Source: Terasakiella brassicae (GTDB lineage: Bacteria > Pseudomonadota > Alphaproteobacteria > Rhodospirillales > Terasakiellaceae). From it: a stretch of DNA of 64,000 nt. A model generated the notes under the pieces. The model searched no databases. It was not told the DNA's origin and saw only the letters and a program-made list of their open reading frames with translations. Positions 1 through 64,000 of the stretch are shown here, piece by piece. Position numbers and translations under genes: made by a program. The DNA lies in NCBI RefSeq assembly GCF_014641495.1, contig NZ_BMHV01000015.1, forward strand, positions 1 to 64,000. Reading direction: 5' to 3'. Every line of letters begins with the position of its first letter. Position 1 is the stretch's first letter.

Positions 1-50
1 AAAGCTACTTTGGCTTTGAAGTCGGCTGAATGGTTACGGCGTTTTGCCAT
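1..50 (-). CDS. IS3-family transposase OrfA, N-terminal fragment
   Basis: The minus strand from the ATG reads MAKRRNHSADFKAKVA and then leaves the window. This matches the highly conserved beginning of IS3-family OrfA proteins (a basic stretch, then HS.(D/E)FKAKVA.EA), which carry an N-terminal helix-turn-helix that binds the element ends. In this family OrfA is normally followed by an overlapping OrfB (DDE integrase) expressed by frameshifting. Neither the rest of OrfA nor OrfB is visible. Only 16 codons support the call, but the motif is characteristic. Confidence 0.65.
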   Translation of the reverse strand, partial: MAKRRNHSADFKAKVA

Positions 51-112
51 CGGATAGTCCTTTTCAAAAACGGCTATCCCACCTTAACACCCTGTCCTGT
101 TTTTGGGGACCA
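1..112 (-). mobile_element. End of an IS3-family insertion sequence
   Basis: On the minus strand an IS-like terminus begins TGGTCCCC with a run of A and an AGGACAG motif. It is followed about 60 bases later by the start of an OrfA-like reading frame. The body of the element lies outside the window, so the opposite inverted repeat and the target duplication cannot be checked. The terminus sits only about 12 bases from the stop codon of the neighbouring LytTR gene, so the element inserted just behind that gene, or possibly into its last codons. The exact boundary is inferred from the IS3-type TG start. Confidence 0.6.
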
Positions 113-124
113 TCTCTGATATTT

Positions 125-502
125 TCAGGATGTCATATCCCATTCTGATTCTTGCAACACACGACGGTAACTTTCACACACAGGAAACCGTTTGTCGTTT
201 TTTAAAACAATTTCGTAGGTGTCATCCACATGATCAATTCGTTTAATGGCATCTTTAAGCACCCAATGGGCCAAATGAACACAGGTGCCATTGTGTCCAC
301 GCAAATCATGCACCGCATCACTGAAGCGATATAAAATTCGATCTTCCCCTTTATCGCCATAAACACGAATGAAATGATCTTCCTGGCTTACTGCCCAAAT
401 TTCTTCACCGACATCTTTTTTAAGTCTTGCAACAAACCGTGGAGGCTCAATTGCTTGCTTTTCGGGCGCTGTTGTCGGCGTTGTTTTACGAAAGAAAAAC
501 AT
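125..502 (-). CDS. LytTR-family DNA-binding domain protein
   Basis: A 125-residue protein with a short basic, Pro/Thr-rich leader and a LytTR fold over roughly residues 25-120. The EEIWAVSQEDHFIRVY strand, the CVHLAHWVL segment (equivalent to the usual RVHRSHWV) and a closing FPVCESYRR are all recognisable. LytTR proteins bind direct repeats in promoters and often control membrane or virulence genes. No receiver domain or membrane sensor is attached, so this is a stand-alone DNA-binding module. I place the start at the ATG preceded by GAGG six bases upstream; an in-frame TTG five codons earlier is the alternative. An IS3 end lies just downstream. Target genes are unknown. Confidence 0.75.
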   Translation of the reverse strand: MFFFRKTTPTTAPEKQAIEPPRFVARLKKDVGEEIWAVSQEDHFIRVYGDKGEDRILYRFSDAVHDLRGHNGTCVHLAHWVLKDAIKRIDHVDDTYEIVLKNDKRFPVCESYRRVLQESEWDMTS

Positions 503-579
503 TATTACCTCAAACAAGCTTGGTCTTATATCTTCTTATTTGATGTAAGAAGGCTCAAGTAAAATTGCCAGTCTCCCAT

Positions 580-626
580 AAAAAAAGAGAGCCACCGACA
601 CAACAAAACGTCTCTACAGCTCTCTT
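580..626 (-). terminator. Probable rho-independent terminator
   Basis: On the minus strand AAGAGAGC and GCTCTCTT form a stem around a loop of about 26 bases, followed directly by a run of T. It lies behind the 33-residue membrane protein and would end the transcript that includes it. The long loop lowers confidence. Confidence 0.55.
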
Positions 627-670
627 GAAAAGTTTGTGTTTGACGAAGGTTGATGGGGGCAAGTCTTGCG

Positions 671-772
671 TCAGTGACCGTTCACTTTTCGAATAACAAA
701 AACCAGTAGACCGACGACCACAAGCAAAGTGGTTACAACACCGCCGACACCGAATAAACCAATCGTATCCAT
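671..772 (-). CDS. 33-residue single-span membrane protein
   Basis: A very short frame starts at an ATG six bases behind a strong GGAGGG ribosome-binding site. It encodes a peptide with one hydrophobic helix (about residues 5-27, rich in Gly, Val and Leu) and a basic RKVNGH tail, as expected for a single-pass inner-membrane peptide with the tail inside. It lies downstream of the FNR/CRP-type regulator gene in the same direction and is followed by a probable terminator. Small subunits of respiratory oxidases look similar, but there is no oxidase gene here and I do not assign a function. A longer overlapping frame on the same strand lacks these signals. Confidence 0.6.
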   Translation of the reverse strand: MDTIGLFGVGGVVTTLLVVVGLLVFVIRKVNGH

Positions 773-858
773 GACATTCCCTCCTGATACGCTGAATGAA
801 CAGGCATATCATGGCAACCATCTTCTTTTGATGCATTGCGAATTATCAATGGAATAAA

Positions 859-1563
859 TTAATTTTCATTGGCAATGTTTTGTAAACGCACCAAATCTGC
901 AAGAAAATGATTTTTCCCTAAGTCCTTTAAGGAGCCTTCACGCTTAAATTCTGCAATGATGCGCGATGTGGTTTCCGTCGTCACACCCAGGATTGCCCCG
1001 AGGTCTTCCCGGCTGAATAAATAACAACTGTTATCGACCTTATCCGATAAACCGATAACAAGACGGGCCACTCGGGATTTCGAACTGCCTGTCGATAATT
1101 CCGTCAGCCATTCATCCGCCTGTTTAACGGCTGTGTGCCAACGATTTAACAATTGATTATGCAGACGCGGTGTTTCCCGATTTAAGCGTTCCACCACATC
1201 ACGCGGAATTTGACATAGTTCAGCATCGCGTAAAACAGTCGCGTAATGTTCATAAGTCGGATTGACCAGCACTTCCAGCCCCGCAACATCACCTGTGCGT
1301 AACAATCTGACGATACGCTGCCCGCCATCGGGTAAATACTGTGTCAGTTTAATAACACCACTGCGCACCGTATAGAGAAATTGACCTTCATCGCCTTCGC
1401 CATAAAGACGATCCCCGGCCTTTTTCTCCACTTCCATAATGGGTTTATGGATCAGTTCAAAATCCGTATGTTCCAAATCAGCAAAAAGTGCAAGATGGCG
1501 AATACCACAATTTTCACAGTTAGAAACACCCGACCAAGCGTTGGCAATGGCTCGTTTTTCCAC
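859..1563 (-). CDS. Crp/Fnr-family regulator, FNR-type with incomplete cluster ligands
   Basis: About 234 residues: a cyclic-nucleotide-like beta barrel (about 30-120), a dimer helix and a C-terminal winged helix. The recognition helix carries ETTSR, matching the E..SR of FNR, which reads TTGAT-N4-ATCAA half-sites. An N-terminal CENC (Cys16, Cys19) and Cys117 in LCQIP align with three of the four [4Fe-4S] ligands of E. coli FNR. The position equivalent to Cys29 is Ala25, so oxygen sensing by a standard cluster is doubtful. I choose the GTG start (preceded by AGGGG) over an upstream TTG. Its two neighbours are tiny membrane proteins, which suggests a respiratory or membrane regulon. Likely global or local control under low oxygen is an inference. 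Confidence 0.75.
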   Translation of the reverse strand: MEKRAIANAWSGVSNCENCGIRHLALFADLEHTDFELIHKPIMEVEKKAGDRLYGEGDEGQFLYTVRSGVIKLTQYLPDGGQRIVRLLRTGDVAGLEVLVNPTYEHYATVLRDAELCQIPRDVVERLNRETPRLHNQLLNRWHTAVKQADEWLTELSTGSSKSRVARLVIGLSDKVDNSCYLFSREDLGAILGVTTETTSRIIAEFKREGSLKDLGKNHFLADLVRLQNIANEN

Positions 1564-1804
1564 CCTAGTATCCCCTACAACATGCAACGTTATTAAATCA
1601 GTTTTTAGTCATTAAACCAAATCACAAAATCTTTGCAATCCAATTTTACTATTTTATCTTAATCCATTGATTAACCATATATTTATTATGGCTTATATCT
1701 CTTTTTATACTTTTTCTAATTTTTATTGACTTCATAGGATTTGTCATTATTTTTTGCATTGCAATATAAACAACCTTTATGCCAAGTTTAAGGAAATCCC
1801 CCCA

Positions 1805-1927
1805 ATGGAACATACACCGACTTTAACTGAAAAACTTACCGGCGACGCCCTTCCGTTTATCATCATGGGCATTGGCGCCTTTATGCTGAGTTGGGTCTTT
1901 TTTCTGGGTGACCTCGTCACAGGATAA
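1805..1927 (+). CDS. 40-residue single-span membrane protein
   Basis: Starts at an ATG preceded by AAGGAAA at suitable spacing and ends just ahead of a strong terminator, so it forms its own transcription unit diverging from the FNR/CRP-type gene. The peptide has a polar N-terminus (MEHTPTLTEKLTGD) and one hydrophobic helix of about 20 residues (FIIMGIGAFMLSWVFFLG). I recognise no family; cytochrome-oxidase accessory peptides share this size and layout, but there is no oxidase gene in the window. Placement next to an FNR-like regulator suggests redox-dependent expression. Confidence 0.6.
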   Translation: MEHTPTLTEKLTGDALPFIIMGIGAFMLSWVFFLGDLVTG

Positions 1928-1943
1928 ATAAACCAAATCGCTT

Positions 1944-1982
1944 AAAAGGGGGTAAGATACTATGTCTTACCCCCTTTTTTAT
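1944..1982 (+). terminator. Rho-independent terminator
   Basis: A near-perfect stem, AAAAGGGGGTAAGA pairing with TCTTACCCCCTTTT, with a very short loop and followed by T residues. It closes the transcript of the 40-residue membrane protein. Confidence 0.85.
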
Positions 1983-2052
1983 TCTTCGGGCTTGCATCTC
2001 TCAAAAAACAGAATAGCTTTGATAAAATCATATCAGGGGAATTAATTCGGAC

Positions 2053-3237
2053 ATGTCCAACACCAACAATCCCATTATCGACTGGCTTTTACAGGAAGGC
2101 TGGCAGATAACCGATAAATCGGACTTTACCTTAGCCCTTGCCCAAACCTTTATTAAAGCAGGAGTTCCGCTGGATCGTCAGCGCCTTGTTATTCGCTTGC
2201 TCCATCCACAGGTCATGGGCTTCAGTTATACATGGGACAGCCAAACACAAGAGGTTGACCTGTTTGAAACCGGTCACCATCTGCGTGAAAGCGAAATGTA
2301 TAGAAACAGCCCGTTCGCTGCCTTGTTTGAAGATGGCGCGGGGGCCATTCGCCGCCCCTTACATGATCCCAAATGTCAAATGGATTACTCTGTACTTCCT
2401 GATTTAAAAGATGAAGGTTTTACAGATTACGTTGCCTTGCCCCTGATTTTTTCAGATGGCAGACGCAGTGCCATCACCCTTGCCAGTAAAACACCTGGCG
2501 GCTTCAGCACTGAACATCTAACGACAATATATGACAGCCTCCCTGCCCTTGCCCGCATCGTTGAAAACTACGCCTTAAAACATACAGCCACCGTCCTGCT
2601 GGAAACCTATTTAGGGAAAGAAACCGGGAAACAGGTTCTCAGCGGCAAGGTCAAACGCGGGGACGGTCAAATCATTCGCGCCGTTTTGTGGTTTTCAGAC
2701 TTGCGTCAATCCACCACGTTGGCAGAAACCCTGCCCCGTGCGGATTTTCTGGATATGTTAAACGATTATTTTGACTGTACAGCCGGTGCCGTCCTCGCAA
2801 ATGGTGGCGAAGTCTTGCGATATATTGGGGACGCCGTTCTCGCCATTTTCCCAGTTGGTGAAACACCGGAATGCAGCCAAACACACCAAGCCGCCCAAAA
2901 TGCCGAACGCGCCATACGCAGCGCCTTTGATCGTTTAAACGAGCTTAACGCCACGCATGGGGCCAAAAACCTGCCCCTCATCAATTGCGGGATCGGCATT
3001 CATGTTGGTGAAGTTATGTATGGCAATATCGGCACCCATGATCGGCTTGAATTTTCTGTCATTGGTTCTTCCGCCAACGAAGCCGCAAGACTGGAAAGCA
3101 TGACAAAGGAACTAAACGTTCCTGTCGTGGTCTCTAATCAATTCTGCCAACTTCATGGCGGAGACTGGCAATCGCTGGGAGAACATAATTTAAGGGGTTT
3201 TTCTCACAAACGGGAACTATTCACCTTAATACGATAG
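2053..3237 (+). CDS. Class III adenylate/guanylate cyclase with GAF-like N-terminus
   Basis: 394 residues. Residues 1-175 form a GAF-like sensory module (no membrane segments). Residues 205-394 are a class III nucleotidyl cyclase domain that would convert ATP (or GTP) to the cyclic nucleotide. The metal-binding aspartates are Asp216 in LWFSDLRQST and Asp260 in GGEVLRYIGDAVLAIF, and GIHVGEVMYGNIG plus the VIGSSANEAARLE block complete the core. The base-selecting lysine is not obvious (LRYIGD here), so substrate choice is uncertain, although cAMP is the usual product for this subclass. Elsewhere in the window are a cyclic-nucleotide-binding protein and a perfect CRP-type operator, consistent with cAMP signalling. 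It is soluble and probably activated by a small ligand. Confidence 0.85.
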   Translation: MSNTNNPIIDWLLQEGWQITDKSDFTLALAQTFIKAGVPLDRQRLVIRLLHPQVMGFSYTWDSQTQEVDLFETGHHLRESEMYRNSPFAALFEDGAGAIRRPLHDPKCQMDYSVLPDLKDEGFTDYVALPLIFSDGRRSAITLASKTPGGFSTEHLTTIYDSLPALARIVENYALKHTATVLLETYLGKETGKQVLSGKVKRGDGQIIRAVLWFSDLRQSTTLAETLPRADFLDMLNDYFDCTAGAVLANGGEVLRYIGDAVLAIFPVGETPECSQTHQAAQNAERAIRSAFDRLNELNATHGAKNLPLINCGIGIHVGEVMYGNIGTHDRLEFSVIGSSANEAARLESMTKELNVPVVVSNQFCQLHGGDWQSLGEHNLRGFSHKRELFTLIR

Positions 3238-3308
3238 AACCTCTGGTTTGACCTTTCGTTTTCAGTTAAAGTGAGGCTCAAATAAATGGGCGGGTTGGGA
3301 GAAAGAAT

Positions 3309-4640
3309 TTGAACGCGCATATCACGGCAAATATCCTCGCGGTATCAACAAATGATGAACTGCAAAAACGGTTTTGCGCCGATTTAACAAAACATCATTA
3401 TCAAGTCCGTTTTTGCAATCCAGACAGTTTGCAGGACAATGTAAGCAAAGAGCGCCCCGACCTGATCGTTGTCGATGTTTCCCATAACGAATTTGACGGT
3501 TTCGGTTTAATCGAAAAATTGAAAGGTGACGCGGCCTCTAAGCACATTCCCACGGTCGCGCTTGTGCCTGAAAAAACACCGGACTTATACCAACGCGCTA
3601 TTGAAGTTCATGCAGATGATATTTTCATCCAGTCTTTTAATATCGAAGAGTTTTTTGTTCATATCAAACCGTTGCTTCGCCTTTCCACTATGTTTGTCGA
3701 ACTTGAAAACCGTGTTTCTTTAGCAAAAAGTCTTGGTATCAATGCCAACGAAGAGATTGATGAAAGCGATGATAGCGCCTATCAAATTATGTTGATCGCC
3801 CCTCGTGACGGTGACCGGGCAATGATTGAAGCCGTGTTAAACGGCAATTGCCAAATCAATGCCAGTGATGATTTTTTTGTCGCAGAAGAAGAATTAAGCA
3901 AGGCCAATTACGATGCTGTCATCTGTGCGCTTAATGATGAAAACAAGGAACAAGCCTTTGTCTTAAGCTCGCGTGCCAGAAACAACCCTCGCCTTTTTAA
4001 CCTGCCTGTATTGTTTATCAATGATGACAATATTACAGACCGACTGGATGCTTATCGCCGGGGCGTGACACGGATTACCAATCGTCCGCTGAACAATGCC
4101 TCGCTTCATGCCAAAGTAAAAATGCTGGTGCGCCGCCAACGTCTGCGTTGGAACATCCGCAAAGCAATGGATAGCACACGGGCACCAAAAAGCATTGAGC
4201 CAACAACGCAGGCTTACAATCAAGATTTTTTCAAAGCAAACCTTTTGCATCAAATCGAAAATGCACACAAATGGCATAAATACCTGACGTGTGTCTTTTT
4301 CTCTATCGGCAACCTGAGTAATATCAAAACCCAGTTTGGTGATGAAGCCGCACAGCATCTTATGCAACAAATTCATCAATGGATTGGCGGTCTATCACGT
4401 GTCGAAGATTGCGTTTCCCTTTATCAGGAAAATGAATTTGCAATTGCACTTCCCGACACCCCAATGAATGAAGCACAAATTGTCATGCATCGCATTGCCG
4501 GCATCCTCAGCTATACCGACTTTGCTTTGCCCGATGTCTTTCAACCTGTCAGCGTTTGGGTCGAATGCGGTATTGCGCAATTGACGCCGAATGATGATGT
4601 AAAATCCATGATCGAACGCGCAAGAAACCCGATCGTCTAA
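3309..4640 (+). CDS. PleD/PopA-like protein with pseudo-receivers and degenerate GGDEF
   Basis: 443 residues in PleD order: receiver (about 8-125), second receiver-like module (about 158-275) and a GGDEF fold (about 310-440). The first receiver keeps Asp56, but its acidic pair is AVSTND and the switch lysine is replaced (IFIQSF), so phosphorylation is doubtful. The GGDEF signature reads YQENEF, so diguanylate cyclase activity is very unlikely. Such proteins (for example PopA) act as c-di-GMP-binding or scaffold proteins; that role is inference. The start is a TTG preceded by GGGAGAAAG. It lies 71 bases behind the cyclase gene and 22 bases ahead of the DsbA-like gene, possibly co-transcribed. 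Confidence 0.75.
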   Translation: MNAHITANILAVSTNDELQKRFCADLTKHHYQVRFCNPDSLQDNVSKERPDLIVVDVSHNEFDGFGLIEKLKGDAASKHIPTVALVPEKTPDLYQRAIEVHADDIFIQSFNIEEFFVHIKPLLRLSTMFVELENRVSLAKSLGINANEEIDESDDSAYQIMLIAPRDGDRAMIEAVLNGNCQINASDDFFVAEEELSKANYDAVICALNDENKEQAFVLSSRARNNPRLFNLPVLFINDDNITDRLDAYRRGVTRITNRPLNNASLHAKVKMLVRRQRLRWNIRKAMDSTRAPKSIEPTTQAYNQDFFKANLLHQIENAHKWHKYLTCVFFSIGNLSNIKTQFGDEAAQHLMQQIHQWIGGLSRVEDCVSLYQENEFAIALPDTPMNEAQIVMHRIAGILSYTDFALPDVFQPVSVWVECGIAQLTPNDDVKSMIERARNPIV

Positions 4641-4662
4641 TCCAGAGAAAACGGCGGATTTT

Positions 4663-5289
4663 ATGTATATCGACCTTTACTATGACACAATCTGTCCCTG
4701 GTGCTGTATTGGTAAAAAACGACTGGAAAAAGCCTTATTGAGTCGCGCCCATATCTCTTTAAAAATCCGCTGGAAACCCTTTTTGCTGAACCCGACGATG
4801 GGACCCGGCGGCATGGACCGTCAGCTTTACTTGTCACAAAAATTCGGCGGACCGGATCGGGCAAAACGTGTTTATGATGCCATTGCCCAAACCGGACAGG
4901 AGAATGGGATCGATTTTCATTTCGATTTAATTCGTTACACCCCCAATTCCATTGCCTCTCATCGCCTTGTCTTTTTTGCGACCCGTTTTGATTTGCAAAT
5001 CCAAATGGTTGACCGATTATTTCAGGCCTTCTTTATCGAAGGTAAAAATATCGGCGATATCGATGTTTTGACAACACTCGCCACGGAAATAGGGCTGGAT
5101 AAAGCGGCAACAAAGGCTTTTTTACAAAGCGATGAATTGCATCAAGACGTAATAGAATCTGACCGTCAAGCCCGTGAACTGGGCGTTCACGGGGTGCCTG
5201 CCTTTGTGGCGCGCGACAGATATATTATCTCAGGTGCCCAAGAATCAAAAATTCTTGGTAAATTTATTGATACGGCGTGGAACGGGTAA
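4663..5289 (+). CDS. DsbA-family oxidoreductase, FrnE-like
   Basis: 208 residues of thioredoxin-fold DsbA type without a signal peptide, so cytoplasmic. The active site CPWC (residues 11-14, followed by a further Cys) and the cis-proline segment HGVPAFVA near the C-terminus are present, with the family's helical insertion between them. FrnE-like proteins act as dithiol oxidoreductases or isomerases; the related 2-hydroxychromene-2-carboxylate isomerases lack the CxxC pair, so the redox assignment is preferred. The gene follows the PleD-like gene by 22 bases and abuts the 3' end of mfd with no spacer. Confidence 0.85.
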   Translation: MYIDLYYDTICPWCCIGKKRLEKALLSRAHISLKIRWKPFLLNPTMGPGGMDRQLYLSQKFGGPDRAKRVYDAIAQTGQENGIDFHFDLIRYTPNSIASHRLVFFATRFDLQIQMVDRLFQAFFIEGKNIGDIDVLTTLATEIGLDKAATKAFLQSDELHQDVIESDRQARELGVHGVPAFVARDRYIISGAQESKILGKFIDTAWNG

Positions 5290-8200
5290 TTATTGCAAAC
5301 GGGCCATTTCGCCCAGATCTTTCAACAAACGCTTCACACCTGTCAATCTGGTTGCCATATCATCCCAACGCCGCATAAAGACCAGACAATGATCCGGGCG
5401 CATTTTTGCTGTTCCGGCTTGGTCCATCAAGAAACGGACCAATCCATCGGGATTTGCAAACTCGTTATTACGGAATTTAATCACAGCCCCTTTGGGTCCC
5501 GCATCAATTTTTTCGATATGCGCTTCACGACAAAGATGTTTCATCGCCACTGTATCCAGCAGGTTTTCGACCTCGCCCGGCATCGGACCAAAACGATCAA
5601 CCAGTTCCGCCGCAAATGAATCCAGATCCTGCTGCGTTTTTAATGTGGATACCCGGCGATACAGTTCCATACGAACATTCAGGTCTGCAATATAACTTTG
5701 CGGGATCAAGACCGGCAAACCAATGCCGATCTGAGGGCTCCAATCATGGGGGTTATCTTCCTCAAACCCACCGCCGCCTTTGGCCTCAGCAACCGCTTCT
5801 TCCAGCATTTGTTGATAAAGTTCGATACCGACTTCTTTGATATGACCGGATTGCTCATCCCCCAGCAAATTTCCGGCACCACGAATATCCAGATCGTGAC
5901 TGGCCAATGTAAACCCGGCCCCTAAACTATCCAAGGTTTGCATGACTTCAAGACGTTTTTCCGCTGTTTTGGAAATTTTCTGACCGGGTGGTAAGGTCAA
6001 ATAAGCATAAGCACGCATTTTGGATCGCCCGACCCGTCCGCGCAACTGATAAAGTTGCGCAAGGCCAAACATATCAGCCCGATGAATGAAGATCGTGTTT
6101 ACGGACGGTAAATCCAAACCAGACTCAACAATATTGGTTGCCAGTAAAATATCGAACGCTTTTTCGGAAAAAGCCGTCATAACCTCTTCTAATTCAGATG
6201 GCTTCATACGACCATGCGCCACCGCAATTTTTGCATCGGGAACCAGATCGTGTAATTCGCGCGCGACTTTATCCAAATCCGCCAAACGCGGACACACATA
6301 AAAACATTGCCCCCCACGGAAACGTTCGCGCTGAATTGCCTCACGGACAACCACGTGATCAAATGGCATAACAAAGGTACGTACGGCCAAACGATCAACA
6401 GGCGGCGTTGCAATCAGGCTCATTTCCTTCACCCCGGTCAACGCCATTTGCAGCGTTCGCGGAATGGGAGTCGCCGTCAAGGTTAAAACATGAACATCGG
6501 CCTTCAGTTTTTTCAGCTGTTCTTTATGGGTCACGCCAAAATGCTGTTCTTCATCAATAATCAGCAGGCCAAGACGGTTGAATTTAACATTTTTCGCCAA
6601 TAGCGCATGGGTTCCAACAACGATATCAACGGTGCCTTTGTCCATTTCTTCTTTCACGCGTTTGGCTTGCGTTGGCGTGACCAGTCGCGAGAGTTGCTGA
6701 ATACGAACAGGGAAATGTTTAAACCGTTCAACAAAATTATTGTAATGCTGACGGGCCAGTAAAGTCGTCGGCACAACCACCGCAACCTGCATCCCGCTCA
6801 TCGCTGCGACAAAGGCTGCACGCAAGGCGACTTCGGTTTTGCCAAACCCGACATCACCGCAGACCAGACGGTCCATCGGGCGTCCGCTATTCAAATCCGA
6901 TATGGCATCCCCGATGGCGCGCAATTGATCGTCGGTTTCCACGAACTGAAACTGGGTACAAAATTCTTCGTACAAACCGTCCGGTGCCGCAATGGCTTCC
7001 CCTTTGCGCAGTTCGCGTTCCGCAGCCACTTTGATTAACTGCTGGGCCATATCCTTGACGCGTTCTTTCAGGCGTGCTTTGCGCGCCTGCCACGCCACAC
7101 CACCAAGTTTATCCAGATGGGCTGCCCCTTGGTCAGAGCCAAAGCGAGATAACAATTCAATGTTTTCAACTGGCAAAAACAGCTTGTCACCCCCATCATA
7201 AACCAGCACCAAGCAATCATGGGGTGCACCGCCAACATTGATGGTCTCCAACCCTTCATAGCGCCCAATCCCGTGATCCACATGGACGACAAGGTCGTTT
7301 TCATTCAGGCTGGATGCCTCTGCAATAAAGTTTTCCGCCCGCATACGCCGTCTGGCCGGGCGGACCATACGTTCACCTAAAATATCCTGCTCACACAGAA
7401 TGGTTAGGCCATCAAACGCAAAACCGTGTTCCAGCCCTAAAACGATCAGGGCAACCCCGTCTTTTGGCAGGCGTTCCACATCGGCAAAGCTGCCAATGGC
7501 GGCCAAGCCTGCAACACCATGTTCCTTTAAGACCGTCATCAAACGATCGCGTGATCCATCTGAATAAGCGGCAATCACAACGCGTTGTTTATTGTTTTGT
7601 TCCGCAACAATATATTGGCGAACAGCATCATAAACATTGGCATTGGGGTTGGCGCGGGCCTCAGCAAAATCCAGACTGCGCCGCGCGTTGCCATCAATGA
7701 CAGTGTCGCCCGGTTCCAGATTGAAGGCACTGAATTCACCAATACCATACCCGTCCAACAGTTTTTCCCAATCGTCGCCTTCAAAATAAAGCAGGGATGG
7801 ATCAATCGGGTTATAAGGCGCTTCGCCCCCTAAAGAAGCCCCGGCCACATCGACACGCGCGTCATAATAATCTGCAATCATTTCCAGACGGGAATCTCGT
7901 GCTTGATCAACCTGATGATCAAGCACAATTTTTGCTGTTTTAGGAAGATAATCCAGCACACTTTCCATTTGGTCATGGAACAAGGGTAACCAATGTTCCA
8001 CCCCCATCGGGCGGCGACCTGCTGACACGGCTTCATAAAGCGGATCTTTCTCCGCTTTCGCCCCGAAAATTTTACGAAATTCGGTCCGAAAACGCGAAAT
8101 GGCTTCATCCCCCATCGGCAATTCGCTGACGGGTTTCAAGGCAAAGGTATCAATTGTCTCAAGCGTGCGTTGTGAAAGCGGATCAAACGTACGGATTGCC

Positions 8201-8769
8201 GCGACTTCGTCCCATTCCAGATCAAGGCGTAACGGTTCTTCCCGTCCCGGGGGAAAAACGTCTACGATATCGCCACGAACCGCATATTCGCCCGGTTCCA
8301 TCACCGTTTCGCTACGCTGATAGCCATTTCGTTCCAAAAACTTGACGAGATCTTCGCGTCGAACTTCATCCCCAATTTTTGCCGTAAAAACAGCATCTTT
8401 GAAACTCGCACGCGGGGGAACTTTTTGTAAAAAGGCAGAAACTGTTGTTAAAAGCAAACGCGATGTGCCTTTGGGACGATTCAATAAGGTCGTCAATCCG
8501 TCCACGCGTTGCCCGACAATTTCAGCATGCGGTGACACACGGTCATAAGGCAGGCAATCCCATGCCGGAAACTGAATCACCTGAAGATCGGGATAGAAAA
8601 AAGAGACCGCATTGGCCGCACGTACCATTTTTGTCTCATCCGTGGTGACGAATAAAACATCGCCGTGCTGTTTTGCTAGATAGCCTAAAAGAACACTGTC
8701 ATATCCTTCCGGCACACCGCCATAGGTCAATGTGCCAGCTGTTGGAAGCGCGCGTAAACTCAGTTTCAT
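5290..8769 (-). CDS. mfd: Transcription-repair coupling factor Mfd
   Basis: About 1,160 residues, normal for Mfd. It removes RNA polymerase stalled at DNA lesions and recruits UvrABC. The order is UvrB-like region, RNA-polymerase interaction domain, RecG-like translocase and C-terminal regulatory domain. The helicase motifs GDVGFGKTE (Walker A), DEEQHFGV (motif II) and TATPIPRTLQ (motif III) are intact, as is the RGRVGRS motif VI. I start at ATG (MKLSLRALPTAGTL), since the upstream in-frame TTG would overlap sdhE by 28 bases. It lies directly downstream of sdhE, likely in the same transcript, and converges with the DsbA-like gene. Confidence 0.95.
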   Translation of the reverse strand: MKLSLRALPTAGTLTYGGVPEGYDSVLLGYLAKQHGDVLFVTTDETKMVRAANAVSFFYPDLQVIQFPAWDCLPYDRVSPHAEIVGQRVDGLTTLLNRPKGTSRLLLTTVSAFLQKVPPRASFKDAVFTAKIGDEVRREDLVKFLERNGYQRSETVMEPGEYAVRGDIVDVFPPGREEPLRLDLEWDEVAAIRTFDPLSQRTLETIDTFALKPVSELPMGDEAISRFRTEFRKIFGAKAEKDPLYEAVSAGRRPMGVEHWLPLFHDQMESVLDYLPKTAKIVLDHQVDQARDSRLEMIADYYDARVDVAGASLGGEAPYNPIDPSLLYFEGDDWEKLLDGYGIGEFSAFNLEPGDTVIDGNARRSLDFAEARANPNANVYDAVRQYIVAEQNNKQRVVIAAYSDGSRDRLMTVLKEHGVAGLAAIGSFADVERLPKDGVALIVLGLEHGFAFDGLTILCEQDILGERMVRPARRRMRAENFIAEASSLNENDLVVHVDHGIGRYEGLETINVGGAPHDCLVLVYDGGDKLFLPVENIELLSRFGSDQGAAHLDKLGGVAWQARKARLKERVKDMAQQLIKVAAERELRKGEAIAAPDGLYEEFCTQFQFVETDDQLRAIGDAISDLNSGRPMDRLVCGDVGFGKTEVALRAAFVAAMSGMQVAVVVPTTLLARQHYNNFVERFKHFPVRIQQLSRLVTPTQAKRVKEEMDKGTVDIVVGTHALLAKNVKFNRLGLLIIDEEQHFGVTHKEQLKKLKADVHVLTLTATPIPRTLQMALTGVKEMSLIATPPVDRLAVRTFVMPFDHVVVREAIQRERFRGGQCFYVCPRLADLDKVARELHDLVPDAKIAVAHGRMKPSELEEVMTAFSEKAFDILLATNIVESGLDLPSVNTIFIHRADMFGLAQLYQLRGRVGRSKMRAYAYLTLPPGQKISKTAEKRLEVMQTLDSLGAGFTLASHDLDIRGAGNLLGDEQSGHIKEVGIELYQQMLEEAVAEAKGGGGFEEDNPHDWSPQIGIGLPVLIPQSYIADLNVRMELYRRVSTLKTQQDLDSFAAELVDRFGPMPGEVENLLDTVAMKHLCREAHIEKIDAGPKGAVIKFRNNEFANPDGLVRFLMDQAGTAKMRPDHCLVFMRRWDDMATRLTGVKRLLKDLGEMARLQ

Positions 8770-8789
8770 AACAGGTCGTTTGCCTTTGC

Positions 8790-9062
8790 CTAGGCGTTTT
8801 CGATATATTCCTGACAATCGCGAAGTTTAATCATCACGTTATTGTCAAATTCTGCCGGGACATCCAATTTCCCGGTAATCCATTTAAAGATATCCAGATC
8901 ATTCTGTTCCAGCAAGGCTTCGAACTGGGATATCTCCTCATCCGGTAATTCACCAAGGTAACGTTCAGAAAAACGTGCGAAAATCACATCGTTTTCGTGC
9001 ATACCCATATATTTGCATTTGTGATGTAAACGTTTAAGACGATCATCCATGTCGAACACCAT
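8790..9062 (-). CDS. sdhE: FAD assembly factor SdhE
   Basis: 90 residues of the SdhE/Sdh5 (DUF339) family, which promotes covalent attachment of FAD to the SdhA flavoprotein subunit of succinate dehydrogenase. The five-helix pattern is visible with MDDRLKRLHHKCKYMGMHENDVIFARF followed by the acidic PDEEISQFEALLEQ and DIFKWITG blocks. The usual RGxxE motif is MGMHE here: Gly and Glu are kept but the Arg is Met, a departure in the most conserved position. It diverges from recG and is followed by mfd, an arrangement common in alphaproteobacteria. Confidence 0.88.
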   Translation of the reverse strand: MVFDMDDRLKRLHHKCKYMGMHENDVIFARFSERYLGELPDEEISQFEALLEQNDLDIFKWITGKLDVPAEFDNNVMIKLRDCQEYIENA

Positions 9063-9126
9063 TTGCCAGATGAAAAAATTTGCTTAGGATATAGCGACCT
9101 TTTCACTCATTGTCATGGCTTAAAGC

Positions 9127-11208
9127 ATGCGTCCTGAAATTCTTTTTCCATTATTTCGACCAATTACCGCCCTTGCCGGCGTTGGTCCGCGTATTTCCAA
9201 ATTGATGGAAAAACTCACTGGTGAACATATTGTCGATATTCTGTGGCACCTTCCAACATCGTTTGTCGATCGACGTTTTACCCCGACAATCGCCGATGCG
9301 CCAGACCATGCCATTGTGACTTTGGAAGTCACTGTTGCCAAACATTTCCCATCGCGTAACCGCCGTGCACCTTATAAAGTTTCCTGTTTTGATGAAACGG
9401 GTCACATGGATCTGGTCTTTTTCAATGCACGTGCGGATTATTTAAAAAAGCAATTACCCGAAGGCGAAACCCGTATTGTCAGTGGCACGGTTGAACGTTT
9501 TCAAGGTGTTCTACAAATGACCCATCCTGACCGAATGGGGTCATTGGATGAAAAAGAAGATATACAAACCGTCGATCCGGTTTACCCCTTGACCGCAGGG
9601 GTCACAAACAAACTTATGGGAAAAACGGTTCAACATGCCCTTGAACAAACAACCGCCCTGCCGGAATGGTTAAACGAGGCCTTTAAAAAAGTAAAAAATT
9701 GGCCTGACTGGCAAGATGCCCTGACAAGCGCACATCATCCCGGTTGCGAAGAAGACCTGTTTGCCGACACCCCGGCACGTGAACGTCTTGCTTATGACGA
9801 ATTGCTTGCCAATCAACTTGCACTCGCACTGGTCCGACGAACCGTACGCCGTGCTGCCGGGCGCAGCATTACGGGGAACGGAAGTTTGCGCAAAACAATA
9901 AGGGATGCCCTGCCCTTTGATCTCACCACCTCGCAGGAAGACTCCCTAAAAGAGATTGAAACCGATATGGCAGAACCATTGCGGATGCTGCGCCTGCTGC
10001 AAGGTGATGTTGGCAGTGGTAAAACCGTTGTTGCCCTGCTCAGTGCTCTGACCGCCATAGAAGCGGGCCTACAGGCCGTTATCATGGCACCGACGGAGAT
10101 TTTAGCCCGTCAACATATGGAAACCATTGCGCCATTACTGACAGGAACACCGATCAATCCAATCCTTCTAACGGGGCGCGATAAGGGGAAAAAACGACAA
10201 GCCATCCTCGAACAAATTGCCAGTGGTGAAGTTCAACTGATCATCGGAACGCATGCCCTGTTTCAGGATGATGTGGATTTTGCCAATTTAGGACTCGCCA
10301 TCATTGACGAACAGCACCGTTTTGGCGTGCATCAACGCCTTGCGCTCGCCAGCAAGGGGCAGCATGTGGATGTTCTGGTTATGACCGCCACCCCCATTCC
10401 ACGCACCCTTATGCTGACCGCCTACGGCGATATGGATGTTTCGCGCCTGTTGGAAAAACCTGCGGGACGCAAACCCGTTGATACCCGTGTCATGCCCCTT
10501 GCAAAACTGGAAGAGGTCGCATTCGGCCTTAAGCGCATGATTGATAAAGGTGCGCGTATCTATTGGGTTTGTCCTTTGGTGGAAGAATCCGACAAAATCG
10601 AAGTCGCTGCTGCGCAAGAAAGGTTTGAACACCTTCAATCCCTTTATGGTGCACGTGTTGGTCTTGTTCATGGCAAAATGAAGGGGACGGAAAAAGATGC
10701 CGTCATGGCGGCCTTTGTTGCTGGGGACATTGACATACTGGTCGCAACCACCGTTATCGAAGTAGGTGTAAACGTACCCGAAGCAACCGTCATGATCGTT
10801 GAACATGCCGAACGTTTTGGCCTTGCCCAGCTCCATCAACTGCGTGGGCGTATCGGACGGGGGATGGATGCCTCAACCTGTCTTTTATTATACGGCACGC
10901 CCTTATCGGAAAACGGACAAGCCCGCCTTAAAATTATGCGAGATACCGAAGATGGCTTTATCATTGCCGAAGAAGATTTGCGCTTGCGGGGCGCGGGGGA
11001 AGTCTTAGGTACACGCCAAAGCGGACTGCCGGAATTTAAACTCGCGCAATTGCCCGCACACGAAGATTTACTGGCAGCCGCGCGCGACGATGTCAAACTG
11101 ATACTGGAACAAGACCCCGAATTACAGACAGAACGCGGTCAAGCCTTGCGCACCCTCCTTTATTTATTTGAAGAGGATGCGAGCGTGGGATATCTGCGGT
11201 CTGGTTAA
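9127..11208 (+). CDS. recG: ATP-dependent DNA helicase RecG
   Basis: 693 residues, the normal length. RecG is a branch-migrating translocase acting on stalled replication forks and recombination intermediates. The N-terminal wedge/OB region (about 60-160) is followed by the helicase core with GDVGSGKT (Walker A), DEQHRFGV (motif II), TATPIPRTL (motif III) and the LRGRIGRG motif VI. The final RQSGLPEFKLA block is typical of the family. It diverges from sdhE-mfd and converges with the DUF502 gene, with stop codons that overlap by a few bases. Confidence 0.95.
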   Translation: MRPEILFPLFRPITALAGVGPRISKLMEKLTGEHIVDILWHLPTSFVDRRFTPTIADAPDHAIVTLEVTVAKHFPSRNRRAPYKVSCFDETGHMDLVFFNARADYLKKQLPEGETRIVSGTVERFQGVLQMTHPDRMGSLDEKEDIQTVDPVYPLTAGVTNKLMGKTVQHALEQTTALPEWLNEAFKKVKNWPDWQDALTSAHHPGCEEDLFADTPARERLAYDELLANQLALALVRRTVRRAAGRSITGNGSLRKTIRDALPFDLTTSQEDSLKEIETDMAEPLRMLRLLQGDVGSGKTVVALLSALTAIEAGLQAVIMAPTEILARQHMETIAPLLTGTPINPILLTGRDKGKKRQAILEQIASGEVQLIIGTHALFQDDVDFANLGLAIIDEQHRFGVHQRLALASKGQHVDVLVMTATPIPRTLMLTAYGDMDVSRLLEKPAGRKPVDTRVMPLAKLEEVAFGLKRMIDKGARIYWVCPLVEESDKIEVAAAQERFEHLQSLYGARVGLVHGKMKGTEKDAVMAAFVAGDIDILVATTVIEVGVNVPEATVMIVEHAERFGLAQLHQLRGRIGRGMDASTCLLLYGTPLSENGQARLKIMRDTEDGFIIAEEDLRLRGAGEVLGTRQSGLPEFKLAQLPAHEDLLAAARDDVKLILEQDPELQTERGQALRTLLYLFEEDASVGYLRSG

Positions 11209-12002
11209 GCATTCTCATCTTTAGATGGAATCGGGTGTTTGGAAACTAAGACCGGGCTTCCGTCCTTTTCCCGCAAAACATCCACATCTTCATACGTCTT
11301 AGCGGATGTTTGTGGAACTTGTTGTTCTTCGATAGGTCGCGTATCCAATGGAGTTACAATCCCACCGGAAATAACCATCTTAACCGCTTGTTCCACCGTC
11401 ATATTCAACGGAATCAGTTCCCCTTTGGGAACGAACAGCAAGAAACCGGATGTCGGGTTCGGTGTTGTCGGCAAGAAGATATTTACACATTGTTCTTCCG
11501 TCAGGTTTTGAACTTCACCTTTTGTGGTGCCCGTGATAAAGCCGATTGCCCAAATCCCGCGACGGGGATATTCAATCAAAACCGCCTCGCGAAAGGCTTG
11601 TGATTTCTGGGCGAGTACGGTTTCAAAAATTTGCTTGGTTGCACTGTAAATCCCACTGATAACCGGCATACGCGCCATAATGCTTTCACTGATGCGTACA
11701 AGCAACTTACCGACAAAACCAGCCGTTAACATCCCCACCACAGTCAAACTGACAAGGACAATCAGCAATCCCATTCCCGGAATACTAAAGGGAAGGTAAG
11801 TTTCCGGATTATACTTTTCCGGGATGAGTGGCGTGACCTTTTGATCAACAAAATCCACAAAGACCCATGCGACCAAAATCGTAATGGATAATGGTGCTGT
11901 TACCAGTAAGCCCGTCAGGAAATAGGCGCGAATACGCCCCATGACAGTCAACCCTTTAACAGGTTTGGTATCTTCTGACGAATTTTCTTCGGTCATGGAC
12001 AA
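11205..12002 (-). CDS. DUF502-family membrane protein
   Basis: 265 residues with two clear transmembrane helices: about residues 28-50 (YFLTGLLVTAPLSITILVAWVF) and about 72-96. The conserved DUF502 core follows: a PVISGIYSATKQ segment, then strands containing GIWAIGFITG and the FLPTTPNPTSGFLLFV motif. The family is widespread in bacteria and is of unknown function. Here the C-terminal 40 residues are polar and probably cytoplasmic. It converges with recG. Confidence 0.88.
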   Translation of the reverse strand: MSMTEENSSEDTKPVKGLTVMGRIRAYFLTGLLVTAPLSITILVAWVFVDFVDQKVTPLIPEKYNPETYLPFSIPGMGLLIVLVSLTVVGMLTAGFVGKLLVRISESIMARMPVISGIYSATKQIFETVLAQKSQAFREAVLIEYPRRGIWAIGFITGTTKGEVQNLTEEQCVNIFLPTTPNPTSGFLLFVPKGELIPLNMTVEQAVKMVISGGIVTPLDTRPIEEQQVPQTSAKTYEDVDVLREKDGSPVLVSKHPIPSKDENA

Positions 12003-12079
12003 GCGTTCCTAATTTCTATAGCGTGGAAGTGCATGGTATAGAGTTTAACGTAAAGACAAAAGAACGAAATGAGCCTGTT

Positions 12080-12322
12080 ATGAAAAATTGGGTTATACAA
12101 TACGTCTATGCAACGGACAAAAACGAACAAGGTATCTCAATTCTGGAAGTTCAAGCCGAAAGTCTTGAAGATGCAAAAAAAATCGCCGTTCAAAAAGCGG
12201 CTGCCGAAGAATATGTCTTTAATGTCTACCCACAATCTGACGAACAATTTTTAGGAAACGTCAAACATCAAGCCAGTATTCTTGTGGGTAAAGGCGAAAC
12301 TATTGAAAATGATGCGGAATAA
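12080..12322 (+). CDS. Small hypothetical protein, about 80 residues
   Basis: An acidic, soluble protein beginning MKNWVIQYVYATDKNEQG with alternating strand and helix segments (ILEVQAESLEDAKKIAVQKAAAEE). The pattern suggests a small alpha/beta fold of the ferredoxin-like kind. No family is recognised. An upstream in-frame GTG would add 19 residues; neither start has a strong ribosome-binding site. It diverges from DUF502 and converges with the cyclic-nucleotide-binding gene. Its regular composition and isolation between clear genes make it likely real. Confidence 0.6.
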   Translation: MKNWVIQYVYATDKNEQGISILEVQAESLEDAKKIAVQKAAAEEYVFNVYPQSDEQFLGNVKHQASILVGKGETIENDAE

Positions 12323-12341
12323 AATGAAATGGCGCTATGTA

Positions 12342-12722
12342 TCAGCTTTTATATTTCGCGAGTTCTTGCCCCATTCTGCGAATATTTTTCACAAAGATAT
12401 TGATTAATCCACGCATAAAAGGATCAGCTTTCGAAAGCTTACTTTCAAACGTATCGCGCGTCACAATAACCAGCGTTGTTTGCTGAACTGAACGTGCCGC
12501 AGCCATCCGGGGCGCATTGTCGATCAAAGCCATTTCCCCAAAAATACCGCCTTTGTTCACCGTGCCAAGCACGACTTCACGACCATCAACCATTTTGTAA
12601 ATTTCAACCATGCCGCGCTCAATGATATAAGCGCGATCACCGGGATCGCCTTCTTTAAAAATACGGTCCCCCGCATAAAAGACTTTACGCTCAATAAAAC
12701 GTTTCGCAGCGTGGCCAGCCAT
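12342..12722 (-). CDS. Stand-alone cyclic-nucleotide-binding domain protein
   Basis: 126 residues containing only a cNMP-binding beta barrel plus a short C-terminal helix; there is no DNA-binding or catalytic domain. The phosphate-binding cassette FGEMALIDNAPRMAAARS has the Gly-Glu pair and Arg that hold the ribose and phosphate, so cAMP or cGMP binding is plausible. Such single-domain proteins may act as adaptors or regulators through protein contacts. A class III cyclase and a CRP-type operator lie elsewhere in the window, but no direct link is shown. Confidence 0.85.
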   Translation of the reverse strand: MAGHAAKRFIERKVFYAGDRIFKEGDPGDRAYIIERGMVEIYKMVDGREVVLGTVNKGGIFGEMALIDNAPRMAAARSVQQTTLVIVTRDTFESKLSKADPFMRGLINIFVKNIRRMGQELAKYKS

Positions 12723-12843
12723 TCAAAAACCCTCAGATCCCGTCGATTAAAGTTATTTAATAGTACCTGTTTACTCAAGGAATGCAATCTAGTCTAATCT
12801 GAAAGAGATAGAAATTCTTCATTTGTATAGGTGAGGCAAATTC

Positions 12844-13287
12844 ATGCGGACATATCCTGAACGCCCGTGGGTCGGCATCGGTGTCGTTGTTCATAAAGAT
12901 GATGATATTTTGCTGATAAAAAGGGCAAAAGCCCCCTACAAGGGCACATGGAGCCTGCCCGGTGGTGCACAGCATATTGGCGAAACCGTTATAGAGGGAG
13001 CCAAACGCGAAGTTTTTGAGGAAACCGGAATATATACAGATCATCACCAATTTATTGATGTCGTCGATTCTATTCATTTCGACAAAGATAAGCGTGTGGA
13101 ATATCACTATACGCTCATTGAAATATCGTGCACCTATCAACAAGGAACCTTGGCCGCAAACGATGATGCGCTATGCGCTAAATGGGTTCCTTACCATCAA
13201 ATTGATCAATACAATTTGCGAGAAGAAACCCTTCGCATTATCAAGCAGTCTTATCGTTCACGGAACGCTTCGTTGACGGAGGAATAA
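12844..13287 (+). CDS. Nudix hydrolase
   Basis: 147 residues with an intact Nudix box, GGAQHIGETVIEGAKREVFEETG, which fits GX5EX7REUXEEXGU including all catalytic glutamates. The WVGIGVVV start and SLPGG segment resemble ADP-ribose or nucleoside-diphosphate-linked pyrophosphatases, but the substrate cannot be fixed from sequence. The start has AGGTGAGG upstream. Its 3' end overlaps that of the HlyD-like gene by 37 bases (convergent). Confidence 0.88.
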   Translation: MRTYPERPWVGIGVVVHKDDDILLIKRAKAPYKGTWSLPGGAQHIGETVIEGAKREVFEETGIYTDHHQFIDVVDSIHFDKDKRVEYHYTLIEISCTYQQGTLAANDDALCAKWVPYHQIDQYNLREETLRIIKQSYRSRNASLTEE

Positions 13288-14636
13288 ACAGGTTTTAACA
13301 GATATTGCAGTAATGTCTTTTTCCCTGTTGTCACGTCCGCCTGAACCGTCATCCCCGGCATAATCCGGTTATTGGATGGGTCATACCCGACATAGCTTCG
13401 ATCCAGTGCGATCAAACCTTTGTAATAAGGTTCTTCCTTTTCGTTCATAAAGGTTGTGGCTGAAATCGCAGAAAGCTCCCCTGTAATACCACCATAACGC
13501 GAGAAATCAAAACTCGTAATCTTAACCGTAACCGGCTGACCAACACGCATATGCCCGACATCACGTGTTGCGATTTTCGTTTCGACAATCAATTCCTTAT
13601 CCAAAGGGACTATTTCAGTTATCGTCGCACCGGGGGCTAAAACACCACCAATCGTTGTTGCCTGCAATCCTTTAACAATACCACGTACCGGGGCACGGAC
13701 TTCCAGACGCTTCACCCGGTCTTCCAGCTTTGCAATGGCTTCGCGCACCTGAGCCAGTTCCTGCGTCACACCGCCCATTTCCTGCAAAGCTTCTTCTTTT
13801 GACTTGGCAACGTCCTGCGCCAGCCGATTCTTGGCTTCTTCGTGTTCTTCCAATGCTTTGAGGCGTTCTTGAACCACTTTATTCACATCACCGTGCGCCT
13901 GATTGGCTTCACGCTTCAATTCAAGATACAAAACCTTTGAGCTCAACCCCTGTTTAAACAGAGATTCTCGCATTTTCAATTCATCTTGAACGATGGAAAG
14001 CTGTTGACGTAACGTTGTTTCTTTTTCTTCCAGCAAATCAAGTTCTGTGCTGGATTGTTCAATCTGATTGATCAAAACCTGACGGCTACTGTCTTGTGCG
14101 CCTGTTTGAACCCTGTAAATCGCCATCTGATCTTCGACCATTCCGGCATATTCTTTTCCAACGATTGAAAAATCCGGTTGCCTATCCATACCGATAGCAC
14201 GCAATCTTTCTGCTTTTAACAACAAGCCAGCCCGGCGTGCTTTCATCTGTGCGCGTTCAGAATAAGCCGCAGCAGGGTCCAGACGTATCAGGACGTCACC
14301 TGTCTCAACAATTTGTCCTTCCGAGACCAGGATTTCAGATACAATCCCGCCTTCAAGATGTTGAATCGTCTGAATTTGGCCAGAGGGGATGACCTCCCCG
14401 AAAGAAACAGAGACTTCATCAACCTCGGTAAAATACGACCAGACGATAAAAGCAACAATCACCGCGCCGACCGTCATCATTCCCGCACGAATTAAAGAAG
14501 AAGACCCGGCCTCTTCCAAAACAACGGATTGTGCCAAATAACGCGTCTGTCGCGATCCAATTTTAAACTGGACCGGATGCAGTTTTTTTTCTTCAACAGC
14601 TTTTGTGTCACTTTTTGTAATCTGGTTGCCACTCAT
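13251..14636 (-). CDS. Type I secretion HlyD-family periplasmic adaptor
   Basis: 461 residues with a cytoplasmic N-terminus, one transmembrane helix (about residues 52-72, AGMMTVGAVIVAFIVWSYF), a split lipoyl domain (GGIVSEILVSEGQIVETGDVLI and the later VRAPVRGIVKGL) around a long coiled-coil hairpin of about 200 residues, and a C-terminal beta-barrel ending in the family's MPGMTVQADVTTGKKTLLQYLLKP block. It links the inner-membrane ABC exporter to a TolC-like outer-membrane channel. Its start overlaps the stop of the upstream ABC gene by four bases. No TolC gene or secreted substrate is in the window. Confidence 0.93.
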   Translation of the reverse strand: MSGNQITKSDTKAVEEKKLHPVQFKIGSRQTRYLAQSVVLEEAGSSSLIRAGMMTVGAVIVAFIVWSYFTEVDEVSVSFGEVIPSGQIQTIQHLEGGIVSEILVSEGQIVETGDVLIRLDPAAAYSERAQMKARRAGLLLKAERLRAIGMDRQPDFSIVGKEYAGMVEDQMAIYRVQTGAQDSSRQVLINQIEQSSTELDLLEEKETTLRQQLSIVQDELKMRESLFKQGLSSKVLYLELKREANQAHGDVNKVVQERLKALEEHEEAKNRLAQDVAKSKEEALQEMGGVTQELAQVREAIAKLEDRVKRLEVRAPVRGIVKGLQATTIGGVLAPGATITEIVPLDKELIVETKIATRDVGHMRVGQPVTVKITSFDFSRYGGITGELSAISATTFMNEKEEPYYKGLIALDRSYVGYDPSNNRIMPGMTVQADVTTGKKTLLQYLLKPVYSSVNEAFRER

Positions 14637-16825
14637 AGGAAATCTTTCGGTAAGTGGGGTTTAACCTCATCTGTTGGACCGTACATTTTCATGTGACCGT
14701 TTTCCAACCATAATACTTTGTCTGCTATTTTTAAATGACTTGGTCTATGTGTAACAATGAAGCTGCAAACCCCTTCTTCTTTGAGATTGGCAACTGCCTT
14801 CATAAAGGCCTGATCATCATCAAAATCAAGTCCATTACCCGGTTCGTCAAATAGCATAATTTTAGGACTTTTCACGAAACAACGCGCAAGGTTTAAACGT
14901 TGCTGAAAACTGCTGGGTAACTGACCGCCCGTCCCCTCCCCGATTCGGGTCCAGAATCCTTTTGGCAACGCCTCAATATCATCTAAAACATTTGCAATTT
15001 TACAGGCGTGCGCCAATTCTTCATCCGTTGCAGCCGGATTAGCAAGACGTAAGTTTTGTGCAATCGTTCCGTAGAAGAATTGTGTGGTTTGCGGGGCATA
15101 GCCCATCATCTGACGCAATTCAACAGGGTCCAACTGACGAATATCCGTTTGATCAACCCGAATATTACCCGCCTGTGGAATATACATGCCCAACAACAAT
15201 TTAAGGATCGTGGACTTTCCGCTACCATTTCCACCAACAAGGGCCAGAACTTCACCGGGGTTTACATCAAAATTCACCCCGACAAGTGCCGGGTCTGCAT
15301 CCGGGGAATAGCGCAAAGACACACGACCAAATGAAATAAAACCATTGATTTTACGGTTTGTCGAAATCGTCTGATCTTTATGTTCTGAATTAATATTCAT
15401 CAAATTGTTAATCTGTGAAATAGATGAACGTACCTGCTCCAACCGGGTAAGTGTCACAAACCCTGATTGTAACGGCCCCAAGACACGCCATACAAGGATC
15501 ATCGAAGCGACAAGCCCCCCAATGGTCATCGCACCATTGAAAACTTCGAAAACCCCAACAGCAACCGTTGCAACACCGGAAATAATCATCAAGACATGTG
15601 ATGTCGTATTAAGATAACTGGTTACTTGTGCCGACTTGAAGCTGGCCATTGCCGATTTGGCTGACAGCTCACGATAGCGGCTCAACCATGTGGCTTCCGA
15701 ATTACTGTATTTAATCGCCCGCATGGAAGAAATTGTTTCAATAACCAATTCTTGTTTTTGCGAACCATAGCGGGCCGTTGCTCCAATTGCGTTTCGAATA
15801 ATCGGGCCAAAAGCCAACGCCACCAGCCAATAGAGAACCAGCATTAAAATCGGAATAAAGGCAACAATGCCACCTAAAACAAAGATGACGATAATGAAAA
15901 TAAATGAAAACGGGATTTCAAACATAACCACGGCCATAGGCCCGGTGAAAAATTCCCGAATAGATTCAAAATCCTTAATTCGTGCCACCTGAGCCCCGAT
16001 TGTTGCACGTTCTGTAAAGGCAGGCGGCAGGAACATAATCCGTTTAAAAACTTCCGTTCCCACGATATTGTCGATCCTTGCCCCGACAAAAGCAAAAATC
16101 TTGGTTCGGATTTTCCTGAGGACAAAATCGCATATAAGCGCAATACTCACCCCGATACCAAAATAAGCCAATGTAGACATGGACCCGGTCGCAACAACTT
16201 TATCATATACCGCCATGACAAAAAGCGGGGTTGCCAAGGCCAATAAATTCAACAGCAGTGTTAAACCGAGGATTTGGTAGATCAAGGAACGGAACCGTTC
16301 CATCACCATCCAGAACCAGCCAATTTTTTGTTGGGCTATTTTTTGTTCTTCATTATCAACAGGTGTAAAGAAATAGGCCGTTCCCTTCATCTTCATGTCA
16401 TTGCCACTGAGTGTGGCATAATCACCTGTTCCACCATCAAAAATGCGAACGCCATAATCACTGCGTGCCATCGGGATAAATGCCGCACGATCATCCGAAA
16501 CATAAAGACAGGGCATCAAACGAGGATCAATATCCTTGAGACGAATACGTTCTGGTCGACTAGAATATTGCAGGTTCGCCATAACATTACGAAAACCCGT
16601 AATATCCAGTTCGTCCGCAAAATGCGGCATTGCTTCGGCGACATTGCGCTGTTCCCCACGCCAACTTAAGGCCATCAGCAAAATTTCTAGGCAGGCTGCA
16701 AAATCTGAAATTTCGCGCAAGTTCGCCAATAAAGGCGATTTTTTAATAGCTTCAGCCGTTTGCGAGAGTGAACGTTTTTCTACTTCAAGTTTTTTAACGT
16801 CTATTTTGCCCAATGCGTTACTCAT
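14633..16825 (-). CDS. Type I secretion permease/ATPase (LapB-like), variant signature
   Basis: 730 residues: an N-terminal C39-like domain without catalytic cysteine (about 1-160), a six-helix transmembrane domain (about 180-460) and an ATPase domain (about 490-720). Walker A is GGNGSGKST and Walker B IMLFDEPG, but the ABC signature LSGGQ is replaced by LPSSF. C39-like domains in this family bind the secreted substrate without cutting it. The gene overlaps both neighbours by four bases (ABC-ABC-HlyD order), so it is translationally coupled. Two tandem ABC proteins with one adaptor suggest a heterodimeric exporter. Substrate unknown; large adhesins or RTX proteins are the usual cargo. Confidence 0.9.
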   Translation of the reverse strand: MSNALGKIDVKKLEVEKRSLSQTAEAIKKSPLLANLREISDFAACLEILLMALSWRGEQRNVAEAMPHFADELDITGFRNVMANLQYSSRPERIRLKDIDPRLMPCLYVSDDRAAFIPMARSDYGVRIFDGGTGDYATLSGNDMKMKGTAYFFTPVDNEEQKIAQQKIGWFWMVMERFRSLIYQILGLTLLLNLLALATPLFVMAVYDKVVATGSMSTLAYFGIGVSIALICDFVLRKIRTKIFAFVGARIDNIVGTEVFKRIMFLPPAFTERATIGAQVARIKDFESIREFFTGPMAVVMFEIPFSFIFIIVIFVLGGIVAFIPILMLVLYWLVALAFGPIIRNAIGATARYGSQKQELVIETISSMRAIKYSNSEATWLSRYRELSAKSAMASFKSAQVTSYLNTTSHVLMIISGVATVAVGVFEVFNGAMTIGGLVASMILVWRVLGPLQSGFVTLTRLEQVRSSISQINNLMNINSEHKDQTISTNRKINGFISFGRVSLRYSPDADPALVGVNFDVNPGEVLALVGGNGSGKSTILKLLLGMYIPQAGNIRVDQTDIRQLDPVELRQMMGYAPQTTQFFYGTIAQNLRLANPAATDEELAHACKIANVLDDIEALPKGFWTRIGEGTGGQLPSSFQQRLNLARCFVKSPKIMLFDEPGNGLDFDDDQAFMKAVANLKEEGVCSFIVTHRPSHLKIADKVLWLENGHMKMYGPTDEVKPHLPKDFL

Positions 16826-19071
16826 GTATCGCTATCCGTTTCTTTGACTGTACGGGTTTTCAGGACAAGTTTTTTATTTTTCAATCCAGCACCATCTCTT
16901 GACCTGCTGTCATCCATCTTGGCAGCACGTGCTTTCCATGTTTCTGCGGGTGCTAGTTTAGGATCAACTTTAGTATCTTGTTTTTCTTCAACAATATTCG
17001 GTTCTTTTCTATCAGTCTCGACATCCTTTTGTGCTTTTGTTTGCGCCTCAGGACTGTCTTGCATTTTTTTCTTTTGGATCAAGCGATCAAAAACCGATTT
17101 ATCCGAGGCTAAAATACGGGGTTGTTTTTTCTCATTCTCATCAACCGACTTCCCCGGAACAGTCACTTTGCGCTCTGCAACACGTTTTTTAGGGCGCGGC
17201 ACAAGCTTTGTTTTCAGCTTATCTTTTATTGCATCTTTGTTTTCTGCTTTTTCCACCGATGCAGTTTCTTGTGGCTCTTTCGGGGGAACCGGATTTGGTT
17301 TGCCTTGTTGCGCCTGAGAGGACGGCACCCCTGCCGCTATCCTTTTTTCAGTTGGCGGCGTTTGATCTGTTGAATGGAAAACCGGTGCTTCTTCAATTTC
17401 TCGTTTTATCAAATGACCATCTTGCAAATCATAGACAGCATCCGCCATTCTCAAGACAGACGGACGGTGTGAAACAAGAAACAACGTTCGTTTCCCACGG
17501 GCTTGCTCCAAAAACTCGGTTAAAACTTTGTCTCCGGCACTATCCATTGCTGCATTTGCTTCATCAAAAAGAAGAACGACCGGATCGCTCATCAACGCCC
17601 GCGCGATGGCAACCCGTTGTTTGATACCACGCGGTAATGTGTCGTAAGCACCATTTCCGACCGAGGTATCATAGCCCAGCGGCATACGTGCAACCACATC
17701 ATCCAGCCCTAACAAACGTGCAATTCGTAATGCCTTTTCTTCCAGTTCAGGTTTGAACATTGTCAGGTTTTCAAGGATTGTCCCGTTGAATAGAACACCA
17801 TGTTGAGGCAAATAGGCGATCTTGCGGCGAACACTGTTGGGTTCCAATTCATTAATATCTTGACCATCAATCAGGACTTGACCTTCACTGGCGCGCATTG
17901 CACCCATCATCAGGTATAATAACGAGCTTTTCCCACTGGCATTCCCACCGGAAATACCAATAATTTCACCAGGCTCTACTTTTAAATTAATATTAGCAAA
18001 AACCGTTTGCTCGTCATCCCCAAATTTCAAACCGACATTATGCAACTCAATCCGGCCTGAATAATGGCTATCGACAGCAGGCAAAGCACCTTGGGTTTCC
18101 GGTTGCAATTCAAAAATTTCACGCAGTTTTGCACGGGCGAGCTGAATGGATTGAAAACGTGACCAGATCCCGACAGCACGCTGAAGAGGTTGCATCGCAC
18201 GACCGGACAACATCGTACAAGCCGCCAAACCACCAACGGTCAATTGCCCATCAATAACAAAAGTACTTCCGGCCCCCACAACGGCAAACATCGTTAATTG
18301 CGAATAAAGCGCCCCCAGACTCATGGCAGAAGAACTCTGGCGCGTCACTTCATAGTCTGTTTTCGCACAGGCTTCCTGAAGACGTTCGTAACGGCGTAAC
18401 ATCTGCGTTTCCATCGCCATAGACTTTAGCGTGTGAATGCCCGTCAAGACCTCAATAATAAAGTTAAACCGACGTTCATCCGCAACCATTCTTTCTGATA
18501 TGGCTTTTCGTAATTTAATGCCAATACGCCAAGCCATTAAGGCAAAAAGCGCGATGAGCAGGATAGGGACAAAAACAAGAGCCCCTGCGAGATAACTGAT
18601 CAATGCAAGGAAAATAATTGAAAACGGCAAATCAAACAGTGTCATAATGGCTTGGCCTGCGTAAAATTCCTTTAACGTTCCAAGTGAAGAAATTCGTTCC
18701 AAATGCACACCGGAACCGTCTTTTTCAAATTCATTAACACTGGTGGAAAGCAGGCGTTCAATCGCTGCACAGCCCGCCATATGTTCAAACCGTGCGCCGA
18801 CCCATCCGCTCAAATACGACCGACCGACACGTAAGGCAGCTTCCATCAGCAAAGCCAAAGCAATGCCGCTCACCAACAATGCTAATGTATTCAACGCATT
18901 GTTTGGCAAAATACGGTCATAAATTTGCAATAGAGACAAAGGCATTGCCAACGACAATATGTTAATAAAGAAAGATGCCAGCAAAATATCCATCATTCCA
19001 AAAGGAACTTTGGAGCTTTTGCCAAGCTTGGCCAACCAGTCGATCGACTTATCTGCCTTTCTGTTTAACAT
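16822..19071 (-). CDS. ABC exporter ATPase/permease with long charged C-terminal tail
   Basis: 749 residues and first gene of the type I secretion operon. Residues 25-310 are an ABC exporter membrane domain, 340-570 the ATPase, and about 575-749 a Lys/Glu/Pro-rich, probably disordered tail not usual for the family. Walker A is GGNASGKSS, Walker B VVLLFDEAN, the H-loop is SHRPS, and the signature is LPRGI rather than LSGGQ. No C39-like N-terminal domain is present, unlike its downstream partner. The two together probably form one exporter. The tail, which ends KETDSDT, might recruit other proteins or the membrane; this is speculative. Confidence 0.88.
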   Translation of the reverse strand: MLNRKADKSIDWLAKLGKSSKVPFGMMDILLASFFINILSLAMPLSLLQIYDRILPNNALNTLALLVSGIALALLMEAALRVGRSYLSGWVGARFEHMAGCAAIERLLSTSVNEFEKDGSGVHLERISSLGTLKEFYAGQAIMTLFDLPFSIIFLALISYLAGALVFVPILLIALFALMAWRIGIKLRKAISERMVADERRFNFIIEVLTGIHTLKSMAMETQMLRRYERLQEACAKTDYEVTRQSSSAMSLGALYSQLTMFAVVGAGSTFVIDGQLTVGGLAACTMLSGRAMQPLQRAVGIWSRFQSIQLARAKLREIFELQPETQGALPAVDSHYSGRIELHNVGLKFGDDEQTVFANINLKVEPGEIIGISGGNASGKSSLLYLMMGAMRASEGQVLIDGQDINELEPNSVRRKIAYLPQHGVLFNGTILENLTMFKPELEEKALRIARLLGLDDVVARMPLGYDTSVGNGAYDTLPRGIKQRVAIARALMSDPVVLLFDEANAAMDSAGDKVLTEFLEQARGKRTLFLVSHRPSVLRMADAVYDLQDGHLIKREIEEAPVFHSTDQTPPTEKRIAAGVPSSQAQQGKPNPVPPKEPQETASVEKAENKDAIKDKLKTKLVPRPKKRVAERKVTVPGKSVDENEKKQPRILASDKSVFDRLIQKKKMQDSPEAQTKAQKDVETDRKEPNIVEEKQDTKVDPKLAPAETWKARAAKMDDSRSRDGAGLKNKKLVLKTRTVKETDSDT

Positions 19072-19418
19072 ATTCTTGTTTTTTACCCTTATGAGTGATG
19101 ATCATATTTATACTATTAGATAGTCGAATGGTTCTGTCCTCGCAAACAAAAACACCTTAATAAAAATCAAACCTACCAATTACTTATGCAATTACGTATA
19201 TACCCGTATCCTACTTGTTTAATATCAACAAACACCCTCAACCATACATGAAAATTCACAAACAAATCCTTAAGAGGGGGTAGAATCTTAACGCTGGAGT
19301 TAAAAATTAACCAAAACGAAACTCCAGATAAAATATGCTCTTTCCATCTTGCGCGGTATATAGGTTTCCCCTACTATCCGCCACGCGTTCGGCAAGCATG
19401 AAATTGAGATACACGGGC
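19072..19418. promoter_or_regulatory. Divergent intergenic region, T1SS operon / lptD
   Basis: About 350 AT-rich bases between the divergent type I secretion operon and lptD. I see no convincing gene, tRNA or strong hairpin. It must hold promoters for both directions; a reasonable -10-like element is not unique in such AT-rich DNA, so no site is assigned. If lptD starts at an earlier ATG, up to 84 bases at the right end become coding. Confidence 0.5.
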
Positions 19419-21761
19419 ATGGCATTTAAGCAAACAGCATCAAAACGGCAATTTGTGACATACACACTTTTTGCAACTTGTTCTGCACTTGCAGTCCTTG
19501 CTCCCTCACACGCGCGTGCTCAGCTTTCTATTATGGGCGTTCTTGACACACGCGCCCCGTTCAGCCCGGTACAAAAGAAGACTTCTCCGGTTCTTACCTC
19601 ACCAGAGTTGCAACAAAAATCAAAGCCAAAAAAGCAGCTTCCGACACATTCAAACGAGGTTGCGCCTTCATCCAATTCGGAAAAATCATCTATTTCTGCC
19701 GATGAACTTGGATATAGTAAGGACCTTGGCATTCTGACAGCACGTGGCAATGTCGAAATTATATATAGTGAGCGTATTCTCGTTGCCGACACCGTTTCTT
19801 ACAATCAAAATAAAGACGTTGTAACCGCATCGGGCAATGTCCAACTGATAGAACCTGACGGCAATGTCCTCTTAAGTGAATATATGGAAATATCGTCAGA
19901 CTTGAAACATGGCATTGCACGCCAAATGGTTTTGAGTCTTGCAAACAACTCTCTTATTCGTGCAAAAGAAGGGGAGAAGGATGGTCGTTTCACTGTCATT
20001 AAAGACGCTGAATATTCCGCTTGTAAAAAATGTGAAGATGACCCGGACCGTCCCCTTTTGTGGAAACTCAGTGCAAAAGAAGTCAAACACGATTCCAAAT
20101 TGCAACGCATAGAATATTCAGATGCATTTTTCGAAATCTTGGACGTGCCTGTCCTTTATACACCGATTTTCTGGCATGCTGATCCCTCGCGAAAACGTGA
20201 AACCGGTTTTTTATTCCCATCATATGGTAGTCAAGGCACTCTCGGCAGTTATGTGAATACACCCTTTTTCTGGAACATCAATCCGTCAAAAGATTTAACT
20301 ATAAACCCAACCTGGTATTTCGACGACAATCAGCCCCTTTTGGAATTGGGATACCGCCAATCCTTAAGGAATGGTGATTTACGCCTGAACGGAAGTGCGA
20401 CTTACATTAAAGAAGGTGGAGTTGGCCAGTCTTCCGGAAATACCGGAAATGAAATTCGCGGACATATTGATAGCGAAGGACAATTTGATATCAATAACAC
20501 TTGGCGATGGGGCTTTGAGGTCAATACTGCCAGTGATGACACCTATACGCGTCGGTATGGCTTTAATGACAATACTGAAAATGCACAATTAATTTCCCAA
20601 CTCTATACCGAAGGGTTTCGTAAGCGCAATTATACAACGCTTAATTTAAGCACCTACCAAGAACAACGTGACATCAAATCTGAAACCCTGCAAGATTCCA
20701 AGCTGGAATATCTAATTTCATATATGAGTCAGCCGTCCAAAAGTGGTTCTTATTGGAAAATAGACGGCACCATGATGCATATTTCCCACCGCAATGACGT
20801 TCGGACCTCCCGTCTTGCCGCAGATACATCCTGGGTTGTCCCTTATACATCCAATACCGGCGATTTGATTACACTGGAAGCCAATTTAATTTCAGCAGGC
20901 TATTATACCTCAGAATCCAATGCCGCCAGTAGTGCTTCAGTCAAAAGCGGGACCGATGCGCAATTTGTTCCCAGCCTAAGCTTGGAATGGCGAAAACCTG
21001 TTAGTCGCACCCATATGGACGGTAAAGTAAATGAGGTCTTCGAACCAATATTCAAGGTCAAAGCCGCCCCGAATGTCAGTCAACGCGACTTCTTGAATGA
21101 AGATAGCCAGGACTTTGAATTTGATGACACCAATGTCTTTAAAACCAAACGTTTTACCGGTTTGGACCGCATTGATGGCGGTCACAGAATGGATTATGGC
21201 CTGAATTGGGGCGTTTATGGAAATGAAGGCGGCTATAGCTTATTCTCAATCGCACAAAGTTATCGGTTGCGAGATGACAAAACCTATAGCTCCAACTCAG
21301 GCCATGAAGACAATCTTTCAGATATTGTCGGGCGGATTGACATCGCGCCAACGGATTTCCTGAATGTTCTTTATCGCTATCGACTGGATAAGGATGAACT
21401 CACATTAAACCGAAGTGAAACATCGTTGACCATTGGCCCTTCTTCCTCTCGCATGAGTATTTCCCACCTTTATGTCGAAGGTGCCGGTGGCGGGTCGCAA
21501 TATGCAACGCGGGAAGAAATCTCGACTTCAATAGAAAATCAGTGGTCTAAAAATTGGTCGTCCAATGCCTATTCCACTTACCGGATGAATTCCCCTGAAG
21601 GCAACGTCAATTATGGCGCACGCGTTACTTATGAAGATGATTGCTCAGCCGTTTATCTGGATTTCAGACGTAGTTTTGCCGAAGATCGCGACCTGACACC
21701 GGATGACACGTTCTCCTTACGTTTTGAACTTAAAAGCCTTGGTGACTTTGGTGTCTTCTAA
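19419..21761 (+). CDS. lptD: LPS-assembly outer-membrane protein LptD
   Basis: About 780 residues. A signal peptide (basic KQTASKRQ, hydrophobic TLFATCSALAVLA, cleavage near SHARA/Q) is followed by a Pro/Lys/Ser-rich linker, an OstA-type periplasmic beta-jellyroll (about 90-200, GILTARGNVEIIY and VVTASGNVQL repeats) and a C-terminal beta barrel ending in phenylalanine. LptD with LptE inserts lipopolysaccharide in the outer leaflet. A CKKC pair sits near the jellyroll-barrel border, and one late Cys lies in the barrel, consistent with disulfides. Two upstream in-frame ATGs are possible starts; I prefer the one giving the best signal peptide. The usual partner genes surA-pdxA-rsmA do not follow. 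Confidence 0.9.
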   Translation: MAFKQTASKRQFVTYTLFATCSALAVLAPSHARAQLSIMGVLDTRAPFSPVQKKTSPVLTSPELQQKSKPKKQLPTHSNEVAPSSNSEKSSISADELGYSKDLGILTARGNVEIIYSERILVADTVSYNQNKDVVTASGNVQLIEPDGNVLLSEYMEISSDLKHGIARQMVLSLANNSLIRAKEGEKDGRFTVIKDAEYSACKKCEDDPDRPLLWKLSAKEVKHDSKLQRIEYSDAFFEILDVPVLYTPIFWHADPSRKRETGFLFPSYGSQGTLGSYVNTPFFWNINPSKDLTINPTWYFDDNQPLLELGYRQSLRNGDLRLNGSATYIKEGGVGQSSGNTGNEIRGHIDSEGQFDINNTWRWGFEVNTASDDTYTRRYGFNDNTENAQLISQLYTEGFRKRNYTTLNLSTYQEQRDIKSETLQDSKLEYLISYMSQPSKSGSYWKIDGTMMHISHRNDVRTSRLAADTSWVVPYTSNTGDLITLEANLISAGYYTSESNAASSASVKSGTDAQFVPSLSLEWRKPVSRTHMDGKVNEVFEPIFKVKAAPNVSQRDFLNEDSQDFEFDDTNVFKTKRFTGLDRIDGGHRMDYGLNWGVYGNEGGYSLFSIAQSYRLRDDKTYSSNSGHEDNLSDIVGRIDIAPTDFLNVLYRYRLDKDELTLNRSETSLTIGPSSSRMSISHLYVEGAGGGSQYATREEISTSIENQWSKNWSSNAYSTYRMNSPEGNVNYGARVTYEDDCSAVYLDFRRSFAEDRDLTPDDTFSLRFELKSLGDFGVF

Positions 21762-21775
21762 AGAGAGCAATACAT

Positions 21776-21820
21776 AAAAAAAGCTGAAAAGAAATATTCT
21801 CTTCAGCTTTTTATTTTTTC
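21776..21820. terminator. Bidirectional terminator between lptD and phaC
   Basis: The stem AAAAAGCTGAA/TTCAGCTTTTT around a 13-base loop has an A run on one side and a T run on the other. It can therefore stop transcription from both convergent genes. Confidence 0.8.
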
Positions 21821-21831
21821 TCTTCTATCAA

Positions 21832-23640
21832 TCAATCCGTCATACGAACTTTAACATATGACCCCGGTGCATCTTCTATCGGTTTATGCTTTTTGCTCCC
21901 CACCGCGCGCGCATCGACTTTACCGCCGCTATGTCGGGCAATCCATTTTTTCCAGTCTTGCCACCATGAACCCTCGTTCTGCTTGGCACCAGCTAGCCAC
22001 TTATCCGGGTCGGCCGGTTTGTTTGTATTCGTCCAATAACCGTATTTCCCTGAATTTTCCGGGTTAATAATTCCGGCGATATGACCGGAACCACCCAAAA
22101 CAAATTTCACAGGTCCTGAAACATGCTGGGTTAATGAGTAAGTTGATTTCCAAGGTGCAATATGATCATCATGTGTGGAAATCATATACATGGGGGTTTC
22201 GATCTTACGCAAATCAATAGGCACACCGTTCAATTCAATTCCATTGGGTTCAATGAGCTTATTTTCCAAATACATTTTTCGTAAATAGAACTTGTGCATC
22301 ATCGCTGGCATACGGGTCGGGTCTGAATTCCAATAAAGCAAATCAAACGGGAATGGTTCTTTCCCCAGCAAATAATTATTAACGAAGAAAGACCAAACCA
22401 GATCATTTGCGCGTAACAGGTTGAAAACCTGCGACATTTGCGCCCCTTCCAGATAGCCTTTACGTTCCATATGGGCATCCAGAATTTCCATTTGCTCTTC
22501 ATCAATAAAGACGCGTAACTCACCACAATCTGTAAAATCCGTTAATGTGGTAAACAAGGTTGCAGATTTCACTTTATCCGCCTCCCCAATGGCCGCCAAA
22601 TAAGCAAGTGTGCAACTTGTCAGCGTTCCACCAATGCAATATCCTGCGATATTAACCTGATCTGCACCTGTAATTTCTTGCACCACATCAATCGCATTTA
22701 AGGGACCTTCCTGCATGTAGCAGGAGAAGTCTTTATGCGCGAGTTTTTCATCCGGGTTGATCCACGAAATAACAAAAACCGTATGGCCTTGATCAACAGC
22801 CCATTTGATCAGGGAGTTTTTCGGTTGAAGGTCCAGCACATAAAACTTATTGATCCACGGCGGAACGATTAAAAGCGGGTTTTTAGCGACTTTTTCCGTT
22901 GTCGGCTCATACTGCAAAAGCTGAATCAAGCCGTTCTGGTAAACCACTTTACCCGGCGTTGAAGCAACATTTTTCCCCAATTCAAATGCCTTCACATCCG
23001 TCATGGAGACACGCAACTTGCCCTTACCTTCTTCCAAATCTTTCAGGAAATGATCAAATCCTTTTAACAGGCTTTGACCTTGCGTTTCGACCGCTGCCTT
23101 AATCACAGCCGGATTGGTTGCTGCAAAGTTACTTGGTGCCATCGACTGAACAAAGTTACGAGTATAGAAATCAACTTTCTTTTGCGTACTTTCATCAATC
23201 CCGTTCACGTCAGACATCGTATTTTTGATCCAACGTGCCGTTAACAGATAATATTGTTTGACCGCATCAAAATAGATTTCTTCTTCCCATGCTTCATCTT
23301 TAAAACGACGATCCCCGGGAACCGGTTTTGCAACAGGTTCTGTTTCCTGCCCGAGCATACGCTGGGTCACATGTTGCCAAAGGGCCGTATATTCTTTCCA
23401 TAAATCAGCTTGAGCCTGCGCAAGACGCTGCGGATCCTGCATAAGCTGTGTCGAGGCCTTCAAAAACGCCTTGCCGACAACATAAGGGTCTGGAATCTGA
23501 AAACCGTCATCTTCAGCCTGACGCTCAAGAAACTTTGTCATAATACGCTGAGAACGCTCTGCAAAATCCTGCATAGAGTCCATCAGCTGTTGTTGATCGA
23601 CATTCATCAAGTTTTGTTCTTGTCCTTGAGTCAAACCCAA
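21832..23640 (-). CDS. phaC: Class I poly(3-hydroxyalkanoate) polymerase PhaC
   Basis: 602 residues, typical of class I synthases that polymerise 3-hydroxybutyryl-CoA on granule surfaces. The lipase-box variant GYCIGGT holds the catalytic Cys (about residue 330). The later catalytic Asp lies in the STHDDHIAPW block and the His in GGSGHIAGIINP. The N-terminal 200 residues are the granule-binding region. The start is a TTG preceded by AGGGGAGA; an internal ATG 11 codons later lacks as good a site. No phaA, phaB or phasin gene is adjacent. It converges with lptD. Confidence 0.95.
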   Translation of the reverse strand: MGLTQGQEQNLMNVDQQQLMDSMQDFAERSQRIMTKFLERQAEDDGFQIPDPYVVGKAFLKASTQLMQDPQRLAQAQADLWKEYTALWQHVTQRMLGQETEPVAKPVPGDRRFKDEAWEEEIYFDAVKQYYLLTARWIKNTMSDVNGIDESTQKKVDFYTRNFVQSMAPSNFAATNPAVIKAAVETQGQSLLKGFDHFLKDLEEGKGKLRVSMTDVKAFELGKNVASTPGKVVYQNGLIQLLQYEPTTEKVAKNPLLIVPPWINKFYVLDLQPKNSLIKWAVDQGHTVFVISWINPDEKLAHKDFSCYMQEGPLNAIDVVQEITGADQVNIAGYCIGGTLTSCTLAYLAAIGEADKVKSATLFTTLTDFTDCGELRVFIDEEQMEILDAHMERKGYLEGAQMSQVFNLLRANDLVWSFFVNNYLLGKEPFPFDLLYWNSDPTRMPAMMHKFYLRKMYLENKLIEPNGIELNGVPIDLRKIETPMYMISTHDDHIAPWKSTYSLTQHVSGPVKFVLGGSGHIAGIINPENSGKYGYWTNTNKPADPDKWLAGAKQNEGSWWQDWKKWIARHSGGKVDARAVGSKKHKPIEDAPGSYVKVRMTD

Positions 23641-23829
23641 ATCTCCCCTTTTTTTAATTTTTCAACTACGCAAGTGCAGTTCAATCTATTCTGTGCTCAA
23701 TGTCAATTTTCGAACACACTTTTTTATTGTCAGGATAATGTCAATCATTCATCAAAGAATAAACTTATGCATTTTCACCCACACAAGCTATTGATTTCAC
23801 ACGAAACAAAATAGCGCACACCTTAGTAA

Positions 23830-24594
23830 TTAGCTTTTCAAGAGTTCTAACGCTTGCTGGTGTAGCTGTGGGGTTGCGGCGGCTACAATGCGTCCATCCC
23901 AATTTAAGGTGACCTCTTCACCGTCCCAGCCGGTGACGATTCCACCGGCACCTTGAATAACAGGCACCAATGCCATCGCATCATAGGGCTGCAAACCTGC
24001 CTCAATCACCAAATCAATATGACCGGATGCCAACAACGCATAGGCATAGCAATCGGTTCCATAACGTGTGCATTTAACCTTATCCTTTACACGGTTAAAG
24101 CCTGCGGCCTGTTCCTCAGTAAACAGGTCTATATCCGTTGTGAATAAACTTGCCTGATTCAAATCCACGCCGGTACGAACTTGGCAATAGCTTCCGTTGT
24201 AGGTTGTACCGTTGGGGCTGCCCACCCAACGTTCTTTCATCATCGGGACATCCAGCACACCGATTTGCGGCACACCGTTTTCCAAATAAGCAATCAAAGT
24301 TCCAAACCACGGTGCCCCACAAATAAAAGATCGCGTGCCATCAATCGGGTCCAGTACCCACGTATGTACGCCGTCCCCTTCTTTCACACCATGTTCTTCA
24401 CCAAAAATACCATGATCTTCAAACGCTTGCTCGATCCGTTCGCGCATGGCTGCTTCAGCACTTCGATCAGCAATTGTTACAGGGCTATCATCGGCTTTAT
24501 CAATCACCCCGACATTCCGCCTGAAATAAGGTTCAATAACGGCGCGGGATGTATCAGCAAGACTTGCCGCAAACTCAAGGATTTCCGTTGTCAT
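23830..24594 (-). CDS. hisN: Histidinol-phosphatase, inositol-monophosphatase type (HisN)
   Basis: 254 residues of the inositol-monophosphatase superfamily. The metal-binding motifs are GEEHG, WVLDPIDGTRSF and the C-terminal PYDAMALVPVIQGAGG block. The latter, with SFICGAPWFGTLIA, is typical of the HisN branch that dephosphorylates L-histidinol phosphate in histidine synthesis. Other inositol-phosphatase-like substrates are possible. It lies three bases downstream of the stop of gabD on the same strand, so the two are probably co-transcribed although unrelated in pathway. Confidence 0.85.
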   Translation of the reverse strand: MTTEILEFAASLADTSRAVIEPYFRRNVGVIDKADDSPVTIADRSAEAAMRERIEQAFEDHGIFGEEHGVKEGDGVHTWVLDPIDGTRSFICGAPWFGTLIAYLENGVPQIGVLDVPMMKERWVGSPNGTTYNGSYCQVRTGVDLNQASLFTTDIDLFTEEQAAGFNRVKDKVKCTRYGTDCYAYALLASGHIDLVIEAGLQPYDAMALVPVIQGAGGIVTGWDGEEVTLNWDGRIVAAATPQLHQQALELLKS

Positions 24595-24597
24595 GTT

Positions 24598-26064
24598 TTA
24601 TTTATCCACTCCACCCATGCACAGGTATTTAATTTCAACAAAATCTTCGACACCATACTTAGAACCCTCCCGGCCAATGCCAGACTCTTTTACCCCGCCA
24701 AAAGGAGCTGCTTCGGTTGAAATGATACCTTCATTGATACCGACAATACCATATTCAAGACCTTCACTAACACGCCAGATACGCCCGATATCGCGTGCAT
24801 AAAAATAAGCTGCCAAGCCAAATGGTGTATCATTGGCCTTAACGATGACTTCTTCTTCGCTTTCAAACTTGTAAAGTGGAGCAACAGGACCAAAAATTTC
24901 TTCATTGGCAATGCGCATGTCAGTTGTCACATCGGTAAGAATAGTCGGTTGATAGAACGTCCCGCCAAGATCATGGGCTTGTCCACCGCACACAACCTTC
25001 GCCCCTTTGTCTTTGGCATCATCAACGAGGTTTTGAACCTTTTCCAACGCAGCTTTATTGATCAAGGGGCCTTGGGTCACACCATCCTGATCGCCTGAAC
25101 CCACTTTGAAGGTCCGAACGGCATCTGCCAGTTTTTGGGCGAATTCATCATAAACACCGGCTTGAACGAAAATACGGTTTGCGCACACACAGGTTTGCCC
25201 TGCATTGCGATATTTCGACGCAATCGCCCCCACAACCGCCGCATCCAAATCCGCATCATCAAACACAATAAACGGCGCATTCCCACCAAGTTCCAAAGAC
25301 ACTTTCTTGACTTGGTCTGCGCATTGCTTCATCAACAGTTTGCCAACCGGGGTGGACCCTGTGAAACTGACTTTGCGAACAATCGGGTTACCTGTCAGTT
25401 CCCCACCGACCGCAACGGCATTTGGTTTATTACAGGTGACAACGTTAAACACGCCTTTTGGAACACCCGCACGTTCGGCCAATTCCGCCAAGGCCAATGC
25501 ACTCAGCGGGGTATCTTCTGCAGGTTTGACAACAGCCGTACATCCAACAGCCAAAGCAGGTGCCACCTTGCGTGTAATCATCGCCAGCGGGAAATTCCAC
25601 GGTGTAATCGCACCAATAACGCCAATAGGCTGCTTGATGACAACTACCCGCTTATCTGCACCGTGCGCCGGGATGACATCCCCATAAAGACGTTTTCCTT
25701 CTTCTGCAAACCATTCCACAAAAGAGGCCCCATAGATAACCTCGCCACGTGCCTCTGCCAAAGGCTTGCCTTGTTCAAAGGTCATCAACTGCGCAAGGTC
25801 TTCCTGATTTTGTAAAATCAGGTCGTACCACGCCCGCAAGATATTTGCGCGTTCTTTTGCTGTCTTTGAGCGCCAGGACGCTAAGGCCGAATTAGCCGCA
25901 TCAATGGCATGTTTGGTTTCAGCTGCCCCCAAATCCGGTACAGCTGCAATTAAGTCACCATTTGCAGGATTAAAAACATCAAACGTGTCCCCATTATCGC
26001 TGTCACACCATTGACCATCAATATAGGCTTGAGTACGCAATAATTTTGGATCGGTAAGTTTCAT
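24598..26064 (-). CDS. gabD: NAD(P)-dependent succinate-semialdehyde dehydrogenase
   Basis: 488 residues of the aldehyde dehydrogenase superfamily. The cofactor segment GAITPWNFP, the catalytic Glu in LELGGNAPFI and the catalytic Cys in NAGQTCVCANR are present; the CVCAN signature is typical of GabD. It oxidises succinate semialdehyde to succinate at the end of 4-aminobutyrate breakdown. A GabT partner is not in the window. ATG start with AGGAGG close upstream. Confidence 0.9.
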   Translation of the reverse strand: MKLTDPKLLRTQAYIDGQWCDSDNGDTFDVFNPANGDLIAAVPDLGAAETKHAIDAANSALASWRSKTAKERANILRAWYDLILQNQEDLAQLMTFEQGKPLAEARGEVIYGASFVEWFAEEGKRLYGDVIPAHGADKRVVVIKQPIGVIGAITPWNFPLAMITRKVAPALAVGCTAVVKPAEDTPLSALALAELAERAGVPKGVFNVVTCNKPNAVAVGGELTGNPIVRKVSFTGSTPVGKLLMKQCADQVKKVSLELGGNAPFIVFDDADLDAAVVGAIASKYRNAGQTCVCANRIFVQAGVYDEFAQKLADAVRTFKVGSGDQDGVTQGPLINKAALEKVQNLVDDAKDKGAKVVCGGQAHDLGGTFYQPTILTDVTTDMRIANEEIFGPVAPLYKFESEEEVIVKANDTPFGLAAYFYARDIGRIWRVSEGLEYGIVGINEGIISTEAAPFGGVKESGIGREGSKYGVEDFVEIKYLCMGGVDK

Positions 26065-26109
26065 ATTTTCCTCCTGAAAAACGTTTGCTTGACGTTACCC
26101 GAGCCACGC

Positions 26110-26448
26110 CTATTCGACAAGTGTCGCGTCCAGTTGGTATTGTTTTTTCGGATCTTCTATTTCCAAAACCCAAAGATCCGGGTCACGTGCCACTTGTCGG
26201 TTAATGTAGGCGTCACAATCACGTTCATCGACAAATCCGTTTTTCAAGCCATGCATCCAGCCACGTTCTCCCTCAATTGTGGTTACAGGCACAAAAACGG
26301 CACAACCTTCTGAAAAACGATTTAACTTCAAAAATACGGACCCAGAATCAGGATCTCCTTTACGAATAACCATTGCAGAAATAAACTTTATATCGCAAAC
26401 ACGCAATTGAGCTTGCACCCACAGTCCTGCTTTTAGCCGATCCGACAC
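26110..26448 (-). CDS. DUF1491-family protein
   Basis: 112 residues matching the alphaproteobacterial DUF1491 family: start LKAGLWVQAQLRVCD, then VIRKGDPDSGSVFLKLN, and a C-terminal VDERDCDAYINRQVARDPDLWVLEIEDP segment. The family is of unknown function; it is soluble and mixed alpha/beta. It lies upstream of gabD in the same direction and diverges from the HIT gene. Confidence 0.85.
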   Translation of the reverse strand: MSDRLKAGLWVQAQLRVCDIKFISAMVIRKGDPDSGSVFLKLNRFSEGCAVFVPVTTIEGERGWMHGLKNGFVDERDCDAYINRQVARDPDLWVLEIEDPKKQYQLDATLVE

Positions 26449-26491
26449 GTTTTTCTCCGGTCTTCATTAAATTAAAATGATAGTGAGCCCT

Positions 26492-26902
26492 ATGTTTAAA
26501 CTAAACGACAGAATTGACAACGACACGTTTGAAATTTGTAAACTTTCCTTGTGCGAAGTGCGCTTGATGAATGACGCAAATTACCCTTGGATTATCCTCA
26601 TTCCGATGATGGAAGGACTAACTGAACTCCATCACATTCCCGCTGATCGACAATCTGAACTATATTCAGAAATCAATCAGGTTTCTCAGATCATGGAAGA
26701 CATTTTTGCACCTAAATCCCTAAATGTTGCAGCCCTCGGAAATGTTGTCAGTCAATTACACATTCACGTCATTGCCCGGTTTGAAAACGACCAAACTTGG
26801 CCCGGACCCGTCTGGGGACAACACCCTGCCCGCCCCTATGAAGATAAAAACACACTTAATCGACTGGAAAATGCATTCAAGCAATTGCAATCTCGCGCTT
26901 AA
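26492..26902 (+). CDS. HIT-family hydrolase/transferase
   Basis: About 136 residues with the histidine-triad signature as QLHIHVIAR: the first His of HxHxHxx is Gln, but the nucleophilic middle His and the third His remain. The MFKLNDRI start is typical of a proteobacterial branch annotated as diadenosine or dinucleotide hydrolases, acting on nucleotide-phosphate linkages. I chose the second ATG because of that family start and the GTGAG before it; an ATG five codons earlier is possible. It is followed 17 bases later by a TetR gene. Confidence 0.82.
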   Translation: MFKLNDRIDNDTFEICKLSLCEVRLMNDANYPWIILIPMMEGLTELHHIPADRQSELYSEINQVSQIMEDIFAPKSLNVAALGNVVSQLHIHVIARFENDQTWPGPVWGQHPARPYEDKNTLNRLENAFKQLQSRA

Positions 26903-26919
26903 AGCGATAAAACACTGCC

Positions 26920-27549
26920 ATGACCACAATGATCCCACGCCGAAAATCACGCATCCGTCAACGCAATGAGGACGCTATCCTCAAGGCGGCCGAGATCGTT
27001 TTTGCCCAACGTGGGTTTGGTGCCGCAACAACGGCGGAGATCGCCAAACGGGCAGGCATCCCCAAAGCCAATTTGCACTATTATTTCAACACAAAAGAAG
27101 ATTTATATACGCAAGTTCTGGAAAATATTCTTGGAACATGGCTGACGGCAGCCGATGATTTTAATGAAGATCAGGACCCCAAATCCGCACTTGAAAACTA
27201 CATCCGCACAAAAATCGAACTATCCCGCACCCGCCCGGAAGCATCAAAAATTTTCGCCAAGGAAATTATTAGTGGTGCACCGTTTCTAAAAGATCATTTA
27301 CGCGGTGATATCAACCCGTGGCTGGAAGAAAAAACACGCATTTTCCAAAGCTGGATCGCACAAGGAAAAATGGCACAGGTCAATGTCCCTCACCTGTTCT
27401 TCCTGATTTGGTCCATGACGCAAACTTATGCCGACTTTTCCACACAAATCAGTATTGTTCTCGATAAAGAAAAACTGGAAAAGAAAGATTTTGACACGGC
27501 CTGCGATATGATTCTTTCAATGGTTTTCGCCCTTTGCAATCTTAACTAA
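26920..27549 (+). CDS. TetR-family regulator, RutR-like
   Basis: 209 residues: an N-terminal TetR helix-turn-helix (about 15-65: NEDAILKAAEIVFAQRGFGAATTAEIAKRAG then KANLHYYFNTKEDLY) and a ligand domain resembling RutR (YcdC), including the IFAKEIISGAPFL block. RutR responds to uracil or thymine in enterobacteria and controls pyrimidine and purine catabolism. Whether this protein binds the same ligand is unknown, because no pyrimidine genes are adjacent. It follows the HIT gene. Confidence 0.85.
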   Translation: MTTMIPRRKSRIRQRNEDAILKAAEIVFAQRGFGAATTAEIAKRAGIPKANLHYYFNTKEDLYTQVLENILGTWLTAADDFNEDQDPKSALENYIRTKIELSRTRPEASKIFAKEIISGAPFLKDHLRGDINPWLEEKTRIFQSWIAQGKMAQVNVPHLFFLIWSMTQTYADFSTQISIVLDKEKLEKKDFDTACDMILSMVFALCNLN

Positions 27550-27560
27550 ACTGTCATTTG

Positions 27561-27576
27561 TGTGATCCAGGTCACA
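27561..27576. promoter_or_regulatory. Perfect CRP/FNR-family operator TGTGA-N6-TCACA
   Basis: TGTGATCCAGGTCACA is an exact match to the CRP consensus TGTGA-N6-TCACA. It lies 12 bases behind the TetR stop codon and about 120 bases ahead of the 57-residue protein, in a position to control that gene. The class III cyclase in this window could supply cAMP; a CRP protein itself is not seen here unless the FNR-like protein at 0.9-1.6 kb uses this site. Confidence 0.7.
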
Positions 27577-27695
27577 GCTGTAAAAGATCTCCCGTTATAT
27601 TTATTTTTATGCCTCATCAAAATGGGTGATGGCATGAGAATACGGTCTTTGTAAAACCCCGGCATCGGGATTACTAAAAAGAGCAGGATAAAGAA

Positions 27696-27869
27696 ATGTT
27701 ATCGAAAAAGTGGATGCGATCAGGCGAAGAACCGCGTCTCAAAGATATGCTAAATGATCCGATTGTTGAATTGGTTATGGCCCGCGATAACCTGAATGCC
27801 AATGATGTGTGGCAGGTTGTCAATCAGGCGAAATCCCAAATCAATCAAATTGAATGTAACGCGGCCTAA
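27696..27869 (+). CDS. 57-residue hypothetical protein
   Basis: A short frame, MLSKKWMRSGEEPRL followed by helical KDMLNDPIVELVMARDNL and DVWQVVNQAKSQI segments. It starts at an ATG with AGGA at good spacing, lies behind a perfect CRP-type operator and is followed by a terminator, so it forms a small, independent, probably regulated unit. The protein is soluble and helical, and I recognise only a general resemblance to small alphaproteobacterial proteins of unknown role. It is too short for most gene finders. Confidence 0.7.
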   Translation: MLSKKWMRSGEEPRLKDMLNDPIVELVMARDNLNANDVWQVVNQAKSQINQIECNAA

Positions 27870-27914
27870 TTCTACCCTTTTCTTTTTTTGCGGAGAATTG
27901 TAGATTACCGTCAA

Positions 27915-27941
27915 AAGCGCCCTATGTTGGGGCGCTTATTA
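27915..27941 (+). terminator. Rho-independent terminator
   Basis: AAGCGCCC pairs with GGGCGCTT around a short loop, followed by TATTATTTAT. It separates the 57-residue gene from the parvulin gene. Confidence 0.65.
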
Positions 27942-27967
27942 TTTATCTAGCTATTGGAGATATCATC

Positions 27968-28288
27968 ATGGCTGATCAAGTCGGCGCAGCACACATCCTT
28001 CTCATGTACGCAGGTTCAGCGCGTTCCACCGCGACACGCAGCAAAGAAGAAGCCCTGCAACAGATTAAAGACATGAAAACCGAAATCGACAATGGCGCTG
28101 ATTTTGGTGAACTGGCTCAACAGCATTCAGATTGCCCGTCTGGCGCAAGCGGCGGTGATCTCGGTACATTTGGTCGTGGCCAAATGGTCCCGGAATTTGA
28201 ACAAGCTGCCTTCAGCATGGAAGTCGGCGCAACCAGCGACGTTGTTGAAACTGATTTTGGTTACCATCTGATCCAGCGTACCGCGTAA
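27968..28288 (+). CDS. Parvulin-type peptidyl-prolyl isomerase
   Basis: 106 residues that consist of a rotamase domain alone, with AAHILL at the start, SDCPSGASGGDLGTFGRGQMVPEFE in the middle and FGYHLI near the end, all hallmark parvulin blocks. There is no signal peptide, so it acts in the cytoplasm on Xaa-Pro bonds, like PpiC. Start ATG with GGAG upstream. It stands alone between two terminators. Confidence 0.92.
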   Translation: MADQVGAAHILLMYAGSARSTATRSKEEALQQIKDMKTEIDNGADFGELAQQHSDCPSGASGGDLGTFGRGQMVPEFEQAAFSMEVGATSDVVETDFGYHLIQRTA

Positions 28289-28334
28289 TCGTATCGCCGC
28301 AAAATTCATTTGCGCTTTCGCGTTATTTATTAAA

Positions 28335-28374
28335 AATGTTAGTGTGCCCCCAAAGGTGCACTAACATTTTTTTT
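28335..28374 (+). terminator. Rho-independent terminator
   Basis: GTTAGTGTGC pairs with GTGCACTAAC (one base slips) and is followed by eight T residues. The T run adjoins the GGAG ribosome-binding site of the next gene. Confidence 0.8.
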
Positions 28375-28384
28375 GGAGAAAAAC

Positions 28385-29056
28385 ATGAGCGGCGTTGATC
28401 TGGACCACCCCGAAGCCATTTTCGTAAAACGACTTGATGGCACCGGTTATGGTTTCTTCTATTCAACCCCCGCACAATTTGATAATGCCGCCAATGGCTT
28501 TATCAGACCGATCAAAGCACGCATTCAACAAGAAGCCGCCGAAAAAAATGAAATCCCGGTAAATGCGGACGAGCTTTGCCTCAAAGCCTCTATAAAGGCG
28601 ATGGAACGCGTTTATGCCCCAGATTGGGACGATCAGGCCGGAATTGACGGAACGCGCTGTGTGGCCGCATCCTGCGTTGCGGAAACCAAATGGGAAGACA
28701 CCATTCCCCAGTGTATTGTTATCGAGCAGGTCGGCGATGATATCAGCATACGCGAAGGGTTCGAATTTTTGGAACATCCCGGTTACCCCCTTGGAGTTGT
28801 CATCGGCTCCAAAGGAGACGGTGGCGGCTTATGCCGTTTTTATGACAGCGAGGATGAATTCCGACTGGTCGCCACCAAACCACCCTCTTCCCTTATTTGG
28901 CTACCTCAGCTCATTTATCGCCTTTATGTACGCACCCCGTCCATTATGACAGGGATTCCCACTCCTGATGAGGCTGGCAACGGCGTTGGTGTGGAATGTC
29001 ATGCCTATAACCTGAATCGACAAGGGCAGTTGATCGAAAGACAACGTAAAAAATAA
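28385..29056 (+). CDS. Hypothetical protein, about 223 residues
   Basis: The ATG is preceded by GGAGAAAAAC at proper spacing. The protein is soluble, acidic, mixed alpha/beta, with several Cys (including a CVAASCVAE pair) and no signal peptide or membrane helix. I do not recognise a family. It begins MSGVDLDHPEAIFVKRLDG and has a central VIGSKGDGGGLCRFYDSED segment with a Gly-rich turn. It starts directly behind a terminator and is followed by the tRNA-Glu terminator, so it is probably its own transcription unit. Confidence 0.7.
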   Translation: MSGVDLDHPEAIFVKRLDGTGYGFFYSTPAQFDNAANGFIRPIKARIQQEAAEKNEIPVNADELCLKASIKAMERVYAPDWDDQAGIDGTRCVAASCVAETKWEDTIPQCIVIEQVGDDISIREGFEFLEHPGYPLGVVIGSKGDGGGLCRFYDSEDEFRLVATKPPSSLIWLPQLIYRLYVRTPSIMTGIPTPDEAGNGVGVECHAYNLNRQGQLIERQRKK

Positions 29057-29128
29057 ACCGTTTTGATTCCCCTTCTATCAGGAGGAAGCCCCGAATCTTT
29101 ACCTCTACAAAACAAAAAAATCGACAAC

Positions 29129-29161
29129 AAAAAAGCGCCGCCAAAACTGGCAGCGCTTTTT
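29129..29161. terminator. Terminator behind tRNA-Glu genes (bidirectional)
   Basis: AAAAAAGCGC...GCGCTTTTT forms a stem with an inner CCA/TGG pair and A/T runs on both sides. It would end the tRNA transcript on the minus strand and also the convergent hypothetical gene. Confidence 0.75.
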
Positions 29162-29164
29162 GAA

Positions 29165-29240
29165 TGGCGACCCCTACGGGACTCGAACCCGTGTTGCCGC
29201 CGTGAAAGGGCGGTGTCCTAGGCCACTAGACGAAGGGGTC
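29165..29240 (-). tRNA. tRNA-Glu (UUC)
   Basis: A complete 76-base cloverleaf on the minus strand: acceptor GACCCCT/AGGGGTC with encoded CCA, anticodon stem CCGCC/GGCGG with loop CTTTCAC giving anticodon UUC, and T-loop GTTCGAGTC. It is the second of two identical copies. Confidence 0.95.
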
Positions 29241-29264
29241 ATATTCATTTTTTTACCAACGGGA

Positions 29265-29340
29265 TGGCGACCCCTACGGGACTCGAACCCGTGTTGCCGC
29301 CGTGAAAGGGCGGTGTCCTAGGCCACTAGACGAAGGGGTC
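29265..29340 (-). tRNA. tRNA-Glu (UUC), duplicate copy
   Basis: Identical to the neighbouring copy over the full 76 bases and exactly 100 bases away, with 24 bases between the genes. The pair is probably transcribed together from the promoter upstream of this copy. Confidence 0.95.
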
Positions 29341-29359
29341 ATCGCCGTTGGTGAGGCGG

Positions 29360-29388
29360 GTTATAGACGATGCTTTCCGACCCCGCAA
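29360..29388 (-). promoter_or_regulatory. Probable promoter of the tRNA-Glu pair
   Basis: On the minus strand TTGCGG and TATAAC are separated by 17 bases and lie about 20 bases ahead of the first tRNA. A GC-rich stretch (CCCGCC) follows the -10 box, as in stringently controlled stable-RNA promoters. Confidence 0.6.
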
Positions 29389-29497
29389 GACAAAAATTGC
29401 ATTTTTGTCATTTTTTTTCTAAGCGAATGATTTAAAAGAGCTTTTCATCAAGAAAACTGCGCTTTTAAAGAGAAACAGTCCGATTAAAATTTTGCAT

Positions 29498-29534
29498 AAA
29501 AAAAAGCAGCGTACCCGTATCAGGCATACGCTGC
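29498..29534 (-). terminator. recJ terminator
   Basis: GCAGCGTATGCC and GGGTACGCTGC pair (one mismatch region) across the recJ stop codon, followed on the minus strand by eight T residues. Confidence 0.75.
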
Positions 29535-31283
29535 ATCATCAATGAGCAACTGAACCGAGGTTCCCCCGCCCCAAGTATCCAGTTTCAATCGTCCCGCGAT
29601 ATGAAACTTTTTACCGCCATGATTTAACAACGCCTGCCCGAGATCCGTATCCAAGGCCCGAAAGGCTATGGCCTTCAAACGAACCCCATATTGATCGATT
29701 AAAAAACAACGTACATGATCTTTACCGACCACATCAGCGCGTTGCAAAGACATATGGTTTAAAATAAACCGTGGCTGGGGGTTTCCAGCCCCAAAGGGAC
29801 CAACTTGCTCCAGTTCCTCGACCAAAGCCGGTGTGGCTGCGCTGGCTGCAATGACACCATCACATTTATAGGTCGGTCGAATATCCTGTTCCTCAATCTG
29901 CTGAGAAAGACGTTCATTAAGAAATGCGTTAAAATCATCCAGTTTCTCACGATGAACGCTAAAGCCAGCTGCCATTGCATGACCACCGCCTTTTAACAGC
30001 AAGCCAGATTGACGGGCCGCAATAATCGTTGTTCCAAGATCCACCCCCGTCACAGATCGGCCCGATCCATGCCCGATATCATTTTCATCAAAACTGATCA
30101 CACAGGATGGCAGGCTGTAGCGTTCCTTCAGACGTGACGCAACAATTCCAATCACACCGGGATGCCAGCCCTGCCCGATGGCTAAAACAACACCACGATG
30201 TTCCTGCCCATCAACCTGCTGAATTGCGTCATCCAAGACAGTCTGTTCAATTTCCTTGCGGTCTTTATTGTAACCATCTAGTTGCGCCGCAATTTCAGAC
30301 GCCATACGGGCATTATCTGTCGAAAGCAAGGTCGCCCCCAGATAGGATTCACCGACACGCCCCCCCGCATTCACGCGTGGTCCCAGCACAAAACCGGCAT
30401 GATAGGCTTCTGGTGTTTCATTGATACCTGCAACATCGACCAATGCTGCCAACCCAGGATTGCCACGCCGCGCCATGACCTTTAACCCTTGTATCACAAA
30501 AGCTCTGTTCAAACCGACAAGGGGCACCACATCACATACGGTCCCCAAGGCAACCAGATCCAGCAATTGACGTAAATCCGGTTCTTTCCGCCCATCAACA
30601 AACCAGCCCGAATCACGTAAAGCGCGGTTGATCCCAATGGCAAAAATAAACGTCACCCCCACAGCCGCCAATTGGCTGTAGCGGCCATCTTCATCAAGAC
30701 GTTTTGGGTTAATCACCGACACACAATCGGGTAATTTCACCTCGGCCTCGTGATGGTCGACAACGACGACATTTAAACCGATTTCGCGCGCATGGGATAA
30801 GGGTTCAAATGCCGTTGTGCCACAATCCACTGTAACCACGGTTGTGACACCCTGTTCCTTTAACGCATCCATCGCGGGCGCATTCGGACCATAACCTTCT
30901 TCAAGCCGATCCGGGATATAGATGGTCGATTTGGCGCCAACGGCATTTAAGAAACGGCGAAACAATGCGGACGAGGTCGCACCATCTACATCGTAATCCC
31001 CAAAAATGGCAATCAGTTCATCATTCTGAATGGCCTGACACAAACAATCCACGGCCTCTGCCATGCCTTTAAAGCGGTTTGGATCAGGCAAAAGGTCCCG
31101 TAATGTCGGCGTTAAAAAAGTTTGCGCATCGTCCAGCGCCACATCCCGCGCTGCCATGACACGCCCCGTCAAGGCCGACACGTTCAGCCGTTGCGACAAG
31201 GTCATTGCCAAACGTTCATCAAAGGATCGATCCTGCCAGCTTTTGCCGGAAATGGATGAATCGATATCAAGCAGGTAGGACAC
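29520..31283 (-). CDS. recJ: Single-stranded-DNA exonuclease RecJ
   Basis: About 587 residues. RecJ degrades single-stranded DNA 5' to 3' in recombination and repair. The DHH-family motifs are IFGDYDVDGATS, VTVDCGTTAF and VVDHHEAE, followed by the DHHA1 segment LKGGGHAMAAGFS and a C-terminal OB domain. I take the GTG start just behind glpX; an upstream ATG would add 16 residues but overlap glpX. It is the last gene of the alaC-hom-glpX-recJ set, in the order common in alphaproteobacteria. Confidence 0.93.
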   Translation of the reverse strand: MSYLLDIDSSISGKSWQDRSFDERLAMTLSQRLNVSALTGRVMAARDVALDDAQTFLTPTLRDLLPDPNRFKGMAEAVDCLCQAIQNDELIAIFGDYDVDGATSSALFRRFLNAVGAKSTIYIPDRLEEGYGPNAPAMDALKEQGVTTVVTVDCGTTAFEPLSHAREIGLNVVVVDHHEAEVKLPDCVSVINPKRLDEDGRYSQLAAVGVTFIFAIGINRALRDSGWFVDGRKEPDLRQLLDLVALGTVCDVVPLVGLNRAFVIQGLKVMARRGNPGLAALVDVAGINETPEAYHAGFVLGPRVNAGGRVGESYLGATLLSTDNARMASEIAAQLDGYNKDRKEIEQTVLDDAIQQVDGQEHRGVVLAIGQGWHPGVIGIVASRLKERYSLPSCVISFDENDIGHGSGRSVTGVDLGTTIIAARQSGLLLKGGGHAMAAGFSVHREKLDDFNAFLNERLSQQIEEQDIRPTYKCDGVIAASAATPALVEELEQVGPFGAGNPQPRFILNHMSLQRADVVGKDHVRCFLIDQYGVRLKAIAFRALDTDLGQALLNHGGKKFHIAGRLKLDTWGGGTSVQLLIDDAAYA

Positions 31284-31296
31284 TATTGGTACGCGC

Positions 31297-32277
31297 CTAT
31301 TCTTCCAACACGCCAAGACGGGCAAGATCATGGTGCGCTTCGATAAAACGGATCGTACCACTGCGCGAATTCATAACCAGCGAATGAGTTTGCGCACTAT
31401 TGCCAGAACGTTGAACACCACGCAACAATGCCCCGTCCGTCACCCCGGTTGCCGCAAACATCACCTGTCCCTGAACCAGATCATTCAGCGCATATTTACG
31501 TTCCAGATCTTCGACACCACTTTCAAAAGCAATACGGCGTTCATCCTGATTTCTGAACACCAGTCGCCCTTGAAACTGACCACCGATACATTTTAACGCA
31601 ACAGCCCCCAGCACGCCTTCCAACGCACCGCCAATACCGATATAAACATCAATCCCGCTGTAGGGTTGGCTGGTGGCTATGACCGCAGAGACATCCCCGT
31701 CCGGGATCAGCTTAATGCGCGCACCGGTTTCACGAATACTTTCAATAATCCCGACATGGCGTGGGCGTTCCAGGACGCAAACCACAAGGTCGGACACATC
31801 GCAACCTTTTGCATCCGCGATTGCCCGTAAATTTTCTTCCGGTGTGGAATCCAGATCAATAATATTACGGGGCAAGCCACCGCCAACAGCAATTTTATTC
31901 ATATAGACCGGCGGTGCTTGAAAAAGCTTGCCGCGTTCCGTCATGGCAACAATAGAAAGGGCATTTGGCCCGCCTTTTGCCGCAGACGTTATACATTCCA
32001 GCGGCTCAAGGGCAAAATCAATTTTCGGGCCTTCACCAAGGCCCACTTTTTCCCCGGTATAGAGAATGGGATTATGGTCTTTATCCCCTTCCCCAATCAC
32101 GACACGGCCATCCAGTGACATGGCATTCAAGGCATCGCGCAAGGCCTCGGCGGCTGTGCGATCAGCAAGTTCTTCATCACCGCGCCCCATCAAAGAGGAA
32201 GACGCTATCGCAGCCGCTTCCGTTGCGCGCACTGCTTCAAGCGCCAAATTTCGGTTGATACCTGCCAATTGTGACAT
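31297..32277 (-). CDS. glpX: GlpX-type class II fructose-1,6-bisphosphatase, altered metal motif
   Basis: 326 residues with the GlpX fold: MGRGDEELADRTA, VVIGEGDKD, then VYMNKIAVGGG and a YIGIGGALEGVLGAVALKC block. It would convert fructose-1,6-bisphosphate to fructose-6-phosphate. The family's central DPxEGT motif reads EPLECIT here (Asp to Glu, Gly to Cys, Thr to Ile). Because this motif holds metal and phosphate in the lithium-sensitive phosphatase superfamily, activity may be changed or lost. The rest of the protein is well conserved and under no visible decay. It lies between hom and recJ. Confidence 0.85.
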   Translation of the reverse strand: MSQLAGINRNLALEAVRATEAAAIASSSLMGRGDEELADRTAAEALRDALNAMSLDGRVVIGEGDKDHNPILYTGEKVGLGEGPKIDFALEPLECITSAAKGGPNALSIVAMTERGKLFQAPPVYMNKIAVGGGLPRNIIDLDSTPEENLRAIADAKGCDVSDLVVCVLERPRHVGIIESIRETGARIKLIPDGDVSAVIATSQPYSGIDVYIGIGGALEGVLGAVALKCIGGQFQGRLVFRNQDERRIAFESGVEDLERKYALNDLVQGQVMFAATGVTDGALLRGVQRSGNSAQTHSLVMNSRSGTIRFIEAHHDLARLGVLEE

Positions 32278-32309
32278 CAGCCAATCACTCCATTTTATAT
32301 TTTGCCCGC

Positions 32310-33602
32310 CTAGAAATCTTCAATACGGATCATACGGGGCGTTTCAACGACACTGTCCAAGGCGGCAATCCCGTTCAATGCATTCAGCATGGACTGTTCA
32401 CTGGTTTCATGCAAGGTCAAAACCAACGGCACAGGCTCCCCCGGTGCGCGATTACGCTGAACGATTGTTTCCATCGACACATTGTTCGCTTTCAACACGC
32501 CCGCGACATCGGCAAACACACCCGGTTCATCAACCACCATCAAACGCACATAGTAAGACCCATTGTGTCCTGTCAACGGTGCTGATTTTAGTTTTTCCAG
32601 TTTATCTGCTGCTACAGAAAAAGTCGGAACCTTTACGCCGCGCGCAACATCGACCAAATCACCGACAACGGCTGACGCAGTTGGGCCTTCACCGGCACCA
32701 CGACCTTGCAGGACAACCTGATCGACAAAGTTTCCTTCAACGACAACAGCATTGAAAACACCTTCCACTTGCGAAATTGGCGCCTTTTTAGACACCATAC
32801 AAGGATGAACACGCTGTTCTACCGACCCATTTTGACGCGAGGCAATCCCCAACAATTTAATGCGGTAACCCAATTCTTCGGCAAATTCGATATCAACGGG
32901 CGATACGTGGCGGATACCTTCGGTTTGCACACCGTCAAAATCCACCTCGCAACCAAAGGCAACGCTGGTCAAAATCGCAAGTTTATGTGCCGCATCAATG
33001 CCATCCACGTCAAATGTCGGATCGGCTTCGGCATAGCCAAGGTCTTGGGCTTCAGACAAGATTACATCAAAATCGCGCCCGGTTTCGCGCATATTGGTCA
33101 GCATGTAGTTACAGGTCCCATTCAGGATACCGTAAACGCGTTCAACGCCATTGCCAGCCAACCCTTCACGCAAGGCTTTGATAATAGGAATCCCGCCTGC
33201 CACAGCCGCCTCATACATAATCGAGACACCTTTGGCCTCTGCTGTTTTGGCCAGTTCGGTTCCGTGATGGGCAATCAAGGCTTTGTTGGCTGTTACGACA
33301 TGCTTGCCGTTTTCAAGTGCTTTTTCACACAATGCTTTTGCAATGCCGTCTGATCCACCGATCAATTCGACAACAACATCGACCTCGTCATCAAGGGCCA
33401 TATCAACCGGATTGTCATACCATGTAAACGGGGCCAGAGACACGCCGCGATCGCGATGACGATCACGAGCACTCACCGCGCAGACTTCGATCGCGCGACC
33501 AGAACGGGCCGTGATGATATCTTTATTATCACTCAATACTTTAATAACGCCCGCGCCGACAGTTCCCAATCCGGCGATGGCAATTTTCAATGGTTTATTC
33601 AT
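32310..33602 (-). CDS. hom: Homoserine dehydrogenase
   Basis: 430 residues: an NAD(P)-binding Rossmann domain (IAGLGTVGAGV at the start), the catalytic domain with YAEADPTFDVDGIDAAHKLAI, and a C-terminal ACT domain (about 350-430) for feedback control. It reduces aspartate semialdehyde to homoserine for threonine and methionine synthesis. It lies between alaC and glpX in the conserved alphaproteobacterial order, with a 32-base gap to glpX. Confidence 0.95.
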   Translation of the reverse strand: MNKPLKIAIAGLGTVGAGVIKVLSDNKDIITARSGRAIEVCAVSARDRHRDRGVSLAPFTWYDNPVDMALDDEVDVVVELIGGSDGIAKALCEKALENGKHVVTANKALIAHHGTELAKTAEAKGVSIMYEAAVAGGIPIIKALREGLAGNGVERVYGILNGTCNYMLTNMRETGRDFDVILSEAQDLGYAEADPTFDVDGIDAAHKLAILTSVAFGCEVDFDGVQTEGIRHVSPVDIEFAEELGYRIKLLGIASRQNGSVEQRVHPCMVSKKAPISQVEGVFNAVVVEGNFVDQVVLQGRGAGEGPTASAVVGDLVDVARGVKVPTFSVAADKLEKLKSAPLTGHNGSYYVRLMVVDEPGVFADVAGVLKANNVSMETIVQRNRAPGEPVPLVLTLHETSEQSMLNALNGIAALDSVVETPRMIRIEDF

Positions 33603-33647
33603 GGTTCACTTAATCTGAAGACAAAAGAAAACAAAAATCGAAAAAAT

Positions 33648-34844
33648 TTACAGAGCTTCGCCCGTATTATGCGTTCGCATAAAGGTTTTGATATTACGTA
33701 CGGCTTGGCGAATACGATGAACGTTTTCGACCAGTCCAATTCTGACATAACCTTCGCCATGCTCACCAAATCCAACACCCGGTGCAACCGCCACTTGCGC
33801 TTCTTTCAATAACAGTTTTGAAAATTCCAGAGAGCCCAAATGTGCGAATTTTTCAGGGATCGGCGCCCATGCAAACATTGTTGCAGGCGGGCTGGGAACA
33901 TCCCATCCCGCCGCAGCCAAACCTTCGATCAAGACATCGCGACGTTTTCTATAAATATCCCGGATTTCATCCACACAATCCTGCGGACCATTCAAGGCAG
34001 CGGCAGCGGCGACCTGAACAGGCGTAAAAGCACCGTAATCAAGATAGGATTTAATCCGTGTCAACGCGCTGATCAGTTCTTTATTACCTGTTGCAAAACC
34101 GATACGCCAACCTGCCATCGAATAGGTTTTCGACATTGATGTAAATTCAACAGCCACATCCCAAGCGTTTTTAACTTGCAGAATGCTCGGCGGCGGATTG
34201 TCATCAAAATAGATTTCTGAATATGCCAAGTCCGACAATATCCAGATATTCTGAGAACGGCAAAAATCAACAATCTCTTCATAGAAAGCCAAGTCACAAA
34301 CACAGGCTGTCGGATTGCTTGGAAAGTTCAAAACAACTGCAGACGGCTTAGGTAAGCTATGCTGAACAGCACGCTTTAACGCCTCAATCATCTCTTCACC
34401 CGGATAAGCCGGAATATTACGAATAGATGCACCCGCAATCATAAAACCAAAATGGTGAATGGGATAAGACGGGTTTGGCACCAAAATCACGTCACCCGGT
34501 GTGGTAATCGCAGACGCCAAGTTCGCCAGACCTTCTTTCGATCCGAGCGTCACAACGGTTTCTGTTTCCGGGTCCACGCTCACACCAAATCGACGTTCAT
34601 AATATTCTGCATGAGCTTTGCGTAAGCCTTTAATACCACGAGAAACCGAATAGCCGTGTGTCTTAGGATTACGAACCGTTTCAACCAATTTCTCAACAAT
34701 ATGCGGCGGTGTTGGTGTATCCGGGTTCCCCATACCGAAATCAATGATGTCTTCCCCCGCCGCTCGCGCCGCCGCCTTCATTGCATTCACTTCAGCAAAG
34801 ACGTAGGGGGGCAAACGTTTGATACGGTGAAAATCTTGTACCAT
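33648..34844 (-). CDS. alaC: Class I aminotransferase, AlaC-like
   Basis: 398 residues, fold-type I PLP enzyme. The Schiff-base lysine is in SMSKTYSMAGWRIGF, with NPSYPIH and LNFPSNPT for cofactor and substrate. Close relatives are glutamate-pyruvate (alanine) aminotransferases; automated pipelines sometimes call them LL-diaminopimelate aminotransferase. The position ahead of hom is the typical one for this enzyme in alphaproteobacteria. Confidence 0.88.
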   Translation of the reverse strand: MVQDFHRIKRLPPYVFAEVNAMKAAARAAGEDIIDFGMGNPDTPTPPHIVEKLVETVRNPKTHGYSVSRGIKGLRKAHAEYYERRFGVSVDPETETVVTLGSKEGLANLASAITTPGDVILVPNPSYPIHHFGFMIAGASIRNIPAYPGEEMIEALKRAVQHSLPKPSAVVLNFPSNPTACVCDLAFYEEIVDFCRSQNIWILSDLAYSEIYFDDNPPPSILQVKNAWDVAVEFTSMSKTYSMAGWRIGFATGNKELISALTRIKSYLDYGAFTPVQVAAAAALNGPQDCVDEIRDIYRKRRDVLIEGLAAAGWDVPSPPATMFAWAPIPEKFAHLGSLEFSKLLLKEAQVAVAPGVGFGEHGEGYVRIGLVENVHRIRQAVRNIKTFMRTHNTGEAL

Positions 34845-34882
34845 GACCTCAGGAGACCTTCTTCATAGGGTTAAAATAAAAT

Positions 34883-34943
34883 AGGCTTTCCGCCAAAATA
34901 GCAGACATGTGTTAGACCACATGAACGCCAAAACGGAAAGCCT
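34883..34943 (-). terminator. Probable terminator of the OmpA-type gene
   Basis: AGGCTTTCCG pairs with CGGAAAGCCT around a loop of about 40 bases; on the minus strand it is followed by ATTTTATTTT. The loop holds two near-identical copies of CGCCAAAA in opposite halves. It sits between the OmpA-type gene and alaC, so it may instead act as a leader structure of alaC. Confidence 0.55.
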
Positions 34944-34978
34944 AAAATTGGGCTTGCAGACGATTTTCTTATAAAAAA

Positions 34979-36136
34979 TCAGTAATCCACAAAAATTTCC
35001 GTCCGGCGGTTCCCCGCCTCACCGGATGGCATGACTTCTTGATAGAGCGGCTGACGATCGGAAACACCCCCCACAAAGAGATGTTCCCCCGGTAAACCCA
35101 AGTTCAAAAGCTGACGAGCAACACGGTCTGCGCGTCCCATAGACATCTTGGCATTAACTAACTCATGTTTCTGAACAGGCATATTCTGTGTCCGGGAACT
35201 GGCATGACCAACAACGCGAATAACACCGCCTTGCTGCTGATGAATACTCACAACTTCCTTGAGAATGCGGATATCTTCCTGTGTCAAATTTGCAGAACCA
35301 TTGCCAAATTGAATGGTTGCGACCTGAAAAGAACCATTAAACATTGACGGATTAAAGCTGGACAACGATTGCGCCCGACCTTCAACCACGACTGGCGGCT
35401 CAATCATCATAGCAGACGACAGTGTATCATACGCATCGCTTTGTACAGTCTGAGTCAAAGAGGCATAACGCTGTTGTTGGGCAGGTTGCATATAACTTGG
35501 GACCTGCCGATCAACACCTGTGCTGGATACGACAACCGTTTCATAAGGATGCATGCCATATGCAAGCGTATCACTGCGTCCCATCGTCGTTACATTTTGA
35601 TCCGGACGTGTCTGCGCAATATTTGCCGCATAAATCTCGCTTACGCTTCGCGTATCCGTTTGACCAACCGGTTGAGCCGTTGTTGTCGGCGGTGTCAGTT
35701 TTAATTTAGGTGTTGCCGGTGAGCTTTCCGGCACACCATTTGCGATCACGACAGGTTTTTGTGACTCTAAGGATTGTGAACTGACGGGCGTACTGGGTGC
35801 CGCTTTGGGCGCGGGTGCCTGAACGACTTCAGCCGTTTTTTCTTCACCAAGCGGGTTCACCACCTCACCTTGACGCATAATGGGTTCGCCATATTTGCCT
35901 TGTGGGGCTTGTGCGGCCACAAAACCGGAACCGACTGCTTTTTGCTCGCCACCGCTCTGCACAGTTCCCTCAGCCGTCATATCGGCTTCATCGTCGGAGA
36001 AATATTCGACGGATGAGCGATACCATTCCACCGGATTCACCGCATCGGGAACCGAAGAACAACCGACCAACAGCAAAGGTGCTGTCAATACTGCGGCTTG
36101 CGTCAAAAGCTTTTTCTTAAGCATTTTGGTGAACAT
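34979..36136 (-). CDS. OmpA-family lipoprotein
   Basis: 385 residues. A lipoprotein signal (KKKLLTQAAVLTAPLLLVGC) with lipobox LVGC is followed by a Pro/Ala/Thr-rich, probably unstructured 230-residue spacer. A C-terminal OmpA-like peptidoglycan-binding domain starts near residue 270 (IQFGNGSANLTQEDI, VVGHASSRTQ, NAKMSMGRADRVARQLL). It anchors the outer membrane to the cell wall. The start has GAGGAA upstream. The spacer is unusual in length but common in this class. Confidence 0.88.
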   Translation of the reverse strand: MFTKMLKKKLLTQAAVLTAPLLLVGCSSVPDAVNPVEWYRSSVEYFSDDEADMTAEGTVQSGGEQKAVGSGFVAAQAPQGKYGEPIMRQGEVVNPLGEEKTAEVVQAPAPKAAPSTPVSSQSLESQKPVVIANGVPESSPATPKLKLTPPTTTAQPVGQTDTRSVSEIYAANIAQTRPDQNVTTMGRSDTLAYGMHPYETVVVSSTGVDRQVPSYMQPAQQQRYASLTQTVQSDAYDTLSSAMMIEPPVVVEGRAQSLSSFNPSMFNGSFQVATIQFGNGSANLTQEDIRILKEVVSIHQQQGGVIRVVGHASSRTQNMPVQKHELVNAKMSMGRADRVARQLLNLGLPGEHLFVGGVSDRQPLYQEVMPSGEAGNRRTEIFVDY

Positions 36137-36254
36137 TATTCATTCCTCGTTGATTCGCCCCAAGATGGAGGTGCTATTTTGCCCATTTCGCCGTTACACT
36201 AGCACGACTGTTACTCGCAATCTAAACCATTAGCATCATAAGGTTAATAGCAAA

Positions 36255-36791
36255 TTATTTTTTTTTCGACTTTTCTGCTTTAAGATACTCAGCTGCAACC
36301 TCAACATAGTGATCCGTCCCCAGTTTCAGGCCTGCAATTTGCTCTGCGCTCAAGTCTCGCATTTTCTTTGCCGGATTGCCGCCCCATAGCTCACCCGACT
36401 TGACCCGCTTGCCCGGTGTCACCAATGCGCCAGCGGCGACCATCGCCCCGCCTTCGATAACTGCACCATCCAAAACAACCGCACCCATACCGACAAACGC
36501 ACCATCTTCCAGTGTGCAACCATGTATTACGGCGTTATGACCAACCAATACATCATCCCCAATGTATGTACCAAAACGATCCGCCGTTACATGAACAATT
36601 GTACCATCCTGAATGTTTGAACGTGCCCCAATGCGGATTTTTTCAACATCACCACGCAGAACACAGCCATACCAAATGCTTGATTGTGCACCGATTTCGA
36701 CATCACCAATAAGGACCGCGTTTTCCGCAATAAAGGCATCCTGTGCGATTTTTGGTGTCATACCCTTATAAGAACGAAGGAGAGGTTTCAT
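36255..36791 (-). CDS. Gamma-class carbonic anhydrase family protein
   Basis: 178 residues of left-handed beta helix hexapeptide repeats. The three zinc-ligand histidines are visible in IVHVT and VGHNAVIHGC. The family includes active carbonic anhydrases, Paa/YrdA-like proteins and complex I subunits; which applies cannot be settled here. The C-terminal helix is rich in lysine (KAEKSKKK). It lies behind the alpha/beta hydrolase gene on the same strand. Confidence 0.88.
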   Translation of the reverse strand: MKPLLRSYKGMTPKIAQDAFIAENAVLIGDVEIGAQSSIWYGCVLRGDVEKIRIGARSNIQDGTIVHVTADRFGTYIGDDVLVGHNAVIHGCTLEDGAFVGMGAVVLDGAVIEGGAMVAAGALVTPGKRVKSGELWGGNPAKKMRDLSAEQIAGLKLGTDHYVEVAAEYLKAEKSKKK

Positions 36792-36813
36792 ATTTTATTC
36801 CCTTATTTTGAAC

Positions 36814-37512
36814 TCAGTTTTGCAGCCAATAACGCAACAATGCCGTCACGGCCTCCGGCTGTTCCATTGTCGATAAATGTCCACAATTTTCAATTTCCAC
36901 CAACGCAGCCTGCGGCAATGCCCGTGCCATATCCCGTGCAATTTTAGGAGGGGTCATTGTATCTTGCCGCCCGACAAGAACCAATGTCGGACATGAAACC
37001 GTCCCCAGCATATCAGCATAGTCCATTCGGTTCAGCAAGGCGGTTTGCTGACGTAAGAATCCATTGACCCCGACACGATGGGCCATCGCATCAATTGTTT
37101 TGACCAATTCTGCATCTTCATATCGCGATGGATGAATCAAGCGCCCTAAAATGCTATTCATCACCTCGCCCAATCCATGATCTTTTGCCAGTTCCATAGC
37201 CGAACGTCTGTAGTCTGCATGTTCGGGCAAATCCGCATAAGGTGATGCATCCAACAAGGCAAGCCGGGTGACACGCTCAGGCGCACGTTTATAAATTTCC
37301 AATGCGACATATCCACCCATTGACAATCCGGCTACACTGAACTTGCCTTCAGGGATAAGGGCCAACGCGTTTTCTGCAAAAGACTCAATGCTGTCACCTT
37401 GTGTAAAGTCGGCAACTTTCAAATTACACTCAGGGCCGAGATATTCCAACTGATGACGCCATAAACTACGATCACACAGAAGCCCCGGCAGCAAGAGAAC
37501 CGTTTCCTTCAT
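36814..37512 (-). CDS. Alpha/beta hydrolase
   Basis: About 232 residues with the nucleophile elbow GLSMGG, oxyanion region LLPGLLCD at the start, acid in LVLVGRQDTMTPP and His in CGHLSTMEQPE, so the triad is complete. Substrate unknown; it resembles small esterases or lactone hydrolases. I start at the ATG preceded by GGAAAG, because an upstream start would overlap the isochorismatase gene by about 60 bases. It is co-directional with both neighbours. Confidence 0.85.
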   Translation of the reverse strand: MKETVLLLPGLLCDRSLWRHQLEYLGPECNLKVADFTQGDSIESFAENALALIPEGKFSVAGLSMGGYVALEIYKRAPERVTRLALLDASPYADLPEHADYRRSAMELAKDHGLGEVMNSILGRLIHPSRYEDAELVKTIDAMAHRVGVNGFLRQQTALLNRMDYADMLGTVSCPTLVLVGRQDTMTPPKIARDMARALPQAALVEIENCGHLSTMEQPEAVTALLRYWLQN

Positions 37513-37531
37513 ATTGTTATCTTTCCATTTT

Positions 37532-38080
37532 TTATTTAATGAGCGGTAAAACTTGCTTAAACTGGTCTGTACCGGCGCGTCCCAACCATTCAAACAAGAC
37601 CATTTCAGTGCTTACGATTTGTGCACCGCATTGGCGCATACGTGCCAATGCCAACTCTTTATTATCCATCGTGCGCGAGGCCACCGCATCCGCCACAACA
37701 AAGACCTGATAGCCTTCATCCAATAAATCCAGCACTGTTTGCAACACGCAAACATGCGTCTCCATACCACCAACAATCAATTGATGACGCCCGGATTGCG
37801 CAAGTCTCTGTTGGATAGCCCCCTCCCCCATGCAAGAAAATGTCATCTTTTCAAAGACGCATGTTTCATCAATTAAGTTGGAGAGTGCTTTAACGCTATG
37901 CCCAATGCCTTGCGGATATTGTTCGCTGACTAACGAGGGAACTTCAAGCAGGTTTGCCGCCTGTAACAGCTTCGCATTATTGGCAATTGCCGTCTCGCCA
38001 TTGCTCATAGCGGGCGCTAGTTTCTCCTGAACGTCGATTACAAAAAGCAGACTGTTGGTTGCTGAAATCCGATGCGCCAT
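37532..38080 (-). CDS. Isochorismatase-family cysteine hydrolase
   Basis: 182 residues. The catalytic triad of the family is visible: Asp in VIDVQEKL, Lys in FEKMTFSC, and Cys in GGMETHVCVLQT. Nicotinamidases and related amidases share this set, but the nicotinamidase metal site is not clear, so I leave the substrate open (YcaC-like). It is 19 bases upstream of the alpha/beta hydrolase and diverges from the helicase gene. Confidence 0.88.
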   Translation of the reverse strand: MAHRISATNSLLFVIDVQEKLAPAMSNGETAIANNAKLLQAANLLEVPSLVSEQYPQGIGHSVKALSNLIDETCVFEKMTFSCMGEGAIQQRLAQSGRHQLIVGGMETHVCVLQTVLDLLDEGYQVFVVADAVASRTMDNKELALARMRQCGAQIVSTEMVLFEWLGRAGTDQFKQVLPLIK

Positions 38081-38220
38081 AGCTGTTTACCCCATTTTAT
38101 TAATCCATTTTGCAGACAATCTAACCTACTTTGAAAGCACAGGGAAGGAGCATGATCATTGACTTCTGAGCATAATCACCTAATATCCGGCAACAAACGA
38201 TATTGAGGAAAGATGTATTT

Positions 38221-39705
38221 ATGAATTTTGCGGACCTTGGGCTAAGCGACGAACTACTATCGGCCGTGTCAGACGCGGGATACGAGACACCGACACCTAT
38301 TCAGGCGCAAGCTATACCGCAAGTTCTTATGGGACGCGACATTTTGGGATGCGCCCAAACCGGTACGGGGAAAACGGCCTCTTTCACCTTGCCCATGATT
38401 GACATTCTTGCCAGTGGACGTGCGCGCGCACGGATGCCGCGTTCCCTCATCCTTGCCCCAACGCGCGAACTCGCAGCCCAGGTTGCACAAAATTTTGAGA
38501 CCTACGGCAAAAACAGCAAACTTTCTATGGCGCTTTTGATTGGTGGCACATCAATGGGCGATCAGATGAAAATCATCGACCGTGGTGTGGATGTGCTGAT
38601 TGCAACACCGGGCCGCCTTCTTGACCTGTTTGAACGCGGCAGTTTGATTTTGCGTGATGTTAAAATTTTGGTGATCGACGAAGCTGACCGTATGATGGAC
38701 ATGGGTTTTATCCCCGATGTCGAAAAAATTGTCTCTTTGTTACCCCAAATCCGTCAGACCCTTTTCTTCTCTGCCACAATGGCAACAGAAATCAAAAAAC
38801 TGGCTGACAAATTTCTGATGAACCCAAAAGAAATCAGTGTCTCAAAACCGGCGACAACAGCCGAAACTGTTCGCCAAGGGCTTATGATGGTTGATTGCAA
38901 ACCACATGATGGCAAAACAAAACGCACAGCCCTGCGCGCCCTGATCGACAGCGAAGATATCAAAAACGCAATTGTCTTTTGTAATCGCAAGCGTGATGTC
39001 GGTATCGTCTACCGATCTTTAAACAAGCATGGCTACAATGCCGGACAAATGCACGGCGATATGGTTCAATCTGCGCGAATGGAAACTTTAGACAAATTTA
39101 AAAACGGCGAGATCACGATTTTGGTCTGTAGCGATGTTGCCGCACGCGGACTGGACGTTCCGGCACTCAGCCATGTCTTCAATTACGATTTGCCAAGCCA
39201 TGCTGACGACTATGTCCACCGTATTGGACGCACAGGTCGCGCCGGTAAAGACGGCACCGCATTAAGCCTTTCAACACCGTCAGAAAAGAAACAACTCGCC
39301 GCCATCGTCAAACTGATTGGCAATAAAATCCCGCCAGTCAAGCTCGATACTTTCCAACCCGTTGAAGAAAATAAAGCCCCGGCCCCGAAACGAGAAAAAG
39401 AGCGCGAAAACACAAGAACACGGGAACGCCCACAGCGGGGAGCACGAAAAACAACGGATGCCGTCATGGTTCAAGAAGAACCTGCTGATGGTGTCATCAT
39501 TGGAATGGGGGCACACACACCCGCCTTTTTGTTAAGACCCGTGGTTTTGGATTGTAGCGCGTCTGCCCAATCCGAAGAAAAGTCTTCTCCTCGTAAAAAA
39601 GCACCTGCTAAAAAAACAACACGCCGCGCAAGCACAGCAAAAGCCAAGCCACGTGCCAAAAAGAAAACTGAAACAGAAACGGAAGAAAAAACGGCCCAAG
39701 AATAA
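38221..39705 (+). CDS. DEAD-box RNA helicase, RhlE-like
   Basis: 494 residues. Motifs: Q-motif TPTPIQAQAIP, AQTGTGKT, PTRELAAQ, DEADRMMDMGF, SAT and HRIGRTGRAG, all intact. It unwinds short RNA duplexes, in ribosome assembly or mRNA turnover. The final 125 residues are a basic, low-complexity tail (KKAPAKKTTRRAS and KAKPRAKKK stretches) that probably tethers RNA. Start ATG has GAGGAAAG upstream, excluding an earlier TTG. A terminator overlaps the 3' end. Confidence 0.92.
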   Translation: MNFADLGLSDELLSAVSDAGYETPTPIQAQAIPQVLMGRDILGCAQTGTGKTASFTLPMIDILASGRARARMPRSLILAPTRELAAQVAQNFETYGKNSKLSMALLIGGTSMGDQMKIIDRGVDVLIATPGRLLDLFERGSLILRDVKILVIDEADRMMDMGFIPDVEKIVSLLPQIRQTLFFSATMATEIKKLADKFLMNPKEISVSKPATTAETVRQGLMMVDCKPHDGKTKRTALRALIDSEDIKNAIVFCNRKRDVGIVYRSLNKHGYNAGQMHGDMVQSARMETLDKFKNGEITILVCSDVAARGLDVPALSHVFNYDLPSHADDYVHRIGRTGRAGKDGTALSLSTPSEKKQLAAIVKLIGNKIPPVKLDTFQPVEENKAPAPKREKERENTRTRERPQRGARKTTDAVMVQEEPADGVIIGMGAHTPAFLLRPVVLDCSASAQSEEKSSPRKKAPAKKTTRRASTAKAKPRAKKKTETETEEKTAQE

Positions 39706-39727
39706 ACCTTGAGCCGTTGCCTTTTTC
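39690..39727 (+). terminator. Helicase-gene terminator
   Basis: AACGGCCCAAG pairs with CCTTGAGCCGTT (small bulge) over the stop codon, followed by a T-rich stretch. It lies between convergent genes. Confidence 0.65.
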
Positions 39728-39741
39728 ATCAGAATGACTTC

Positions 39742-40878
39742 CTAGATGAAATATTCTTTCGGTGGCTCAAAACCATTGAAACCTTGCGATGCGTACATGG
39801 TTGTGTAAGCACCTGTAGACAAGATATTAATCTTATCCCCGGTCTTAAGCGCCAACGGCAGTTGGAAATAAGTGCGTTCATACAACGTATCGCAACTATC
39901 GCAAGTCGGGCCTGCGACAATTACCGGACCCATTTCCTGATCATCATATTCAGTAACCATCTGATAGACGATAGATTCATCAATCGTTTCGGCCAGACCA
40001 CCAAATTTACCAACATCCAAATAGACCCAGCGGATTTCTTCCGCAAAATCTTTAATGGAAACACAAACGACTTCACTTTGCAGCACACCGGCTTCGGCAA
40101 CGATATAACGACCCGGTTCCATATAAATTTCCGGCCATTTTTCACCAAACGAAGCCGTCATATGTTCCTTGATATAATCAACAAATTCTTCCAATGACGG
40201 AATATCTTCCTGATAACGTGCAGGGAAGCCGCCACCAATGTTGATCATTTGTAACTGGATCCCACCTTCACCCAATGCATCAAACAAAGTCGCAACATCA
40301 CTGATCGCTTTGGCCCAGTGCGCCGGGTCCAGTTGCTGAGAACCGACATGGAAAGACACGCCAAAAGGAACCAGTCCTTTCGCCTTTGCCTGCATCAAAA
40401 GTTCATGGGCCATCGCTGAAGAACAACCAAATTTGCGTGACAGCGGCCAGCTTGCCCCTGCCCCATGACGGTTGACCAGAATACGGCAGTAAACACGAGA
40501 GCCCGGTGCCGCTTCGGCAATTTTGTCCAGTTCATCTTCACTGTCGAAGGCAAACAGATCAACACCCAGATCATAGGCCGCTTTAATGTCCTTCTTCTTC
40601 TTTAACGTATTGCCAAATGAAATGCGTTTCGGGTCAACACCAGTCTCCAGACATTGCATAATTTCACCCAAACTCGCGGCATCAAAACGAGATCCCAATT
40701 GATTGAGGCGTTCCAAAATCGGCTTAGCCGGATTGGCCTTCATAGCATAATAGATATGGCCTTCACTAAAAGCGGAATTCAGTCGTTTATAACGATCTTC
40801 AACCACATCCAGATCGACAACCAAAAATGGACTATCCTTTTCGGCGTCTTTCAGAAAAGCTTCAATTTTCGGCGTCAT
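39742..40878 (-). CDS. Ornithine/lysine decarboxylase, fold-type III
   Basis: 378 residues, alanine-racemase-like fold III PLP decarboxylase. The Schiff-base lysine is Lys47 in YYAMKANP, with FHVGSQ, GGGFPARY and the C-terminal GPTCDSCD motif containing the active-site Cys and Asp. It makes putrescine or cadaverine from ornithine or lysine; alphaproteobacterial members often use both. Start ATG with GGAGGG upstream. The upstream region has a perfect palindrome (see separate entry). It does not share an operon with neighbours. Confidence 0.92.
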   Translation of the reverse strand: MTPKIEAFLKDAEKDSPFLVVDLDVVEDRYKRLNSAFSEGHIYYAMKANPAKPILERLNQLGSRFDAASLGEIMQCLETGVDPKRISFGNTLKKKKDIKAAYDLGVDLFAFDSEDELDKIAEAAPGSRVYCRILVNRHGAGASWPLSRKFGCSSAMAHELLMQAKAKGLVPFGVSFHVGSQQLDPAHWAKAISDVATLFDALGEGGIQLQMINIGGGFPARYQEDIPSLEEFVDYIKEHMTASFGEKWPEIYMEPGRYIVAEAGVLQSEVVCVSIKDFAEEIRWVYLDVGKFGGLAETIDESIVYQMVTEYDDQEMGPVIVAGPTCDSCDTLYERTYFQLPLALKTGDKINILSTGAYTTMYASQGFNGFEPPKEYFI

Positions 40879-40906
40879 TTTGAGCCCTCCATAAAAAAAA
40901 GTTTGC

Positions 40907-40918
40907 GCCTTATAAGGC
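40907..40918. promoter_or_regulatory. Perfect palindrome GCCTTATAAGGC upstream of the decarboxylase
   Basis: A 12-base perfect palindrome 29 bases ahead of the decarboxylase start codon, where an operator would be expected; it also contains a TATAA core. Its function is unknown. Confidence 0.4.
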
Positions 40919-40943
40919 TATTTTTGAGAAATAAAAGCGTTTT

Positions 40944-42413
40944 TTATATTTCGCTTATTTTTTTTTGGATGTGTTGCAAACCTGCGTCTATTGCAGCTTC
41001 ATCAAACCCGGCGAACCCCAGAACAAGACCTTGTTTTTTAACACTTAATTTATAAAAAGAACTAAGTGGCCTTGTTACAACACCACATTGGCGTAAGTCT
41101 TCTGAAAGTACGATATCGTCAATTTCTTTCTTAAACAACAGGCAAATGTGTAAACCGCCGTCTGCGGGGAGGATAAAGCAGTCCTTTGACAGTCGTAATT
41201 CGATTTCCCTCATTAAATAGTTTCGACGTTCTTTATATAGTTTCTTCATCCGTCGAAGATGGCTGTCAAAATACCCTTCCTTAAAAAAGTCGGCCAAAAC
41301 TGCCTGATGCAGGATTGATGCATGACCGTCGATATAAGACTTGGCCGCTACAAAGGCATCGATTAGTTTTTTCGGCACCACGACATAGCCCAAACGCAAG
41401 GCGGGAAAAACGATTCGACTGAATGTGCCGACATATATCACCCTTTCATCGCGGTCCAGACCTTGCAAAGAGGATAAAGGCGGGCCATCAAAACGAAACT
41501 CGCAATCAAAATCATCCTCAACAATCCATGAACGCTTTCGCCTTGCAAGATCCAACAAATCAAAACGACGCGCAAGCGACATGGTCGTTCCTAACGGATA
41601 GTTCCGCGATGGTGTAACCATAATACTTTTTAAATCTGTTAAGTTTTCCAAGGGGTCCGTACATATCCCTTCGTCATCCAATGCAACGGGAATAATCTGC
41701 GCACCGCCCCCTAAAACAACCCCATTCATGCCGGGAAATGCCGGATCTTCAACCGCAATTTGATCACCCTCTTCCCATAAAACCCGGCTTATCAAGTCCA
41801 AGCCCTGCTGTGCCCCGGACACAATAACAATTTGATCCGCCTCACACGACATCCCACGGGTCTTTCGCAGATATTTTGCCAATTCTTGACGCAAAGGTGC
41901 ATAACCGGTGGGGTCATCCTGCATCGCCAATCGGGGGCCACTCAGACGCCATCGCCGTGACAACAGACGCGCCCAAATATCAAAGGGGAATTGATCCAAC
42001 GCAGGACGTCCCGGTGAAAAAGCCCGTTCACCACCTAAACGATGATGTTTTTTGCGCACCCCCATCCAATGCTGCACGCGCCCTGCAATATCCGGCGTTC
42101 GGTCATCAACATCGTCTGAACTTGAAATTTGGGGAAGGTGAGCATGCCCGATATCTTCACTCACATAAACACCATCCCCTTGACGGCTTTGGATGAAACC
42201 ATCACTTTGCAAAATGTCAAAGGCTTGCATGACCGTATTTCTTGAAATGGAAAGTTCGCTCACGATCTTTCGGCTGGGCGGAAGTTTTTCACCCCCGGAT
42301 AGCTTTCCCGACAAAATAAGGTCACGCAATACGACATAAAGCGCCCGATATTTAGGAGATTCCATGTTTTGTTGCCACGCATTTTTTAGATAAGAGAGCT
42401 GCAACTCACTCAT
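40944..42413 (-). CDS. MocR/PdxR-type regulator with aminotransferase-like domain
   Basis: 489 residues: a GntR-type winged helix (about 15-80: LSGGEKLPPSRKIVSELSISRNTV) joined to a fold-type I aminotransferase-like domain (about 130-480) with the YPLGTTMSLARR and DFDCEFRFDG blocks. Regulators of this type sense pyridoxal phosphate or an amine. The Schiff-base lysine expected in GTFSK is Arg here (GTFSR). It diverges from a pyridoxamine-oxidase-like gene, and repeats of TAATTGG lie between the two starts. Control of that neighbour and itself is likely. Confidence 0.88.
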   Translation of the reverse strand: MSELQLSYLKNAWQQNMESPKYRALYVVLRDLILSGKLSGGEKLPPSRKIVSELSISRNTVMQAFDILQSDGFIQSRQGDGVYVSEDIGHAHLPQISSSDDVDDRTPDIAGRVQHWMGVRKKHHRLGGERAFSPGRPALDQFPFDIWARLLSRRWRLSGPRLAMQDDPTGYAPLRQELAKYLRKTRGMSCEADQIVIVSGAQQGLDLISRVLWEEGDQIAVEDPAFPGMNGVVLGGGAQIIPVALDDEGICTDPLENLTDLKSIMVTPSRNYPLGTTMSLARRFDLLDLARRKRSWIVEDDFDCEFRFDGPPLSSLQGLDRDERVIYVGTFSRIVFPALRLGYVVVPKKLIDAFVAAKSYIDGHASILHQAVLADFFKEGYFDSHLRRMKKLYKERRNYLMREIELRLSKDCFILPADGGLHICLLFKKEIDDIVLSEDLRQCGVVTRPLSSFYKLSVKKQGLVLGFAGFDEAAIDAGLQHIQKKISEI

Positions 42414-42463
42414 AATTGGACCTTATAATTTATAATAATTGGCACTTCTAAGCATACCAATTA
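42413..42463. promoter_or_regulatory. Candidate MocR/PdxR operator: direct and inverted TAATTGG repeats
   Basis: TAATTGG occurs twice in direct orientation, 23 bases apart, and once inverted (CCAATTA) in the divergent interval. MocR-type regulators commonly bind a pair of direct repeats plus an inverted one at their own divergent promoters. The first repeat overlaps the regulator's start codon. Confidence 0.55.
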
Positions 42464-42495
42464 TGTCTCATCTTCCTTTTTACAGAAAGGAGAAA

Positions 42496-43119
42496 ATGAT
42501 GTCTGAATTCCCAATTACAAAACGCACGACCTTAAAACGGGGCCATAAACGTGCCAATCATCAAAGTGAAGTCATTCACGCCATTTTGGATGAGGCTTAT
42601 CTTTGTCATGTCGGTGCAAAAATGGGGGATCGCCCGATGGTGCAACCCACCATTCATTGGCGCGATGGCAATAAGCTTTATATCCACGGTTCAAGTAAAA
42701 ACGGGTTATTCCAAACCCTGATTGAAGGGGAAGAAGCTTGCATCAACGTCACATTGTTGGATGGTTTAGTCATGGCGCGTTCTTCCTTTCATCACAGTGC
42801 CAACTATCGCAGCGTCATAATTTTTTCCAAAGCACAGCATATCATTGAACCTGAGGAAAAATTACGTCTTCTCAATCTTATGATAATGAAAATCACACCG
42901 GAACGTTATGACGACATTCGTGAACCAAATGACAATGAATTAAAAGCCACGGCTGTTTTGGAATTTGATATCACAGAATCATCTGCCAAAATCAGAACGG
43001 GTCCACCCGTCGATGATGAAGAAGATTACGCCCTGCCCGTCTGGGCTGGTGTGATCCCATTAAGCCTGCAAAAAGGTGCACCAATCAATGATCCACGTTG
43101 GGAAAACGATCTCAATTGA
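42496..43119 (+). CDS. Pyridoxamine-5'-phosphate-oxidase-like FMN-binding protein
   Basis: About 207 residues with a flavin-reductase-like split barrel: MGDRPMVQPTIHWRDGNKLYIHG, EACINVTLLDGLVMARSSFHHSANYRSVI and a C-terminal DYALPVWAGVIPL block, typical of the Nim-like/PNPOx-related family that binds FMN or heme. True PdxH activity is unlikely because the substrate residues are not obvious. The start has AAAGGAG upstream. The divergent MocR-type regulator suggests vitamin B6 or amine control. Confidence 0.85.
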   Translation: MMSEFPITKRTTLKRGHKRANHQSEVIHAILDEAYLCHVGAKMGDRPMVQPTIHWRDGNKLYIHGSSKNGLFQTLIEGEEACINVTLLDGLVMARSSFHHSANYRSVIIFSKAQHIIEPEEKLRLLNLMIMKITPERYDDIREPNDNELKATAVLEFDITESSAKIRTGPPVDDEEDYALPVWAGVIPLSLQKGAPINDPRWENDLN

Positions 43120-43127
43120 TCTTTCCC

Positions 43128-43181
43128 CTTTTTCAGCCGCCTGTTTTTTGTTATTCTAACGATTAAGGCGGCTGAAAAGGA
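43128..43181 (+). promoter_or_regulatory. Long hairpin covering the ribosome-binding site of the small Cys protein
   Basis: TTTTCAGCCGCC pairs perfectly with GGCGGCTGAAAA around a 25-base loop. The 3' arm ends in AAAAGG, the ribosome-binding site of the 66-residue protein, whose start codon lies eight bases on. It may also act as terminator of the upstream gene, but no T run follows. Confidence 0.55.
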
Positions 43182-43188
43182 TTGAAAA

Positions 43189-43389
43189 ATGGGTGGCTGG
43201 AATTGTCCCAACGAAGTAAAAGGCCAATGCAAACATGTGCCCGGTTATAAATGTGACCCCGGCATGAAAGGCTGCGTTCTCTTTGGTAAGTTTCGTTTTG
43301 CGAATACGGACAAAAACAGCCCAAGTAAAGAGCGTGAACGTCAAGAAGCATTGGATGCGCATATCGCCAAAAATTTCAACAATCGCTAA
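43189..43389 (+). CDS. 66-residue Cys-containing small protein
   Basis: ATG preceded by AAAGG. The protein begins MGGWNCPNEVKGQC and has four Cys (positions 6, 14, 22, 29) with a C-x7-C-x7-C-x6-C spacing and few other features: His and aromatic residues between them and a charged C-terminal helix (KERERQEALDAHIAKNF). This spacing suits a metal or disulfide site. I recall similar small proteins in alphaproteobacteria without known function. It converges with the diguanylate cyclase gene. Confidence 0.75.
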   Translation: MGGWNCPNEVKGQCKHVPGYKCDPGMKGCVLFGKFRFANTDKNSPSKERERQEALDAHIAKNFNNR

Positions 43390-43392
43390 TCA

Positions 43393-44673
43393 TCAATCCC
43401 AAACGATCCGGTTACGGCCTGTGTTTTTCGCTTTATAGAGGCGTGCATCAGCTAAATTCAGCGCCTCTTCATAAGTTTGGCCAGCCTTCCATTCTGCCAA
43501 CCCGCCACTGACCCTCATGGTTAATTCCTGATCATTTGAGGTCTTTAACACATTGCTTTCAACGCGGGTGCGGATACGCTCCGCCAAAACCTTCGCCCCT
43601 TCAAAATCTGTTTCCGGCAGCAAAACCACGAACTCTTCGCCACCAATCCGGCCCAGCGCATCACTTGTCCGTAACGTTTCACCAATCAATGAAACCAGTT
43701 CCTTTAACGCATCGTCCCCAACCTCATGGCCAAACGTATCGTTAATCTTTTTAAAATGGTCAATATCAAGCATAAGGATGGAAATTGGCTTTTTATTACG
43801 CTTTGAACGTTGCTGTTCATCTAGCGCACGCGCGCTTAACGCACGACGATTAAGGGTGCCCGTCAAATAATCCGTCCGGGCGGCTTCCTCCAGGGCTTTC
43901 TCCATTTTTTTACGTTCTGCAATATCATTAAACGCAACGAAGAAGACATTTTCGTCCAGCAGACGCAACGGTGTTGCAGAGATCAAAGCTGTAAAAATTT
44001 CACCTGATGATTTTTTCAAGTCCAGCTCTTCATTACTGATGAGCTTGGATTGCTTTAGTTTTTTCAGTAAGCCTTTGCGTTTTTCAGGAACCGCATAAAC
44101 GTCTTTAGCACGTGTTTTTTTGACATTCTCCTGAGGTATTTCAAGGGCATTACAAGCATGATCGTTCATTTCAATCAACATACCTGTATCAATCGACGAC
44201 AACAGGTAGGGAACCGGAAGGGCAGCCAACACCTTTTCCAAACGGTCTTTTTCATCTTCAACTTGTCGATAAAACTGTCGAGCCGTCAGTTGATTTTTTA
44301 CCCGTGCCAAAACTTCCGGCATTTGCAAGGGACGGGGAATATAATCGGATGCACCAACTTCAAAGCCTTTAATCTTGCTTTCTAGGGTATCCGTGGCGGT
44401 AATAAAAATCACCGGTACATCTGCAGTGTCCGGTGTTTCTTTCAATTGTTGGCATACTTCAAACCCATCCAGTCCGGGCATCTGCACATCAAGCAGGATC
44501 AAATCAGGTGTTTTTTCTTGAATACGGAGAAAAGCTTCCTGCCCGCTGCTGGCTCCATGTACAACATAACCATTTGCGCTTAAAACCTGCGTAAGAACCT
44601 TTAAATTGATAAGGTTATCATCCACAACAAGAATTTCGCAGCCTTCAAATGTTCGGGCAATATCCCACACCAT
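43393..44673 (-). CDS. Response-regulator diguanylate cyclase, REC-PAS-GGDEF
   Basis: About 426 residues: receiver (about 10-130, Asp62 as phosphoacceptor in LILLDVQMPG), PAS-like domain (about 150-255) and a GGDEF cyclase (about 265-425). GGEEF is intact, as is the I-site RTSD five residues before it, giving c-di-GMP feedback inhibition. The switch lysine of the receiver is Arg (YIPRPL). It synthesises c-di-GMP on phosphorylation or PAS signal. I start at the ATG rather than the GTG five codons earlier. The partner kinase is not in the window. Confidence 0.9.
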   Translation of the reverse strand: MVWDIARTFEGCEILVVDDNLINLKVLTQVLSANGYVVHGASSGQEAFLRIQEKTPDLILLDVQMPGLDGFEVCQQLKETPDTADVPVIFITATDTLESKIKGFEVGASDYIPRPLQMPEVLARVKNQLTARQFYRQVEDEKDRLEKVLAALPVPYLLSSIDTGMLIEMNDHACNALEIPQENVKKTRAKDVYAVPEKRKGLLKKLKQSKLISNEELDLKKSSGEIFTALISATPLRLLDENVFFVAFNDIAERKKMEKALEEAARTDYLTGTLNRRALSARALDEQQRSKRNKKPISILMLDIDHFKKINDTFGHEVGDDALKELVSLIGETLRTSDALGRIGGEEFVVLLPETDFEGAKVLAERIRTRVESNVLKTSNDQELTMRVSGGLAEWKAGQTYEEALNLADARLYKAKNTGRNRIVWD

Positions 44674-44805
44674 AAAACTCAACCTCACTCAACTCACGTC
44701 ACGACATAGTCGTAAAACATAACTCTAAAATATAGAAAAAGAGTGATAATAAAAGCTTAAAGTGAGAAAAAGGTGCGTACATATCCGTCAAAACGATTCC
44801 TGATT

Positions 44806-45087
44806 TCACAGATTGTTTTTCACTGAAATACCCGGGAAATACATATCCACATCAATTTTGTCGGCACCATCCATAATAGCCGTTAAACCGTCTAATGCCT
44901 TATTGATATTTTCAGCATCCTGTTGGCTAATCACCTCACGGGCAGAACCCAGAAAATTTAAGACCCATGTCCCTTCTGTTTGTGGACCAACCAGCATCAT
45001 ATTAACTTCTTCTGTGCCGTTTCGCCCTTCACAAAGGGCCACAAAATCCCGATTTTCAATAACTTTTACAGGCGTTCCTATACACAT
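44806..45087 (-). CDS. hypC: Hydrogenase maturation chaperone HypC/HybG
   Basis: About 93 residues starting MCIGTPVKVIE, the conserved HypC/HybG beginning in which the N-terminal Cys helps carry the Fe(CN)2CO group to the large subunit. An OB-like barrel (EGRNGTEEVNMMLVGPQTEGTWVLNFLGSA) follows. The gene starts ten bases inside hybD, as in hyb-type operons. Partner genes hypA, B, D, E and F are not in the window. The last gene of the hydrogenase operon. Confidence 0.88.
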   Translation of the reverse strand: MCIGTPVKVIENRDFVALCEGRNGTEEVNMMLVGPQTEGTWVLNFLGSAREVISQQDAENINKALDGLTAIMDGADKIDVDMYFPGISVKNNL

Positions 45088-45620
45088 GGCAAACAACCGT
45101 TTTGTGCATGTTGCGACCAAAATCCGGCAACGGGTTGCTCACGTTTTTTCAGGTTTACCCCACGTGTCTCAATTTCCTCTACGAGCATATCCAGCATCTT
45201 GAGAACACGGCCTTCTGTTTCAGGACTTAAACCAAGACTATTTTCCAGTTTATAGGGCACCATACCAATAATCGTAACCGTTTGCGGGGACTGACCCTGC
45301 AACTGCAAAATCCCCAACAAATCAGACAATCCTAATTGATGGTTGGAAATTTTCGTCTGAAAAAAGGCGGGTACCTGCTTGTCTGCCAAGCGGATTAATG
45401 TTCCCTCTGGATCCCCGGTATTAACGGAGTCCGTCACAATAAGATGTTTAACATCCCGCATGGGTTCCAGCAGTTCAGTCCCGGTTGTCCCCCCATCCAT
45501 AACAATCACGTTATCTGGAATTTCATACATTCCTTCCAAGGCTTCAACAGCGCGAACCCCCACGCCCTCATCCTGCATCAAGACGTTTCCGAGGCCGATG
45601 ACCAGAATTTCCGTTGTCAT
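45078..45620 (-). CDS. hybD: Hydrogenase maturation protease HybD
   Basis: 180 residues of the M52 family, which removes the C-terminal peptide of the large subunit after metal insertion. The motifs are GLGNVLMQDEGVGVR (with Glu18), HLIVTDSV (with Asp64) and SNHQLGL (with the His ligand), matching the nickel-binding residues of E. coli HybD. It starts 97 bases behind hybC, with a large hairpin in the gap, and overlaps hypC. Confidence 0.93.
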   Translation of the reverse strand: MTTEILVIGLGNVLMQDEGVGVRAVEALEGMYEIPDNVIVMDGGTTGTELLEPMRDVKHLIVTDSVNTGDPEGTLIRLADKQVPAFFQTKISNHQLGLSDLLGILQLQGQSPQTVTIIGMVPYKLENSLGLSPETEGRVLKMLDMLVEEIETRGVNLKKREQPVAGFWSQHAQNGCLPCV

Positions 45621-45652
45621 GATATTTTCCTTTATTTTATTTCACAAAAACC

Positions 45653-45700
45653 AAGAAGATTGAACCCCGCTTGGGAGGGTATCCGGGGTTCAACCTTCTT
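45653..45700 (-). promoter_or_regulatory. Hairpin between hybC and hybD
   Basis: AAGAAG(A)TTGAACCCCG pairs with CGGGGTTCAA(C)CTTCTT, sixteen pairs with one mismatch and a 14-base loop. It sits after the hybC stop; only a weak T-rich stretch follows. It may lower read-through to hybD-hypC or protect the 3' end of the structural transcript. Confidence 0.55.
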
Positions 45701-45717
45701 AAGCAGTCACAGCCACC

Positions 45718-47424
45718 CTAAAGTGCTTTGACTTTCACGATCGGTTTTTGTTCCGTATCAACCATATGGATTGCACAGGCAATACAGGGATCAAATGAAT
45801 GCACGGTGCGTAGAACTTCCAAGGGCTGTTCAGGATCCGCAACCGGGTTATCCAGCAAAGAAGCCTCATAAGGCCCCATCTCGCCATTTTCAGAACGCGG
45901 CCCAGCGTTCCATGTCGACGGCACAACAGCTTGGTAGTTTTTGATCTTGGCATCTTCAATCACCACCCAGTGCGATAATGCCCCACGCGGCGCTTCATGG
46001 TGCCCCACACCGCGAATTTCACCTTTCGGGAAGACAGGTGCATTGAAACTGTCGGTATCGCCAGAAGCAATATTATCGACAAGTTTCTGCCATTGTTGTT
46101 TCAACGTATCCATCATCACACCCGCACGAATAGCACGTGCGGCATGGCGTCCGATTGTCGATTCAAAAGCCGCCAACGGAATATCGGACGCACCGGAAAC
46201 CGTCTTAATAATTCCGACCGCATCATTGACATATTTTGTACAGTTTTCATGCCCCTGCGCCAACATAACCAGCACGTTTGCCAAGGGGCCGACTTGTGCC
46301 CGCTTGCCGTTAAAGGTCGGTGCCTTGATCCATGAATACTGTCCGTCATCTTGGAAATCCGTATATTGCGGTTCGGTTTCCCCTTCCCACGGATGAAGGG
46401 TCGCATCACCTTCATACCATGCATGTTTGGATGATTCTGCAACCCCCTTATGGAAGAACGGATCGTGGAAATCCTTAATCGGTGTGAACTTGTTGAAATC
46501 ACCGGCTTCGATATACCCGCCGGGCAAGTCAAACTTGGTTCCCTTGGTATCTTGCGGGCAATCCGGCACAGATAGATAGTTATTCACGCCTTTACCATAT
46601 CCGGCCCAATCCAGATAAAAGGCACCGATTGCCGGAACGTCCGTCATATAAGTGGATTTAACAAAATGTTCCAGCTTATCAATCCAGCCTTTGATCATCA
46701 TAATCCGTTCCATATTCAAAACGGACTGACTGTTCATGTTGACGGAGTTAGAAATCCCGCCAACGGCCAAGTTCTGAATGTGGGGGGACTTACCGCCCAA
46801 AATTGCCACGATCTTGTTGCAATAGTTCTGCACTTCCAACGCTTGCAAATAGTGCGCAACCGCGAGCAGGTTTACTTCCGGTGACAGTTTCATCGCCGGG
46901 TGTCCCCAATAACCGGAGGCAAACGGGCCCAACTGACCGCTGGAAACAAATGTTTTCAAACGATCCTGCACCGCTTTCATTTCATGTGGACCATTTAAAG
47001 ACCAGTCCGACAGACTTTCCGCCAGCTTGGATGTGGCAACCGGGTCCGCATCCAATGCAGACACGACATCTACCCAATCTACCGCAGACAGGTGATAAAA
47101 ATGAACGATATGATCCTGAATGGCATGTGCAGTCTGGATAATATTACGCACCAATTGGGCGTTTACCGGAACTTCCAGTCCCAGTGCATTTTCCACAGCG
47201 CGCACGGATGTAATCGCATGTACAGTTGTACAAACCCCGCAAAAACGTTGTGTAAACAACCAGGCTTCACGAGGGTCACGCCCCACCAGAATTGTTTCAA
47301 TACCGCGCCACATCTGACCGGAAGACCAGGATTTGCTGACACGGCCTTCATCATTAACTTCAACATCGATACGAAGGTGGCCTTCAATACGCGTGACCGG
47401 ATCGACTGTAATACGTGTTGTCAC
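45718..47424 (-). CDS. hybC: [NiFe] hydrogenase large subunit HybC
   Basis: 568 residues. The four Ni-Fe ligands are Cys62 and Cys65 in RFCGVCTTVH and Cys547 and Cys550 in DPCIACAIH; the RIEGHL and SFDPC blocks fit membrane-bound uptake hydrogenases of Hyb (group 1) type. The last 15 residues after His553 (MVDTEQ...) are the peptide removed by HybD. It oxidises H2 in the periplasm and is co-exported with the small subunit. Start is GTG behind AGGAG. The 133-base gap to hybB contains two hairpins. Confidence 0.95.
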   Translation of the reverse strand: MTTRITVDPVTRIEGHLRIDVEVNDEGRVSKSWSSGQMWRGIETILVGRDPREAWLFTQRFCGVCTTVHAITSVRAVENALGLEVPVNAQLVRNIIQTAHAIQDHIVHFYHLSAVDWVDVVSALDADPVATSKLAESLSDWSLNGPHEMKAVQDRLKTFVSSGQLGPFASGYWGHPAMKLSPEVNLLAVAHYLQALEVQNYCNKIVAILGGKSPHIQNLAVGGISNSVNMNSQSVLNMERIMMIKGWIDKLEHFVKSTYMTDVPAIGAFYLDWAGYGKGVNNYLSVPDCPQDTKGTKFDLPGGYIEAGDFNKFTPIKDFHDPFFHKGVAESSKHAWYEGDATLHPWEGETEPQYTDFQDDGQYSWIKAPTFNGKRAQVGPLANVLVMLAQGHENCTKYVNDAVGIIKTVSGASDIPLAAFESTIGRHAARAIRAGVMMDTLKQQWQKLVDNIASGDTDSFNAPVFPKGEIRGVGHHEAPRGALSHWVVIEDAKIKNYQAVVPSTWNAGPRSENGEMGPYEASLLDNPVADPEQPLEVLRTVHSFDPCIACAIHMVDTEQKPIVKVKAL

Positions 47425-47464
47425 GATTTTTCTCCTAATTCGATAACTTTAGAGCAAATCCCGA

Positions 47465-47555
47465 GCAGATTGCACCAATCTGCGACGACGCATTTGCATT
47501 AAATCAATAAGTTAGAGCCTTTCAGGTGAGCTATAGCGAACCTGCAAGGTCTAAC
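47465..47555 (-). promoter_or_regulatory. Two hairpins between hybB and hybC
   Basis: GCAGATTG and CAATCTGC form a perfect 8-base-pair stem with a 3-base loop. Next to it GTTAGAGCCTT and AAGGTCTAAC pair over an inner CAGGT/ACCTG stem. Both lie in the 133-base hybB-hybC gap. No T run follows either; they may cap or process the transcript. Confidence 0.5.
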
Positions 47556-47557
47556 TC

Positions 47558-48697
47558 TCACGCGTGCGCCTCTTTGTGCAGCACGGGCAGCATTTTAACC
47601 ATCACCATGTATGCCATGATCTCAAACGCAACGATGCCAACGGTCACCATCACTTCCCCGACTGACGGGAAATAGCTGTAGCCAGGTCCCGGGTCATAGG
47701 TGAACAAGAAAGCATTGAAACGATAAAGCGAGCCAGCAAACAGCATGGACACCGCAGCCCACAATAAAACACGCGAATTTTGGCGCATTTTCTGGGATAA
47801 CAAGGCAACAACCGGGAAAATAAACAACAAGGTTTCCAACAGGAAAAGCAGGCTATTTTTGTCGCCGGCAAAGATATATCCGACTTTGCCATTCAGGATA
47901 ATTTCCCCAAATCGCACCACCAGATAAACCAATAACAAACCGACGATGATTTTGCCGATTTTAGATAACAAAGATGTTTCATCTGGCAAATCAAAGGCAA
48001 CTTGCGAAGCCGATGCTTCGAAAATCACAATGGAAAAGCCCATTGTCAGTGCCGTCAACAATGCCAAAAGAGGTTGAAAATGTACCGTCTGCCAAAGGGG
48101 GGCAACCTTATATCCCATCGCAATCAAAAACGACCCAAGGGAAGACTGGTGCATCGTTGGCAATAAGATGCCAAGGGCGATAAAAATGAACAACATCTTG
48201 TTCAATATTTTCAGCACCCCATGCGCCCCGATCCGTTCCAGAAAAGCCGGAGCAAATTCAATAACCAGAACAAGGATATAGGTCGTCACACACAAGCCAA
48301 CTTCCAACATCACAGCATTGAAATTCATATGCCACGGTAAGAGCAGATTATAGAACTGCCAGTAACGTCCCATGTCGATAAAGGCCCCGACACCGCCAAG
48401 GGCATACCCCAGCAAACTGGCCAGCAATGCAGCACGCATCAATGGGTGATATTGACCTTTATTAAAAACATAGATCGTGATGGCCAGTGCATAACCGCCA
48501 CAAGCCAATGCCGTACCGATGACAACATCATAAACGACCCAAATTCCCCAGGGAAAGCCACCGTTAATATTGGCAACGGCCCCCATACCATCCGTAAAAC
48601 GAACGCCTAAGAAATACATGCCGATCACGAACAGAACCAGACACAACATAAAGGCCGGTGTAAAAATAGAACCGCCCAGCGGTTTAGCGTGACTCAT
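47558..48697 (-). CDS. hybB: Hydrogenase membrane subunit HybB (NrfD/PsrC family)
   Basis: 379 residues with about ten transmembrane helices and no heme-ligand cytochrome b pattern, i.e. the NrfD-like integral subunit. HybB receives electrons from HybA and passes them to quinone at the membrane. ATG start with GGGGAGG upstream, four bases after the hybA stop. The order O-A-B-C equals that of the E. coli hyb operon. Confidence 0.93.
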   Translation of the reverse strand: MSHAKPLGGSIFTPAFMLCLVLFVIGMYFLGVRFTDGMGAVANINGGFPWGIWVVYDVVIGTALACGGYALAITIYVFNKGQYHPLMRAALLASLLGYALGGVGAFIDMGRYWQFYNLLLPWHMNFNAVMLEVGLCVTTYILVLVIEFAPAFLERIGAHGVLKILNKMLFIFIALGILLPTMHQSSLGSFLIAMGYKVAPLWQTVHFQPLLALLTALTMGFSIVIFEASASQVAFDLPDETSLLSKIGKIIVGLLLVYLVVRFGEIILNGKVGYIFAGDKNSLLFLLETLLFIFPVVALLSQKMRQNSRVLLWAAVSMLFAGSLYRFNAFLFTYDPGPGYSYFPSVGEVMVTVGIVAFEIMAYMVMVKMLPVLHKEAHA

Positions 48698-48700
48698 GGC

Positions 48701-49675
48701 CTATTCCTCCCCGTCATGGTTGTCTTTATTGCGCTTAACCACATAGGTTAAGCCCGCCATAGCTGCCGCAGGCAAAGCCATGTATTTGTATAAAGTATGC
48801 TGAACGCCCTCAGAAACAGACGCATAAGAACGGTCTTCCAAAGGGGGCATCCCCAGCTTGTCAAACGCAATGGCAGAAATATGCAGAACATTGGTTCCGC
48901 CTGCTTCTTTTTCACCCCAGATGTGATTTTGATAATCGGCTTCCAGTTCTTTTTCGTGATAACTTTCCGGCTTGGAAATATCACCACGGGGGAAGTTATA
49001 ATTATCGCCGGACTTGAGTTCCATACGTCGCTTGGCTTCTTCCATCAACATACTGCGCGGACCAAACAGGGTGGCCCCCGTAGGGCACACTTCCGCACAG
49101 GCTGTCATACCGCCCTTATTAATGCGTTCCAGTCCTTCCTGATTGCACATCTGGCATTTGTGAATACGTCCGAATGCATTGTCATATTCAAATTGCGGAA
49201 CGTTATAAGGACAACCGACCATGCAAGTTCGACAGCCGATACAAGCATCGGGATGATGCGTCACAATTCCCGTCAATGGGTCACGACGCATTGCCGTCAC
49301 CGGACATACAGAAACACATCCGGGATCAACACAATGCATACAGCTGCGTTTTTCAAAAGCGAAACCGTTTTCTTCGCTATCCTTCACCGCTGCCGTACCA
49401 TCACTGTAAACCTTAATGACGTTGAGCGTATCACCGGATAAGTCCAATGCGGAATCGTAAATATGACCATCCCCGCGATCCACGGGTGTCATATCGTTGA
49501 CTTCTTTACAAGCCGTTACACAGGCCTTACACCCAACACAAAGTGTCGAGTCATACAGCATGCCAACTGCTTCAGGGGCAGGTTCCAAATTCGGGCGAGC
49601 ATCCGCGACCGTACTGATACATGCTGCACCAGCCACCCCTGCACCTGCCGTTTTTAAAAAGGTTCTTCTATCCAT
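48701..49675 (-). CDS. hybA: Ferredoxin-like subunit HybA with Tat signal
   Basis: About 324 residues. The N-terminal MDRRTFLKTAG is a twin-arginine-type export signal. The four cysteine clusters (CVGCKACVTAC, CMHCVDPGC, CIGCRTCMVGCPYN, CQMC...CAEVCPTGA) bind four [4Fe-4S] centres. A C-terminal helix (LPAAAMAGLTYVV) anchors it to the membrane. It carries electrons from the small subunit to HybB. The start is chosen by GAGGGGG upstream and the signal sequence. Confidence 0.93.
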   Translation of the reverse strand: MDRRTFLKTAGAGVAGAACISTVADARPNLEPAPEAVGMLYDSTLCVGCKACVTACKEVNDMTPVDRGDGHIYDSALDLSGDTLNVIKVYSDGTAAVKDSEENGFAFEKRSCMHCVDPGCVSVCPVTAMRRDPLTGIVTHHPDACIGCRTCMVGCPYNVPQFEYDNAFGRIHKCQMCNQEGLERINKGGMTACAEVCPTGATLFGPRSMLMEEAKRRMELKSGDNYNFPRGDISKPESYHEKELEADYQNHIWGEKEAGGTNVLHISAIAFDKLGMPPLEDRSYASVSEGVQHTLYKYMALPAAAMAGLTYVVKRNKDNHDGEE

Positions 49676-49685
49676 AGCAGCCCCC

Positions 49686-50801
49686 TCAGGTTTCGCTGTC
49701 GGAATCAGATTTTCCAAGCCGGGTTGACACCACCGCTGCCGCACCAACGGCCGCACCAACGGCTGCACCGGCAACAGCTGCCGCACCCGCGCTCATACCC
49801 GGGGTATCTTCACGCTGTGCAATTGACGGGAATGCATTTGGTGGGGTATGGGTTTGTACTTCTGCAAGACTGAACAAAGGCTTGGTAAAACCAACTCCCT
49901 GTTCTGTGCACCCGAAACAGGGATGCCCAACGCCGACCGGCCATGTACCGCCCCCCACATCATTAAATTCCACCGCCGGACAGTTAGAATAGGTTTCAGG
50001 TCCCTTACAACCTAATTTATACAGGCAATACCCTTTTTTATGCCCTTCATCGCCAAATTCCTTTGCAAAACGCCCTGCATCAAAGTGCGGGCGGCGTTCG
50101 CAGTTTTCATGGATCAGGCGCCCGTAAGCAAACTTCGGTCTGTTTTGACTATCCAGTTCCGGCAAGGTACCGAACGTCAAGAAATGCATCACTGTCGCCA
50201 AGAAGTTATACGGGTTCGGCGGGCATCCCGGAATATTGACAACGGTTTTACCGGGTAAAACAGCTTGCGCACCAACGGCCCCTGTCGGGTTTGGTCCGGA
50301 TGATTGCACCCCACCCCACGATGCACAAGACCCAAATGCAATGATTGCCGCTGCATTTTCCGCCGCTTCGACCGTATGTGCCAGCATCGTCTTACCGGCA
50401 ATTTTACAGTAAACACCGCCATCTCTCGTCGGGATAGACCCTTCAACGACCAGCAGATATTTACCGGCATTTTCCTTCATGGACAGTTCTTTTAAATGCT
50501 CAACCTGATGGCCGGCACCGGCATCCAGCGTCTGGTGATATTCCAGCGATACCATTTCCAAAATCAATCGTTCCAGCGTTGGATGCTCGGAACGTAACAT
50601 CGTTTCCGTCGGCCCTGTACATTCCTGACCATGCAACCAGATCACAACCGGACGCTTTTTAGGTTTCGCCACAGCTTCAGCCATTGCAATGGCTTCAGAT
50701 GTTGACAACCCCAGCGTTGCTGCAATCCCTGTGCAATATTTCAGGAAATCCCGGCGGCTGATCCCAAGTCGTTTCTCAAGCGCGTCAAAATCACCCTGCA
50801 T
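49686..50801 (-). CDS. hybO: [NiFe] hydrogenase small subunit HybO with Tat signal
   Basis: About 371 residues. The Tat motif SRRDFLKYC is followed by the hydrophobic signal and then the electron-transfer Cys set: WLHGQECTG, FGSCASWGG, GCPPNPYN, CERRPH and the C-terminal CKGPETYSNC and GHPCFGCTE clusters. A Gly/Ala-rich C-terminal helix anchors the heterodimer. It pairs with HybC and exports it as a folded complex. First gene of the hydrogenase operon, with GGAGG upstream. Confidence 0.94.
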   Translation of the reverse strand: MQGDFDALEKRLGISRRDFLKYCTGIAATLGLSTSEAIAMAEAVAKPKKRPVVIWLHGQECTGPTETMLRSEHPTLERLILEMVSLEYHQTLDAGAGHQVEHLKELSMKENAGKYLLVVEGSIPTRDGGVYCKIAGKTMLAHTVEAAENAAAIIAFGSCASWGGVQSSGPNPTGAVGAQAVLPGKTVVNIPGCPPNPYNFLATVMHFLTFGTLPELDSQNRPKFAYGRLIHENCERRPHFDAGRFAKEFGDEGHKKGYCLYKLGCKGPETYSNCPAVEFNDVGGGTWPVGVGHPCFGCTEQGVGFTKPLFSLAEVQTHTPPNAFPSIAQREDTPGMSAGAAAVAGAAVGAAVGAAAVVSTRLGKSDSDSET

Positions 50802-51256
50802 AATTTGGATATCCTCCCATCTTGGAGCAACAGCCCCTATAACCAATAATCGTCCCAATACCTCAGAGCAAAAACCGTACCAAATAAGCAAACTATTGTT
50901 ATTAATGAATTATTTCCATCACCCTATTCTTTTTGTACAAAAAAAGTGGCAGCCGTAACGTATATCGCAGTTAAAAAATGAAAAGTAAGTAACCACTTAC
51001 ACAGGGAAATAACCTCACCCCCCTTATCTTTTGCATATTTAAAAACTAATATGAGAGTTACTATTATAAAAACACCTATCCATTAGAATGGTAAGACCAG
51101 AATGCAATGCAGCATTTTCAATACTTAAGTATCAGTTTTAATGTGCATCGCAAACCAAACAACCACTTCTATATTTTTTTGAAAAAAAACCTTCCAATTT
51201 TCTAAAAATACTGTTTCCCTATAGGCTCATTTTTACGTTATTTGAGGACTGGGACA
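50802..51256. promoter_or_regulatory. Divergent control region, hyb operon / hybE-hupR
   Basis: About 455 AT-rich bases without a convincing gene. Two perfect palindromes stand out, TTTTTGTACAAAAA about 130 bases ahead of hybO and ATACTTAAGTAT about 125 bases ahead of hybE. No clear -24/-12 element is present, which fits HupR relatives that work with the house-keeping RNA polymerase. The palindromes are candidate sites for HupR or other regulators. Confidence 0.5.
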
Positions 51257-51850
51257 GTGACACATCCCCTGCATACCCTCAGCCCATCACAAGCGGCTGA
51301 GACATTAGAGGCCTGCTTCAATAAAATCTGGAAAGAAAATATGGTCGGTATTCAAATCCTGAATAACGACCTTGTCGTCGAAGCTGTTGAGTTTCAAAAA
51401 TGGGATGAACGTGTCATTGGCATGATGGTCACCCCCTGGTTTATCAATCTTATTATGCTCCCTAAAGAAGGGGAAAACTGGGAATGTATAAAATTGGGAG
51501 AGAGAGAAAAATACAACTTCCCTCAAAAAGAATGCCCCGTCATGGTCAATGAAATTGAAGGGTTTGGCTTTTGTAAAACTTATTCGCTTTATTCCCCGGT
51601 CAACGATTTCCCCAATCCCGAATCCGCACGGATTGCCGCTGCTATTTTCTTGCGCGACCTGCTAGATGAGAAAAAACGTATCGACCCCACCTATTCTGAA
51701 GAACAAATTCAACGCTACTTGAACAAAGAAGAAATGGTGCATCGCGAAGAATTAAAAAAACAATTCTCAGAGCCTGCCAATATGAAGACAGAAGTAAATC
51801 GGCGAGATCTCCTTCGTGGAAAATTACGCGAAGACCCAACCTCGGCATAA
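51257..51850 (+). CDS. hybE: [NiFe]-hydrogenase assembly chaperone HybE
   Basis: About 197 residues of the HybE/HupJ family, starting TLSPSQAAETLEACF and with MVGIQILNNDLVVEAVEF and IGMMVTPWFINLIMLP as conserved blocks. The family escorts the Tat-targeted small subunit during assembly. The C-terminal tail has a twin-arginine-like NRRDLLRGKL motif. The GTG start follows GAGG; a TTG five codons earlier has no better site. It diverges from hybO and is 10 bases ahead of hupR. Confidence 0.85.
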   Translation: MTHPLHTLSPSQAAETLEACFNKIWKENMVGIQILNNDLVVEAVEFQKWDERVIGMMVTPWFINLIMLPKEGENWECIKLGEREKYNFPQKECPVMVNEIEGFGFCKTYSLYSPVNDFPNPESARIAAAIFLRDLLDEKKRIDPTYSEEQIQRYLNKEEMVHREELKKQFSEPANMKTEVNRRDLLRGKLREDPTSA

Positions 51851-51860
51851 GGTTGACACA

Positions 51861-53324
51861 ATGACGCAAAAAACAACCATCCTCATCGTTGACGATGAAG
51901 TCCGCAGCTTAGAAAGCCTTGAACGCATCCTTGAAGATGATTTTAATACCTTGACAGCGGAAAACACCATTGAAGCGGAAAAAATCCTTCAGACAGAATG
52001 GGTGCAAATCATCTTATGCGACCAACGCCTTCCCGGCCTGACGGGAGTTGAATTCCTCAAACTCGTACGTCATAAATGGCCAAATATCGTACGTATGATT
52101 ATTTCCGGCTACACGGACTCTCAGGACATCATCAGCGCACTAAATGACGCAGGCATTTATCAATACATCACAAAACCGTGGCAACCGGAAAGCTTGATAC
52201 ATTTGCTTAAGAATGCAGCCCAACTCTTTGATCTACAGCGTCTAAACGAATCCCTTTCCATTGAATTAAAAATGGCACCGGACGCCTTTAAAGACAGTAT
52301 TGAGCGCAAAAGAGAAAAATTAAAGAAAAACTATCAAAGCGACGATGGCATTACCCGATCCGAACGATCCATTATGAATGATATTTGCGCCAAAATTCGC
52401 CGCGTGGCCCCTTATGATATTTCGGTTCTCATCACAGGTGAGTCCGGTACAGGGAAAGAACTGGCAGCCCGCGCCCTTCATTATAACTCACATCGTGCCA
52501 ACAAAGCTTTCGTCGTTGAAAATTGTGCTGCCCTTCCCGATCAACTTCTGGAAAGTGAGCTCTTCGGTTACAAAAGCGGTGCCTTTACCGGTGCGGTTGA
52601 AGATCGCATCGGTCTTTTTGAACGGGCCAATGGCGGTACAATTTTTCTGGATGAAATTGGCGAAGTTTCACCCGCTTTTCAGGTCAAACTCCTTCGTGTC
52701 CTCCAAGAAGGTGAAATTCGCCCCTTGGGTGCCAGCAAGACTAGGCAAGTCGATGTTCGCGTTATAGCTGCAACAAACCGTGATTTAGCAGCAGATGTTA
52801 AATCCGGGCGCTTTCGCGAAGACTTATATTACCGCCTAACCCCTATTGGTATTCATTTACCTCCGCTACGAGAACGTGTCGAAGATATTCCGGTTTTGGT
52901 TCAAAAACTTCTCAATCAAGCGATGCTCAACCTTGGAAAAAAAGTCGATGGTATCAGCGAGGAAGCCCTCACCTGCATGCAAGCCTACCATTGGCCCGGC
53001 AATGTGCGCGAATTGCAAAATGAAATTCAGCATCTTCTGGTTATGAGTGACAGCAATATTTTAGGAGCAAACAATCTTTCGGCCCGTATATTACGTGCCG
53101 CCCCCCGGGACGAAGAATTGGAAATTCAAAGCTTATCCAAGCTGAATGGGAATCTGAAAGACCGTGTTGAATCCATTGAAGCCCGCATTCTAAAAGAATG
53201 CCTCATCCGACATCAATGGAACAAAAGTCGCGCCGCCAAAGAACTTGGATTATCCCGCGTCGGCTTGCGCTCTAAACTTGAACGATACGGCCTTTCCAAA
53301 AACGATCAAATTCAGACAAATTAA
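51861..53324 (+). CDS. hupR: HupR/HoxA-type hydrogenase response regulator
   Basis: About 487 residues: receiver (Asp54, as in R. capsulatus HupR, in ILCDQRLPG), AAA+ sigma-54-type ATPase (GESGTGKE, GAFTGA, DEIGEV) and a C-terminal Fis-type helix-turn-helix (NKSRAAKELGLSRVGLRSKL). In the family it switches on uptake hydrogenase genes in response to H2 through a HupT kinase; the unphosphorylated form is often the activator. Start ATG with AAGG upstream. HupT is not in the window. Confidence 0.92.
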   Translation: MTQKTTILIVDDEVRSLESLERILEDDFNTLTAENTIEAEKILQTEWVQIILCDQRLPGLTGVEFLKLVRHKWPNIVRMIISGYTDSQDIISALNDAGIYQYITKPWQPESLIHLLKNAAQLFDLQRLNESLSIELKMAPDAFKDSIERKREKLKKNYQSDDGITRSERSIMNDICAKIRRVAPYDISVLITGESGTGKELAARALHYNSHRANKAFVVENCAALPDQLLESELFGYKSGAFTGAVEDRIGLFERANGGTIFLDEIGEVSPAFQVKLLRVLQEGEIRPLGASKTRQVDVRVIAATNRDLAADVKSGRFREDLYYRLTPIGIHLPPLRERVEDIPVLVQKLLNQAMLNLGKKVDGISEEALTCMQAYHWPGNVRELQNEIQHLLVMSDSNILGANNLSARILRAAPRDEELEIQSLSKLNGNLKDRVESIEARILKECLIRHQWNKSRAAKELGLSRVGLRSKLERYGLSKNDQIQTN

Positions 53325-53367
53325 CAGCCCTGCCCCCTTCAGGGGTTAGGCAAATATTACCTATTTT

Positions 53368-53394
53368 TTATTTTAGCTTTTAACGCTAAAATAA
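53368..53394 (+). terminator. Weak terminator-like hairpin behind hupR
   Basis: TATTTTAGC pairs with GCTAAAATA around a 7-base loop. No strong T run follows, so it is only a likely terminator. Confidence 0.4.
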
Positions 53395-53449
53395 CCTTAT
53401 CCTGTCAGAAATGAGGGGATGTATTGTCTCTTTTATGATTGATCAAACA

Positions 53450-53809
53450 ATGAAATGCACCACGGTTTTTAAATTGATACCAAAAGCAAAAATAGCATTT
53501 CCCTTGGCTGCACTTTTTTTACTATCCGCTTGCTCTGAACTGCTTGTAACGGATGCGCTCTCAACCATTACCACTGACAAAACACTTGGCGACCACGTTA
53601 TTTCCTATGTCAGCAAAAAAGATTGTTCAACCATTCGCAGTGAACAGGGCATGACCTATTGCAAAGAAGATGACCCCAGCCTCAAAAAAGACCCGAAACG
53701 CTATTGCTACCATGAGCTAGGCAAAGTAACCTGCTACGAACAAGCAGACTTAAATAGTGTTCGACGTGATATCGAGGACAAAAAAGAGCCTGTTCCCTCA
53801 ATAAAATAA
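53450..53809 (+). CDS. Hypothetical lipoprotein
   Basis: About 119 residues. A lipoprotein signal (KAKIAFPLAALFLLSAC) with lipobox LSAC is clear. Beyond it the protein is polar with four Cys in DCSTIRSEQGMTYC and YCYHELGKVTCY, probably two disulfides. I recall this Cys block in small alphaproteobacterial lipoproteins of unknown role. The start is uncertain: three in-frame ATGs lie ahead of the signal and none has a strong site. Confidence 0.7.
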   Translation: MKCTTVFKLIPKAKIAFPLAALFLLSACSELLVTDALSTITTDKTLGDHVISYVSKKDCSTIRSEQGMTYCKEDDPSLKKDPKRYCYHELGKVTCYEQADLNSVRRDIEDKKEPVPSIK

Positions 53810-53830
53810 AAAACTGGCTTTTAAAAACAA

Positions 53831-54694
53831 ATGCTTCTGCCTCGTTTCTCCGTTTTGTGGGTCGGCATACGCCCCAAAACATTATCCATGTCGCTAACGC
53901 CGATACTTGTCGCCTTCAGCCTTGCCCTCCACAATCAGCAGCCTCCGAATTATCTTGTCTTGCTTGCAATCTGCATCGGTGCAATTTCCATCCAGATTGC
54001 GACCAATTTGTTTAATGATGCACAGGATTTTTTAAACGGAACAGATACAGGCACCCGCATTGGCCCCCAACGCATTACACAGGCCGGTCTTGCAACACCG
54101 TCTCAAACCCGATATAGCGCCTTCCTCTTTATCGCGATTGCTGCATTTTGCGGTTTATATCTGATTAGCATTGGCGGCTGGATTATCATGCTATGTGGCG
54201 GATTAGCCTTGCTCTGTGCATATATCTATTCCAACGGTCCCTTCCCTATTTCGCGCGGTCCCTTTGGGGAAGTGTTTGTTATGCTCTTTTTTGGCATAGC
54301 CGCCTTTAATGTCAGTTATTTTCTTTTGGCAAACCACTGGCCTGCAAATGGCTTGATATATGGGATCGCAATCGGCTGTCCGGCTTGTGCAATTTTATTG
54401 TTAAATAATTATCGTGATCTGGAAAACGACACCCTTGCAGGCAGAAAGACTCTTGCCATTTACCTAGGGAGCAAAGCTTCAAAAGTCGTTTTCGCATTGC
54501 TTATGCTTGCCCCTTATGTCCTACTCCTTACCCTGCCTGTTCCCTTATGGTTTTTCGCAGGCATTCCGCTGGCAATTCTCGCAACTTTCAAAATCTTTAC
54601 CATCACGCACAAGGTAGAACTGAACGCCAATCTTGGCATTTCTGCAGCCAGCCAGATTTTACTGTGTATCGGTCTTGCCATCAGCCTGATGTAA
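53831..54694 (+). CDS. menA: MenA-like UbiA-family prenyltransferase
   Basis: 287 residues with about nine transmembrane helices. Both Asp-rich motifs are visible: NLFNDAQDFLNGTDT (NDxxD type) and LNNYRDLENDTLAGRKTL, the latter typical of MenA, which attaches an isoprenoid tail to 1,4-dihydroxy-2-naphthoate in menaquinone synthesis. The neighbouring hyb operon uses menaquinone in characterised systems, so co-location is plausible. No other men genes are present; other UbiA-type roles remain possible. Confidence 0.82.
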   Translation: MLLPRFSVLWVGIRPKTLSMSLTPILVAFSLALHNQQPPNYLVLLAICIGAISIQIATNLFNDAQDFLNGTDTGTRIGPQRITQAGLATPSQTRYSAFLFIAIAAFCGLYLISIGGWIIMLCGGLALLCAYIYSNGPFPISRGPFGEVFVMLFFGIAAFNVSYFLLANHWPANGLIYGIAIGCPACAILLLNNYRDLENDTLAGRKTLAIYLGSKASKVVFALLMLAPYVLLLTLPVPLWFFAGIPLAILATFKIFTITHKVELNANLGISAASQILLCIGLAISLM

Positions 54695-54700
54695 AATTGA

Positions 54701-54740
54701 AAAAGGCATTCCGACCTGAATCGAAATGCCTTTATTCTTT
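54701..54740 (+). terminator. menA terminator
   Basis: AAAGGCATT pairs with AATGCCTTT across a 14-base loop, followed by ATTCTTTATT. Confidence 0.75.
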
Positions 54741-54773
54741 ATTCCCTGAATAAACAAGGAATACAGGTTGAGA

Positions 54774-54980
54774 TTAGTCAACCAGTTTGATGTCAGACGC
54801 CGCTTCTTTGCCACGGCTTACAGAAATCTCGAAAGAAACTTTCTGCCCATCATTCAGTTGCTGAATACCAGACTCGTGCAATGCTGAAATGTGAACAAAA
54901 ACGTCTTTGCCGCCTTGTTCCGGTTCGATGAAGCCATAACCTTTTGTGGCGTTAAACCACTTAACTGTACCGTTAGCCAT
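54774..54980 (-). CDS. cspA: Cold-shock protein CspA-type
   Basis: 68 residues, a typical single cold-shock domain with both RNA-binding motifs: KGYGFI (RNP1) and DVFVHIS (RNP2). It binds single-stranded nucleic acids as an RNA chaperone. The long 5' leader has an inverted repeat (next entry). It converges with menA. Confidence 0.93.
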
Positions 54981-55033
54981 TAATCTTTAGTCCTTAGGAT
55001 GTTTTATAGTCTGCCCCCCTTTCAAGGGACGTA

Positions 55034-55076
55034 TTGAGTTCGAAGAAAGTCTGAGATGGTGTCTTGGAGAACTCAA
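55034..55076 (-). promoter_or_regulatory. Stem-loop in the cspA leader
   Basis: TTGAGTTC and GAACTCAA form an 8-base perfect stem across 27 bases, 54 to 96 bases ahead of the cspA start. Cold-shock genes are often controlled by leader structures; a role as such is an inference. Confidence 0.4.
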
Positions 55077-55266
55077 GGAACAAATAGAATTATCCTTCGG
55101 AAAAAAAGGAGTGGCCCTAAAAGGTTCGGCTTAAGGTCTATATTCTACCCCATAACGAGCAAAAAACGTAACTCACGAGTAAACTGTATGTGAGTTTAAA
55201 AATAAAAGCAATTCATATTCTATTACAATATTTTCTCAGTTACGTTTCAGTAATCGAACGCAAAGA

Positions 55267-55587
55267 TCATAGCTCTAATTCACCCGGTGAAACGGCGGCA
55301 CGGCGCTCTTCATTCAAGGCCAGAACCTTAATTTTTCCATTGGCAATTTTAAAAGAATCATAGCCAAAATCAAAAGCCAGACTCATAAGGGTATTGACCA
55401 CTTCCATATCACTGTTGCGGAATTTATCATTTTGCACCCAATGGTTTGCAATAGACTGCACAACCATTTGCTCAACCGTTATTTGATTGGATTTTGCCTT
55501 GTCAACCAATGCCTTCAGCGTCCATTCACTGATAACCTGATCATTGATAACGATTTTTTTCTTATTAATACGGATGAATTTTGCCAT
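55267..55587 (-). CDS. 106-residue protein of unknown family, linked to the CofD-like gene
   Basis: Begins MAKFIRINKKKIVINDQ, soluble and mixed helix-strand, with SEWTLKALVDKAKSN and VVQSIANHWVQNDK helices and an acidic-hydrophobic C-terminus (SPGELEL). No signal peptide, Cys or recognised motif. It lies 51 bases downstream of the CofD-like gene on the same strand and is probably co-transcribed with it, which makes it a candidate new member of the adjacent gene system. Function unknown. Confidence 0.65.
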   Translation of the reverse strand: MAKFIRINKKKIVINDQVISEWTLKALVDKAKSNQITVEQMVVQSIANHWVQNDKFRNSDMEVVNTLMSLAFDFGYDSFKIANGKIKVLALNEERRAAVSPGELEL

Positions 55588-55638
55588 TGCCCTGCTCTGG
55601 ATATTAAAATGTTATTTCATCCAGACAGGAATACACCA

Positions 55639-56832
55639 TCACGTCAAAGACAACAATGCCGTAACCAACAACTGCGGATCATAATAAGGGGCACTCTGCG
55701 GTGCCACCAAACGCGTGTCTATCAAAGAAATTTTTTCTTTTCGCAACTTTGCTTTGGTTTCAGGCAGCAGGTTTTGACCATTCTCACTATCAATAAACAC
55801 ATGCGTCATAAACGTGGATGCGGGGGTATCCTCACCCGTATCCAAGCAAAGATATTCAATTAATTTAAAAATAGAATCATCCATTGAAAGTCCGATTCTT
55901 TCCGGGTCGTCCCCCAAACTCGGCACATAAACCTTTGGACATTTCTTTCGTGCAATCGCCTGCCCCACCCCTTTGGGAAGGAGATTGGCAATAATGCTTG
56001 TATAAAAGCTTCCTGGTGGAAAACAGATTAAATCCGCATCATCGATAAACCGCTTTTTCTTCTTCGAAATTTGCGCCGTTGTACGCTTCTGTGTTTTCAA
56101 ATCTTTTACAAGGAAAAGCTCATCCAACGCCTTATCAATCTTACAAACTTCCTTGCCGGTAATCATATGTTGCCCATAGATCACCTGCCCATCTTCCAAA
56201 CGTGCGGCTAAATGCAGGGTATCGTTCACAATTGTTGTTACCTCACCCAACACATTCACCAGTTTCGAAAACATAAAAATAACCGGATCCATCTGTTTTC
56301 GATGATTAAGATATCCTGCTGACAAAATCAGATTGCCAATACTGGCACCTCTCAAATCAAAATCATCAGGCATAGCATCTAGAAACATAGATAAATGTGT
56401 TCTAATCAATCTGCGCATAGGCTGCTTAATCGCGGCAACCTGCGGATCCTTTCCACTCGCCATCGCCTGAAGTTGCATCAACAGATCCTTGCGCCTAGCC
56501 TCTTTGGGCAAACGATGCGCAAATAGGCTAAAGATTTCAGGGCTACCACTGATGCGTTCATCCGCCAGCGCCATCATGCGTGATCGCATATCGCCAATTG
56601 CGGGCATATCAAATGCTTTTCGTAAAATAGCCGAGCTTCCCCCGCTATCAAAGGGTGTCACCAAATGAATGGAATTATGTGTGAATTTTTTGAGAATGCG
56701 ACTGGTTTCCGTCAGCGCCGTCCCCCCTGAAAAAAACAATACACGCGGCCCGTATTCAGGTGCTTTTTCATATCGTGCCGCACGCAGCATATCGGGCATA
56801 GTCACGGTGCGAGAAACTGTTGTTTTTTTCAT
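55639..56832 (-). CDS. GAK-type CofD-like protein
   Basis: 397 residues. An N-terminal FFSGGTALTE loop and THNSIHLVTPFDSGGSSAILRKAF are typical of the CofD/YvcK fold, which binds a nucleotide-linked phosphate donor; the RGASIGNLILSAGYLNHRK segment is the second family block. True CofD transfers phospholactate in F420 synthesis, but no F420 genes are here, and relatives in this branch occur with an ATP-grasp/HprK-like cluster that fits the divergent operon. The donor and acceptor are unknown. ATG start; it diverges from the PhoU/APH fusion over 281 bases. Confidence 0.82.
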   Translation of the reverse strand: MKKTTVSRTVTMPDMLRAARYEKAPEYGPRVLFFSGGTALTETSRILKKFTHNSIHLVTPFDSGGSSAILRKAFDMPAIGDMRSRMMALADERISGSPEIFSLFAHRLPKEARRKDLLMQLQAMASGKDPQVAAIKQPMRRLIRTHLSMFLDAMPDDFDLRGASIGNLILSAGYLNHRKQMDPVIFMFSKLVNVLGEVTTIVNDTLHLAARLEDGQVIYGQHMITGKEVCKIDKALDELFLVKDLKTQKRTTAQISKKKKRFIDDADLICFPPGSFYTSIIANLLPKGVGQAIARKKCPKVYVPSLGDDPERIGLSMDDSIFKLIEYLCLDTGEDTPASTFMTHVFIDSENGQNLLPETKAKLRKEKISLIDTRLVAPQSAPYYDPQLLVTALLSLT

Positions 56833-57113
56833 ATCGTCCCAAAAATAATAGATCTTTTATGATATAATGCGAAGCGTTGCTTCAAAGGTCCAGAAGATTA
56901 TTGTTAAACTTCAAAGGAAGGATAAACGGATTGCTTTTGATTAAATTTCACATTTTCGCGGACCGTCACAGAATTGAAACACAAATGACGCAAAATGCGG
57001 CTCGCTTACATCCCCCCACTGAACTCAAAAAAAAATTGAAACCCATCTCCATATTTCATTCGCTCTTTCTTCCTTATTGTTTTCGCTGAAACATCCGACC
57101 TGCAGATATAATT
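56833..57113. promoter_or_regulatory. Shared control region of the CofD-like gene and the GAK operon
   Basis: 281 AT-rich bases between divergent starts. TATAAT occurs about 30 bases from the CofD-like start and again just before the PhoU/APH start. CGTCA and TGACG lie 17 bases apart as an inverted repeat near its middle. A 70-codon frame here is not supported. Confidence 0.5.
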
Positions 57114-58739
57114 ATGCATTTACCCAAATCCATTCACGATAACCTGCATTTCCTGTTGGCTGAAACCCAGTCGCAGGTGAACAACCTTCTTGTTCTGCTG
57201 GAAACCGCATCGCAAACGGTTTCCCAACGCATTCTGGATCGCCAAGGCTATACCTACAACTTGAAAATGCGCGTCCATGATGGATGTTTGGACACCTTGC
57301 GTCATGGCAAAAAAGGTAACGTAAATATCTATTCTTTAAGAGCTGCCGAAGCCATCGCATCTGATTTGGAACGTATCACCGATCTGTGTCACGAATGCGT
57401 CCGTCTGATGGCAAATTTATCCAGACGTGATGCTCTTAAAAAAAGTGATAATGCCGCCCTTTTATCCAAGATAGATAAAGGGATTGCCCTGATTGAGCAT
57501 GCCATAGAAGAAGATGACACGCGCCTAGCCCTAAAAATCGGCAATATTGAACGAGAATTGGGTCGCGCCTACGAACGTGTTTTCAAAAAACATCTCAAAA
57601 CCTTATCCAAGCAAAAAAATCCTGAAGATGCCTTAACATCCTTGTTTGTTTCCCAACGGATTGAGGAAATGGGCGACATTCTTTTAAGCATTTCTGAATC
57701 GATCATGTCGGCAAAGCTTGGTCAACCCATGCATATTGATCGTTTTCGCTCTCTTAAAACAGCCTTATCCGATCTTGGTCTTTTGAATGCAGATGTCGAA
57801 ACCATTGCAGAAACAAAATCCGGCAGCGCAATTGCAGGTATCAGCGCAAGTAATGGTGAGGAAAATGGCTATCTGGCCATTTTTAAAGACGGCAAAAAAG
57901 AAAAACTGAAAGAAGAATTGGAAAGCGTCGAAAGCTGGCATGAAATTTATCCCGGTCTGGCCCCGCAAATTTTGTCATATAAAAAACAAGGGAAAAATGC
58001 GGCCCTTCTGATTGAACATCTTCCCGGTCTGACTTTTGAACAAGTCCTGCTGCAAGAACATGATGATGTCGTTGAAAAAGCTCTCAAACGACTGAGTAAA
58101 ACCTTAAAGGCGGTTTGGAACGAAACAAAAAAGAAAAAGAAGATTCCGGCCAACCATATGGCACAACTCAAAAAACGCTTAAAGTCCGTTTTGGATATCC
58201 ATCCAGACTTCCAAACATCCTCAGTTAAAATTGGTTCGCAAAAAGTTATTTCTCTGGATGATTTGATTGCACAGGCTGCACAAATTGAAAAAGAACTGGC
58301 CCCTCCATTCTCTGTTTATATTCATGGAGATTTTAATCTGGATAACATCATCTTCGACCCTGAAAATCAAACCATCAAATTTATCGACCTGCACCGTTCA
58401 TGTTATCAGGATTACACACAGGACATATCCGTTTTCATGGTGTCAAATTATCGCTTGCAAGTCTTGGACAACAGAACACGCAGTCGGATTAAAACCAGCG
58501 CCCTTTATCTACATTCTTACGCAAAAGAATTTGCCCGCAAAAACAATGATGAAACGTTCGAGCTTCGCCTCGCTTTGGGTTTGGCCCGTTCCTTCATTAC
58601 ATCCACCCGTTTTATTTTGGACAAAGGCCTTGCCAACGCCATGTACCTGCGCGCGGTCTATATTTTGGAAAATATTCAGGCATGCCCGAAAAAACATATA
58701 AAGAAATTTAAATTGCCGATTGAGGATCTCTTCACATGA
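57114..58739 (+). CDS. PhoU-like domain fused to an APH-type kinase
   Basis: 541 residues. Residues about 10-215 form two helical bundles like PhoU (HDGCLDTLRHGKKGNVNIYSL, DLERITDLCHECVRLM and RIEEMGDILLSISES blocks). Residues about 240-510 form an aminoglycoside-phosphotransferase-type kinase: HGDFNLDNIIFD (catalytic Asp406) and FIDLHR (metal-binding Asp). PhoU senses or gates phosphate; APH-like enzymes phosphorylate small molecules or proteins. The fusion is uncommon. First gene of the operon; its last codons overlap the next start by four bases. Substrate unknown. Confidence 0.8.
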   Translation: MHLPKSIHDNLHFLLAETQSQVNNLLVLLETASQTVSQRILDRQGYTYNLKMRVHDGCLDTLRHGKKGNVNIYSLRAAEAIASDLERITDLCHECVRLMANLSRRDALKKSDNAALLSKIDKGIALIEHAIEEDDTRLALKIGNIERELGRAYERVFKKHLKTLSKQKNPEDALTSLFVSQRIEEMGDILLSISESIMSAKLGQPMHIDRFRSLKTALSDLGLLNADVETIAETKSGSAIAGISASNGEENGYLAIFKDGKKEKLKEELESVESWHEIYPGLAPQILSYKKQGKNAALLIEHLPGLTFEQVLLQEHDDVVEKALKRLSKTLKAVWNETKKKKKIPANHMAQLKKRLKSVLDIHPDFQTSSVKIGSQKVISLDDLIAQAAQIEKELAPPFSVYIHGDFNLDNIIFDPENQTIKFIDLHRSCYQDYTQDISVFMVSNYRLQVLDNRTRSRIKTSALYLHSYAKEFARKNNDETFELRLALGLARSFITSTRFILDKGLANAMYLRAVYILENIQACPKKHIKKFKLPIEDLFT

Positions 58740-59626
58740 TTCATAAAAAAATTGCCGTCATCGGAATACCGGGTAAGTGGTCAACCGAAGTGCTTGCGGA
58801 CCGATTAGAAGAGAAAACAGGATTTCGTCTGGTTATATCTATGGCCGATGTCCATGCGGACCTTTCAACAAACTCCCTTTATGCACAAGGTGTGAACCTT
58901 TGTCAGTTAGACGGCATAATCGTAAAAAAAATCAGCCAAACCTATAATCCCAATACACTGGATCGTATTGAATTGCTGCGTTTGGCTGAAAAAAATGGTG
59001 TGCGCGTCTTTTCAAAACCCGACACCATTATTCGAATGATCGATCGCCTGGGCTGTACCATGACATTGCGCAACGGGGACATTCCCATGCCGGCGACACG
59101 TATCAGCGAAGACATTGATTACGCCCTACAAACCGTTCACGATTTCGGTGCAGCCGTTTTCAAACCCCTTTATTCAACAAAAGCCCGTGGCATGTGCGTT
59201 ATTGAAAGCAATCAATCTGATGATCAAATTCTAAATCAGATTACAGAATTTAAACGCGATAATCCGATGATGTATATACAAGAAAAAGTCGAACTCGCGG
59301 GTCAAGATTACGGAATGGTCTTTCTAGGCGGGGATTATATGGGCACATATGCCCGCATTTCCCAAAACGACAGTTGGAATACGACCATTAACAGCGGCGG
59401 CAAATATGCCCCGCATACCCCATCGCAAAGCACAATAGAACTTGCCAGCAAAGCGCAAGCCCTTTTCGGAATGGATTTCACCACCGTTGATGTGGCCGAT
59501 ACCAAAGACGGCCCCATTATTTTTGAAGTTTCCGCATTTGGTGGTTTTAAAGGCGCGAAGGAAGGTATCGGAATTGATGCCGCCAATCTTTATGCCGATT
59601 ATGCGTTAAAGGAGCTCAGCCAATGA
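58736..59626 (+). CDS. GAK-type ATP-grasp enzyme, RimK-like
   Basis: 296 residues of ATP-grasp fold: the FKPLYSTKARGM loop binds the phosphate of ATP and the C-terminal IIFEVSAFGGFKG holds the metal. In RimK the matching segment is EVN; here Asn is Ser, which is a family variation or a loss of one ligand. ATP-grasp enzymes link a carboxylate to an amine or phosphorylate small molecules. Overlaps both neighbours by four bases. The substrate and partner are unknown. Confidence 0.82.
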   Translation: MIHKKIAVIGIPGKWSTEVLADRLEEKTGFRLVISMADVHADLSTNSLYAQGVNLCQLDGIIVKKISQTYNPNTLDRIELLRLAEKNGVRVFSKPDTIIRMIDRLGCTMTLRNGDIPMPATRISEDIDYALQTVHDFGAAVFKPLYSTKARGMCVIESNQSDDQILNQITEFKRDNPMMYIQEKVELAGQDYGMVFLGGDYMGTYARISQNDSWNTTINSGGKYAPHTPSQSTIELASKAQALFGMDFTTVDVADTKDGPIIFEVSAFGGFKGAKEGIGIDAANLYADYALKELSQ

Positions 59627-60696
59627 TCACCCTGCAAAACATTGCACACCGTATGCAAAGTGGCTTTCCCTTATGTGATGGCGAAGTTTTGTTGGATTTA
59701 GATGGCTATAAAATCGCTATTCAATCCAACAGCGAAGAACTGTTGGAAAAACTAGGCATTTATTTCGCTCATACCTTAGGTCACGGTAGCGCTGATATTG
59801 TCGTCAAGGCCATTCAACGCCCACAAGACACTTATGATTTGACCTTCACAGACTGGAAGCGCGAACCCGGCAAAACCGGACGCAAAGATGCCTACGTCGA
59901 TATTGAACAGGCACGCATCATTCAAAAAGTGCGCACAAGCATGGTCTTTTTACAAAGTCAGAGCGAACGTATTGCCGCTGGCCCTTGTCTTGAAAATGAT
60001 AATCAGGTGATTAATTTCATCAATGCACAATATATGAACCACCTGCAACAAAACGGTGCGCTCATTTGCCATGCATCCGGTCTTTGTGCCCGTGAAAAAG
60101 GCCTAGGAATTGCCGGGTTCTCCGGTGGTGGAAAATCTACATTGATGCTCCATTTGTTAAGTAGCGATAATGTTCAATACCTGACAAATGACCGGTTGTT
60201 TTTAAAAGCAGGCTCTGCCATTGGCATACCGAAACTACCACGTGTTAATCCCGGTACCATGTTGCATGATCCAAACCTGATCGATCTTCTCCCTGCCGAA
60301 AGGATCAAAGCTTTAAAAGCGCTTCCCCCGTCTGAATTATGGGATTTGGAAGAAAAATATGACGTCTTTGTTGAAGATATTTATGGCCCAAATAAAATCA
60401 TCGACCATGCAACACTCAATGCTTTCCTTATTCTCAACTGGAAACGCGAGAGTGAAGTCCCCTGCACGATACAAGAAATCAATATTGAAGAACATGTCGA
60501 CCTTTTAAAAGCTGTTATAAAATCGCCCGGTCCCTTCTATCAGGATGTAAATGCAAATTTCATTTCACAAGATATGCATCAAGATAGCCTCGCCTATCTA
60601 AATGCGCTTAAGAATGTTAGAATATATGAAGCCAGCGGGAAGATTGATTTCACTTATGCGAAGGATTTTTGCCTTCAACATCTCTTGATGGAATAG
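59623..60696 (+). CDS. HprK-related kinase B
   Basis: 357 residues. The central P-loop GFSGGGKST (Lys171) and the following LTNDR motif match HPr kinase/phosphorylase, with an N-terminal half unlike HprK. HprK phosphorylates HPr on a serine; no HPr or PTS gene is nearby, so the target is probably another protein or a small molecule. It is tightly coupled to its neighbours (four-base overlap before, one-base gap after). The family is known as a member of GAK-type clusters, to my recollection. Confidence 0.82.
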   Translation: MITLQNIAHRMQSGFPLCDGEVLLDLDGYKIAIQSNSEELLEKLGIYFAHTLGHGSADIVVKAIQRPQDTYDLTFTDWKREPGKTGRKDAYVDIEQARIIQKVRTSMVFLQSQSERIAAGPCLENDNQVINFINAQYMNHLQQNGALICHASGLCAREKGLGIAGFSGGGKSTLMLHLLSSDNVQYLTNDRLFLKAGSAIGIPKLPRVNPGTMLHDPNLIDLLPAERIKALKALPPSELWDLEEKYDVFVEDIYGPNKIIDHATLNAFLILNWKRESEVPCTIQEINIEEHVDLLKAVIKSPGPFYQDVNANFISQDMHQDSLAYLNALKNVRIYEASGKIDFTYAKDFCLQHLLME

Positions 60697-60697
60697 G

Positions 60698-61657
60698 ATG
60701 AAGACGATGGTCAAAAACCTGTTACTCTTGCGACATGGGCATACAAAAAACACACACCCGGAAGGTGATTTTTATCGCGAGTTAAAAAACAAAGGGAAAC
60801 GCAATGCTCAGCGTATCGGTGTTTGGTTGCAGGAAAACAACTTGCAACCGGAATTGATCCTTGCCTCCCCTGCCGAACGGGCACGTACCACAGCCGCAAA
60901 ATCCTGCAAATCGGCCGGATTATCCACACAGATCATCGCCAATGTGCCGCGCCTTTATAACGCCGCGCCGATTGATTTACGCGGTGCCATCGCAAAGACA
61001 CCCAATAGTGTTGAATGCCTTATGGTCGTGGCCCATAACCCCGGTCTATCCATGCTGGTTGGACAACTGAGCAATCATTACTTGGCAATGGCCCCGGCGA
61101 CCTTGGTTCACCTGCAATTTGACGGAAGTTGGAAAGATATTTCACGCTGCCATTGCACCAATATTATTGAAGGGGCAAGCCTGCCTGAAACCTTTCCTTT
61201 TAATGGTTCGGGCGGTACTGAACAACGCATACGCCCTGCCTATTATTACAATCAAACCGGCGTTGTTCCCTATCGGATTGTTGATAGCGAACTTCAAATT
61301 TTGCTCATTTCATCCAGCAGTGGTAAACATTGGGTCATACCCAAAGGCATTCACGACCCCGGTATGAATGCGCAAGAAAGCGCCGAAAATGAAGCACGCG
61401 AAGAAGCCGGTGTGAAAGGTCTTGTCGCAGATTTTCTTTTAGGGCGTTACAGCTACGAAAAATGGGACGCGACCTGCGATGTACAGATTTTTCCAATGGC
61501 TGTCACCCATGAACTTGCGCCACACGAATGGGAAGAAAGTCATCGCCTGAGAAAATGGGTTTCCCTTGCGGCTGCAATTGAATTGGTGAATACCCCTGCC
61601 CTCGCTGACATCATAGGCAAGCTCCCTGCTTATCTGGAAGGCATTCAGCATGACTAA
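60698..61657 (+). CDS. SixA-like histidine phosphatase fused to a Nudix domain
   Basis: 319 residues. Residues 1-150 are an RHG-type phosphatase (LLRHGH, His13 nucleophile; VVAHNPG second His), closest to SixA. Residues about 175-315 are a Nudix domain in which the first Glu is Met and the Arg is Asn, but the EEAG core remains (PKGIHDPGM then NEAREEAGV). MutT1-type proteins of mycobacteria have the same two domains in the opposite order. It would remove phosphate from phosphohistidine or an organic phosphate and hydrolyse a diphosphate. The next start overlaps it by eight bases. Confidence 0.82.
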   Translation: MKTMVKNLLLLRHGHTKNTHPEGDFYRELKNKGKRNAQRIGVWLQENNLQPELILASPAERARTTAAKSCKSAGLSTQIIANVPRLYNAAPIDLRGAIAKTPNSVECLMVVAHNPGLSMLVGQLSNHYLAMAPATLVHLQFDGSWKDISRCHCTNIIEGASLPETFPFNGSGGTEQRIRPAYYYNQTGVVPYRIVDSELQILLISSSSGKHWVIPKGIHDPGMNAQESAENEAREEAGVKGLVADFLLGRYSYEKWDATCDVQIFPMAVTHELAPHEWEESHRLRKWVSLAAAIELVNTPALADIIGKLPAYLEGIQHD

Positions 61658-62345
61658 CCCTGTTGCTATCCTCCTTCGACATGGTGATTATCACCAGTTA
61701 AACGACACCCCCAGCGCGTTACAACCTTTCCCGCTGAATGAACAGGGTTTCTTACAGGCACAAGATGCAGTTGGCTTGCTTAAGGGCTTTGCCGATCAAT
61801 ATAATTGGCAATTGGATCCGGTTATTGAATGTTCCAGTCAGCTCCGTGCATGGCAAACCGCAGACGTCATATGCGAGGCACTGGATTGTTTTGACGATAT
61901 AAAAAGCAGTGATCATTTAAGCGAACGCCAATTGGGGAGTGCCGCAAACCTAACCGTTAAACAGATCGAACAAGTGCTTAATGTCGATCCACGTTTTGAG
62001 AACCCACCTGCCGATTGGAAGTCAAACTCACATTACCGCCTTCCCTTGCAAGGTGCTGAATCGTTGATGGAGGCTGGCGAACGTGTGGCCAATCATATCA
62101 AACTCGTCTTAAACCACCTTCCCCTGAACACTTCTGACAAGCCAATCGCCAAGCTATTTGTTGGTCATGGCGCTGCCTTTCGACATGCAGCGCATCTCCT
62201 TGGCATATTGACGTTTGAAGATATAGCCAAACTGAGTATGTACCACGCCAAACCTGTTATTTTATCCTATGATGAGAATGGCACATGGTTTCACGTATGT
62301 GGAGAATGGAAAATCCGCCAACAAAAAGAAGAATATTCGGATTAA
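61650..62345 (+). CDS. Histidine phosphatase-family protein
   Basis: 231 residues: LLRHGDY (His11 nucleophile), CSSQLRAWQTA, and a C-terminal FVGHGAAFRH (acid/His), all active-site motifs of the superfamily. Its closest look is to phosphoglycerate-mutase-like phosphatases. A second such enzyme directly behind a SixA-type one suggests two dephosphorylation steps or two targets. It overlaps the preceding gene by eight bases. Confidence 0.85.
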   Translation: MTNPVAILLRHGDYHQLNDTPSALQPFPLNEQGFLQAQDAVGLLKGFADQYNWQLDPVIECSSQLRAWQTADVICEALDCFDDIKSSDHLSERQLGSAANLTVKQIEQVLNVDPRFENPPADWKSNSHYRLPLQGAESLMEAGERVANHIKLVLNHLPLNTSDKPIAKLFVGHGAAFRHAAHLLGILTFEDIAKLSMYHAKPVILSYDENGTWFHVCGEWKIRQQKEEYSD

Positions 62346-62350
62346 AGACA

Positions 62351-63721
62351 ATGCATCAACATTCTAAACATGCTCTCCTACCACGCTATCATGGCAAATC
62401 CTGGCTCAATGTCCGTCTGCCACGCAAAACCGTCGAATGGTGTGAAGGTGGTGCAAAATCTCTTGCACATGATTGTACCGACGAAAAGTCCCTGATGACG
62501 ACTTTAAAAGAGCTAAATAAAACAAATGCATGGGTTTGGCCCAAACGAAAACATATTTTTCTGTCCGACCTGCATGGCGACCCCGATGCTTTTGCCGCCT
62601 CGTTGGTCTTATCCGGTTGCATTAAAAAAAACGGACCAAAGCCCACTGATTTTTCTTTGAATGAAAGTGGGCGTAAAGCTAACTTTATCATCGGTGGTGA
62701 TTGTTTTGATAAAGGGCCAAGCAGCCTCGGATTATTACGGACAATTCGCCATCTAAAAGACCAAGGCGCGCGCGTTCGCGTCCTTGCGGGAAATCACGAT
62801 GTTCGGGTTCTATTTGGTATGCAGGCCATCGGAAAACATAAAACACCGAAAAATGAACATTTTTTCATTCGCACCGGGCAAAAAATAATTCCGTTACTCA
62901 AAGAAATCTGGACCGAATACTTACAGGAAGCAGATTCACTGAAACATATCCCAAATAAACGCACGTGTAAAAAAATGCTCTATCCATCGCGGGAATGGTT
63001 CAATCGTTTCCCCGATCTTGCAGAACCACACTTAATTTCGCATCAAATTGAACGTGAACTCACCCGCATCAGGAAAAAGTACGATACTTTCGAAGATAAA
63101 TGTGAAAAAGCAGGATTGAACTTACGTCAGGTTTATGCCGCTGCCCTCAAATGGCAAGAGTTATTTTTATTACCGAAAGGGGAATTCCATTGGTTTTACA
63201 AACAAATGCGCCTTGCCTTTAAGTCTGGTTCGTTTCTGTTTATTCATGCCGGCTTAGATAACAAAGTGGCTGAACAACTATCAGGCATTGGCGTCAAAGA
63301 TTTAAATCGAATATTTAAGCAGGCCCTTCAAGGCGCCCCTTTCGATTTTTATTACAGTCCCTTATGCAACACAGTGCGAACAAAATATAGAAATGTGGAT
63401 CATCCCTTTACAAACAAAGGGGCACGGCATGTCCGGCGTGCAGGTATAAGTGCGATTATTCATGGGCATCGAAATTTACATTCAGGCCAACGGATTGCCC
63501 TTCGTAAAGGTGTGCTCAATTTTGAATGTGATGCAAGTTTAGATAGTCATACCCGTCGCAACGAAAAAATACGCGGACGCGGTGCCGCTGTCACCATTAT
63601 CCATCCCAAAGGGAAAATATTGGGTTTATCCAGCGATTATCCGCATATCAAGCTATTTGCACCGCACAGCACTTTATTGCATTTACAGAAAAAACACGCA
63701 AAGAGAAAGACCAAACAATGA
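62351..63721 (+). CDS. PPP-like calcineurin-type metallophosphatase
   Basis: About 456 residues. The PPP set is intact: LSDLHGD (Asp73, His75), GGDCFDKGP, AGNHDVR, FIHAGLD and HGHRN. A large insert between the third and fourth motifs (about residues 165-300), rich in Lys and Arg, is unusual. It would act on phosphoprotein or a small phosphomonoester. I start at the ATG five bases behind the previous stop; the frame is open 66 bases further upstream but that part overlaps the preceding gene. Overlaps the next start by four bases. Confidence 0.85.
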   Translation: MHQHSKHALLPRYHGKSWLNVRLPRKTVEWCEGGAKSLAHDCTDEKSLMTTLKELNKTNAWVWPKRKHIFLSDLHGDPDAFAASLVLSGCIKKNGPKPTDFSLNESGRKANFIIGGDCFDKGPSSLGLLRTIRHLKDQGARVRVLAGNHDVRVLFGMQAIGKHKTPKNEHFFIRTGQKIIPLLKEIWTEYLQEADSLKHIPNKRTCKKMLYPSREWFNRFPDLAEPHLISHQIERELTRIRKKYDTFEDKCEKAGLNLRQVYAAALKWQELFLLPKGEFHWFYKQMRLAFKSGSFLFIHAGLDNKVAEQLSGIGVKDLNRIFKQALQGAPFDFYYSPLCNTVRTKYRNVDHPFTNKGARHVRRAGISAIIHGHRNLHSGQRIALRKGVLNFECDASLDSHTRRNEKIRGRGAAVTIIHPKGKILGLSSDYPHIKLFAPHSTLLHLQKKHAKRKTKQ

Positions 63722-63987
63722 AAGATGATCAAAGATTTAAACATGAATCTTTGCAGGATTCAAAAACGATTGCCACGCTCCTAAACGCACTGACAAACGC
63801 GATTTCAGATGGAAAAATTGTCATGGAAGATGGCAACGCCTCATTAACGATGGAACCTAAAGGTTTATTGCACCTTAAACTTTCCGCCTCAAAAGAAGAT
63901 AACCAAAACCGCCTAAACATTAAAATCTCGTGGCAAGGGGAAACCAAGATTGAAAGTGGGAAAAATATTAAAATCTCAGGTAGATAA
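63718..63987 (+). CDS. Amphi-Trp domain protein
   Basis: 89 residues of the small amphi-Trp type: a helix (SKTIATLLNALTNAISDG) followed by three strands ending LNIKISWQGETK, with the characteristic single Trp in an amphipathic strand. The family occurs with CofD-like and HprK-related proteins in GAK-type clusters. It is too small for catalysis and may be a carrier or an adaptor. Four-base overlap with the metallophosphatase; the operon may continue beyond the window. Confidence 0.8.
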   Translation: MKDDQRFKHESLQDSKTIATLLNALTNAISDGKIVMEDGNASLTMEPKGLLHLKLSASKEDNQNRLNIKISWQGETKIESGKNIKISGR

Positions 63988-64000
63988 CCATATAACAAAA

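What the first reader, a model, noticed from the sequence alone, without database searches (positions are those of the whole stretch)
55267..64000. GAK-type gene system: kinase, ATP-grasp, CofD-like and amphi-Trp proteins with four phosphohydrolase domains
Seven genes on the plus strand follow each other with overlaps of 4-8 bases or gaps of 1-5 bases, so they are translationally coupled. They diverge from a CofD-like gene and an orphan gene. Folds seen: PhoU-like/APH kinase, ATP-grasp, HprK-like kinase, SixA-Nudix, histidine phosphatase, PPP metallophosphatase, amphi-Trp. The core set matches, to my recollection, the curated GAK system, whose function is unknown. Inference: a cycle that phosphorylates, ligates and dephosphorylates one target; the set of phosphohydrolases is the richest part. 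ATP-grasp plus histidine phosphatase plus Nudix resembles the enzyme kit of inositol-pyrophosphate turnover in eukaryotes, a speculative analogy.
Basis: partly seen in the sequence, partly recalled or inferred. Interest (0 to 1): 0.92.

Follow-up and report, generated by a model that had tools for sequence, protein, structure and literature searches.

The report
GAK gene cluster, possible phosphate link
This is a complete copy of a catalogued but unstudied bacterial gene set whose enzymes should add and remove phosphate groups and join an amino acid to something unknown; its make-up, and its neighbours in some bacteria, hint at a role in handling phosphate.

Summary
Seven plus-strand genes (57114-63987) overlap by 4-8 bases or lie 1-5 bases apart, divergent from a CofD-like gene. 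Four proteins pass NCBIfam cut-offs for the GAK-set families. In 54 complete loci of 83 dereplicated ones, PhoU-APH kinase, ATP-grasp and HprK-B are present in 54 each, amphi-Trp in 52, PPP in 50, histidine phosphatase in 48, SixA-Nudix in 31, CofD within 9 kb in 27. CofD gave no match in 7 of 12 GAK genomes, so it is optional.

New here: HprK-B is predicted to have the two-domain shape of ATP-PEPCK along its whole length, whereas solved HPr kinases match only its C-terminal half. The ATP-grasp is RimK/LysX/MptN-like, not inositol-kinase-like. The first kinase carries a PhoU domain (43 of 51). CHAD, Na/Pi transporter, PstS, PhoU or PPK genes flank 21 of 71 loci against 2 of 40 control regions, but these families were chosen after the fact, and only 1 of 13 distinct loci of a second set has one. 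Best model: a phosphate-gated phosphorylation-ligation-dephosphorylation cycle on a small carboxylate metabolite. The substrate is unknown.

The parts
57114..58739 (+). PhoU-APH kinase (541 aa): N-terminal PhoU domain, C-terminal aminoglycoside/choline-kinase-type phosphotransferase with invariant HGDFNxDN
   Evidence: Pfam PhoU 1.7e-11 and APH 2.2e-11; APH in 51 of 51 and PhoU in 43 of 51 relatives at E<=0.01; D406, N411, D425 invariant in 51 rows; 54 of 54 complete loci
58736..59626 (+). GAK ATP-grasp ligase (296 aa), RimK/LysX/MptN clade, with EVSAFGG where RimK has EVNASPG
   Evidence: TIGR04356 449 bits, cut-off 300; RimK/LysX structures about 4e-18; motif in 12 of 12 rows
59623..60696 (+). 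HprK-related kinase B (357 aa): HPrK-type P-loop core (H150, GFSGGGKS, NDR) plus an N-terminal domain that together align with ATP-PEPCK
   Evidence: TIGR04355 340 bits, cut-off 200; AF2 pLDDT 95.8; VIA Z 17.6, 301 aligned, rmsd 4.3 to PEPCK against Z 13.8, 133 aligned, rmsd 2.5 to HPrK/P; profile match to short HprK 4.4e-11
60698..61657 (+). SixA-Nudix fusion (319 aa); Nudix half closest to human DIPP structures; optional gene
   Evidence: SixA 3.6e-15, NUDIX 1.9e-8, DIPP 1.4e-7; 31 of 54 loci; three Nudix-box glutamates 48 of 48, RHG histidine of SixA 38 of 48
61650..62345 (+). Histidine phosphatase, branch 1 (231 aa); RHG and second His kept
   Evidence: His_Phos_1 2.7e-16; R10 H11 G12 and H173 in at least 95% of 61 rows; 48 of 54 loci
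62351..63721 (+). PPP-type metallophosphatase (about 456 aa; longest ORF from 62285), weakly like ApaH; full metal-site motif set with DKG in place of DRG
   Evidence: Metallophos 9.8e-8; ApaH 0.0056 in PDB; D95 H97 D139 N170 H171 H321 H395 in at least 95% of 55 rows, numbered from 62285; 50 of 54 loci
63718..63987 (+). Amphi-Trp protein (89 aa) with N-terminal motif FxHESLQD
   Evidence: TIGR04354 67 bits, cut-off 31; 11 of 12 GAK genomes against 8 of 287 others; S11 invariant in 44 rows but Ala in one genus
55639..56832 (-). GAK CofD-like protein (397 aa), divergent; optional
   Evidence: TIGR04357 512 bits, cut-off 340; within 9 kb in 27 of 54 loci; in 5 of 12 GAK genomes
55267..55587 (-). 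106-aa protein of unknown kind, downstream of CofD, found only within the genus; doubtful member
   Evidence: no Pfam or NCBIfam match; none in 91 loci; 5 of 6 genus members, 0 of 34 other relatives
56833..57113 (.). Divergent intergenic region that should hold the promoters of both arms; no Pho-box-like site
   Evidence: best Pho-box score 9 of 14, as in shuffles

Best explanation
The locus is a GAK system. Its near-invariant heart is a PhoU-domain kinase, a RimK-type ATP-grasp ligase, an HprK/PEPCK-type kinase and an amphi-Trp protein, accompanied by phosphohydrolase genes (histidine phosphatase and PPP; SixA-Nudix and a separate Nudix) and sometimes CofD. Shown: gene content, co-conservation, kept catalytic motifs, predicted PEPCK-like overall shape of HprK-B, presence of the PhoU domain. 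Inferred: it runs a phosphorylation-ligation-dephosphorylation cycle on a small metabolite with a carboxylate. HprK-B phosphorylates the small substrate in a closed PEPCK-like cleft; the ATP-grasp forms an amide (probably with glutamate) on its carboxylate; the APH domain adds a second phosphate under control of the PhoU domain, which senses phosphate supply; the phosphohydrolases reset the pool; amphi-Trp binds enzyme or product. The biological role is phosphate or polyphosphate homeostasis. The weakest step is the identity of the substrate.
For: Core counts in 54 complete loci; five of 72,556 plasmids hold the ATP-grasp, and the three opened carry the kinase-ligase-kinase-phosphatases-amphi-Trp run whole. 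HprK-B: PEPCK Z 17.6 over residues 1-357, HPrK/P only over 145-357; Foldseek E 2e-8 against 3e-5. ATP-grasp closest to MptN 1.9e-43 and RimK family 7e-30 and to RimK/LysX structures. PhoU domain in 43 of 51 first kinases. CHAD, Na/Pi transporter, PstS, PPK or PhoU genes in 21 of 71 GAK loci against 2 of 40 control regions. CHAD binds polyphosphate: PMC6537752 (passages). ppk is often followed by Nudix and histidine phosphatase genes: PMC8003754 (passages). Amphi-Trp is unlikely to be a phospho-Ser11 substrate: Ala at that place in 8 of 8 loci of one genus.
Against: The neighbour families were picked because they recurred; in a second set of 13 distinct loci only 1 (L220) had one. PstB-type ABC, histidine kinase, response regulator and GGDEF genes were not clearly enriched. 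No Pho box in the window; 4 of 84 upstream regions reach 12 of 14, against 0.1 expected from shuffles but also 17 of 760 upstream regions of neighbour ORFs. The window's own flanking genes are a sigma-54 regulator, a UbiA prenyltransferase, a cold-shock protein, a GGDEF-EAL protein, SpoVR, DUF444 and PrkA, with one small ORF unmatched, and its genome's one CHAD gene is on another contig. At sequence level HprK-B is nearer to short HprK (4.4e-11) than to PEPCK (1.9e-4, 50 columns around the P-loop), and a shared fold shows no function. No substrate was shown; no residue-level pocket analysis was possible.
Confidence: 0.33

Rival explanations
1. The amphi-Trp protein itself is the target: HprK-B phosphorylates it, the RimK-type ligase adds an amino acid, the phosphatases reverse it, as with HPr, ribosomal S6, LysW carriers or kinase-tailored peptides.
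For: Amphi-Trp is present in 52 of 54 loci and tracks the ATP-grasp (11 of 12 against 8 of 287). GAK versions share FxHESLQD or close variants, the three non-GAK ones read do not; S11 invariant in 44 rows. RimK and LysX modify proteins (recalled). HprK-B core matches HprK.
Against: S11 is Ala in 8 of 8 loci of one genus that keep the kinases; the C-terminus is Lys-rich and not conserved, unlike S6 or LysW (recalled); the PEPCK-like N-domain suggests a closed, small-substrate site.
Confidence: 0.3
2. Polyphosphate turnover proper: the hydrolases are endo- or exopolyphosphatases of the Ddp1 (Nudix) and Ppn2 (PPP) kinds, the rest being control.
For: Nudix half nearest to DIPPs; Ddp1-type Nudix and PPN2 are listed as polyphosphatases in PMC6537752 (passage), and that PPN2 is of PPP type is recalled; CHAD and PPK neighbours.
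Against: Does not explain two kinases, the ligase or amphi-Trp; both Nudix genes absent from 18 of 54 loci; PPP gave only a weak ApaH hit.
Confidence: 0.1
3. Cofactor-tail synthesis like that of F420 or sarcinapterin: a phosphorylated hydroxy acid, CofD transfer and glutamylation.
For: CofD-like protein plus an ATP-grasp whose nearest curated non-GAK family is MptN.
Against: CofD not found in 7 of 12 GAK genomes; does not explain the phosphohydrolases.
Confidence: 0.1
4. A bacterial inositol-pyrophosphate-like kit.
For: Nudix half nearest to DIPPs; histidine phosphatase and ATP-grasp folds present.
Against: ATP-grasp is of the ligase clade with no inositol-kinase match; inositol synthase in 1 of 18 GAK genomes; Nudix optional; an Ap4A hydrolase matches the Nudix half nearly as well.
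Confidence: 0.03
5. Anti-phage defence module.
For: Patchy spread and plasmid copies.
Against: 0 matches for 8 proteins in PADLOC; the 10 neighbour-cluster representatives given to Pfam matched transport, regulatory, phosphate and Nudix/phosphatase families, and defence-type names only as secondary ABC/AAA matches.
Confidence: 0.04

Closest known systems
GAK system (NCBIfam TIGR04354-TIGR04357)
   Same: Four families over curated cut-off, same names in the plasmid records
   Different: No NCBIfam match of the PhoU-APH kinase, histidine phosphatase, PPP or SixA-Nudix protein reaches a curated cut-off, yet the first three are about as constant as the named proteins; XXXCH (TIGR04358) not found in 14 GAK genomes, but that search had no positive control
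ATP-dependent PEPCK
   Same: Whole-length predicted shape of HprK-B
   Different: About 8-14% identity; profile match local to the P-loop region; the genome has a separate PEPCK
HPr kinase/phosphorylase
   Same: C-terminal kinase core, H150, P-loop, NDR
   Different: Solved HPrK/P match only 145-357; DDR is NDR; the genome has a separate short HprK
RimK/LysX/MptN/CofF amino-acid ligases
   Same: ATP-grasp family and alignment over the catalytic half
   Different: EVN motif of RimK is EVS in 12 of 12; gene context
Inositol-pyrophosphate enzyme kit (PPIP5K, DIPP)
   Same: Nudix half nearest to DIPP
   Different: ATP-grasp clade; no inositol synthase in 17 of 18 genomes

Membership tests
GAK system | ATP-grasp enzyme TIGR04356 | tested here: met
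   449 bits, cut-off 300
GAK system | HprK-related kinase B TIGR04355 | tested here: met
   340 bits, cut-off 200
GAK system | amphi-Trp TIGR04354 | tested here: met
   67 bits, cut-off 31
GAK system | CofD-like TIGR04357 | tested here: met
   512 bits, cut-off 340; but optional across genomes
GAK system | XXXCH protein TIGR04358 (link to GAK recalled) | tested here: inconclusive
   0 of 14 genomes, and no control genome rang
GAK system | genes occur together across genomes | tested here: met
   91 loci, 13 distinct further, 54 complete dereplicated loci
HPr kinase/phosphorylase | HPrK P-loop kinase core | tested here: met
HPr kinase/phosphorylase | HPr as substrate | not testable with these tools
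   needs biochemistry
ATP-PEPCK | two-domain fold | tested here: met
   Z 17.6 over 1-357, 301 aligned, rmsd 4.3, on a predicted model
ATP-PEPCK | family-level sequence match | tested here: not met
   profile match only 50 columns around the P-loop; NCBIfam PEPCK 11.6 bits, cut-off 369
RimK-type ligase | ATP-grasp RimK domain | tested here: met
   PF08443 3.5e-15
RimK-type ligase | ExN motif (metal-binding role recalled) | tested here: not met
   EVS in 12 of 12 rows
Inositol-pyrophosphate kit | ATP-grasp of PPIP5K or ITPK type | tested here: not met
   10 PDB sequence matches at 1e-3: nine named as S6-modification, lysine-biosynthesis, glutamate-ligase or RimK proteins, one (3vpb) under another name
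Inositol-pyrophosphate kit | inositol supply (inositol-1-phosphate synthase) | tested here: not met
   1 of 18 GAK genomes; own genome none; uptake from outside not tested
Pho regulon | Pho box upstream | tested here: not met
   window 9 of 14, like shuffles; 4 of 84 regions at 12 or more (consensus recalled)
Anti-phage defence | match to a PADLOC family | tested here: not met
   0 of 8 proteins

The most novel reading that the evidence does not exclude
GAK makes and erases a new phosphorylated, aminoacylated small molecule that reports or buffers phosphate status: a functional bacterial counterpart of inositol pyrophosphates, built from unrelated enzymes (a PEPCK-shaped kinase, a RimK-type ligase, a PhoU-gated APH kinase) and erased by DIPP-like Nudix, histidine and PPP phosphatases, with the amphi-Trp protein as its receptor or carrier.
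Probability: 0.12. Interest if true: 0.85.

Novelty: new member of a known kind. Interest (0 to 1): 0.5.

Why it matters
The GAK families are named in NCBIfam and in public plasmid records, yet no paper using those names turned up in the held library: 'GAK system', 'HprK-related kinase' and 'amphi-Trp' had no hit, and four of the TIGR accessions and two model names had 0 papers. One pattern scan found 496 ATP-grasp relatives in GTDB r220 genomes. Defining the constant core, the PEPCK shape of one kinase and a possible phosphate link gives this untouched unknown direct tests: delete the block and measure polyphosphate and phosphometabolites.

Tried and rejected
Pho-box regulation: not general. 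Phosphorylation of amphi-Trp Ser11 as the main event: set back by Ala in one genus. Mutual exclusion of the two Nudix genes: the opposite holds, they tend to co-occur (22 both, 9 and 5 one, 18 neither; odds ratio 8.8, p 0.0008). 'At least one phosphohydrolase module per locus': 0 of 54 lack both PPP and Nudix, but 4 lack PPP and 18 lack Nudix, so about 1.3 would be expected by chance; no conclusion. Fold of amphi-Trp: no PDB match at E<=0.001 by Foldseek and best VIA Z 3.1, so nothing learned. Inositol route. Defence. RNA element: no Rfam match in 54500-64000. Promoter and terminator patterns: no more than in shuffles. Transfer to planctomycetes: their three copies form one branch next to alphaproteobacterial ones, but the tree is unrooted and needs only one change of label, so transfer is not shown. 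Desulfovibrio alaskensis phosphate-fitness paper PMC5193443: passages read; I could recognise no GAK gene in them. PMC6537752, PMC8003754 and PMC1079889: passages only; other papers: listings only.

The core counts now come (all loci dereplicated together, L296 and L304 added) in place (56 loci: PhoU-APH, ATP-grasp, HprK-B 56 each, PPP 54, amphi-Trp 54, HisPhos 52, SixA-Nudix 29, CofD 27, separate Nudix 26).

Dropped rows: one HprK-B row cut by a contig end (L051) was left out of A2, and one PhoU-APH row (L112) out of A4; A2 and A3 hold only window and genome contigs rows, so the genus with Ala at S11 is not in A3; of 16 new over-cut-off HprK-B genomes, 14 were fetched (G309 and G424 near contig ends were not); conservation counts used rows of at least 80% length; and one search counted only loci with 3.5 kb before and 6.5 kb after the ATP-grasp. 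Five of the nine loci (L299-L303) match L046, L048, L045, L054 and L047 in contig length and were not counted again.


Full report
What is there. The nine ORFs of the finding exist at the stated places. Seven plus-strand genes are packed with overlaps of 4-8 bases or gaps of 1-5 bases (taking ATG 62351 as the PPP start); CofD and a 106-aa ORF diverge. NCBIfam places four proteins above curated cut-offs: GAK CofD 512 bits, GAK ATP-grasp 449, HprK-related kinase B 340, amphi-Trp 67. Pfam adds PhoU and APH in the first kinase, Nudix and His_Phos in the fusion, His_Phos_1 and Metallophos. Genes on either side are a sigma-54-type regulator, a small unmatched ORF, a UbiA prenyltransferase, a cold-shock protein and, beyond the window, a GGDEF-EAL protein, SpoVR, DUF444 and PrkA; none matched a phosphate family.

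Spread. In 299 genomes of the phylum the ATP-grasp passes its cut-off in 12; in 244 genomes of another order HprK-B passes in 20. A scan of GTDB r220 contigs gave 496 confirmed relatives, best 80 kept; by their titles these are mostly Alpha- and Gammaproteobacteria, with some endosymbionts, three Pirellulaceae planctomycetes and one record titled Halobacteria. Five of 72,556 plasmids hold the ATP-grasp; the three opened carry the run from PhoU-APH kinase to amphi-Trp. Of 40 close relatives 9 have HprK-B at 1e-20, including all 6 genus members. By matching contig lengths and scores the genus is probably Terasakiella; this is inference. A tree of 38 ATP-grasp proteins puts the window in a supported set of 10 with Aestuariispira, Terasakiella and other copies that also holds the planctomycete ones (100/99); the tree is unrooted, so transfer is not shown.

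Core and accessories. In 91 loci, many cut by contig ends, PhoU-APH was found in 87, HprK-B in 81, HisPhos in 79, PPP in 72, amphi-Trp in 64, SixA-Nudix in 63 and CofD in 40. In 54 loci complete on both sides, of 83 dereplicated at 85% ATP-grasp identity: PhoU-APH 54, ATP-grasp 54, HprK-B 54, amphi-Trp 52, PPP 50, HisPhos 48, SixA-Nudix 31, CofD within 9 kb 27, a separate upstream Nudix 27. The two Nudix genes tend to occur together. The next GAK gene after the ATP-grasp is HprK-B in 76 of 91 and HisPhos in 13. In L047, L054, L084 and L123 and in L296 (the window's own genus) and L304 SixA-Nudix and amphi-Trp are present with no HisPhos or PPP seen; the pair behaves as a module. CofD is found in only 5 of 12 GAK genomes. 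The constant part is thus two kinases, one ligase and one small protein, and the PhoU-APH kinase, which carries no GAK name, belongs to it.

Enzymes. Catalytic motifs are kept: APH D406/N411/D425, HprK-B H150 and P-loop, HisPhos RHG and H173, the PPP metal site, three Nudix-box glutamates in 48 of 48; the SixA half has another residue at its RHG histidine in 10 of 48 rows. The ATP-grasp is of the RimK/LysX/MptN kind with EVS for EVN in 12 of 12. The Nudix half is nearest to human DIPPs among solved structures (E 1.4e-7), with an Ap4A hydrolase close behind (4.6e-7). The AF2 model of HprK-B (pLDDT 95.8) aligns with ATP-PEPCK from end to end (Z 17.6, 301 residues, rmsd 4.3), whereas HPrK/P structures cover only 145-357 (Z 13.8, 133 residues, rmsd 2.5). 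By sequence its core is nearest to short alphaproteobacterial HprK (4.4e-11); against PEPCK (1.9e-4) and against three long HPrK sequences (1.4e-3) the profile match is weak. That HPr kinase and PEPCK are classed as one kinase family is in print (PMC1079889, passage). I infer a closed cleft and a small substrate.

Amphi-Trp. It is tied to the system: 11 of 12 genomes with the ATP-grasp over cut-off, 8 of 287 without (p 2.5e-14); one of those 8, the incomplete genome G184, has a GAK-type sequence. GAK versions start FxHESLQD or close to it; the three non-GAK sequences read have FxDKG instead (the remaining non-GAK matches were not read). S11 is invariant in 44 aligned rows, which would suit a phospho-site, but all 8 loci of genus f56/g114 have Ala there and keep the kinases. 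Its model (pLDDT 84) has no clear relative of known fold.

Phosphate link. Recurrent neighbours outside the block include CHAD, Na/Pi cotransporter, PstS, PhoU, PPK and ParA-like proteins. In 71 dereplicated loci (641 kb of flank) against 40 control regions (800 kb) from three GAK genomes: CHAD 13 against 1, Na/Pi 9 against 0, PstS 6 against 0, PhoU 4 against 0, PPK 4 against 1, ParA 10 against 0, CorC-type 9 against 2; but PstB-type ABC 12 against 16, histidine kinase 10 against 8, GGDEF 7 against 11, response regulator 7 against 8. Loci with at least one of CHAD, Na/Pi, PstS, PPK, PhoU: 21 of 71 against 2 of 40, p 0.0016; in loci of 18 kb or more 12 of 39, p 0.003. The families were chosen after seeing the loci. 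In a second set of 14 loci, 13 of them distinct since L224 is the same contig as L076, only one new locus (L220) had one, so the link holds in some lineages only or is partly a selection effect. The PhoU domain inside the first kinase (43 of 51) is the lineage-independent hint. A Streptomyces study reports that Nudix and histidine phosphatase genes are among the commonest genes after ppk (PMC8003754, passage). Pho boxes are not general.

Reading. Best model (0.33): a phosphate-gated phosphorylation-ligation-dephosphorylation cycle on a small carboxylate metabolite. The closest rival (0.3) is that amphi-Trp itself is modified. The inositol-pyrophosphate analogy fails on the ATP-grasp clade, on inositol synthase in 1 of 18 genomes and on dispensable Nudix genes, though a functional parallel is not excluded.

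Novelty. The system is catalogued; no paper using its names was found in the held library. The window adds a full member; the analysis adds a redefined core, the PEPCK-like shape and a tentative phosphate role.

Noticed in passing
   Followed up: partly
L032 4003-11711 (same contig, just beyond the window's end): After the block come a PAS-GGDEF-EAL protein and, on the other strand, SpoVR, DUF444 (YeaH, name recalled) and PrkA, a stress-kinase gene trio.
   Followed up: partly
L086, L089 and L096: PhoU-APH (L086, L096) and SixA-Nudix (L086, L089) read as two ORFs each, which may be decay or assembly error.
   Followed up: no
L037, L039, L049, L050, L056, L061, L063, L067, L080, L085, L120, L123: A ParA-like ATPase recurs in 12 GAK loci, and all 12 also carry CHAD (of 15 CHAD loci); L037 and L120 are one record held twice. 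Perhaps a polyphosphate-granule positioning pair.
   Followed up: partly
window 29165-29340: Two tandem tRNA-Glu (TTC) genes on the minus strand.
   Followed up: no
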